Part shown: positions 1 to 33,926 of the stretch, piece by piece
How the letters are laid out: the number at the start of each line of letters is the position of its first letter
How positions within the stretch are numbered: position 1 is the first letter of the stretch
NCBI GenBank assembly: GCA_036374795.1
Contig: DASUTC010000275.1
Location: 1-33,926, forward strand
Direction: 5' to 3'
DNA: 33,926 nt
Origin: Herpetosiphonaceae bacterium
Lineage (GTDB): Bacteria > Chloroflexota > Chloroflexia > Chloroflexales > Kallotenuaceae
Translations under genes and position numbers: made by a program
The notes under the pieces: generated by a model
What the model saw: the letters and a program-made list of their open reading frames with translations, nothing else
The model's database searches: none
Told to the model about the DNA's origin: nothing

Positions 1-817
1 GCACGCCGACCATCGTCGAGCCGATCGCGAGGCCCAGGAAGAGCGTGACCACGTTGGCGATCTCCGTCGACGACGCGCCGGTCAGCCGCTCGACCGCGCC
101 CGACTCGCGCATTAGATTGCCCAGCATCAGCATACCGATCAGTGGCGTCGCAAACGGCACCAGCGTGCCCACCAGCACGGTGACGATGATCGGAAAGAGC
201 ACCCGCGTGCGCTTGCTGATCGTGCGCTGGCTGTAGGGCATGCGAATCTGGCGCTCCTCAGGCGTCGTCAACAGCCGCATGATCGGCGGCATGATGATCG
301 GCACCAGCGACATATAGCTGTAGGCCGCGACAGTGATCGGACCCAGCAGATTCGGAGCCAGAATCCCGCTTACGTAGATCGAGGTCGGGCCGTCGATCGC
401 GCCGATGATGCCGATCGACGCGGCCTCGTTGCGGCTAAAGCCCAGCAGCAGCGCCAGGATCAGCGTGCCGAAGATACCGAACTGTCCCGCCGCGCCCAGT
501 AGCACCATGCGCGGATTCTCCAGCAGCGGCCCAAAGTCGGTCAGCGCGCCAATGCCGATGAAGATCAGCAGCGGAAACAGCTCGTTGCCGACACCGGCGT
601 TGTACAGCACGCGCAGCAGGCCATCGTCGCCGACCAGCGGCGAGAGCGGCAGATTGGCGAGGATCGCGCCCGCGCCGATCGGCAGCAGCAGCAGCGGCTC
701 GTACTCCTTGGCGATTGCCAGGAACAGCAGCATGCAGCCCACGCCGATCATCACCAGCGATTGCCAGGTGACATGCTGGAGGCCCTGGAGCAGTTGCTCG
801 ATCGTTTGGCTATCCAC
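1..817 (-). CDS. mmdB: Na+-pumping decarboxylase beta subunit (partial)
   Basis: This is the membrane subunit that couples decarboxylation of carboxybiotin to sodium export (OadB/MmdB/GcdB family). The C-terminus runs off the left edge; 272 residues are visible where the family usually has about 370-430. The reading is almost entirely hydrophobic helices, and it contains the family signature IGAIDGPTSIYV (about residues 138-149), whose Asp142 matches the essential membrane aspartate of OadB. I chose the GTG at 817 because AAGGAGGA lies just upstream, inside the end of the preceding biotin-carrier gene, which stops 2 bases earlier, so translation is probably coupled. It is the last gene of the minus-strand run mmdA-mmdD-mmdC-mmdB, the order known from Veillonella-type methylmalonyl-CoA decarboxylase. 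Family assignment is firm; the exact acyl-CoA substrate is inferred from the alpha subunit. Confidence 0.93.
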   Translation of the reverse strand, partial: MDSQTIEQLLQGLQHVTWQSLVMIGVGCMLLFLAIAKEYEPLLLLPIGAGAILANLPLSPLVGDDGLLRVLYNAGVGNELFPLLIFIGIGALTDFGPLLENPRMVLLGAAGQFGIFGTLILALLLGFSRNEAASIGIIGAIDGPTSIYVSGILAPNLLGPITVAAYSYMSLVPIIMPPIMRLLTTPEERQIRMPYSQRTISKRTRVLFPIIVTVLVGTLVPFATPLIGMLMLGNLMRESGAVERLTGASSTEIANVVTLFLGLAIGSTMVGV

Positions 818-819
818 GC

Positions 820-1344
820 TCAGTCCTCCTTGAAGCGGATCAGCGGATCGCCGTGGCCCACGGGCTGGCCCGGCTGTACAAAAATCTCGGCGACCACGCC
901 ATCGCGCGAGGCTTTGATCGCGTTCTTCATCTTCATCGCTTCCAGCACGACCACCACCTGCCCGCGCGCAACGGTCGCGCCGACCGTCGTCTCGACCGAT
1001 AAGATCACGCCCGGCATCGGCGCGCTCATCACCGCCGCGCCGCCTCCAGCCGCGCGTCGTGGCGTGGCCGACGGAGGCGTACTGACGGGCGGCGCGCTGC
1101 CGTCGTCCTCGATCGGGCTGCGCACCTCGCGCACCTGCGGTACCTGACGCGGCAGGCCCGACGGCGTAGGCGCGCGCGTCGGCGCAATCTCCGGCGTGAT
1201 GATCGCTTGGGCCAGATCCTCGTCGCTCGACAGCCGCACCTCGATGATCTCGTCGCCGACGAGCACGCGGAAGGTATCGCCTGTCACTTCCTCGACATCG
1301 ACCACATATTCCTTACCGTTGATCTGCAATGTGTACCGTCGCAT
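820..1344 (-). CDS. mmdC: Biotin carboxyl-carrier subunit of decarboxylase
   Basis: This 174-residue biotin carrier moves the carboxyl group from the carboxyltransferase to the membrane beta subunit. The N-terminal part (about 1-50) is a small beta-rich region. Residues 51-104 are a Pro/Ala/Thr-rich flexible linker, typical of swinging-arm carriers. Residues 105-174 form the biotinyl/lipoyl domain with the motif EAMKM at 135-139, so Lys138 is the expected biotinylation site. The gene starts 3 bases after the OadG-type gene ends (1348) and its stop overlaps the Shine-Dalgarno region of mmdB. It could also be annotated as an acetyl-/propionyl-CoA carboxylase BCCP, but the flanking pump subunits favour a decarboxylase complex. 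Confidence 0.92.
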   Translation of the reverse strand: MRRYTLQINGKEYVVDVEEVTGDTFRVLVGDEIIEVRLSSDEDLAQAIITPEIAPTRAPTPSGLPRQVPQVREVRSPIEDDGSAPPVSTPPSATPRRAAGGGAAVMSAPMPGVILSVETTVGATVARGQVVVVLEAMKMKNAIKASRDGVVAEIFVQPGQPVGHGDPLIRFKED

Positions 1345-1347
1345 GGC

Positions 1348-1713
1348 TTATCTCCGTCGCTGCCAGCCCTGATGCTGCTGTGCCCGTCCCGCCGTCACCC
1401 ACCGATTCGCAGGCAGCAGGCTGCCGGGCCAGTAGCTGCGCATCGCGGGCGCGGCCTGCTTGCGGCGTACCGCCCAGTGCGTCAGCACCGCCACCGTGAT
1501 CGCCGCGACCAGATCGGGGTCGCGGCTGTGGGTGAGCACCTGCACTCTGGGCATCGGCTCCGGCGCTTGCTCTGCGACCGGCGCTGCGGCAACAGCGGGC
1601 GGTCGATCGAAGCGCAGGAGCAGCGCCAGCAAGCCCCACAGGAGCGCCAGCAGCGAAAAGACGATGCCCATCCCCAGCAGGGTCATCTGGAAACCAAAGC
1701 CAAGATTCTCCAT
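1348..1713 (-). CDS. mmdD: OadG-family decarboxylase gamma/delta subunit
   Basis: This small membrane-anchored assembly subunit (OadG/MmdD family, Pfam OAD_gamma type) has 121 residues. One strong N-terminal transmembrane helix is visible (about residues 8-34, LLGMGIVFSLLALLWGLLAL). A Pro/Ala-rich linker (35-55) and a basic soluble tail follow; the segment around LVAAITVAVLTHWAVRR (about 69-85) is the conserved 'AAI..A...' region of OadG proteins. Its role is to hold the carboxyltransferase and biotin carrier to the membrane beta subunit. It lies 9 bases after mmdA and 3 bases before mmdC, so it is clearly in the same operon. The arginine-rich C-terminus is variable in the family. Confidence 0.85.
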   Translation of the reverse strand: MENLGFGFQMTLLGMGIVFSLLALLWGLLALLLRFDRPPAVAAAPVAEQAPEPMPRVQVLTHSRDPDLVAAITVAVLTHWAVRRKQAAPAMRSYWPGSLLPANRWVTAGRAQQHQGWQRRR

Positions 1714-1722
1714 AACGCGCTC

Positions 1723-3285
1723 CTACGCCGGGAACAGCCCGTGCTTCTTGGGTGGATTCTGCTGCACCTTGGTTCGTAGCACCTCAAGCGCGCGGATCAG
1801 GCGCGGTCGCGACTCGCGCGGCTCGATCACCTCGTCGATCTGGCCCACGTCTGCGGCGCTATAGGGATTGAAGAACTTTTTGCGATACTCCGCGATAAAC
1901 TGGCGCTCCAGCGCCGCCGGATCTGCCGCCTGATCCAGCTCCTTGCGATGCAGAATCCGCACGGCTCCCAGCGCGCCCATCACCGCGATCTGCGCCGTGG
2001 GCCAGGCAAAGGCCACGTCGTTGCGCATCTGCTTGGAGCTCATCGCTACGTACGAGCCGCCCATCGCCTTGCGCGTGACGATCGAGATCTTGGGCACGGT
2101 CGCCTCGCAGTAGGCGTAGATAATCTTCGCGCCATGCCGGATCACGCCGCCGTACTCCTGGTCGACGCCGGGCAGGAACCCTGGACAATCGACGAAGGTG
2201 ATCAGCGGAATATTGTAGGTGTCGCAGATGCGGATGAAGCGCGCGATTTTATCGCTTGAGTCGATGTCGAGCGCGCCCGCCATGTAGGAGGGCTGATTCG
2301 CCACCACGCCCACCGAGTAGCCGTCCAGCCGCGCGAAGCCGACGATCGCGTTGAGCGCGTAGTGCGCCTGGACCTCAAGAAAGCTGCCCCGATCGAAGAT
2401 CATCGCGATCACGTCGCGCATATCGTAAGGCGCGTCATCGTCGAGCGGCACGATCGTGTTGAGCGCTTCCTCCATCCGATCGGCGGAGTCGTAGGGCGTG
2501 ATCTGCGCGGGGTCCTCGTTGTTGTTCTGCGGTAAGTAGCTCAGCAGCACCTTTGCCAGCGCGAGCGCCGCCTGCTCGTTATCGGCCAGGAAATGCGCCA
2601 CGCCGCTGCGGCTATTGTGGACCAGCGCGCCGCCAAGGTCTTCGGCGGTGACGGTCTCGCCTGTCACCGCTTTGATCACCTCAGGCCCGGTCAGAAACAT
2701 ATGGCTGGTACTCTGCGCCATGATCGCAAAGTCGGTCAGCGCGGGAGAATAGACCGCGCCGCCCGCGCAGGGGCCGAGGATCAGCGAGATCTGCGGGATC
2801 ACGCCTGATGCCAGCACGTTCCGCACGAAGACCTCGCCATAGGCCGCCAGGCTGCGCACGCCCTCCTGAATACGCGCGCCGCCGGAGTCGTTCAGGCCGA
2901 TCAGCGGGATGCCGCTCTCCAGTGCAAGATCCTGAATCCGGCTGATCTTATGCGACTGGACCTCGGAGAACGAGCCGCCCAGCACGGTAAAATCTTGCGC
3001 AAAAACGGCGACGCGCCGACCGTTCATCTTGCCGAAGCCGGTGACGATGCCATCGCCGGGATAGCGCTGCTCGGCCATGCCAAAATCGGTGATATGATGC
3101 GTCGCAAGCGCGCCCAGCTCTTGAAACGAGCCTTCATCCAGCAGGATCGAGAGCCGTTCGCGGGCGGTGAGCTTGCCGCGCGCGTGCTGCTGCTCAATCC
3201 GCTTCGGGCCGCCACCTTGCAGCGCCCGCTCCCGCAGCGCGCGCAGTTGGGTAAGCTGATCGGTTATCATCTCGTGATCGGTCAT
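1723..3285 (-). CDS. mmdA: Methylmalonyl-CoA decarboxylase alpha / acyl-CoA carboxyltransferase
   Basis: This 520-residue carboxyltransferase transfers CO2 from an acyl-CoA (most likely methylmalonyl-CoA) to biotin. It has the double crotonase-like fold of the PccB/MmdA/AccD5 family and the usual length. Visible signatures are GGSFSEVQSHKI (103-114), the first acyl-CoA pocket with GGAR (135-138) and GPCAGGAVY (171-179), and the second with RKAMGGSYVAMSSK (405-418). The start at 3285 is preceded by a GGAG at suitable distance. It is the first gene of the pump operon. An isolated gene like this could be a propionyl-CoA carboxylase beta subunit, but no biotin carboxylase is present in the window, while the OadB and OadG subunits are, so a sodium-pumping decarboxylase is the better reading. 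Confidence 0.9.
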   Translation of the reverse strand: MTDHEMITDQLTQLRALRERALQGGGPKRIEQQHARGKLTARERLSILLDEGSFQELGALATHHITDFGMAEQRYPGDGIVTGFGKMNGRRVAVFAQDFTVLGGSFSEVQSHKISRIQDLALESGIPLIGLNDSGGARIQEGVRSLAAYGEVFVRNVLASGVIPQISLILGPCAGGAVYSPALTDFAIMAQSTSHMFLTGPEVIKAVTGETVTAEDLGGALVHNSRSGVAHFLADNEQAALALAKVLLSYLPQNNNEDPAQITPYDSADRMEEALNTIVPLDDDAPYDMRDVIAMIFDRGSFLEVQAHYALNAIVGFARLDGYSVGVVANQPSYMAGALDIDSSDKIARFIRICDTYNIPLITFVDCPGFLPGVDQEYGGVIRHGAKIIYAYCEATVPKISIVTRKAMGGSYVAMSSKQMRNDVAFAWPTAQIAVMGALGAVRILHRKELDQAADPAALERQFIAEYRKKFFNPYSAADVGQIDEVIEPRESRPRLIRALEVLRTKVQQNPPKKHGLFPA

Positions 3286-3512
3286 AGCATCGCTCCAGCA
3301 TCAGGCAACATACGGTTTTCCCCTCCTGCGGACCGGAAACGCCACACGTACGGACGGCACTGGCCTGCCTCCGTACCAGGATAGTGGAATCGTCGCGCAT
3401 GAGGGCAACAGGATCTTCTCGCCTGGGAAAGAAATCACCACGTCGGGCGACGTGGTGAGCTTATGTCAATCTGTTTTCGATTACGAAGGGAAGCTGTACG
3501 GTCAGGGACGCG
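3286..3512. other. Intergenic region between mmdA and Asp-box lipoprotein
   Basis: No gene is supported here. The region must contain the mmd operon promoter on the minus strand; the best I can offer is a weak TATCCT -10 near 3378-3383 without a good -35. It ends with the hairpin terminator of the lipoprotein gene at 3435-3458. Confidence 0.4.
3435..3458 (-). terminator. Intrinsic terminator of Asp-box lipoprotein gene
   Basis: An 11-bp perfect inverted repeat (3435-3445 with 3448-3458) sits 54 bases after the stop at 3513. On the minus strand it is followed by TTTCTTTC. This is the clearest Rho-independent terminator in the window. Confidence 0.85.
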
Positions 3513-4784
3513 CTACGGCATGGCAAGCACATGCGCTCCCAGATTATCGATCCAGGCCACATGGACCGTGCCCGACTGTGTCACCGCCAGCGATGGAGCG
3601 GTGGGATGCCCACGGCCCGCGCCGTCGTCGCTGCGTACCAGCTCCCGCGGCGGCGCAAAGGTCGCGCCGTGGTCGTCGGAGGTGGTGTACAGGATCGCGG
3701 TGTGCTCGTCGGTGCTCATCTCCCAGGCGATATGCAGCCGACCCTGCGGCCCGATCGCCAGGGCAGGCAGCGTATGCATATGCTGCTCATCGGAATTCAC
3801 GCGCACATCCGGCGTGAAGCTCCGCCCGCCGTCGACGGAGCTGGCAAGCCACAGATCGCCGCGCGTGCCGGTCCCTTCGCGGTCGTTGCGGCCATCCATC
3901 CAGGCGACATACACGCGCTCGTCGGTGCCGACCAGCGCGGGGCCGCTGATCGGGCAGGCATTCAGCCGCCACGATCCATCGGCGACCTGCACGGCCTCAC
4001 CAAAGGTCGCGCCGCCATCGTCCGACGCCAGCACGTAGATGTCGCGCAGATCATCCGTGCCCTCGTGGGTCACATTGCGGAAGGCGATCAACACCCGCTC
4101 GCCGAGGATCAGCGGATCGGGCTGGCAGCAATCGCAGACCTCGGCATCGATCGTCTGTGCCGCCGCGAACGACGCGCCACTGTCGACAGCGCGCGCCTGC
4201 CCCAGCGCGCCATCCTGCAACCAGACCATCAGCGGGCTGTGCTGCCGGTCGAAGGTCATGCGCACCATCGCCGCCTCACGCGCGTCTACCTCGCTCACCT
4301 CACGCGGAGCATCAAAGGTCCGCCCGCTGTCGGTCGACTGGCTGTACCAGATCTTGGGCTTCCCGCTGCTGCCGTGCTCGATCCAGGTTACGCCGACGCG
4401 CCCGGTCTGATCCACCGCGATCGACGGACGCTCGATCGGCAAGACCAGCGCGGGAACATCGCCGGAGGCGCGAACCGGCTCATCAAAGCCGCGCCCATCT
4501 TCCTGCGCCCGCGCCACCAGCAGCTCCTCGCCCATCCCGACGACGACATACACACGACCATCCGGCGCTGCCGTCACCGTCGCCGAGCGCGCGCCCTTGA
4601 AGGTTGTTGCCTGCGGCTCCGGTGATTGCGGCGCAGCCGACGGCGTGATAGCCGGTGCCTGGCTCGGTTGCGGAGTCTCTGCGGAGCTCGTCGATGGCGC
4701 GGGCGCAGCGCCACAGGCAACCGTCACGCACAAGCCCAGTGTAAGCAGACCATTTCGCAAGCTGCGCAGAATGAGGCGGGCCAT
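3513..4784 (-). CDS. Secreted Asp-box (BNR) beta-propeller lipoprotein
   Basis: This 423-residue exported protein begins with a lipoprotein signal: a basic start MARLILRSLRNG, a hydrophobic stretch and the lipobox VTVAC, followed by a Pro/Ser/Ala-rich linker of about 40 residues. The rest is a propeller marked by five Asp-box motifs (S-x-D-x-G-x-[TS]-[FW]): STDSGRTF, AVDSGASF, SDDGGATF, SVDGGRSF and SDDHGATF. I chose the ATG at 4784 because GGAGGG lies 6 bases upstream; a longer frame to 4850 would bury the signal peptide. Asp-box proteins include sialidases, but no sialidase FRIP motif or Arg triad is evident, so I infer an extracellular binding or structural propeller of unknown ligand. Two other Asp-box genes lie in the window (12552 and 20670). 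Confidence 0.85.
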   Translation of the reverse strand: MARLILRSLRNGLLTLGLCVTVACGAAPAPSTSSAETPQPSQAPAITPSAAPQSPEPQATTFKGARSATVTAAPDGRVYVVVGMGEELLVARAQEDGRGFDEPVRASGDVPALVLPIERPSIAVDQTGRVGVTWIEHGSSGKPKIWYSQSTDSGRTFDAPREVSEVDAREAAMVRMTFDRQHSPLMVWLQDGALGQARAVDSGASFAAAQTIDAEVCDCCQPDPLILGERVLIAFRNVTHEGTDDLRDIYVLASDDGGATFGEAVQVADGSWRLNACPISGPALVGTDERVYVAWMDGRNDREGTGTRGDLWLASSVDGGRSFTPDVRVNSDEQHMHTLPALAIGPQGRLHIAWEMSTDEHTAILYTTSDDHGATFAPPRELVRSDDGAGRGHPTAPSLAVTQSGTVHVAWIDNLGAHVLAMP

Positions 4785-4840
4785 ACGTTCCCTCCGGCTC
4801 TGGCACGATAAAATCCGGTATCGCTCGTCGTCGCGCTCCC

Positions 4841-4846
4841 ATTGTA
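4841..4846 (-). promoter_or_regulatory. Candidate -10 for Asp-box lipoprotein gene
   Basis: TACAAT on the minus strand, 57 bases upstream of the chosen ATG at 4784. A -35 is not convincing: TTGTCT occurs at only 15-bp spacing. Confidence 0.4.
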
Positions 4847-4941
4847 CCATCGCGCGCCAGCAGACAAGCAGCGGACGATCGACCGGCTACGTGTCGGGGT
4901 CTACGCCTGATCGTCGCACCGAATCGCCCGTCAACGTTTCT

Positions 4942-4970
4942 TTGACATCGCCGAGTCCGATTGTTATACT
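4942..4970 (+). promoter_or_regulatory. Near-consensus sigma70 promoter for M14 peptidase gene
   Basis: TTGACA (4942-4947), a 17-bp spacer, then TATACT (4965-4970). The predicted start near 4977 would give a leader of about 220 bases that includes the heptamer tract at 5028-5129. Confidence 0.75.
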
Positions 4971-5027
4971 CTTGCTACCCACCATCGTACTTACATCGCT
5001 CGCGCAGAATCAAGGAACTGATTTCAC

Positions 5028-5129
5028 GTTTCGAGTTCCAAGTTCAACGTTTCGAGTTCAAAGTTTCCGTTTGCTCTTTGTTTGGTTCTCGTTCCTTGTT
5101 CCCTTGATCCTTTGTTCTCTTGTTCTTTC
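5028..5129. repeat. GTTYNNN heptamer tract A
   Basis: Five perfectly phased 7-base units of the form GTTYNNN occupy 5028-5062 (for example GTTTCGA, GTTCCAA). Looser GTTC/GTTT units follow to about 5129 (CTTTGTTTGGTTCTC and similar). This tract lies in the divergent region and would be in the 5' leader of the M14 peptidase, unlike the other six, which follow stop codons. Confidence 0.8.
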
Positions 5130-5199
5130 GTCGCTATCGCCACTCGCCTACATCTAGCGGTCGCCTCGTTATCGGTTGATTTGAAAAGGGAGCGCCAGG

Positions 5200-7620
5200 A
5201 TGAGATTATCGATCAAGCCTCTCCGCCGGTTTGGAACCCTGCTGTTCGTCGCGCTGATGGGCGCTGCCCTGCTGCTGCCCGGCATGCAATCCGGCACCCA
5301 GCGCGCGCTCGCGGCCACGCCCGACGATCTCGATCGGGTGGAGCCTGCCGTTGTTGCCCGCATCACGCTGCCCGATCGCGCGGCCCTGGATGCGCTTGTC
5401 GCCACCGGAGCCGATCTTGCCGAGTATCTGCATCAATCGAGCAGCGGCCTGGATGTCGATGTGATCGCCACGCCAGCCGAGATCGAGGCGCTCCGCCAGC
5501 AGGGCTTTAACGTCACGAACACGCTGCTGACCGAGGCGGACTGGGCCGCGCGCGTGGCCGAGCGCGAGGCCGCAGTCGCAGCCGAGGAGGCCGCGCTGGC
5601 CTCGGTCGATACGCTGACGATCCTGCGCGCCGACTACTTCCAGAACGATGCGGGAAGCTTCCTCTCGGTCGAGGCCAAGACCAGCGCGGGTGCCGCCGCG
5701 ACGGTTCGCCTGACCGCCGCCTGGGATGCTGGCTCCGGCACCGCGCCCGACGCTGGCGGCACGGCCACGATGTCGCGCTTTACCGACGCCGGAGTCTACA
5801 TGTATCACCGCCTGCTGGTGCCGGTCGGCAGCCGTCCGGCTAAGGTGCAGATCACGAGCACGCAGGGCGGCGCCGCGACGGCTGCCGTGCGCGAGTGGCT
5901 CGACAGCGGCAGGCCCGGCAACCCGAAGCACCATTATGTCAAGGACTTCATCAGCCACTATATGCATCCGACCGAGGTATACGAGCGCATCGAGGCGCTG
6001 GCGCGCGAGTTCCCCGATCTGGCCGAGGTCATCGAGCTGCCGAACAAGACGAACGGCTACCGGCGCAAGGCACAGGCGACGATGGGCAGCCTGACGAGCA
6101 ACGCCGTGGTCATCAGCTCGAAGGCGTGGGGCCACGAGGGCGGCACCGCGATCACGGTCGAGTTCGCCAATCCGGGCGCGCCCAATCAGCCGCTCGCGGT
6201 CAATGTGAATGGCAGCGCGATCTCGGTGCGCCTTGCGACCAACGCATCCGGCGCGCTCGCAAGCACGGCGGCGCAGGTGGCGGCGGCGCTGAACGCGCAG
6301 GCCGGAGCGCTGGTGACGGCGCATACCTACCGTGGCAACGCCGGAGCAGGTGTGGTGCAGCCCGTGGCGGCAACGCCGCTCCGCGATTTTTTGAGCGCTC
6401 CCGCTGAGATCTCGCGCGATCCGTTCACCGTCCGTGCGATCCGCATCGGCAAGCATCGCGACGGGTCGCGCATCGGCGTGCTGGCCTACTCGCAGGAGCA
6501 CGCGCGCGAATGGGTCACGCCGCTGGTCGCGGTCGAAACCGCCGAGCGGCTGCTGCGCAACTACGCGCGCGACGGCGAGACGCGCCAGCTTCTCGACAAC
6601 CTCGACATCTTTATTATTCCCTCGGTCAATCCCGACGGCGCGCACTACAGCTTCTTCGACTACAACATGCAGCGCAAGAACATGTTCAACTACTGCGGGC
6701 CGCAGGATGCCGATCCCGGTCGTCGTAACGAGTGGGGCGTGGACAACAACCGCAACTACGGGATTGGCTCGTTGTTCGACGGCTACAGCGGCGCGTCGAC
6801 CAACTGCCGCAGCGGCACCTACGCCGGTCCCGAGGAACTCTCGGAGCCCGAAAGCCGCAACGTCATCTGGGTCGCCGAGCAGCATCCCAACATCAAGTTC
6901 TCGATGAATATCCACAGCTACGGCGGCTACTTCATGTGGGCACCCGGCGCGTACCGGCTGCCGGGCCGTGAAACGCTCGATCGCGCGGCGCTGGGCCAGG
7001 AGGCATTCTTCTGGGCCTCATCCGAGCAAATCCTGGCGTCGATCAAAGAGCATCGCGGCACGGTGATCCTGCCTGGGCGCACGGGGCCGACCGCCGATGT
7101 GCTCTACTCTGCCGCCGGTAACTCCGCCGACCACCTCTGGTACGGCAGCAACATCTTCGCCTGGAACTTCGAGGTCGGCGCGGATCGCTGGGACGCCGAG
7201 CGATCACGGTGGGAGCCGGTGGGCTTTCAGCCGTCCTTTGCCGAAGGACACGGCGAGGCGATGGAGTTTGCCAACGGCCTGATCGCCATGCTCAAGGTTG
7301 CCAAAGACTACGGCAAGGACGCGCAGCCGCCGCGATCGTGGAGCGTGCCAGGCCAGGGCAAGTACAGCGGGCCGGTCGCGCTGCGCTTCGAGACGAGCGA
7401 GCCAGCCACGATCTACTACACGCTCGATGGCAGCCGTCCGACCTTCAGGTCGCAGAAGTATAGCGCCAGCGGCATGCGCGAGGGGCCGCAGGTCCTCACG
7501 CTGACGGAGACGACCACGCTCAGGTGGTTTGCGGTCGACGCCGCTGGCAACATCGAGAACGGCTACGATCCCTACAGAGGCGAAAACTATCGCCAGGTGC
7601 GGATCGAGATCAAGCCGTAG
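5200..7620 (+). CDS. Secreted M14 zinc carboxypeptidase with CHB_HEX_C domain
   Basis: This 806-residue exported metallopeptidase removes C-terminal residues from peptides outside the cell. Residues 1-38 are a signal peptide (basic start, hydrophobic core, AxA-like end). A propeptide-like N-terminal region follows. The M14 catalytic domain shows the zinc ligands HxxE (His434, Glu437 in EHARE) and His572 (in NIHSYGG), the substrate-binding DNNRNYG (515-521) and the catalytic glutamate Glu658 in NFEVG. A block of about 100 residues (about 297-398), with no catalytic motif and an Ala-rich middle, interrupts the peptidase domain before its first zinc ligand. The C-terminus (about 716-795: IYYTLDGSRPTF ... 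WFAVDAAGN) matches the chitobiase/beta-hexosaminidase C-terminal-like fold often seen as a carbohydrate or cell-surface module. A purine-rich GGGAGCG precedes the ATG. All catalytic residues are present, so an active enzyme is likely. Confidence 0.92.
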   Translation: MRLSIKPLRRFGTLLFVALMGAALLLPGMQSGTQRALAATPDDLDRVEPAVVARITLPDRAALDALVATGADLAEYLHQSSSGLDVDVIATPAEIEALRQQGFNVTNTLLTEADWAARVAEREAAVAAEEAALASVDTLTILRADYFQNDAGSFLSVEAKTSAGAAATVRLTAAWDAGSGTAPDAGGTATMSRFTDAGVYMYHRLLVPVGSRPAKVQITSTQGGAATAAVREWLDSGRPGNPKHHYVKDFISHYMHPTEVYERIEALAREFPDLAEVIELPNKTNGYRRKAQATMGSLTSNAVVISSKAWGHEGGTAITVEFANPGAPNQPLAVNVNGSAISVRLATNASGALASTAAQVAAALNAQAGALVTAHTYRGNAGAGVVQPVAATPLRDFLSAPAEISRDPFTVRAIRIGKHRDGSRIGVLAYSQEHAREWVTPLVAVETAERLLRNYARDGETRQLLDNLDIFIIPSVNPDGAHYSFFDYNMQRKNMFNYCGPQDADPGRRNEWGVDNNRNYGIGSLFDGYSGASTNCRSGTYAGPEELSEPESRNVIWVAEQHPNIKFSMNIHSYGGYFMWAPGAYRLPGRETLDRAALGQEAFFWASSEQILASIKEHRGTVILPGRTGPTADVLYSAAGNSADHLWYGSNIFAWNFEVGADRWDAERSRWEPVGFQPSFAEGHGEAMEFANGLIAMLKVAKDYGKDAQPPRSWSVPGQGKYSGPVALRFETSEPATIYYTLDGSRPTFRSQKYSASGMREGPQVLTLTETTTLRWFAVDAAGNIENGYDPYRGENYRQVRIEIKP

Positions 7621-7679
7621 ATCATGCTACCTGATCTCAGCCCTCGCTGCGACGAGGCGCTGAGCGGCGCAGTAGAAAC

Positions 7680-7713
7680 GAGCAGGCTCGCGTCGTGTGG
7701 CGCGGGCCTGCTC
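7680..7713. terminator. Bidirectional hairpin between M14 and merR genes
   Basis: A 13-bp stem with one G-T wobble (7680-7692 with 7701-7713) and an 8-base loop, between two convergent genes. On the plus strand GCTTTGG follows. It probably terminates both transcripts. Confidence 0.7.
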
Positions 7714-7748
7714 GCTTTGGCAGCAGCTTGATGCGATGGCAGCGTTCC

Positions 7749-8138
7749 TTACGCATCGTTATGTGAACATAGCTCGCATTCGTCCAGGCGTGCACACTGG
7801 CACTCAAGGCCGGCTTCAAGCAGGCGCTTCATCTCCTGCACATGTGCCAGCAGCGCATCGATCTCGCGGAGCTTCTGCCGCGCCAGGACATGCCACCGCG
7901 CAGACAGCGGTGTGTCTGTCGCAAAGCCCTGCAAGAGCAGCGCAATCTCTGCGAGCGTAAAGCCTGCGCGCTGAGCCACCTTGATCGCGCCGAGGCGCTG
8001 TACCACGTCATAATCATAGCGCCGCCGCCCGCCGACACGCTTCGGCACCGGCAGCAGGCCAACCTGTTCGTAATAGCGCAGCGTGGATGGTTGCAAGCCC
8101 GCCCGCCGCGCTGCCTCGCCAATTGTCAGATCTTCCAT
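7749..8138 (-). CDS. MerR-family transcriptional regulator
   Basis: This 129-residue regulator has a MerR winged helix (residues 4-22 TIGEAARRAGLQPSTLRYY; wing 33-41 KRVGGRRRY), then a dimerisation coiled coil (about 80-110). The C-terminus carries cysteines C113, C115, C121 and C124 in the pattern CxCx5CxxC, which resembles metal- or redox-sensing MerR proteins (SoxR has CxCx5C preceded by a further Cys). I chose the ATG at 8138, giving the usual MEDLTIGEAA start with AGGCG upstream; a GTG at 8153 would add five residues. It faces the operon at 8224 across a MerR-type operator at 8163-8182, which it very probably controls. The inducer is unknown; the cysteines suggest a thiophilic metal or redox signal. 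Confidence 0.9.
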   Translation of the reverse strand: MEDLTIGEAARRAGLQPSTLRYYEQVGLLPVPKRVGGRRRYDYDVVQRLGAIKVAQRAGFTLAEIALLLQGFATDTPLSARWHVLARQKLREIDALLAHVQEMKRLLEAGLECQCARLDECELCSHNDA

Positions 8139-8159
8139 CGCTGAGCGCCTCACGACCGC

Positions 8160-8190
8160 TTGACTTAAAGTGTACTTGAAGTTGTACGCT
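8160..8190 (+). promoter_or_regulatory. MerR-type promoter/operator for 8224 operon
   Basis: TTGACT (-35, 8160-8165) and TACGCT (-10, 8185-8190) are separated by 19 bp, the overlong spacer typical of MerR-activated promoters. An imperfect dyad lies inside it: ACTTAAAGT (8163-8171), 2-bp gap, ACTTGAAGT (8174-8182), palindromic except at one position. Geometry and half-sites match known MerR operators. Confidence 0.85.
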
Positions 8191-8223
8191 CTTGTTGATC
8201 AACGTGCAAGTGTGGAGGTTATC

Positions 8224-8535
8224 ATGAGCGGCATTCCGATTGCGTGCGACTTGTCGGCCCTGAGCGCCGAGCAGCGACAGCGACACACGGCGCTGTCCGA
8301 GCAGCTTGCCCAGGCGGTGCAGGAGGTGAGAGAGCTGCCTGACGGCTATGCGTTTCGATACACAACCAATGATGCAACGTGGATGATCGCTGCCGAATAC
8401 GTGAGCCTGGAGCGGCGCTGTTGTCCGTTCTTCGTCTTTACCCTGATGCTGGATGCCGATCGCACCGTCTGGCTTCATCTCACGGGCCACAGCGAGGTTA
8501 AGGCATTCCTGACCACGCAGATCGGAAACCAGTAA
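8224..8535 (+). CDS. Small CCPF-motif protein under MerR control
   Basis: I do not recognise a named family for this 103-residue soluble protein. It begins MSGIPIACDLSALSAEQRQRH, continues with a helical segment, and has a conserved-looking cysteine pair in LERRCCPFF (Cys66, Cys67) followed by beta-type sequence ending in LTGHSEVKAF. A third cysteine, Cys8, lies near the N-terminus. The start at 8224 is set by GGAGG 6 bases upstream; the longer frame from 8170 would overlap the promoter. It is the first gene behind a MerR operator and is followed after 9 bases by a YciI-like gene. A vicinal Cys pair beside a Cys-rich MerR suggests metal or thiol chemistry, but this is inference. Confidence 0.75.
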   Translation: MSGIPIACDLSALSAEQRQRHTALSEQLAQAVQEVRELPDGYAFRYTTNDATWMIAAEYVSLERRCCPFFVFTLMLDADRTVWLHLTGHSEVKAFLTTQIGNQ

Positions 8536-8544
8536 GGAGGCGGC

Positions 8545-8844
8545 ATGAAAACCTTTCTGGTTATCTATCGTCCGGGGGAGGCCTGGATTGTAGGCAGGCC
8601 CGTCTCGGAGCAGCCGTTAGCAGCCCACGGTCGATATTTGCTGCGCCTGTATCAGGCTGGCACGCTGCGCTTTGCAGGGCCGTTTGAAGATGACGCTGGC
8701 GGCGCTACGGTGATCGAGGCACCAGGTGAAGCAGAAGCGCACACGATCGCCAGTCATGATCCGGCAGTTGTTGATCGGATCTTCGTGTATGAGCTGCACC
8801 CGTGGCGGCTTGTGGACTGGGAGCGGCATACCCGTGCTGCATAA
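8545..8844 (+). CDS. YciI-like (YCII domain) protein
   Basis: This 99-residue protein has the ferredoxin-like YCII fold: an opening strand MKTFLVIYRPG, a central AAHGRYLLRLYQAGTLRFAGPF with the conserved His-x-x-Tyr-type helix and G-P turn, then ATVIEAPGEAEAHTIASHDPAV. YCII proteins are small dimeric putative enzymes or ligand binders whose reactions are mostly unknown. AAGGAGG sits 6 bases before the ATG and overlaps the end of the preceding gene, so the two form one MerR-controlled operon. It ends 34 bases before a 12-bp hairpin. Confidence 0.85.
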   Translation: MKTFLVIYRPGEAWIVGRPVSEQPLAAHGRYLLRLYQAGTLRFAGPFEDDAGGATVIEAPGEAEAHTIASHDPAVVDRIFVYELHPWRLVDWERHTRAA

Positions 8845-8878
8845 ACAGGGATCGGGTTGCGGCCCTCACCCTGGGCCG

Positions 8879-8912
8879 GGGTGCCATGCCGGGTGCCTTT
8901 GGCATGGCACCC
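8879..8912. terminator. Hairpin terminator between yciI-like and SBP genes
   Basis: A 12-bp perfect stem (8879-8890 with 8901-8912) and a 10-base loop lie between convergent genes. On the plus strand it is followed by the T-rich heptamer tract (GGTTCTTGG...), not a plain U run. Confidence 0.7.
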
Positions 8913-8913
8913 G

Positions 8914-8940
8914 GTTCTTGGTTCTTTGTTTGTTCCCTTC
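8914..8940. repeat. GTTYNNN heptamer tract B
   Basis: A short tract of GTTCTTG, GTTCTTT, GTTT and GTTCCCT units. It ends 4 bases from the stop codon of the minus-strand binding-protein gene (8945). Confidence 0.75.
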
Positions 8941-8944
8941 GGGG

Positions 8945-10210
8945 CTAGGGCTTGAAAAATCCCTGGGTGCTGGCCTTAGCCGCCGTGATCGCCTCCTCGA
9001 CCGTCGCCTGACCATAAAAGGCGCGCTCCAGCTCGTTGTTGACCGCCGTCTCGATGTCCTCCCAGGTGTCCATCGTCGGCACGGCGCGGATCGCGGGGAT
9101 GATGTCGAGGAAGACCCGGCTGCGCTGCGGCTTTGCGCTCGGCTCAAGGAACGCCTCCGACTGTGCCACTGCACGCAGCGACGGCACGGTTCGTCCGGTT
9201 TTGGCGATGATCGTCTGGCCCTCGGCGGAGTTGGCAAACTCGATGAATGTCCAGGCCGCGTCTTTGTTTTGGGTTTTCGCGGCCATGCAGTACGCATCGG
9301 CGTGGAGAATCCCGGCGCGCTGCTTGCCCTGGGGCAGCGGCGCAACATCCCAGTCGAACGCCTCGATCTCGCGGAGCGTCGGCACCGCGCGGCGGCTATC
9401 GAAGAACATCGCGGTTCGTCCGTTCTGGAAGCGGCTCTCGCTGTCCTCGGCCTGCTCCTGCACGGCATCCGGCACGACATGATGCTTGGTCTGAAGCTCG
9501 ACAAACCACTGCATCGCGGCCTGCGCCTCAGGCGTGTCCAGCGCAAGCTGCGCCGGTTTGGCGGCGGGCGTGACCAGCTCTCCGCCGTTTTGCCACACAA
9601 ACGGCGCGAGCCGAATCAGCGACGGCTCGATGCCCGCGCCGTACTGATCGATCTGCCCGTCGGCGTTGGTATCCTTCGTCAGCGCCCTGGCCGTAGTCAA
9701 GAACTCCTCCCAGGTCCAGCTATCGCCGGGGTACGCCACGCCCGCCTGGTCGAAGAGCTGCTTGTTGTAGTAGACGACCAGGCTCGACACGTTTTGCGGG
9801 ATGCACATCAGCGCGCCGTTGTAGCGGAAGGGCGCGATCGTTTCGGGATAAAAATCGGCCTCGTCGATCACGGCGCTGCGCTCAAGATACGGTCCCAGCG
9901 GCTCGATCACCTGCTTGGCGGCAAAGCTGCCCATGCGCCGGTAGTTGAGCAGAACAATATCGGCTGGCTGTCCGGCGGCGAAATCGGCAGCCAGCCGCGT
10001 GCGGTACTCATTCTGGCCTGGGATATGCGTAATCTGCACGTCGATGCTTGGCTGCTTTTGCTTGAACGCGCTGACCAGGCTCTCATACGCTGCTTTCTCG
10101 GCGGGATCGCCCCAGACCATAAACGAAACCGGCTTCGAGGCCGCAGCGGGAGCGCCGCAGGCGGTCAGCACCATCACCAGTCCGACGACGAGCAGGACGA
10201 CGTTGCGCAC
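8945..10210 (-). CDS. ABC sugar-binding lipoprotein (family 1)
   Basis: This 421-residue extracellular solute-binding protein of the MalE/UgpB type captures a sugar or oligosaccharide for the two permeases encoded upstream. I chose the GTG at 10210 because AAGGAG lies 7 bases before it. This gives a compact lipoprotein signal (MRNVVLLVVGLVMVLTAC, lipobox LTAC, Cys18). An in-frame ATG at 10264 would add 18 residues ahead of the signal. Family hallmarks are visible: VSFMVWGDPAEK near the N-terminus, PADIVLLNYRRMGSFAAKQVIEPL, VYYNKQLFDQAGVAYP...TWEEF, and a C-terminal NNELERAFYGQATVEEAI. It is the last gene of a three-gene transport operon. The sugar cannot be read from the sequence. Confidence 0.9.
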   Translation of the reverse strand: MRNVVLLVVGLVMVLTACGAPAAASKPVSFMVWGDPAEKAAYESLVSAFKQKQPSIDVQITHIPGQNEYRTRLAADFAAGQPADIVLLNYRRMGSFAAKQVIEPLGPYLERSAVIDEADFYPETIAPFRYNGALMCIPQNVSSLVVYYNKQLFDQAGVAYPGDSWTWEEFLTTARALTKDTNADGQIDQYGAGIEPSLIRLAPFVWQNGGELVTPAAKPAQLALDTPEAQAAMQWFVELQTKHHVVPDAVQEQAEDSESRFQNGRTAMFFDSRRAVPTLREIEAFDWDVAPLPQGKQRAGILHADAYCMAAKTQNKDAAWTFIEFANSAEGQTIIAKTGRTVPSLRAVAQSEAFLEPSAKPQRSRVFLDIIPAIRAVPTMDTWEDIETAVNNELERAFYGQATVEEAITAAKASTQGFFKP

Positions 10211-10274
10211 GTTGATCTCCTTCAGCTTGATCCGCAGCAGCGCAGTGCCGCGAATGCGTGTCATGTAGCGCCGG

Positions 10275-11108
10275 TCAGCGTCCGCCGAAGCCGGTCAGCC
10301 GTCCGTCCGGCCAGAAGTAGCGCTGCGTCAGCAGAAACAGCAGCACCACCGGCCCGACCATCACGACCGAGGCCGCCATCAGCAGCGGCCAGTTCGTACG
10401 ATCCATCTGCTGCAAGAACTGAAGCCCGACCGGCAGCGTGTAGTAGCGCTGCGTTTTGAGATACAGCAGCGGATTGATAAAATCGCTCCAGTAGGAGACA
10501 AAGCTCAGCACGCTGACGGCGATGATCGTCGATCGAGCCAGGGGCATAGCGATCGTGGCCCAGGTGCGGAGCACGCCCGCGCCGTCGATTCGCGCCGAGG
10601 CGATCAGCTCCTGCGGCAGGCGGCGGAACGTCCAGTAGAACAGCAGCACAAACAGCGGGCTGGTGCCCATCAAGGCCGGAGCGATCAGCGCCCAGAGCGT
10701 GTCGGTCAGCAGCAGATACGAAAACAGCACATAGCGCGTCAGCCACAGCGCCGTCGACGGCACCAGCAGCAGCGCCGAGGTGAAGACGACCAGCGTGCGC
10801 TGCCAGCGCGCGTGAAGCTGCGCCAGCGCAAAGCCCGCCCATGAAGCCGTGACGAGCGTGATCGGCACCGCGAGCGCCACGACGATCGCCGAGTTGGCGA
10901 TGTAGCGACCGAGCGGGACAAGCTGGAAGATCGTTCGGTAGTTGCCCCAGGTCATCACCGGCGGGAGCCACTCGATCGTGCGCGGCGGCGGAAGGCCCGG
11001 CTGTCGCAGCGAGGCCGTCAGCACCAGCAGCAGCGGCAGCACAAACAGCGCCGCGACCGTCAGCGCTACAAGTTGCCGGAGTTTCGAGTTCAACGTTTCA
11101 AGTTTCAT
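10275..11108 (-). CDS. ABC sugar permease, MalG/AraQ type
   Basis: This is the second inner-membrane permease of the importer, about 277 residues with six predicted helices. The cytoplasmic EAA loop that contacts the ATPase reads ELIASARIDGAG...WATIAMPLAR (EAA-x3-G-x9-I-x-L/MP pattern), fixing the family. I used the ATG at 11108; an upstream in-frame TTG at 11129 would add seven residues. Neither has a visible Shine-Dalgarno, because the start region is a heptamer repeat array (11081-11143). The first 15 or so residues are translated repeat, visible as a 7-residue period (KPETVNM/KLETLNS/KLRQ). It sits 62 bases after permease 1 and 64 bases before the binding protein. No ATPase gene is in the operon. 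Confidence 0.9.
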   Translation of the reverse strand: MKLETLNSKLRQLVALTVAALFVLPLLLVLTASLRQPGLPPPRTIEWLPPVMTWGNYRTIFQLVPLGRYIANSAIVVALAVPITLVTASWAGFALAQLHARWQRTLVVFTSALLLVPSTALWLTRYVLFSYLLLTDTLWALIAPALMGTSPLFVLLFYWTFRRLPQELIASARIDGAGVLRTWATIAMPLARSTIIAVSVLSFVSYWSDFINPLLYLKTQRYYTLPVGLQFLQQMDRTNWPLLMAASVVMVGPVVLLFLLTQRYFWPDGRLTGFGGR

Positions 11109-11162
11109 GTTCACGGTTTCAGGTTTCAAGTTCAGCGTTTCCTGTCCGGTTCTTGGTTCTTG
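11081..11162. repeat. GTTYNNN heptamer array C (nine phased units)
   Basis: This is the most regular copy: nine consecutive units in exact 7-base register from 11081 to 11143, nearly all GTTTCAN or GTTCANN. After a 5-base break come two GTTCTTG units (11149-11162). It starts inside the N-terminal codons of the permease gene and ends 8 bases from the stop of the other permease gene (11171). Confidence 0.9.
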
Positions 11163-11170
11163 GCTCTCCG

Positions 11171-12142
11171 TCAGTAGTCATCCGCGTAGCCCCAGCCGCC
11201 CGCGACGAAATAGACCAGCAGCACCAGCAGCGCCAGACCCAGGAAAAAGAGCAGCATCATCGCCGATCCCATGCCCACGCGAAAGCGCTCAAACGCCTCG
11301 TCGAAGATCAGCAGCGGCATAAAGAGCGTCGAGAAGTACGGCCCGCCGTCGGTCATCAGATACGCGGGCGTGAACGTGCTCTGCGCGCTCAGCGTGATGT
11401 CGCGGATCGTCAGCAGCAGCAGCCAGGGCGCGAGCAGCGGCAGCGTAATCAGGCGGAACATCTGCCAGCGGCTACCGCCGTCGATCGCGGCGCTGGCGTA
11501 ATAGTCCTCAGGAATATCGTGCAGCCCCGCCAGGAGCACGACAAAGCCCTCGCCGATCTGAAACAGCGACATCAGCACGATCGCCAGCTTGGCCGTGCCG
11601 GGCTGCACCAGCCATGCAGGCGTGGGCAGGCCCAAGGTGCCCAGCAGCAGGTTAAGCGGGCCATAGATCGGGTTGAAGATCCACAGCCAGATCAGCGCAT
11701 ACGCCACGTCGGGGATGATCGTCGGTAGATAGACCGCCGCACGGTAGATGCCAACACCGCGCCGACTCTGATGGAGCAGCAGCGCCAGCAGCAGCGCGCC
11801 AAGCATCCGCAGCGGCACCGCCAGGACGATAAAGTACAGCGAGTTGCGGACCGCAATCCAGAAAAGCGGATTCGTTAATATTTCGCTAAAATTTTGCAGA
11901 CCGACCCAGATCGGCGGTGAGAGCGCGTCGTACTCCGTGAGCGCAAGCACAAACGTCAGCAGCGCGGGGACGGCGATCAGCAGGGTTGCGCCCACCAGAT
12001 ACGGCAAGAGCAGCGTACGCAGCGCTCGCTGGTAGCCACGGTTCGGGCGGTGTGGAAACCCTGCGCGCCTGAGTGCGGTAGCAGTGGGCGGAGACGCTGC
12101 GGATGTGGTGACGGACTCGTGATCCAATGATCGCTCGCTCAA
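11171..12142 (-). CDS. ABC sugar permease, MalF/UgpA type
   Basis: This first permease of the sugar importer has 323 residues. An approximately 40-residue polar N-terminal tail precedes six transmembrane segments (first at about LLLPYLVGATLLIAVPALLTF). The EAA loop reads DYYASAAIDGGSRWQMFRLITLPLL, the standard ATPase-docking motif. The only in-frame start near the N-terminus is TTG at 12142 (a TAG precedes it) or a TTG five codons on; no clear Shine-Dalgarno is visible, so the start is uncertain. It leads the operon. The matching ATPase is absent and is presumably a shared MsmK/UgpC-type protein encoded elsewhere (inference from how such systems work in other bacteria). Confidence 0.9.
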   Translation of the reverse strand: MSERSLDHESVTTSAASPPTATALRRAGFPHRPNRGYQRALRTLLLPYLVGATLLIAVPALLTFVLALTEYDALSPPIWVGLQNFSEILTNPLFWIAVRNSLYFIVLAVPLRMLGALLLALLLHQSRRGVGIYRAAVYLPTIIPDVAYALIWLWIFNPIYGPLNLLLGTLGLPTPAWLVQPGTAKLAIVLMSLFQIGEGFVVLLAGLHDIPEDYYASAAIDGGSRWQMFRLITLPLLAPWLLLLTIRDITLSAQSTFTPAYLMTDGGPYFSTLFMPLLIFDEAFERFRVGMGSAMMLLFFLGLALLVLLVYFVAGGWGYADDY

Positions 12143-12201
12143 AAACTATTCGGGCACCGTTGTGTGCCGGGAGGCTCAAGGTTTGGGTCACATGCTGGCT
12201 T

Positions 12202-12207
12202 AGTATA
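12202..12207 (-). promoter_or_regulatory. Candidate -10 for ABC importer operon
   Basis: TATACT on the minus strand, 59 bases upstream of the permease start. No good -35 is seen at 17 bp. Confidence 0.4.
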
Positions 12208-12285
12208 CCAACCTCCGCGCAATTTTGGCGAGGCTGGTTTTTTAGCGAGGCGCTCAGCAGCGATCGAGATCATATACAAAAGAGG

Positions 12286-12313
12286 TTGACAGATACTATA
12301 GGAACAGTATAAT
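12286..12313 (+). promoter_or_regulatory. Consensus sigma70 promoter for 12552 propeller gene
   Basis: A perfect TTGACA (12286-12291) and a perfect TATAAT (12308-12313) with a 16-bp spacer. The predicted start is near 12320. Confidence 0.85.
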
Positions 12314-12319
12314 CCACTT

Positions 12320-12551
12320 ATCCAAACGCGGTGGTACCGGAGTACCCGTGCAACCCTGGCCCACCACTCCCTTATGTAACATGATAGCCTTCCGTAGAAG
12401 GTGCATAGCTGTCTAGCGCCATTCGGCAGCCTGCACCCAAGGCAGAAATGTTCGTCCACTCGTTTACGCCACGTTCCATGATCCTTCCTAGACCATCGGC
12501 TTTGTCTGTATTCGTTTCTATCCTGGTTAAACAGTTTCGGGAGGAGTTCGC
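12320..12551 (+). ncRNA. Long structured 5' leader of 12552 gene (candidate)
   Basis: About 230 bases lie between the promoter and the ATG with no open frame of note. Hairpins include GGTAC/GTACC (12333-12337 with 12342-12346, CGGA loop), CCTTC/GAAGG (12388-12392 with 12397-12401) and GGTGCA+GCTG/CAGC+TGCACC (12400-12411 with 12427-12437). The last two share bases 12400-12401, so they are partly exclusive. I do not recognise a known riboswitch class. Confidence 0.35.
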
Positions 12552-15362
12552 ATGTCCGCCTCATCCAAACAGTTCACCCGGTTTCGTGCCCTGATCGCGC
12601 TCCTGCTGATCGTGGCGGTTTCCGGTGTTGCGGTGACGCAACAATTCATTTCCACCCAGCAGGACGCCGAGCTGGACAGCATCGTCGCCGCAGGCGAGGC
12701 CGAAGAAGGTCCTGTCGCACTCGGACGTCACCTTGAACAGTTGAGGAAGGCAGTTCCCGGCAACGGCGGTGAGTCCACCGAGGGTCCGGGCTTCGCCGAG
12801 GAATTCGAGCTGATGAAGCGGGCCTACCCAGAGTCGGCGATTCCGCTCAGCAACGCTGAAAATGCTCGCGCCGCCTACAAAAAGATCAAGCTCAAGGGCT
12901 CGCAGGGCCAGGCCAAGCAAGGCAACTGGCAGCCGGTAGGCCCCAGCATCGCGCGCTACCAGAAGACCGATCTGCGCACCGGATACGTGCCCAACGAGTA
13001 CATCGCCGGTGGTCGCACCACAGATATTGCGATTGCGCCGAACTGCTTGCCGGAAAGCTGCCGCATGTGGATCGCGGCGGCGGGCGGCGGTGTCTGGCGC
13101 ACCGAGGATGCGCTGGCCGCATCGCCCAAGTGGAAGTATCTGACCGGCGAGTATGAGATCAATTCCGTCGGCTCGATCACGCTCGATCCGAACGACCCGA
13201 CCGGCAACACGCTCTGGATCGGCACCGGCGAGGGCAATGTCTGCGGCAGCGGCTGCGTGGCTGGCGTCGGCATCTACCGCTCCAAGAACGGCGGCAACAC
13301 CTGGGAAGGCCCGCTCGGCAAGGCCGAGCTGGCAGGCAAGGGCGTTGCCTCGATCGCAGTGCAGCAGGGCAATCCCAACGTGATCTACGCGGCCTCGACG
13401 ACGGCGGGGCGCGGCGCGATGTCGGTCTGCTGCGGCGGCGTCACTCGCCCGGTTCCCGGCGCGGAGAAGTGGGGCCTCTACAAGTCGACCGACGGCGGCG
13501 CGACCTGGAGCTTCATCCATAACGGCTCCGCCGACGCGACGCAGTGCACCGGTGCCCTCAGCGAGTACAACAACGCCGGGTCGTGCTCGCCGCGTGGCGT
13601 TCGCCGCGTTGCGATCGATCCGTCCGACCCGAATACGGTCTACGCCGCATCCTTCGCTCGCGGTATCTGGCGCTCCAACGACGCTGGCGCGACCTGGACG
13701 CAGATTAAGGCTCCGATCACGACCGTGACTACCGATCGCGCCGAGTTCGCGGTGACGAAGCTGGCGAACGGCAAGACCCGCATGTACGTCGGCGATGGCG
13801 CGTCAGGCGCTCCGGCGGCGAGCTTCTTCCGCAGCGATGATGTCGCGACGGGCACGCCCACGTTCATCAACCTCACCACCTACGCCAACGTCGGCTACTG
13901 CGGCGGCCAGTGCTGGTACGACAACTATGTCTATACTCCGGCAGGCCACCCCGACATCGTCTACCTGAGCGGCTCGCACGCCTACGGCGAGGCGCGCTCG
14001 AATGGCCGCGCCGTGGTGCTCTCGACCGACGCGGGCGCGACCTTTACCGACATGACGGAAGACGCCACCGATCCGGTCCAGCCAAATGGCCTGCACCCCG
14101 ACCATCACGCGCTTGTCACCAACCCGAACAACCCGTACATGTTCTTCGACGCGGGCGATGGCGGTATCATGCGCTCCAGCGGCCAGTTTACCGACATCTC
14201 GGCCTACTGCGACAGCCGCAACCTGTCGGCGACCAGCCTGGCACGCTGTAAGCAGATGCTGGCGCGCGTCCCGACGCGGCTCGACGGCATCAACGCGGGC
14301 CTCAGCACGCTTCAGTTCCAGAGCCTCTCGGTCAACCCGTTCGACGTGAACAACCTCCAGGGCGGCACGCAGGATAACGGCACCTGGGAGACAACCGGCA
14401 GCAAGGTCGAGTGGCTGGAGACGATGTGGGGCGACGGCGGCCAGTCGGGCTTCGACGCTGCCAATCCTAACTTCCGCTTCCACACCTACTACGGCCCATC
14501 GCCCGATGTGAACTTCAACAGCGGCGCGATCCCCAACTGGATCTGGGTTGCCGACCCGATCTACACGCCGTACGCGCTGGGCCTGGAGCAGGCGGGCTTC
14601 TACCCACCGGTCATCTCCGACCCTAAGGTCAGCGGCACGATGTTCGCCGGTCTGGAAAGCGTCTACCGCACCAAGACCCACGGCCTCGGCTCGATGACGC
14701 TTGAGGAGGCCGACCTGCGCTGCAACACCAACACCGGCGACTTCTCCGTCACCTGTGGCGACTGGGTGCCGCTGGGCAGCGCGCGGCTGACGGCAGCCTC
14801 CTACGGCAATCGTCAGGGCGGCTACATGGCAGCGGTCGAGCGCGCGCCAAGCGACACGTCCACGCTGTGGGCGGCGACGCTGACGGGTCGTGTGTTCGTC
14901 TCGCAGAACGCCGACGCCGATCCGGCCAGCAGCGTGAGCTTCACCCGCATCGACACGCCCGCGACGCCGGGCCGCTGGATTTCGAGCATCTACATCGATC
15001 CGCAGAACGCGAATCACGCCTGGATCTCCTATAGCGGCTTCAACACGATAACGCCTGCCACGCAGGGCCACGTCTTTGAGGTAACGTTCGATCCGGCGAC
15101 GGGCACGGCGACGTGGGTCAATCGCGACGGCGATCTGGGCGATCTGCCGATCACCGATCTGGTCCGCGACGACGTGACGGGCGATCTCTACGCATCCAGC
15201 GACTTCGGCGTCTTCCGACTGGCCGCTGGCTCGTCCAACTGGACGCTCGCAGCGCCGGGCATGCCGATGGTCGAGGTCACGGGCCTGACGATCGTGCCGA
15301 GCCAGCGCAAGCTGTACGCGGCCAGCCACGGCCTGAGCGCCTGGTCGCTCAACCTGCCGTAG
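12552..15362 (+). CDS. Large secreted Asp-box/VPS10-like beta-propeller protein
   Basis: This 936-residue exported protein starts with a signal peptide or anchor (FRALIALLLIVAVSGVAV, about residues 10-28). A helical propeptide-like segment (about 40-125) precedes a large repeat region of propeller blades marked by Asp boxes (SKNGGNTW, STDGGATW, SNDAGATW, STDAGATF) and alternating 'IAIAPN / ITLDPNDP / VAIDPSDPNTVYAAS' strands. This style is shared with sortilin/VPS10 and GH74-type two-propeller proteins. Several cysteine pairs (for example CLPESC, CGSGC, CCGG) fit a disulfide-bonded extracellular protein. GGGAGGAG lies 6 bases before the ATG. I see no clear glycosidase catalytic pair, so its ligand or substrate is unknown. 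A near-consensus promoter suggests strong expression. Confidence 0.85.
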   Translation: MSASSKQFTRFRALIALLLIVAVSGVAVTQQFISTQQDAELDSIVAAGEAEEGPVALGRHLEQLRKAVPGNGGESTEGPGFAEEFELMKRAYPESAIPLSNAENARAAYKKIKLKGSQGQAKQGNWQPVGPSIARYQKTDLRTGYVPNEYIAGGRTTDIAIAPNCLPESCRMWIAAAGGGVWRTEDALAASPKWKYLTGEYEINSVGSITLDPNDPTGNTLWIGTGEGNVCGSGCVAGVGIYRSKNGGNTWEGPLGKAELAGKGVASIAVQQGNPNVIYAASTTAGRGAMSVCCGGVTRPVPGAEKWGLYKSTDGGATWSFIHNGSADATQCTGALSEYNNAGSCSPRGVRRVAIDPSDPNTVYAASFARGIWRSNDAGATWTQIKAPITTVTTDRAEFAVTKLANGKTRMYVGDGASGAPAASFFRSDDVATGTPTFINLTTYANVGYCGGQCWYDNYVYTPAGHPDIVYLSGSHAYGEARSNGRAVVLSTDAGATFTDMTEDATDPVQPNGLHPDHHALVTNPNNPYMFFDAGDGGIMRSSGQFTDISAYCDSRNLSATSLARCKQMLARVPTRLDGINAGLSTLQFQSLSVNPFDVNNLQGGTQDNGTWETTGSKVEWLETMWGDGGQSGFDAANPNFRFHTYYGPSPDVNFNSGAIPNWIWVADPIYTPYALGLEQAGFYPPVISDPKVSGTMFAGLESVYRTKTHGLGSMTLEEADLRCNTNTGDFSVTCGDWVPLGSARLTAASYGNRQGGYMAAVERAPSDTSTLWAATLTGRVFVSQNADADPASSVSFTRIDTPATPGRWISSIYIDPQNANHAWISYSGFNTITPATQGHVFEVTFDPATGTATWVNRDGDLGDLPITDLVRDDVTGDLYASSDFGVFRLAAGSSNWTLAAPGMPMVEVTGLTIVPSQRKLYAASHGLSAWSLNLP

Positions 15363-15385
15363 CCCACCAGCTTCACCCAACGATC

Positions 15386-15409
15386 GAGGGGCCGCTTGCG
15401 CGGCCCCTC
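15386..15409. terminator. GC-rich terminator hairpin after 12552 gene
   Basis: A 10-bp perfect stem (15386-15395 with 15400-15409) with a TTGC loop, 23 bases past the stop at 15362. It lies between convergent genes, so it may serve both. Confidence 0.8.
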
Positions 15410-15425
15410 AACTGTTTAACAGTTG
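15409..15425. terminator. Second palindrome adjoining the terminator
   Basis: A 17-base perfect palindrome (8-bp arms around one T) directly abuts the GC hairpin. Its AT-rich arms may supply the U-rich part of the terminator, or act as the minus-strand terminator of the histidine kinase gene ending at 15451. Confidence 0.45.
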
Positions 15426-15450
15426 TTGATAAGCTTCCAGCATCCGCCGA

Positions 15451-17730
15451 TTAGATACCGGAGCCGTCGCGCTCCGGCGTGAGCAGCGGCAGGGTAATCG
15501 TAAACGTGCTGCCGCCGCCGACGCTGCTCGTGACACCTGCGGTACCCTCCATCAGCTCCGTCAGCTTGCGGACGATCGCCAGGCCGAGGCCGGTGCCGCT
15601 GTACTCGCGGGTGGTCGAGCTATTGCCCTGGCGGAACGGCTCCCAGATCGTGACAAATTGATCGGCAGGAATGCCAATGCCGGTATCGATCACCTCGAAG
15701 ACCAGCAGCGGTCGATCGCCATCCAGCCGGATCGAGCAGCGGATCTCGATCTTGCCCTGGTTCGTAAACTTGACGCTGTTGCCGACGAGGTTGATCAGGA
15801 TCTGGCGCAGACGGCTGACATCGCCGATCAGGATGTGCGGCACAGCGGGGTCGATATTCGCATAGAAATGCAGCGACTTCGCAAACGCTAGCGGCTGCAT
15901 AATCGCGGTGACGGACTGGATCAGATCGTGCAGGTTGTAGGGCTCCTGCAAGAGCTCCAGCCGGTGCGCGTCGATCCGCGACAGATCGAGCATCTGATTG
16001 ATCAGCGTCAGCAGTTGATCGGCATTGGTTTTGACGCGCATCAGCGGCTCGAACAACGACGCCGGAAGGTCGCCGTAGAGGCCGTTCAGCAGCATCTCGG
16101 TGTACCCGATGATCGCGCCCATCGGCGTGCGCAGCTCATGGCTGACCGTCGACACGAAATCGGCCTTCAGCCGGTTGGCCTCGTGGACCTCGTGGTAGAG
16201 CTGCACATTGGTGATCATCGCCGCGATCTGGTTTGCCACGACGCGCGCCAGCTCGATCTCGTCCTGATTCCAGATATGCTGGAAGCTGTAGAAATAGCTG
16301 ACGCAGCCGATCGGGCGCTCTTCGCGGATCAGCGGTAGACTAATCGTGCTGCTAAAGCCAGCATCCAGCACAACCCGATCGAGCACATCGGCTGGGATAA
16401 TATCGCGAATATCGTAGACCGTCCGCACCTCTGAGGAGCCCGTCCGACAGGCGCACTCAGGAGCGATGTACTGCCGCAGCAGCGCCGCCTCACGCTCCGA
16501 AATACCCTTGTAGTACATCTCATGGCTCTGGCCCGGCCTGGATAGAATCACCAGACACGCCTGGGCGCCGAGCACGCTCATGCCCTCCTGGACCAACGGC
16601 TGGATCGATGCCGCCATATCGCCCTGCGCGTCGAGCAACTGCGACGCCCTCGCCAGCGCGGCCATCCGGTCGGCGTAGTGCTGCGCCTGATCGAACAGCC
16701 GGGCGTTGGTAATCGCCACGACCGCCTGGACGGCAAACAGCTTGACCACCGCCTGGTCGATCTCGTTGAACGCGCCGCTTGGCCTGTAATGCACCAGATC
16801 GATCACGCCCAGAACATGCTCGTCGTGCAACAGCGGCACCGCGATCACGGCATGCAGCGGGCCTTTACTCCAGCGCTGAATACGGCCCTCCCAGCGCCCA
16901 TAGTCGGGCACGCTCTCGATCTGGCGCGACAGCGCGGCTCGCCCGGCCAGCCCCTCGCCAAGCTTGATGCGCTGACCGCAGTAGTTCTGATCCAGACGAT
17001 AGCTGACCACGACTTCCAGCTCGCCGCGCGCCTCATCACACAGATACAGCAGCCCGGCGTCCGAGCGTGTCAGACGGGCTGCCTGCTCCAAAATCGTATG
17101 GAGGGTGACGGGCAGATCAAGCTGCGACGAGATCGTGACGGCGGTATGACCCACCGCCGTTAGCTCCTCCGTGCGGCGCTCCAGCGCCTCGCCGAGACGC
17201 ACACGCTCCAGATGTTGCGCCAGTTGCCCGGCAATCGCCTCGACGAGCAGGATCTCGTTCGGCTGCCACGCACGCGGCTGGAACTGCTCGACGCTCACCA
17301 CGGCGACGATCGCCTGCTGAACGATGATCGGCACGGCGATGAGCGCCTGGATCGTCGGCAGCTCGGTCTGGTCGGGCTGCGCCAGGCTGGACTCTTCGTG
17401 GGTCTGGGAGAGGATCAGGCTTTTTCTATCTTGCAGCAGCCGCTCAAGCTGCGGCGTGTGAACGCTGCCAAAGGGTGGAGCGGCCTCGGATGCAGTGGGA
17501 TTGGCGGTGACGAGCGGGCCGGCTTGCCGATCGAAGAGCACCAGCGCGCTTCGATCGGCTGCCAGAAGGCTGCGCAGCCCATCAGCGGCGGCCTGAGCAG
17601 CCGCCGTAGCGTCATTTGCCGCGCCGACCGCCATGATGAAACCGCAGTACTCCTGCGTCTGGCGGTCACTCGCGCTTTTGCGTCGCCAATGAGTGCGTAG
17701 TCGAGGCCGTGAAGTCAAGTTCATCCCCAT
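15451..17730 (-). CDS. Soluble GAF(x3)-histidine kinase
   Basis: This 759-residue sensor histidine kinase has no transmembrane segment. Three GAF-like sensory domains are visible, at about 40-175, 200-345 and 365-510. The HisKA domain has the phosphoacceptor His531 in FVSTVSHELRTP. The HATPase_c domain has its N box LVGNSVKFTN (about 645-655), G1 DTGIGI (about 681), F box WEPFRQG and G2 GTGLGL. All kinase motifs are intact. The third GAF contains a Cys pair (PECACRT), which could bind a cofactor or metal (speculative). I used the ATG at 17730, which has AGGA upstream; a TTG at 17733 and an ATG at 17724 are alternatives. No response regulator lies next to it, so its partner is elsewhere. A candidate -10 lies at 17781-17786. 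Confidence 0.93.
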   Translation of the reverse strand: MGMNLTSRPRLRTHWRRKSASDRQTQEYCGFIMAVGAANDATAAAQAAADGLRSLLAADRSALVLFDRQAGPLVTANPTASEAAPPFGSVHTPQLERLLQDRKSLILSQTHEESSLAQPDQTELPTIQALIAVPIIVQQAIVAVVSVEQFQPRAWQPNEILLVEAIAGQLAQHLERVRLGEALERRTEELTAVGHTAVTISSQLDLPVTLHTILEQAARLTRSDAGLLYLCDEARGELEVVVSYRLDQNYCGQRIKLGEGLAGRAALSRQIESVPDYGRWEGRIQRWSKGPLHAVIAVPLLHDEHVLGVIDLVHYRPSGAFNEIDQAVVKLFAVQAVVAITNARLFDQAQHYADRMAALARASQLLDAQGDMAASIQPLVQEGMSVLGAQACLVILSRPGQSHEMYYKGISEREAALLRQYIAPECACRTGSSEVRTVYDIRDIIPADVLDRVVLDAGFSSTISLPLIREERPIGCVSYFYSFQHIWNQDEIELARVVANQIAAMITNVQLYHEVHEANRLKADFVSTVSHELRTPMGAIIGYTEMLLNGLYGDLPASLFEPLMRVKTNADQLLTLINQMLDLSRIDAHRLELLQEPYNLHDLIQSVTAIMQPLAFAKSLHFYANIDPAVPHILIGDVSRLRQILINLVGNSVKFTNQGKIEIRCSIRLDGDRPLLVFEVIDTGIGIPADQFVTIWEPFRQGNSSTTREYSGTGLGLAIVRKLTELMEGTAGVTSSVGGGSTFTITLPLLTPERDGSGI

Positions 17731-17780
17731 CAATCCTAGGGGGGCGTGCCGCCGAGTGCCGTCGAGACGCGGTTATACAG

Positions 17781-17786
17781 ATTATA
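17781..17786 (-). promoter_or_regulatory. Candidate -10 for histidine kinase gene
   Basis: TATAAT on the minus strand, 51 bases before the chosen start. No matching -35 is seen. Confidence 0.4.
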
Positions 17787-17844
17787 TGTCGATCGCAGCG
17801 CTTCCTTGGCTTGCAGAAGTCCTATACCATGGCCTAACATCGGA

Positions 17845-18645
17845 CTATCCGGCAGTAGCCTCTTGGTTAGCCAGCGCGTGTGACCGCATCTGGTACGAAT
17901 CCGCCGCAAAGCACAGGCGAAACCCGACTGTCCGCGCCACCGCTTGCGACGACAGGTTATCATAGGTGGTGGTGTAGGCGGCGTATGATACGCGCTCCAG
18001 AATATCCGCCGCAACCGCGCTCACCAGGCTGCGCGCCAATCCACGCCCGCGCCAGCGTGGATGAGTCCACACGCCCACCACCTCTTCGCTATAGGCGTCG
18101 GGATAGCCGCTCGACGCACGACAGACGATCGCTCCATCCTGCACGATGGCCCATGGTCGCCGCCCGGCGACAAAGAGCCGCTGAAAATAGCTGCGGGTCC
18201 AGCCGCAGTGGCTACGCTCGACCAGCCCGACATCGCGCGGCGTGAGCATCCGCACCTGAGCATGGTCATGCGCTACGAGCTGTCCACGATCCAGCAGGTA
18301 GCCATATACGCCCATGCCATTCGGCTGCATGCCATACCGTGCCCTGAGGAGCACGCCAATCCAGGGCCGGTGGATCGAGAGCGTGTGGCGCTCGGTAAGC
18401 GCAAAGGCTTGCATCAGCACATCAAGCGCGGCCTCGTCGGAGGCGTCCAGCCGTATCCAGTACGGGTCGGGGATGAATGGGCCGGGACCGGCGATCAGCA
18501 CGCCCACGGCCACCTGATCGCGCCGCGCCACCTGGAGCTGCTCGACTGGCTCGCTGCGTAGCGCCAGCAGCAGCTCGCGATTGGCGAGCGGGTCCCGGCT
18601 CAGAAAGTCTACCGCTGCTGCGTAATGCGGCAAATGTTCGTTCAT
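17845..18645 (-). CDS. GNAT-family N-acetyltransferase
   Basis: This 266-residue acyltransferase carries a GNAT domain in its C-terminal half. The acetyl-CoA pyrophosphate loop is visible as VGVWTHPRWRGRGLARSLVS (190-209; R/Q-x-x-G-x-G/A form WRGRGLA). The strand before it (AIVQDGAIVCRASSGY) and the following YDNLSSQAVARTVGFRL ('N..S..A...N.GF' segment) also fit. The N-terminal half (about 1-125) looks like a second, degenerate GNAT-like fold, as in FR47/GCN5 tandem proteins. The start codon overlaps the stop of the DapA-family gene as ATGA (18642-18645), so translation is probably coupled. The acceptor substrate is unknown; coupling to an aldolase suggests a small metabolite rather than a protein. 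Confidence 0.88.
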   Translation of the reverse strand: MNEHLPHYAAAVDFLSRDPLANRELLLALRSEPVEQLQVARRDQVAVGVLIAGPGPFIPDPYWIRLDASDEAALDVLMQAFALTERHTLSIHRPWIGVLLRARYGMQPNGMGVYGYLLDRGQLVAHDHAQVRMLTPRDVGLVERSHCGWTRSYFQRLFVAGRRPWAIVQDGAIVCRASSGYPDAYSEEVVGVWTHPRWRGRGLARSLVSAVAADILERVSYAAYTTTYDNLSSQAVARTVGFRLCFAADSYQMRSHALANQEATAG

Positions 18646-19529
18646 GCGTTGTCTAGCGCTGCGATCTCTTGCTGTAAAGCCGAACGTTGCTCCGACGCCA
18701 TCTCAATCAGCGGCGGCTTGACATAGGCCCGTGGCAGGCCAGCGCGCCAGGCCGTCAGCGTTTTGGTCGCCGCGTGCTGCGGATAGCGCTTGAATACCGT
18801 CCGCACCGCGTCGATGCGTGCTTCCCACTCCGCCACATTCTGGCCCGCCCGAAAGGCGCGCAGCAGGCCGCTGAAGAGTTCGGGAAACGCATTGGCAAGA
18901 CCTGAGATCTGGCCTTTGACGCCCGCGCGGAGATTTGCCGCCATCAGGTGATCGCTGCCGCCGAGCACCTGAAACTGCGGAAACGCGCCGACCAGCTCGC
19001 GGGTCTGAGCCGGATCGCCGCCGGTATCCTTGATACCGTAGCACTGCTGGGGATTGCTGCGACGCACGCTCGCGATCACCTCGTGCGAGATCGACACGCC
19101 GCTGACCTTGGGAATATGGTAGAACAACATCCGTCCGTTGTGCGGAAGCGCATCGCAGAGCGCGCGATAGTAGCGGATCAGCCCTGCGTCCGGCACATCG
19201 CGAAAATAGTAGGGCGGCACGATCAGCACCGCGTCCACACCGACCTCAAGCGCATAGCGGCTCAGCGCGATCGTCTCCGGGAGGCTGGGCGTGCCCGTCC
19301 CGGCGATCAGGTGGAGGCTGCCGCGCTGCTTCACCGCTGCATCGATCACAGCCCGGCGCTCGTCGGCGCTGAGGCTTGGCCCTTCTCCGTTCGTGCCGGC
19401 TACCAGCACGCCGTCGATGCCATGCTCCTGCAACCATGCGAAATGCTCGGCCTGCCAGGCGGGCTGGAACACACCATGCGCATCGAAGGGTGTGACCGCC
19501 GCCACAAAGATACCTTGTAGATCTTCCAT
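18642..19529 (-). CDS. DapA/NanA-family pyruvate-dependent aldolase
   Basis: This 295-residue (alpha/beta)8 Schiff-base aldolase or synthase belongs to the dihydrodipicolinate synthase/N-acetylneuraminate lyase superfamily. Key positions are the GTNGE carboxylate-binding motif (45-49, GTTGE in DapA), Tyr137 in FYHIP and the Schiff-base Lys167 in YGIKDTGG. The substitutions relative to true DapA (GTNGE, YHIP) suggest a paralogue acting on another 2-oxo acid. I chose the ATG at 19529, which starts at the conserved LQGIFVAAVTPF. No Shine-Dalgarno precedes it, and a promoter is placed so that transcription would begin at or next to this ATG (see 19537-19565). The longer frame to 19586 would run through that promoter. 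It is cotranscribed with the GNAT gene. Not assigned to lysine synthesis: no other lysine genes are nearby. Confidence 0.88.
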   Translation of the reverse strand: MEDLQGIFVAAVTPFDAHGVFQPAWQAEHFAWLQEHGIDGVLVAGTNGEGPSLSADERRAVIDAAVKQRGSLHLIAGTGTPSLPETIALSRYALEVGVDAVLIVPPYYFRDVPDAGLIRYYRALCDALPHNGRMLFYHIPKVSGVSISHEVIASVRRSNPQQCYGIKDTGGDPAQTRELVGAFPQFQVLGGSDHLMAANLRAGVKGQISGLANAFPELFSGLLRAFRAGQNVAEWEARIDAVRTVFKRYPQHAATKTLTAWRAGLPRAYVKPPLIEMASEQRSALQQEIAALDNA

Positions 19530-19536
19530 ACGATCA

Positions 19537-19565
19537 AGCATACGGAATTTGCCACAAATGTGCAA
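19537..19565 (-). promoter_or_regulatory. Promoter giving a likely leaderless dapA-like mRNA
   Basis: On the minus strand: TTGCAC (-35, 19560-19565), 17-bp spacer, TATGCT (-10, 19537-19542). Only 7 bases separate the -10 from the ATG at 19529, so the transcript would start at about the start codon. A small dyad (ATTTG-TGG-CAAAT) lies within the spacer and could be an operator. Confidence 0.65.
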
Positions 19566-19666
19566 GCGGTCAGATCGAGGTTTCAATCATCGCTGTGTGG
19601 GCTCGCCACGTATCATGCGCCGAGCACCTCGTTCGAGCGCGGCACCCCGTATTCCCCGCGCTGCGT

Positions 19667-19672
19667 TACAAT
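19667..19672 (+). promoter_or_regulatory. Candidate -10 for SURF1 gene
   Basis: TACAAT, 47 bases before the ATG at 19720. The -35 is unclear. Confidence 0.4.
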
Positions 19673-19719
19673 GTGAAAGGAACGCACTGTCAAACATAAC
19701 AGCCGAAAGGTCATCCACC

Positions 19720-20544
19720 ATGGATTCGCTCCATAGACTTGATACAAACGATGCCGCTGAGCCCTCGTCGGCGGCACAGTGGCGCGCGCTCCCTCGTCTG
19801 CTGCTGAACAGGCAGTGGCGCTGGATTACGCTGGGCGTCGTCATCGTGATGCTGGGCCTGATCCGGCTGGGCGTCTGGCAGCTCGACCGCCTTGAGCAGC
19901 GGCGCGCGATCAACACGCTGATCAGCAGCCGCACCAATGAGCCGCCGATCGCGCTTACCGGGCAGCCGCTCGACCTCGAAGCCGCCGAGTATCGCCCGGT
20001 CGTCGTCACCGGCACGTACGATCACAGCCAGGAGGTTGTGCTGCGCAATCGCTCGCGGGGTGGTCTGCCCGGCGTGGATATTTTGACGCCGCTGCGCATC
20101 GCGGGCAGCGACCAGCGCGTGCTGATCGATCGCGGCTGGGTGCCGCTGCTACAGGCCAGGCCTGAGGAGCGCAAAGCCTTCGAGGTCGCTGGCACGGTGA
20201 CGGTGCGCGGGCTGGTGCGCAAGCCCCAGGCGCAGGTGAGCACCTGGGGGCCGCAGGATCAACAGCCTACGAATGGACGGCTGGACGCCTGGTTCCGCGC
20301 CGATGTTGCCCGCATCGCCACGCAGATGCCGTATCCGCTGCTGCCGTTCTATATCGAGCAGTTACCGGAGCCGAGCGCGCCCGATCTGCCGCATCCACAG
20401 CCGAGCATCGAGCTTGGCGAAGGGCCGCACCTGAGCTACGCAATCCAGTGGTTTTCGTTTGCCGCGATCCTGGTCGGCGGCTATGCGGCCCTGGTAGTAA
20501 CCCGGAGCGCCGAGCAGCGCCGCCAGCCGACGGAGCAGCCGTAG
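19720..20544 (+). CDS. SURF1-family cytochrome oxidase assembly protein
   Basis: This 274-residue membrane protein assists assembly of haem-copper cytochrome c oxidase. It has the SURF1 layout: an N-terminal transmembrane helix (about 36-52) running into the signature IRLGVWQLDRLEQRR, a large extracytoplasmic domain with EYRPVVVTGTYDHSQEVVLRNR and PGVDILTPLRI...VLIDRGWVP, and a C-terminal helix with the conserved HLSYAIQWFSFAAI. The first 20 residues are polar and variable. I chose the ATG at 19720 with AAAGG upstream; a much longer frame reaching back to 19291 is antisense to the aldolase and rejected. No oxidase subunits lie next to it, unlike many genomes. Its 3' end converges on the Asp-box gene at 20670 with heptamer tract D between them. 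Confidence 0.92.
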   Translation: MDSLHRLDTNDAAEPSSAAQWRALPRLLLNRQWRWITLGVVIVMLGLIRLGVWQLDRLEQRRAINTLISSRTNEPPIALTGQPLDLEAAEYRPVVVTGTYDHSQEVVLRNRSRGGLPGVDILTPLRIAGSDQRVLIDRGWVPLLQARPEERKAFEVAGTVTVRGLVRKPQAQVSTWGPQDQQPTNGRLDAWFRADVARIATQMPYPLLPFYIEQLPEPSAPDLPHPQPSIELGEGPHLSYAIQWFSFAAILVGGYAALVVTRSAEQRRQPTEQP

Positions 20545-20566
20545 CGGAGAATCAAAGCGTCGTCGA

Positions 20567-20667
20567 GTTCCAAGTTTCCCGTTCGTGGTGCTTGGTGCTC
20601 GGTGCTTCGTTCTTGGTTCTTTCGTTTGGTTCTTTGTGCGCCTGGCACCCGGTTCTTTGTGCTTCGG
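20567..20667. repeat. GTTYNNN heptamer tract D (seven phased units)
   Basis: Seven units in exact 7-base register occupy 20567-20615, passing from GTTCCAA/GTTTCCC through GTGCTTG variants to GTTCTTG. Looser GTTCTTT and GTGC units continue to 20667, which is 2 bases from the stop codon of the minus-strand Asp-box gene (20670). Confidence 0.85.
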
Positions 20668-20669
20668 CC

Positions 20670-22235
20670 CTACTCCTCGCCCTCGATCGCGTCGGGCGGC
20701 GCAGGCCCGTCGTCGCGGGTCGGTCCTGCATGCGGCACGACATAGGGCAGGCCCCAGCGATCGGGCGTGATGCGCGCGGTATAGACCTCCTGCTGTCCGT
20801 CGCGGGTTTCGTTCCAGAAAAGCTGCACGCCGCCAGCATCCGCGACGAGCGCCTGGTAATCGCCGTAGAATCCGGCTTCCCCTGCCAGCGGCAGCCCAAC
20901 AGTCGGATCGGAGGCCGTGTCGGTGACGCGCAGCTCGCTCCAGGTAGCACCGCCGTCGGTCGAGCGCGCGGCGTAGGTATGCACCAGCAGATTCTGCGGA
21001 TCGTCGCGCCGGTCGAACCACTGCACATAGATCTCGCCCGCGCCGTTAGCCGTCACCCAGGGCTGAAACTGATCGTTGCGCTGCGTGCCGTTGACCACCA
21101 CCGGGCTACGCCAGGTCGCGCCGCCATCCCGCGAGACGCTGAACAGGATGTCCGCGTCGCCGAGCCTGCCGTCGGACCACACGGCGTAGAGCGTGCCGGG
21201 CTGCCTGGGATCGGCGCTAAACCCCGCCAGCACCAGCGCGTTCCGCAGGTTGCCGTTGAGCGGTCGCGTATTTTGGAACGACACGCCCTGCCGCACGTCC
21301 CCGAACGTCACGCCGCCATCCACCGACAACGCCAGCTCCATCTGATCGGCGCTCAGGTTATTCCACAGCACATAGACCTCGCCGCGCGCGCCCACCGCCA
21401 CGATCGGCCCCTGGCGCGTCACGCCATCCTCGCCCGCCAGCTCGTGCGGCGCGGACCAGCTTTTGCCGCCGTCCGCCGAGCGCGCAAACAACACGCGATA
21501 CTTCTGCTCGACGATCTGAATCCACGTGGTGTAGAGCATGCCGTCGTGAGTTCCGCCCGTGGTATCCGCCGCCAGCCATTGCTTATCGTTGAAGCCGGTC
21601 GGATCGTCCGCGACAAGCTGCGGCGCAGACCAGCTTTTGCCACCATCCGTCGACGTGTAGAGATAGAGCGCCGAGCGCCGATCGGGACCGCGCGCCGCCA
21701 GCACCTCGACATAGGCCGTTCCCTCGCTGTCGAACGTCACGGTCGGATCGGAGGTGACGCCGAACCGCTCCAGCCCTGGCAGTTGCCCGTTGTCGACCCA
21801 GGTGTTGCCGCCGTCGAATGAGGCGTAGGTGCCGATGCGAAAGACATAATTTCGATTATCGGTAAACATCTTGGAAGCGCCGACCAGATTCTGCGGATCG
21901 CGTGGGTTCTGCGCCAGCGAAACCTCGCTATGAGCCGTGAACTTGCCCGCGCTGACCCGCACATTGGGCACATCGGCGGCGGGAGCCGGGAGCGGCGCTA
22001 CAGCCTGGGCGGTCGGTGTCGCGGGCGGTGCGGTCGGCGTCGCGCTTGGCGGCAGCGCCGTTGGAACCGGCGTCGCAGCTCCTCCGTACGCGCCCACTGC
22101 GGTCGGGGCGACAGGTGCGGGAGCCGTCGGGACAGCGGTCCACAGCGCGACACTGCTGAGCACGCCGAGCACCAGCGCGCACAGGCACACAACAATTTTG
22201 GCGAATAATTGGCGAAGAGAGCGCTTCTGCTGCAT
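20670..22235 (-). CDS. Secreted Asp-box (exo-sialidase-like) beta-propeller
   Basis: This 521-residue exported protein has an N-terminal hydrophobic signal or anchor (about residues 10-35, IVVCLCALVLGVLSSVALW). A Pro/Thr/Ala-rich linker of about 50 residues (PTALPPSATPTAPPATPTA) follows, then a propeller with Asp boxes SFDGGNTW, STDGGKSW, SADGGKSW, SVDGGVTF, SRDGGATW and STDGGATW, six in all and evenly spaced as in a six-bladed propeller. The 'DPTVTFDSEGTAYV' and 'PWVTANGAGEIYVQWFD' strands are typical of BNR-repeat families annotated as exo-alpha-sialidase. The sialidase Arg triad and FRIP motif are not evident, so enzymatic activity is unproven. I used the ATG at 22235; a TTG codon just before it (22238) is an alternative with better spacing from AGGA. 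The acidic C-terminus (DAIEGEE) ends directly before heptamer tract D. Confidence 0.85.
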   Translation of the reverse strand: MQQKRSLRQLFAKIVVCLCALVLGVLSSVALWTAVPTAPAPVAPTAVGAYGGAATPVPTALPPSATPTAPPATPTAQAVAPLPAPAADVPNVRVSAGKFTAHSEVSLAQNPRDPQNLVGASKMFTDNRNYVFRIGTYASFDGGNTWVDNGQLPGLERFGVTSDPTVTFDSEGTAYVEVLAARGPDRRSALYLYTSTDGGKSWSAPQLVADDPTGFNDKQWLAADTTGGTHDGMLYTTWIQIVEQKYRVLFARSADGGKSWSAPHELAGEDGVTRQGPIVAVGARGEVYVLWNNLSADQMELALSVDGGVTFGDVRQGVSFQNTRPLNGNLRNALVLAGFSADPRQPGTLYAVWSDGRLGDADILFSVSRDGGATWRSPVVVNGTQRNDQFQPWVTANGAGEIYVQWFDRRDDPQNLLVHTYAARSTDGGATWSELRVTDTASDPTVGLPLAGEAGFYGDYQALVADAGGVQLFWNETRDGQQEVYTARITPDRWGLPYVVPHAGPTRDDGPAPPDAIEGEE

Positions 22236-22333
22236 CAAACCAATTCCTAGCTCTAAGCTTGCTTAGCATAACTGTACCGTAGTTTCGGGCTTGGCGCTTG
22301 GTATGGCAGCACGTACCTTCCCCCGACTCCTTT

Positions 22334-22403
22334 GTGCTTGTTCGCTTTCCCCGGCTCTTGGTTCTCGGCCCTCCCTTGTTCTTTGTTTGTTCCTTCGTTC
22401 TTC
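22334..22403. repeat. GTTYNNN heptamer tract E
   Basis: A degenerate tract with GCTCTTG, GTTCTCG, GTTCTTT, GTTT, GTTCCTT and GTTCTTC units. It lies after the histidine phosphatase gene (minus strand, stop at 22442), 38 bases away, the loosest fit of the six 3'-end copies. Confidence 0.65.
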
Positions 22404-22441
22404 TCCTCCTGCACAGCGCGTGTATCGGCATCCGGTCGGAG

Positions 22442-22948
22442 TCAGCAGCGGGTGCCCTCAGGCGGCAGATGTTGTGCCCGCCAGCGACCGCCCCGGTTAT
22501 ACACGCTCCAGACCATACACTCGGCCAGTTGGTTGCCACGCCGATCCTTGGGCGGCAGGCGCACGTCATCATGGGTCAGCGCTTGCAGCAGATAGACCAG
22601 CGGCGCGTTGTGCGAGACGAGCGCCACCACCCGCGCATCGGCCTGGGCCAGCGCCGCCCGCAGCATGCGCACCGTCACATCGGCGGTCGCCTCTTCGGGC
22701 TGTCCCTCGCGCAGATCCCCGTCGATCACGACGTCAAGTTGCAGCGCCGCAGCCAGCGTCTCGGCGGTCATCACGCAGCGGCGCAGCGGCGAGCTAACCA
22801 CCCGCTCGATGCCGGAGCGCGACAGCATCGGGCCAAGCCGCGCCGCCTGCACGATCCCGTCGTCGGTCAATCCCGGCCCCGGCGGCAGATGGTACGGCCC
22901 GGGCGCGCTGTAGTGTGGCTGCGCGTGACGAATCAAATACAGATACAT
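22442..22948 (-). CDS. Histidine phosphatase (phosphoglycerate mutase-like)
   Basis: This 168-residue phosphatase of the histidine phosphatase superfamily branch 1 is close in size to SixA/short PGAM proteins. The catalytic LIRHAQ (Arg7, His8) is the family RHG variant RHA. SSPLRRCVMTAE supplies the second phosphate-binding Arg, Glu lies in DLREGQPEE, and the second catalytic His is in VSHNAPL. All four pocket elements are present. I used the ATG at 22948 because it begins the conserved MYLYLIRHAQ and has GGAG 8 bases upstream; the frame extends to 23113 but that part lacks family character. Its substrate could be a phosphoprotein or a small phosphoester. It is divergent from gamma-glutamyltransferase. 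Confidence 0.9.
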   Translation of the reverse strand: MYLYLIRHAQPHYSAPGPYHLPPGPGLTDDGIVQAARLGPMLSRSGIERVVSSPLRRCVMTAETLAAALQLDVVIDGDLREGQPEEATADVTVRMLRAALAQADARVVALVSHNAPLVYLLQALTHDDVRLPPKDRRGNQLAECMVWSVYNRGGRWRAQHLPPEGTRC

Positions 22949-23095
22949 CGCATAGTCTCCAGGCGCGAACGCGACATCTCCTGGGCCGCGTTCGGTCGTC
23001 CCGTTTATTCGGCAGCCTGACTGTACCATCCGAGCCAGCGCTCTGTCACCACCGCTTTGGCTTGTCGCAACCTGCTCGTTCGGCGGATCGGCACA

Positions 23096-23104
23096 TGCTA
23101 CAAT
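23096..23104 (+). promoter_or_regulatory. Extended -10 promoter for gamma-glutamyltransferase gene
   Basis: TGCTACAAT is an extended -10 (TGn plus TACAAT), 64 bases before the ATG. No -35 is obvious, which suits an extended -10 promoter. Confidence 0.5.
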
Positions 23105-23168
23105 GGAGAGCACTTCCTTGGGTCGCGCTCCGCCCCTGTGGAGCGCCTTCGAGCAGAAGGGCTACCGT

Positions 23169-24779
23169 ATGCAACTCGATTTCTCTACCCTACCGTATCC
23201 CAGCGCGCGCCAGCCGCTCTTTGCAACACACGGCGTCGTGGCGACGAGCCAGCCGCTTGCGGCGCAGGCCGGGCTGGCGATGCTGCGCCAGGGCGGCAAT
23301 GCCGTAGATGCCGCGATTGCGACCGCAGCCGCGCTGACGGTGCTGGAGCCAACCTCCAACGGCATCGGCGGCGATGCCTTTGCCCTGGTGTGGGATGGCG
23401 TGAGGCTGCATGGGCTGAATGGTTCGGGGCGCGCTCCTGCCGCGTTGACGCTGGATGCCGTTCGACGCCACGGACACATCGCGATGCCCACGCGCGGCTG
23501 GCTGCCGGTGACGGTGCCGGGCGCTCCCGCCGCCTGGCGCGATCTCCACAAGCGCTTCGGCAAGCTGCGCTTCTCGATGCTGCTGGAACCGGCGATCTCG
23601 TACGCCGAGCAGGGCTATCCCGTCTCTCCGGTGCTGGCTCGCTACTGGAATCGCGCCGAGCAGGCGTATCGCGGCAATACCGAGGTAGAGTTTAGCGGCT
23701 GGGCCGCGACGTTTGCGCCCGCAGGACGCGCGCCGCAGGCCGGTGAGATCTGGCGCAGCCTCGATCATGCCCGCACGCTCAGCCTGATCGGCGAATCGCA
23801 GGCCGACGACTTCTACCGTGGCGTCACCGCTCAAACGACCGCGCGGTTCGCGGCGCAGACCGGCGGGCTGCTGACCGCCGATGATCTTGCGCGCCACGCC
23901 AGCACGTGGGTCGACCCGATCAGCACGAGCTATCGCGGCTACGACGTGTGGGAGATTCCGCCGAACGGCCAGGGCCTAACCGCATTGATCGCGCTCAATC
24001 TGCTTGAGGGCTTTCCGCTGGATCGTTTTCCGCGCGAGTCGGTGCAGAGCTACCATCTCCAGATCGAGGCGATTAAGCTGGCCTTTGCCGACGCTCAGCG
24101 CTACATCGCCGATCCTGAGCGGGTGCCGGTGCCTACCGAGGCGCTGCTCTCGAAGGAGTATGCCAACCAGCGGCGCACGCTGATCAACGAGCGGGCGCTC
24201 GAACCGGAGTCGGGCGATCCGCTGCGCGGCGGCACGGTCTATCTCTGCACCGCAGACGGCGATGGCATGATGGTCAGCATGATCCAGTCGAACTACATGG
24301 GCTTTGGATCGGGCATTGTGGTGCCTGGCAGCGGCATCGCGCTGCAAAACCGGGGCGCGGGCTTCACGCTCCAGGCCGGGCATCCCAATCAGGTCGAACC
24401 CGGCAAGCGTCCGTTTCACACGATCATTCCGGGCTTTCTAACGCGCCAGGGCACGGCGATCGGGCCGTTCGGCGTGATGGGCGGCCATATGCAGCCACAG
24501 GGCCATGTGCAGATGATCGTCAACACGATCGATTACGGCCTCAGCCCGCAGGCCAGCCTCGACGCGCCGCGCTGGTACTGGGCGCAGGGCCGCGCGATCG
24601 AGGTCGAGGCGGGCGTAGACCAGGAGATCGTGCAGCAGCTCCGCGAGCAGGGCCACGCTGTGACGGTCAGCCAGGAGGCGGGCACCTTCGGACGCGGGCA
24701 GATTATCTGGCGCTTGCCCTCAGGCGCGTACGTCGCGGGCAGCGACGGGCGCACCGACGGCGCGGCGGTCGGCTACTGA
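23169..24779 (+). CDS. ggt: Gamma-glutamyltransferase (GGT/GgtA family)
   Basis: This 536-residue N-terminal nucleophile hydrolase or transferase acts on gamma-glutamyl compounds such as glutathione and matures by self-cleavage. Large-subunit motifs are ATHGVVATSQPLAAQAGLAMLRQGGNAVDAA (split over about 18-50), EPTSNGIGGDAF and GLNGSGRAP. The cleavage site and nucleophile are inferred at Thr356 in the segment GGTVYLCTADGDG, followed by the small-subunit glycine motif PGSGIALQNRGAGF. The C-terminal HTIIPGFL and MGGHMQPQGHVQ are standard. No signal peptide is visible, so it is probably cytoplasmic, unlike E. coli GGT. I chose the ATG at 23169 (GAAGGG upstream), just before family homology begins. 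Related acylases (cephalosporin or capsule hydrolases) share the fold, so the substrate is inferred. Confidence 0.9.
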   Translation: MQLDFSTLPYPSARQPLFATHGVVATSQPLAAQAGLAMLRQGGNAVDAAIATAAALTVLEPTSNGIGGDAFALVWDGVRLHGLNGSGRAPAALTLDAVRRHGHIAMPTRGWLPVTVPGAPAAWRDLHKRFGKLRFSMLLEPAISYAEQGYPVSPVLARYWNRAEQAYRGNTEVEFSGWAATFAPAGRAPQAGEIWRSLDHARTLSLIGESQADDFYRGVTAQTTARFAAQTGGLLTADDLARHASTWVDPISTSYRGYDVWEIPPNGQGLTALIALNLLEGFPLDRFPRESVQSYHLQIEAIKLAFADAQRYIADPERVPVPTEALLSKEYANQRRTLINERALEPESGDPLRGGTVYLCTADGDGMMVSMIQSNYMGFGSGIVVPGSGIALQNRGAGFTLQAGHPNQVEPGKRPFHTIIPGFLTRQGTAIGPFGVMGGHMQPQGHVQMIVNTIDYGLSPQASLDAPRWYWAQGRAIEVEAGVDQEIVQQLREQGHAVTVSQEAGTFGRGQIIWRLPSGAYVAGSDGRTDGAAVGY

Positions 24780-24785
24780 GCACAA

Positions 24786-24815
24786 GCGAGGGTCACGGCC
24801 TGGCGTGACCCTCGC
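24786..24815 (+). terminator. Hairpin terminator of ggt
   Basis: A 12-bp perfect stem (24786-24797 with 24804-24815) and a 6-base loop, starting 7 bases after the stop. No U tract follows. Confidence 0.75.
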
Positions 24816-25015
24816 GCCCCCAGACGTGGATCAGATCTTCTCCACCGGAAGCTGAATCTCGGTAGCGTAGTGTGTACACAATCGGCCAACAAGCTTGTAT
24901 GCTCTACGATACAACCTCCTCTAACCGGAGAGTCAAGCGCCAGATCGCATCGGTTAAACAAATACCCCAGGATGACCTCAATCATCCTGGGGTGTACGTC
25001 GAAATTGCCGATGGC
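24816..25015. other. Intergenic region between ggt and arginine decarboxylase
   Basis: No gene is supported. Apart from the terminator at 24964-24993, a 10-base palindrome TGTGTACACA (24871-24880) and a 6-bp inverted repeat TTGTAT/ATACAA (24895-24914) are visible. Their roles are unknown. Confidence 0.4.
24964..24993 (-). terminator. Intrinsic terminator of arginine decarboxylase gene
   Basis: A 12-bp perfect stem (24964-24975 with 24982-24993) and a 6-base loop. On the minus strand it is followed by ATTTGTTT. It lies 23 bases after the stop at 25016. Confidence 0.85.
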
Positions 25016-26539
25016 TCAGTTCGTCAGCACCAGACCGCTCGACTCCGGCAGCATGCGCCGCTGATCGCTCATGCGAATAACCGTGCGCCACGTATCGGGG
25101 CGGCGAACTCGCGGAGCCGGTGTACGGCGCACCCGCGCGGGCTGCGTCTCGGTGCCGTAGCCCAAAGCCGTCATGATCTGCGTCAGGCTTTGCTGCTCGA
25201 TCACCCGTGTCACCAGCCGATCGCCCTCCTGCTCGATGATCACCCGCTTCATCTCCGGGTTGAGGCAGTGATGCGCGCCGCCCTTGCCCCCAAGCATCGA
25301 CTGATACGCGCCCACGCCAAAGACCGCGATGATCTGGCCGCCGCTGGTCTTGGGCAGCACCAGCGGCTCCTGGCCCGGCTGCGGGTAGACATCGTCCGAG
25401 TCGCAGGTGCGCCGACCGCCCAGCCGAACCTCCTGCGCGCGCTCGTCCCAGCCGTCGAGCGGCAGCACGATGAACTGCTGATCGTCGACGATCAGCGTGT
25501 CGGGCGCGCTGACCATCAGGGAGCCGTTGAGCAGATACCAGGGCGCGTCGCCGTCGCGGCCTCGCTTGACCTTGCCGACCTCCAGCAGGTACATGCTGTG
25601 CGAGGCCACGGTGTAGCGCCCGAACTCGCCGACCAGATCCGGCACCGGCACGTCGTAGCGCGCGCAGGTCGCCGCGATCGTCGCGAAGAGCCGATTCATA
25701 AACGCGGCATAGTCGAACTCGAAGCCCAGATCGTAGGCCGAGGTGGGCATGCCGCCGCCGAAGCTGAACATATGCAGCGTCGGCACGCGCCGTCGCAGCT
25801 CACAGTAGGCCTCGACCGCGCCCGTCAGCTTCGACAGCCAGGCGTCCTGATCTTCGAGCTGCGAGCCAACCATCGCGTGATAGAGCACCAGCCGATGAGG
25901 CGTGCCCGCCAGCGTCGTCACCACCTCGTCGATCTCGTCGGGCAGCAGACCAAAGCGATCGCCGCCCGCGCACTTGGCGTACTCACGCGCCCGCACGCCG
26001 ATGCCCATCGGCGCGGGACACGCGCGATAGGTCGCCCACTCGTCCAGATCGTCCAGGACCGGCACGGCGTTGGTGTTGCCGGCCAGACGCAGCTTAATAA
26101 TGGCCGTGACGTAATCGTGCTCTTTCGAGCCGTTGCAGAAGACATATCGTTCGCCAGGGAGCGTACCGCGTCGCCACAGATCGGTCGCGATCCGAACGTC
26201 GGCTACCGACGACGTTTCGTAGTGGACACCGGCCTCAAGCGCGGTGCGGACCACTTCTTCGCTAAAGTTGGCTTTCGTTGCGTAGGCGTAGATGAAGCTG
26301 CCGTCATAATCCGTCTGGGCGCGGGCCTGCTCTGCCACAGCGTTCATGCGTTGTACTTGCTCAGTAATGAGCGGACAATATGCAATCTCTAGTGGAGCGC
26401 CATGCTCAGCCACCAGAGCCTCCAAATCCACATTGGCGAACATCAGCTTGCCGTCGCGGCGGCTGATAAATTCGTTCAATAACCCGTTGCCATCGATACC
26501 ATAGCGGGCCTGAAGGTACTCACGATATGTCTGCTCCAA
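25016..26539 (-). CDS. PLP-dependent arginine decarboxylase-like enzyme
   Basis: This alanine-racemase-fold decarboxylase of about 507 residues most resembles biosynthetic arginine decarboxylase (SpeA), which makes agmatine for polyamines. The PLP lysine is Lys89 in YATKANF. The phosphate-binding FSFGGGMP and EFGRY segments are present, and the catalytic Cys379 lies in CDSDD (CxSxD form). The run ITEQVQRMNAV...CNGSKEHDYV aligns by eye with SpeA order, but the protein is shorter than E. coli SpeA (about 658), so specificity is inferred. Starts are all TTG: 26539 has GGGAGG 11 bases upstream and is preferred; 26566 adds nine residues but lacks a Shine-Dalgarno. The gene has its own promoter (26969-26996) and a leader of about 420 bases, and it lies next to arginase. 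Confidence 0.82.
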   Translation of the reverse strand: MEQTYREYLQARYGIDGNGLLNEFISRRDGKLMFANVDLEALVAEHGAPLEIAYCPLITEQVQRMNAVAEQARAQTDYDGSFIYAYATKANFSEEVVRTALEAGVHYETSSVADVRIATDLWRRGTLPGERYVFCNGSKEHDYVTAIIKLRLAGNTNAVPVLDDLDEWATYRACPAPMGIGVRAREYAKCAGGDRFGLLPDEIDEVVTTLAGTPHRLVLYHAMVGSQLEDQDAWLSKLTGAVEAYCELRRRVPTLHMFSFGGGMPTSAYDLGFEFDYAAFMNRLFATIAATCARYDVPVPDLVGEFGRYTVASHSMYLLEVGKVKRGRDGDAPWYLLNGSLMVSAPDTLIVDDQQFIVLPLDGWDERAQEVRLGGRRTCDSDDVYPQPGQEPLVLPKTSGGQIIAVFGVGAYQSMLGGKGGAHHCLNPEMKRVIIEQEGDRLVTRVIEQQSLTQIMTALGYGTETQPARVRRTPAPRVRRPDTWRTVIRMSDQRRMLPESSGLVLTN

Positions 26540-26566
26540 TTCGAATAGATCCTCCCATAAGCACAA

Positions 26567-26962
26567 AAAAGAATAACCAGTTTCGTTGAGAGAACCGCTC
26601 CACGAGCAGGCGCGCTATGCAATTTTGGGCATGAAGAAGCCCCGAAGCCAGGATGCTCGGGGCGAGAGGTTACGAGAGGTTGGACACGAGCTAATGCAGC
26701 CGCATTGGCCCACGCGCTCGACCCCGGCGCTGGCGAAAGTGCAGAACGCTTCCCTGCAATCTATTGAAGCGGTTCGTTGTACAGCAAACGTCCATAACAC
26801 CTGGGGGAACGCCCGATTCGGATTGGACCAGACCACGGTTGTGTGGTTTTCCATCTAAAGAACTGGTCATCACGGGCATGCGTCGTCGTGTGAGACCATC
26901 TCGACTATTGACGACCGCTGCGCCGAACGGGCCCGAATACCGATGCGATTTTGCAACCGCGA
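26567..26962 (-). ncRNA. Long structured leader of arginine decarboxylase gene (candidate)
   Basis: About 400 bases separate the strong promoter from the coding start. Visible structure in transcript order: a nested stem near the 5' end (GTCGTC/GACGAC, 26882-26887 with 26910-26915, enclosing GAGA/TCTC), a TGCAG/CTGCA stem (26740-26758), and a GC-rich hairpin (26639-26645 with 26657-26663) followed on the minus strand by TTCTTC, which could be an attenuator. A 79-codon frame (26615-26854) lies inside and is not convincingly coding. No known riboswitch class is recognised. Confidence 0.35.
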
Positions 26963-26968
26963 TGTAAG

Positions 26969-26996
26969 ATTGTACCCTGTTTTAGCTGATTGTCAA
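26969..26996 (-). promoter_or_regulatory. Strong sigma70 promoter for arginine decarboxylase
   Basis: On the minus strand: TTGACA (26991-26996), 16-bp spacer, TACAAT (26969-26974). The predicted start is near 26962, directly after heptamer tract F and the end of arginase. Confidence 0.75.
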
Positions 26997-27007
26997 GCGG
27001 GGAAAAC

Positions 27008-27089
27008 GAGCAAGCAAACAAGCGAACAGGCGAACAAAGGAACAGTGAGTTTCAGCCCTGGTTCCCTTGTTCTTTGTTCTTTGTTCTTA
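27008..27089. repeat. GTTYNNN tract F, inverted pair forming a hairpin
   Basis: The right part (27061-27089) has GTTCCCTT then three phased units; the last, GTTCTTA (27083-27089), contains the arginase stop codon. The left part (27008-27043) carries the same kind of unit in the opposite orientation. GAACAAAGGAAC (27032-27043) pairs with 27061-27072 at 11 of 12 positions around a 17-base loop. On the minus strand a T-rich stretch follows, so it may terminate arginase transcription. Confidence 0.8.
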
Positions 27090-27995
27090 CCCTCTCCCCC
27101 AGATCCGCTTGCCGAAGGCCGAGAGCGCAAGCTGAACCGCAAGCTCGCCGGTCATGTTGGTCTTGTCGAGGATTGGATTGACCTCGACCAGATCCATACC
27201 GACCAGGCGCTTCGTCTCGGCCACCAGCTCCACCGCCAGATGCGCCTCGCGGAAGGTCAGGCCACCTGGCACGGGCGTGCCCACGCCGGGCGCGAACATC
27301 GGGTCGATGCCGTCCAGATCCAGGCTGAGGTAGATCCCATCCGTGCCCCGGCACGTCAGATCGATCGCCCGACACAGCACCTCGTTGATGCCAAAGCGGT
27401 CGATCTCCTCCATCGAGTAGACCGCCACGCCCGATCGGCGCAGCAGCAGCTTCTCGTGCGCGTCGAGATCGCGCGCGCCGATGATCGCAATGTTATGCGG
27501 ATCGACCTTGGCCTGCTGCCCCTCGACGCCGCCGAGCGTCACAAGCTGCTGCGCGCCATAGCCACAGAGCGCCGCCAGAGGCATGCCGTGAATATTGCCC
27601 GACGGTGTCGTCTCGTGCGTGTTGAAGTCGCCGTGCGCGTCCAGCCAGATCAGGCCAAGCTTCCGCCCGCGCGCCGCGCCGATCACTGAGCCGAGCGCCA
27701 GGCTATGGTCGCCGCCCAGCACGAGCGGCAGCCGGTTCTCCGCCATGCTCTGCGCCACCCGGTCTGCCAGCCGCTGGCACACGCCCACGATCGGCTCCAG
27801 GTGCTTCAGCTTGGGATCGCCGGGCTCGCACGTCTCGTGGACCGGCACCGTCAGATTCCCATGATCGACCACCACATGACCCAGCGCCCCCAGCCCCTGG
27901 CACAGACCGGCATAGCGGATCGCGCTCGGCCCCATGTCCACGCCGCGCCGCCCCGCGCCAAAATCCAGGGGAACACCAATCAGATCGATGTCCAT
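27087..27995 (-). CDS. rocF: Arginase
   Basis: This 302-residue manganese ureohydrolase converts arginine to ornithine and urea. Metal ligands are visible: His97 ([10 protein letters not shown]), Asp119-x-His121-x-Asp123 (LDAHGDFN) and Asp226/Asp228 (SLDLDGIDP). The opening [26 protein letters not shown] and [12 protein letters not shown] (132-143, with His136) are arginase forms; agmatinases usually have a different SG-x-x-HG-x-x-F/R pattern. AAAGGAG lies 7 bases upstream of the ATG. It precedes the arginine decarboxylase gene on the same strand, so two arginine-consuming enzymes adjoin, though the second has its own promoter. Its leader holds a possible pseudoknot at 28026-28075. Confidence 0.93.
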
Positions 27996-28025
27996 ACCGC
28001 TCTCCTTTGAGCATCATGTATCTCG

Positions 28026-28075
28026 TGCAGAAGAAGGCGCCCGTTCGGAAACGAGCGATTCTGCATCAGAACGGG
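28026..28075 (-). ncRNA. Possible H-type pseudoknot in arginase leader
   Basis: Two interlocking perfect 7-bp pairings: TGCAGAA (28026-28032) with TTCTGCA (28059-28065), and CCCGTTC (28040-28046) with GAACGGG (28069-28075). A competing CTCGT/ACGAG stem (28022-28026 with 28051-28055) also exists. On the minus strand the element ends about 30 bases before the arginase ATG and about 18 before its Shine-Dalgarno, a suitable place for translational control. Confidence 0.4.
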
Positions 28076-28233
28076 AAATTTGGAGGACGCCCACCGCCCA
28101 GAGGGCACCCGCCCCGGCTTATCGGCGCTCTAGCACAAGCGTGCCGATCCGGGCGGATCAGCCAGATGCGCCTTCACTATGTCGATGAGATCTATATAGT
28201 ACCGGCTGGTGAGAAGATACGCTAGCGGCGGCA

Positions 28234-28263
28234 CGGCGATACCCGGCACATCAGGTATCGCCG
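28234..28263 (-). terminator. Hairpin terminator of LOG-family gene
   Basis: A 10-bp perfect stem (28234-28243 with 28254-28263) and a 10-base loop, 23 bases after the minus-strand stop at 28286. No U run is seen. Confidence 0.7.
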
Positions 28264-28285
28264 CGCTCGCGGAGGAGACTGGAGA

Positions 28286-29122
28286 TCACCGGGCTGACGG
28301 ATGCGTGCTGAGCGCCTGGCGTGTGGCCTCTCGCGCGCCTTCTTCCTGCTGCGTCCGCTGGCCCTGCTCCCGCGCCGCCTGAACGATCAGATCGCGCACC
28401 TCGGTCGGCGAGTCGGTGACGACCATCAGATCGAGGTCGGCGGCGGCGATCTTGCCTTCGCTCAGCATCGTCGCCCGCAGCCAGTCGAGCAATCCCTGCC
28501 AGTAGGCCGAGCCAAAGAGAATGATCGGAAAGTTCTGTACCTTATCGGTCTGGATCAGCGTCAGCGCCTCGAACAGCTCATCTATCGTGCCGAAGCCGCC
28601 GGGAAAGATCACAAAGCCCTGCGCGTACTTGACGAACATCGTCTTGCGCACAAAGAAGTAGCGAAAGTTGATCGCCAGATCGACATACGGGTTCGTGCCC
28701 TGCTCGAAGGGCAGCTCGATATTGAGGCCAATCGACTGTGCGCCAGCCGCCCGCGCTCCACGGTTGCCCGCCTCCATAATCCCCGGACCGCCGCCGGTGA
28801 TGATCGCAAAGCCGGCCTCGCCCAGCAGCCGCGCCACCTCGACCGCCGCCTGGTACTGCGGGTGATCGGGCCCGACCCGCGCCGAGCCGAAGATCGAGAC
28901 GGCAGGCCCCAGCCCGGCTAGCTCGTCGAAGCCCTCGACAAACTCTCCCAAGATCCGCATCACGCGCCAGGGATCGGTGTGCGTGAAGATCACCTGCTCC
29001 GGCGGCGGTGGCGCGAGAAGCTGCTGGTCTTCGGTGCGCCGACCGGTACGCGCCGCGCGATTCAGCGCCGGATCGTCGGCATAGCGCTCAGCCTGTCCTC
29101 GATGAGGTTTCATCTTCTCCAT
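28286..29122 (-). CDS. LOG-family Rossmann protein (lysine decarboxylase-like fold)
   Basis: This 278-residue protein belongs to the LOG/TIGR00730 family, whose members hydrolyse nucleoside 5'-monophosphates (cytokinin riboside 5'-monophosphate phosphoribohydrolase) and are often mislabelled lysine decarboxylases. Residues 1-45 are a charged, Pro-rich N-terminal extension. Signatures are VSIFGSARVG (75-84), GGGPGIMEAGNRGA (110-123) and the nucleotide-binding PGGFGTIDE (174-182). The C-terminal 30 residues are Gln/Glu/Arg-rich. I used the ATG at 29122 (AAGGTG 9 bases upstream); an in-frame GTG at 29134 adds four residues. Its physiological substrate in this organism is not shown by context. 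Confidence 0.9.
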   Translation of the reverse strand: MEKMKPHRGQAERYADDPALNRAARTGRRTEDQQLLAPPPPEQVIFTHTDPWRVMRILGEFVEGFDELAGLGPAVSIFGSARVGPDHPQYQAAVEVARLLGEAGFAIITGGGPGIMEAGNRGARAAGAQSIGLNIELPFEQGTNPYVDLAINFRYFFVRKTMFVKYAQGFVIFPGGFGTIDELFEALTLIQTDKVQNFPIILFGSAYWQGLLDWLRATMLSEGKIAAADLDLMVVTDSPTEVRDLIVQAAREQGQRTQQEEGAREATRQALSTHPSAR

Positions 29123-29207
29123 CGTCCACTTCACCTTCTACACACGTCTTACAAAACGCTATATGCTGCCATGTGTTCGTGCAGAAGCTATGCCACGAGC
29201 ATTGCCT

Positions 29208-29261
29208 GGAACAAAGGAACGAAGAACAAACGAACAACGGATTAACTCCCCTGTTCCCTTC
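29208..29261. repeat. GTTYNNN tract G, split inverted arrangement
   Basis: 29208-29238 carries units in reverse orientation (GAACAAAGGAACGAAGAAC and similar), and 29253-29260 carries GTTCCCTT directly against the stop codon of the P-type ATPase gene (29262). AAAGGAAC and GTTCCCTT can pair at 7 of 8 positions, the same pairing as in tract F. Confidence 0.7.
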
Positions 29262-32090
29262 TCACCCCGCCCCCGATCCCTGAGCGCTGCCGGGTATGAT
29301 CAGCTTGCTCAGCTCGCGCAGCCATAAGACCGAGCTTGCCACCGCCGTACACAGCAGCCAATCGCCGAGGCTCAGCCCAACCGTGGAGAACGCCCGCTGC
29401 AAGAACGGCACATAGATCACCAGCAGATGCAGCGCCAGCGAGAGCGCAATCGCGCCCCACAGCCACCAGTTATGCGTATGCCGCAGCAGCATCTGAAAGG
29501 CGCTGCGCTCGTCGGAGCGGGCGTTGAAGACGTTGAAGAGCTGAAAGAGCATCAGCGTCGTAAAGGCCAGCGTGCGGGCATAGGGCAGATCGCCGTCGCC
29601 GTCGAGCAGGCCGCCCGGCAGCGCGCCGTCGAGCACCAGCAGCGTGCCCACCGCCATCACCAGCCCCACAAATACGATACCCGCCCACATGCGCGGCGTG
29701 ATCACGCCGCTGCCCTGCGGTCGCGGCGGCCTGGTCATGACATCGGGATCGGCGGGATCGAGGCCCAGCGCCAGCGCGGGCGGGCCGTCGGTGACAAGGT
29801 TGATCCATAGGATCTGCGTCGCCAGCAGCGGCAGCACCACCACCTCGCCTGCACCGGACAGACCGAGCACGCCGCTGAGCACAACGCCAAAAAACATCGT
29901 GAAGACCTCGCCGATATTGGACGAGAGCAGATAGCGCAGGAACTTCTGGATGTTGGCAAAGATGGCACGGCCCTCCTCGACCGCCGCCACAATCGAGGCA
30001 AAGTTGTCGTCGGCCAGCACCATATCGGCGGCCTCCTTCGACACGTCGGTGCCGGTGATGCCCATCGCCACGCCGATATCCGCCCTTTTGAGCGCGGGCG
30101 CATCGTTAACGCCGTCGCCGGTCATGGCAACCACATGCTGGTTGCGCTGAAGCGCATCGACGATCCGCAGCTTATGTTCGGGATTGACCCGCGCAAAGAC
30201 CGATGTATCGCGCACGGCCTGTTCCAGCGCGGCATCGTCAAGCTTTTCAAGCTGCGTGCCGGTCATCACCCGATCGTTGGCGGCAATGCCCAGCTCGCGC
30301 GCAATCGCCAGCCCGGTCTTCGGATGATCGCCGGTGATCATGATCGGGCGGATTCCAGCGCGCCCGGCCCGCTCGACCGCATCGCGCACTTCGGGACGCG
30401 GCGGATCGATCATCCCGACCAGACCTAGAAAGACCAGCTCATGCTCGACGCCATCGTCCACATCGCTGCTGAGCGCATCGCGTGGCAGCGACCGGAAGGC
30501 AATACCCAGCGTGCGCAGCGCCTCACCGGCTAGCTGCTCGTTGATCGTCTGGATCTCCGCCTGACGCTCCGGCGTGAGCGGACGTGTCTCGTCGCCGAGC
30601 AATTCGTGGGAGCAGCGCGGCAGCAGCACATCGGGAGCGCCCTTGGTAAACACGATCAGCCGCTCCTGCCGGTCGGCATCCTGATGGACCGTGGACATCA
30701 GCTTGCGCTCGGAGGAGAAAGGCACCTCGCCCACGCGCTCGAAGCGCGAGTCGAGCGCCCGCGCCTCCAGCCCAACCTTGCGCGCCGCGACGATCAGCGC
30801 GCCTTCAGTGGGATCGCCCTGGATGATCCAGCGCCCGTCGCGCTCCTGCAACGCGGCGTTGTTGGCGCGATCGGCTGCCCGCAGCGTGCGACGAACCTCG
30901 GCCTGAAGCGCGGCATCCTCCACCGGATGCCCATCCTGCCGGATCTCGCCCTGCGGCGCGTAGCCGGTGCCGCTAAGATCGACGCGACCGCTCGCCGTCA
31001 CCACCGTGCGCACCGTCATCTCGTTGGCCGTCAGCGTGCCGGTCTTGTCGGAGGCGATCACCGTGGCCGAGCCCAGCGTTTCTACGGCTGGCAGCTTGCG
31101 CACGATCGCATTGCGCCGGGCCATGCGCTGCACCCCGATCGCCAGAACCGCCGTGACGATCGCAGGCAGCCCTTCGGGCACCGCCGCCACCGCCAGCGCC
31201 ACGCCCAGGATCAGCACATCGACGATCGCCCCGAAGTCGCGGATGCCCTGCACCAGAATGATCGCCACGACGACGATCGCCGCGATGATCAGCACGACGA
31301 TGCCGAGCAGCTTCCCGGTGCGATCAAGCTCCTTCTGGAGCGGCGTCGTCTGCGTCTCGGTCTGCTGGAGCAGACCAGCGATCTTGCCCATCTCGGTCTG
31401 CATGCCGGTCGCAACCACGATCGCGCTGCCGCGCCCATACGTTGCCGCCGTGCCGCTGAAGATCATATTATGCCGATCGCCCAGGCCGACCTCTGACTCG
31501 ATCGGCGCGATATCTTTCGAGACAGGCAGACTCTCGCCCGTCAGCGAAGCCTCGGCGGCTTGCAGCGCGGTCGACTGAACCAGACGCGCGTCGGCGGGGA
31601 TCGTGTCGCCCTCCTCGATCAGGATCAGATCGCCGGGCACCAGCTCGGTCGCCGGCATACGCTGGCGCTGACCGTCGCGCACCACCACGGCCTGCGCCGC
31701 CGACATCGCCCGCAGCGCCGCCACGGCCTGCTCGGCGCGCATCTCCTGCACATAGCCCAGCACGCCGTTCAGCAGCACGATCGAAAAAATAACCAGCCCC
31801 TCGTAGGGCAGCGCCGAGTCGCGCTCGTAGATCCACAGGCCAACCGAGATCGCCGTCGCGATCAGCAGCAGAATCACCAGCACGTCCTGAAACTGCGCCA
31901 GGAAGCGCCGCCAGGCGGGAACCGGCTCCTCGGCCTTCAGCTCATTGGAGCCGTAGCGCTCCAGCCGCTCGCGGGCTGCCTGCGCGCTCAGGCCACGCCG
32001 CGGATCGGTTTCCAGCATCCTCGCAACCTGATCGATCGTCGCCTGATACGCCGCTACCTGCTCGATCTCTTGCTCGTGTATGGTTGCCAT
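29262..32090 (-). CDS. Type IIA calcium-transporting-like P-type ATPase
   Basis: This 942-residue cation pump has the SERCA/PMR1-like layout. A Cation_ATPase_N domain comes first (about 10-65: [18 protein letters not shown]...YGSNELK). The actuator loop has TGES (about 184-187), and the ion-site helix reads [11 protein letters not shown]. The phosphorylation site is Asp348 in SDKTGTLT, the nucleotide-binding region has [11 protein letters not shown], and the hinge has [17 protein letters not shown] (about 654-670). Four C-terminal helices follow. VAAVPEGLP and the N-terminal domain favour Ca2+ (or Mn2+) export, but specificity is inferred. I used the ATG at 32090, with GGAG 6 bases upstream; the frame extends to 32174 without family character. 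The stop lies against heptamer tract G. Confidence 0.93.
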
Positions 32091-32422
32091 CTGCACTCCG
32101 TTGCGCCGCTCGCTACTCGATGATCGAAGATGTTTGCCCGGCGACGCTATGGCCGCCCATCTCAAGCATAGCACGATCGGGGCACACGCGAGCGCCGAAG
32201 CCTCACCTCGGACTGGCTTCCGCAGACGAGATTACTACATAGTATCCCAAAATCGGCGGTACTACCCTCGGGGTCCTAAAGAGCTAGGACCATTTGGGCT
32301 ATGCGTGCCATACTGTCACATTTGGAGAATGGTTCAATACATGGTATATCGTTGGACACACGTACCACGCTCGCCCCGTGTGTGACGCTCGTCTTGCCAT
32401 GCATTGTAACAAAGGAACCTCT
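32091..32422. other. Divergent regulatory region of P-type ATPase and GAF genes
   Basis: No gene is supported in these 330 bases. Contents: the candidate structured element at 32238-32303, a 7-bp inverted repeat ACACACG/CGTGTGT (32356-32362 with 32377-32383), and a weak plus-strand promoter (TTGGAG 32322-32327, 17 bp, TATATC 32345-32350). Confidence 0.4.
32238..32303. ncRNA. Candidate structured element upstream of GAF gene
   Basis: CATAG (32238-32242) and CCCAAA (32246-32251) pair with TTTGGG (32293-32298) and CTATG (32299-32303), giving an 11-bp stem with a 3-base bulge. Inside it lies a perfect 7-bp hairpin GGTCCTA/TAGGACC (32272-32278 with 32285-32291). The coding strand is unclear. No known RNA class is recognised. 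Confidence 0.35.
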
Positions 32423-33926
32423 GTGAACTCTGCCGTCTCGTCAATTGCTCTGACTGACGATGTTCTTGCTATCTTCAATCAGTTGATTGCCTGCCCCGAC
32501 CCAGAAGCCGCGCTGCCCCTGCTCGAAGCGCTGGATAGCGCCTACCAGCATCGGCTGCGCTTATGCTTGCCGCCGATTCATCATCGACAGCCCTTTCGCA
32601 TCACCGATGTGGCGCAGCTTCAGGCGTGGCTCAGGCGCGGCGAGATGACACAGCCGACAGAATTTCCGTCCAATAGCAGCCCCGTGCGGATCGGCAGCCA
32701 GATGATCGGCGTGCTCAGCCTGGAAGATGCCGCAGCAGGATCTGAAATCGAGCTACACGTCCTGGGCTCGCGGCTTGGCACGATCCTCAACACCTGGCAC
32801 CTGCGCAGCTTAGAGCGTCGTGCCCGCTCGGAAAAAGCCACCCTCGTGCGGCTATGCCAGGTTGCTAACGCTCAGCAAGAGCTCCAGGCCGTGCTCGCGG
32901 GAGCCTACGATGCGCTCAAGACCTCGCTGCCCTTCAGCACGTTTGTGGCAACGGTCTACGACTCCGCGCAGCAGATGAACGTGCTATCGTACATCGTCGA
33001 TGCAGGCCAGGTCTACGTCGATAATCTCGTCGGGCCTGTCTCCAACGGCCTGCAAGGCTATATCATCCGCCAGCGCCAATCGCTGCGCTTTGCCGACGTG
33101 CGCGAGGAAATCCAGCACTATCCCGATATCGAGCTTGTGAGCTTCGGCAGCGACGTTCCGATCCACTCGTGGCTCGGCGTACCCATGCAGATCAGCGATG
33201 GACGGGTCGTGGGCTTTATGAGCCTCCAACACCACGAAGCCAATATCTACAGCGAGCACGATCAGCATTTTCTGGAGCATGTCGCCACTGCCGTCGCCAT
33301 TGCGATCGAGAAGGCTATGCTGCTCCAGCAGCGCGACCGTGAGATTACGGTGCTGACGGCGCAGACGGAGCTATCCGAGGCGCTGGGCCGCGCGCATGAT
33401 GTCGGCACGGCGCTCGAAAGCGCGATGGTAGCCCTGGAGCAATCGTTTCCTGAGCATGTCTATATTCTGTTCGTGTTCGATCCAGAGTACCACGTGATCG
33501 CGTCGCTGATGAAAGAAACCGGCAGCCTGTATCAGAACGAAGTGATCGGCACGCAGATCCCGCCGCACAGCCTGAGCCGATATATTTTGCAGCAATCGGG
33601 GCCGGTGCTCTTCAACAACGAGCATGAGATGCGCGCCGCAGGGATCTCGTGGAATCGGATCGGCGATCTGGATCAGCCGCAGACCCAGGCGGTGATCGGC
33701 GCGCCGATTCACGCGGCGGACGGCTCGTTCATGAGCCTGCTGATGGTGCAGAGCTATAGCCCCAATGTCTTCGATCAGCGTCAGGCGGCGCTCCTGGGCA
33801 GCATCGCGCAGCAGGTGGCGCTGGTGATGCAAAATGCGCGGCTGATCGAGCGCGATCAGCGGCGGCTGCGCGAGCTGGAGCAGGCGAACCGCGACCTGGA
33901 GCTGGCGCAGCATCGGGTGGTCGAGG
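32423..33926 (+). CDS. Multi-GAF sensor protein (partial)
   Basis: This is the start of a signalling protein whose frame stays open to the right edge (501 codons visible). The first 130 residues form a GAF-like region (PVRIGSQMIGVLSLED...). A second GAF spans about 145-305, with LGVPMQISDGRVVGFMSLQHHEANIYSEHDQHFLEHVATAVAIAIEKA spread over its second half. A third spans about 315-480 (VIGAPIHAADGSFMSLLMVQSYSPNVFDQRQ), ending in a coiled-coil-like linker (LIERDQRRLRELEQANRDLELAQ). The output domain is beyond the edge; a histidine kinase or GGDEF domain is likely by analogy with the kinase at 15451. I chose the GTG at 32423 because AAAGGA lies 8 bases upstream and no better start is in frame. 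No transmembrane segment is seen, so it is probably cytoplasmic. Confidence 0.85.
   Translation, partial: MNSAVSSIALTDDVLAIFNQLIACPDPEAALPLLEALDSAYQHRLRLCLPPIHHRQPFRITDVAQLQAWLRRGEMTQPTEFPSNSSPVRIGSQMIGVLSLEDAAAGSEIELHVLGSRLGTILNTWHLRSLERRARSEKATLVRLCQVANAQQELQAVLAGAYDALKTSLPFSTFVATVYDSAQQMNVLSYIVDAGQVYVDNLVGPVSNGLQGYIIRQRQSLRFADVREEIQHYPDIELVSFGSDVPIHSWLGVPMQISDGRVVGFMSLQHHEANIYSEHDQHFLEHVATAVAIAIEKAMLLQQRDREITVLTAQTELSEALGRAHDVGTALESAMVALEQSFPEHVYILFVFDPEYHVIASLMKETGSLYQNEVIGTQIPPHSLSRYILQQSGPVLFNNEHEMRAAGISWNRIGDLDQPQTQAVIGAPIHAADGSFMSLLMVQSYSPNVFDQRQAALLGSIAQQVALVMQNARLIERDQRRLRELEQANRDLELAQHRVVE

Follow-up and report, generated by a model that had tools for sequence, protein, structure and literature searches.

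A MerR-type switch with three conserved cysteines and an unclassified cysteine-triad protein define a probable soft-metal(loid) response in Chloroflexota

Background

Two described branches of the MerR family come closest to the regulator considered here. SoxR (TIGR01950) holds its iron-sulfur cluster with four cysteines in the arrangement CxxCxCx5C, and carries a conserved tryptophan on the dimer helix. The MerR of mer operons (TIGR02051) has a cysteine at position C82, and its cysteine spacing is wider than CxCx5C. Organomercurial lyase, MerB, uses a Cys/Cys/Asp site, and the sensing of trivalent arsenicals is usually ascribed to ArsR repressors. Three-thiolate arsenic proteins are found among ArsD and ArsR; PMC11212059 describes AfArsR as binding As(III) by three cysteines on one chain.

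We describe a locus from a Herpetosiphonaceae bacterium of the Chloroflexota, where a MerR protein faces a small operon encoding a protein with a CCPF motif and a YciI-like protein. The window is the whole analysed stretch of DNA, 33,926 nucleotides in length; Table 1 collects the features of the locus. The switch is of a known kind, the MerR type; its proposed effector, the CCPF protein, is an unclassified domain.

Table 1. Features of the merR-CCPF locus (window positions)
Feature	Position	Strand	Basis
merR, regulator of the MerR family, 129 aa, 3-Cys (CxCx5C) clade	7749..8138	-	Pfam, NCBIfam, tree
MerR C-terminal motif C113-x-C115-x5-C121-xx-C124	7767..7802	-	alignment of family
MerR-type promoter of the CCPF operon	8160..8190	+	read directly; conserved in 23/24 homologous loci
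Operator dyad ACTTAAAGT-GT-ACTTGAAGT	8163..8182	.	9-2-9, 8/9 pairs
Shine-Dalgarno GGAGG of the CCPF gene	8214..8218	+	read directly
CCPF gene, 103 aa, unclassified family, proposed effector	8224..8535	+	model, profile searches
Codon of C8, first of the three CCPF triad cysteines, invariant	8245..8247	+	76/76 members
Codons E63-R-R-C66-C67, Glu and vicinal Cys pair, end of helix 50-66	8410..8424	+	family alignment, model
Shine-Dalgarno GGAGG for the YciI-like gene, abutting the CCPF stop codon	8536..8540	+	read directly
YciI-like gene, second gene of the operon	8545..8844	+	Pfam YCII 41.2 bits, cut-off 24
Hairpin 3' of the operon, stem of 15 pairs with a 4-nt loop, candidate terminator, no clean U run	8879..8912	+	

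Results and discussion

The promoter and its operator

The -35 element TTGACT (8160-8165) and the -10 element TACGCT (8185-8190), both read directly, are separated by a spacer of 19 bp (8166-8184), and the divergent merR gene lies to the left on the opposite strand after a gap of 21 bp. This is the arrangement expected of MerR targets, with a dyad inside a 19-20 bp promoter spacer, and it bears out the original prediction of a MerR operator with a 9-2-9 dyad. The symmetric pattern ACTTNAAGTNNACTTNAAGT, searched with up to two mismatches, has a single match in the 7.75-Mb genome, namely the operator itself with no mismatch; by chance 0.18 sites would be expected at this tolerance and 9e-5 exact ones. 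When the 370-bp region was shuffled, the joint score of promoter and dyad was matched in 1% of the shuffles. The strongest evidence that the promoter is real is its phylogenetic conservation: the element upstream of merR is kept in 23 of 24 homologous loci drawn from three phyla (Chloroflexota, Acidobacteriota and, on plasmids, Bacillota), which share a TTGACTT[A/C]AAGT-NN-ACTT[T/G]AA-like dyad, a spacer of 19-20 bp and a -10 of the TAnnnT type. The remaining locus (L064) has CAGACT instead, and some dyad arms are degenerate among the 24. A generic sigma-70 scan found no promoter at 8160-8190 because it admits spacers of 16-18 bp only, and we consequently rejected this miss as evidence against the promoter; a generic repeat search also missed the dyad, probably owing to the mismatch inside its short arms.

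A clade of MerR proteins with three conserved cysteines

The window MerR scores above all the Pfam cut-offs of its family (MerR_1, 74.3 bits against 21.6, 8e-21; MerR, 53.9 against 28.2; MerR-DNA-bind, 46.1 against 25.4, 8e-12), which assigns it to the winged HTH proteins of the MerR family. Its best match in NCBIfam is SoxR, at 82 bits below the cut-off of 116.9; the other MerR equivalogs are likewise below their cut-offs, with CueR, ZntR and CadR-PbrR at 65.4, 51 and 46.6 bits against 147.4, 167.95 and 151.45, and the mercury MerR model at 68.5 against 150.85. All 21 relatives that were aligned keep C113, C115 and C121, which correspond to C122, C124 and C130 of SoxR, while the position of the first cluster cysteine of SoxR is taken by G110 in the window protein and lacks the cysteine in all 21. 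The four C-terminal cysteines (CxCx5CxxC) reported earlier are indeed there in the window protein, but the fourth, C124, is not conserved in the family. In the dimer-helix region that provides a mercury ligand in mer regulators there is no cysteine in the window MerR and none conserved among the 21 relatives.

In a maximum-likelihood tree the 3-Cys MerRs form a clade of 30 (support 98/95) apart from the 4-Cys SoxRs (100/97), by which they are to be regarded as distinct from, but related to, SoxR. With SoxR they have in common the MerR fold, the three aligned cysteines at CxCx5C spacing, the conserved dimer-helix tryptophan and a dyad in an over-long spacer; they differ from it not only in the cysteine that they all lack but also in having CCPF, thioredoxin or small membrane proteins rich in Cys as neighbors. 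Because the first SoxR cysteine is missing in every relative and the clade is separate, a SoxR-type 2Fe-2S cluster is unlikely in these proteins, and direct thiol binding or modification would be the natural alternative. The likeness to the MerR of mer operons lies in three thiols in the C-terminal region, as expected for a soft metal, in the 19-bp spacer operator, and in the MerF/MerE-like or alkylmercury lyase genes that some relatives adjoin; in contrast, the window MerR has no cysteine at the C82 position, its motif is CxCx5C, and its operon contains neither merA nor merT. No close paralogue of the window MerR was found in its genome, and hence it looks like a dedicated regulator of a single operon. 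The open-licence literature that we searched yielded no description of a CxCx5C MerR, which is no proof of absence.

The CCPF family: a cysteine triad on a predicted fold with no clear relative found

The protein encoded by the first gene of the operon could not be assigned by the original prediction, and profile searches agree: no Pfam, NCBIfam or PHROG model matches it, and none of 17 family members matches Pfam or NCBIfam, the ArsD, HMA/MerP and MerB models included. A search with one composed, consensus-like query contributed relatives, of which only the natural proteins were used, after their homology had been re-tested with a profile of natural CCPF members. Across 80 natural members C8 is found in 76/76 (those having a residue at that position), C66 in 80/80, C67 in 78/80, E63 in 76/80 and G41 in 78/78; the window protein has all of these together with an ELPDGYAF-like segment, the features by which we define the family. 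The vicinal pair from which the motif C66-C67-P-F takes its name had been noticed earlier; C8 had been missed, and on the family alignment the signature is a cysteine triad plus a glutamate and not merely a pair.

An AlphaFold2 model (pLDDT 89, pTM 0.80) predicts an alpha-beta-beta-alpha-beta-beta-alpha arrangement with C66-C67 at the end of the middle helix. Among solved structures we found no clear relative of this model: Foldseek gave no match at E<=0.001, the best (E 0.045) being to a designed protein, and the best VIA-align score (Z 6.6), to the ArgR C-terminal domain, is tied with I-DmoI and may reflect only a common arrangement. A sequence search of the PDB gave chance-level matches only, no CCPF match was found in phages, and the open-licence literature searched contains no description of a CCPF-type protein that we could find, which is no proof of novelty. 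Like the three-thiolate arsenic proteins of the ArsD and ArsR type, CCPF has three conserved cysteines, including a vicinal pair, and occurs in ars operons; it differs in having no match to the ArsD model or any other in Pfam, and the fold searches with its model yielded no clear structural relative.

Two variants of the domain were noted. One locus (L089, G404:C252, about 3648-4454) encodes two tandem CCPF domains in a single open frame of ~268 aa, and a CCPF-like protein of the Bacteroidota (L014, 4431-5285) starts like a lipoprotein, contains an additional Cys-rich segment and is possibly exported.

Recurring gene neighborhoods of CCPF

The family is present in 38 of 400 Chloroflexota genomes (about 10% of those sampled), in 13 of 199 from the phylum Acidobacteriota, and altogether in at least five phyla besides Chloroflexota, a scattered occurrence of the sort usual for accessory resistance genes. 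In 16 of the 27 strong Chloroflexota loci a 3-Cys MerR gene adjoins CCPF, mostly divergently, against 0.02 expected; ArsM is found in 4 of the 27, ArsR in 3 and YnfA in 3. None of the linked genes sought was present in 7 of these 27 loci and in 10 of 13 Acidobacteriota loci. The co-occurrence of CCPF with MerR holds for a majority of the strong Chloroflexota loci, but the finding named at the outset as contrary, CCPF homologues lacking a MerR neighbor, is in part observed: some are located in ars operons beside ArsR or ArsM instead; as this exchanges one thiol-metalloid regulator for another, it strengthens the link to metals.

The more elaborate neighborhoods are of several kinds. Chloroflexota have CCPF-ArsR-ArsM operons in which ArsM scores above its curated cut-off. 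On Bacillota plasmids the 3-Cys MerR and CCPF are joined by a MerF-like membrane protein, an ACR3/BASS transporter or both, and two Adhaeribacter plasmids carry an operon of the order ArsR-ArsN2-ArsM-phosphoesterase-ACR3-CCPF-YnfA. TlpA-like thioredoxins and CcdA accompany CCPF in some loci. The methyltransferases of three loci (L004, L074 and L088), which had at first clustered with ArsM, are generic by sequence and were removed. At the level of whole genomes ArsM is encoded in 33 of the 38 with CCPF and in 222 of the 362 others (p = 0.0013, in a test that ignores phylogeny and genome size). The window's operon itself encodes no exporter, reductase or methylase, and the genome has its own ArsM gene on another contig. 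The earlier observation that the usual metal exporter or reductase is missing is accordingly true of this locus, but not of its relatives, which adjoin ACR3/BASS, MerF/MerE-like and YnfA membrane proteins.

In Mycobacterium, Rhodococcus and Streptomyces the CCPF domain is fused to the C-terminus of MerR proteins, as a ten-protein search against the family profile indicated (E 3e-9 to 7e-16 for the C-terminal extension). MerF-like, BASS or YnfA genes follow such fusions, some of which are surrounded by arsC, arsM, arsO or alkylmercury lyase genes. These actinobacterial 'heavy metal-responsive' regulators share the CCPF domain with our locus but belong to another MerR lineage, whereas in the window CCPF has a gene of its own, under the control of a 3-Cys MerR. 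In the tree, the fused MerRs and those adjacent to CCPF in Rhizobium, Nitratireductor and Mycobacterium branderi fall on other MerR branches, implying several independent pairings of CCPF with thiol-metal regulators. As a matter of annotation, the proteins at loci L174-L178, L180 and L181 on actinobacterial plasmids are labelled only as MerR or heavy metal-responsive and bear the C-terminal CCPF domain.

Two further kinds of neighbors were observed. YnfA (UPF0060) repeatedly adjoins CCPF (L018, 5295-5621; L162, 5318-5647; L178, 4279-4608; L180, 4329-4661; and others), and from this recurrence it may act on the same substrate; we found no mention of YnfA together with arsenic and an ars operon in the open-licence literature searched. 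In Acidobacteriota, genes for proteins of the DinB superfamily, relatives of thiol-S-transferases, separate MerR from CCPF, and in Streptomyces such a gene lies close to the fusion (L010, L013, L176).

Second gene of the operon and flanking regions

The YciI-like protein scores above the Pfam gathering threshold for YCII, in agreement with its earlier recognition. As part of a conserved unit with CCPF it does not hold: YciI accompanies CCPF only in the window and was absent from the other CCPF loci examined, and its relatives on plasmids are few. We accordingly rejected it as a core of the system and consider it a lineage-specific addition to the operon. Translations inspected by eye show a secreted metallocarboxypeptidase-like protein in the upstream flank (5200-7620) and, in the downstream flank (8945-12142), a set of genes on the opposite strand that resembles a sugar ABC transporter; both flanks look unrelated.

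Other targets of the 3-Cys MerR clade

Members of the clade without CCPF face thioredoxin genes in L145, L146, L149, L151 and Gemmatirosa; one adjoins an ArsM gene (L144) and one a small Cys-rich membrane protein (L160). Most of the scanned loci of this kind have the same kind of operator. The common theme of the targets is thiols and soft metal(loid)s. The divergent thioredoxin genes (L145, L146, L149, L151 and L182, mostly with such an operator) separately suggest an undescribed regulator of thioredoxin in Chloroflexota and Gemmatimonadota.

Proposed function and alternative explanations

Based on these observations we propose that the locus is a self-contained, one-operon sensor and binder of a soft metal(loid), such as As(III), organoarsenicals or Hg, a reading we regard as probable though far from certain. 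A MerR dimer bound at the dyad, within the over-long 19-bp spacer, would keep the promoter off until C113, C115 and C121 capture a thiol-seeking agent such as As(III), Hg(II) or a trivalent organoarsenical. The loaded MerR is then expected to untwist the DNA and realign the 19-bp promoter, allowing RNA polymerase to transcribe CCPF and yciI. CCPF might in turn act as a buffer or chaperone, binding the same agent through the thiolates of C8, C66 and C67 with E63 close by, and could hand it to detoxification enzymes made elsewhere, for example the ArsM of the same genome, or back to the sensor. As to the ligand, arsenicals are favored by the ArsM, ArsR, ACR3 and ArsN2 neighbors and by the co-occurrence with ArsM, and mercury by the MerF/MerE-like and alkylmercury lyase neighbors, bearing in mind that genome context is correlation. 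More specifically, we tentatively suggest, as a possibility that we hold to be less than even, that the 3-Cys SoxR-related MerRs sense trivalent arsenicals and that CCPF is a new three-thiolate metalloid-binding module, deployed alone, in ars operons and in fusion to unrelated MerRs.

A disulfide or electrophile stress switch, with the MerR cysteines oxidised or alkylated rather than loaded with metal and CCPF serving as a small, thioredoxin-partner-like redox protein through a C66-C67 vicinal disulfide, is a rather unlikely alternative that nonetheless draws on several of the contexts above: the thioredoxin genes faced by the same clade in several Chloroflexota and Gemmatirosa, the TlpA-like thioredoxins and CcdA that sit with CCPF in some loci, and the relatedness of the clade to SoxR. 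Indeed, thioredoxin as another target of this clade fits a general thiol-stress signal equally well. However, it fails to separate the two readings because arsenic attacks thioredoxin too, and metal(loid)s better account for the frequent linkage to genes for ArsM, ArsR, ACR3, ArsN2, MerF-like proteins and alkylmercury lyase. The conservation of E63 together with the three cysteines, and the ArsM and alkylmercury lyase family genes among the neighbors, could also be accommodated if CCPF were an enzyme acting on organometal(loid)s with a Cys/Cys/Glu site, in the manner of the Cys/Cys/Asp site of MerB, and not a passive binder. This we consider improbable, as neither Pfam nor NCBIfam gives CCPF a sequence match to MerB, and its fusion to a MerR DNA-binding domain suits ligand binding more than catalysis. 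A [2Fe-2S] redox sensor, that is, a SoxR with a non-cysteine fourth ligand or one employing C124 of the window protein, would agree with the top NCBIfam score, with the three of four SoxR cluster cysteines that align, and with an operator resembling the SoxR box; yet that score is below its cut-off, the first cluster cysteine is missing throughout the aligned members, C124 is not conserved, and the clade is well separated from the 4-Cys SoxRs, so that we judge it very improbable.

The soft-metal(loid) reading agrees with the suggestion, made from the window alone, of a distinct metal or thiol-stress response, toward which the genome context across many phyla now points; taken as a whole that initial interpretation was largely right and is supported in part.

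Implications

The CCPF protein is probably an overlooked part of the bacterial handling of thiol-binding poisons such as arsenic or mercury: an unclassified domain, repeatedly linked to arsenic and mercury genes, whose cysteine triad is nearly invariant over some 80 members. If this is confirmed, ars and mer clusters would have a missing component to be named, and the design of arsenic biosensors would gain a sensor of the activator type. Furthermore, a branch of the MerR family related to SoxR would be seen to sense with three bare thiols where SoxR employs a four-cysteine iron-sulfur cluster.
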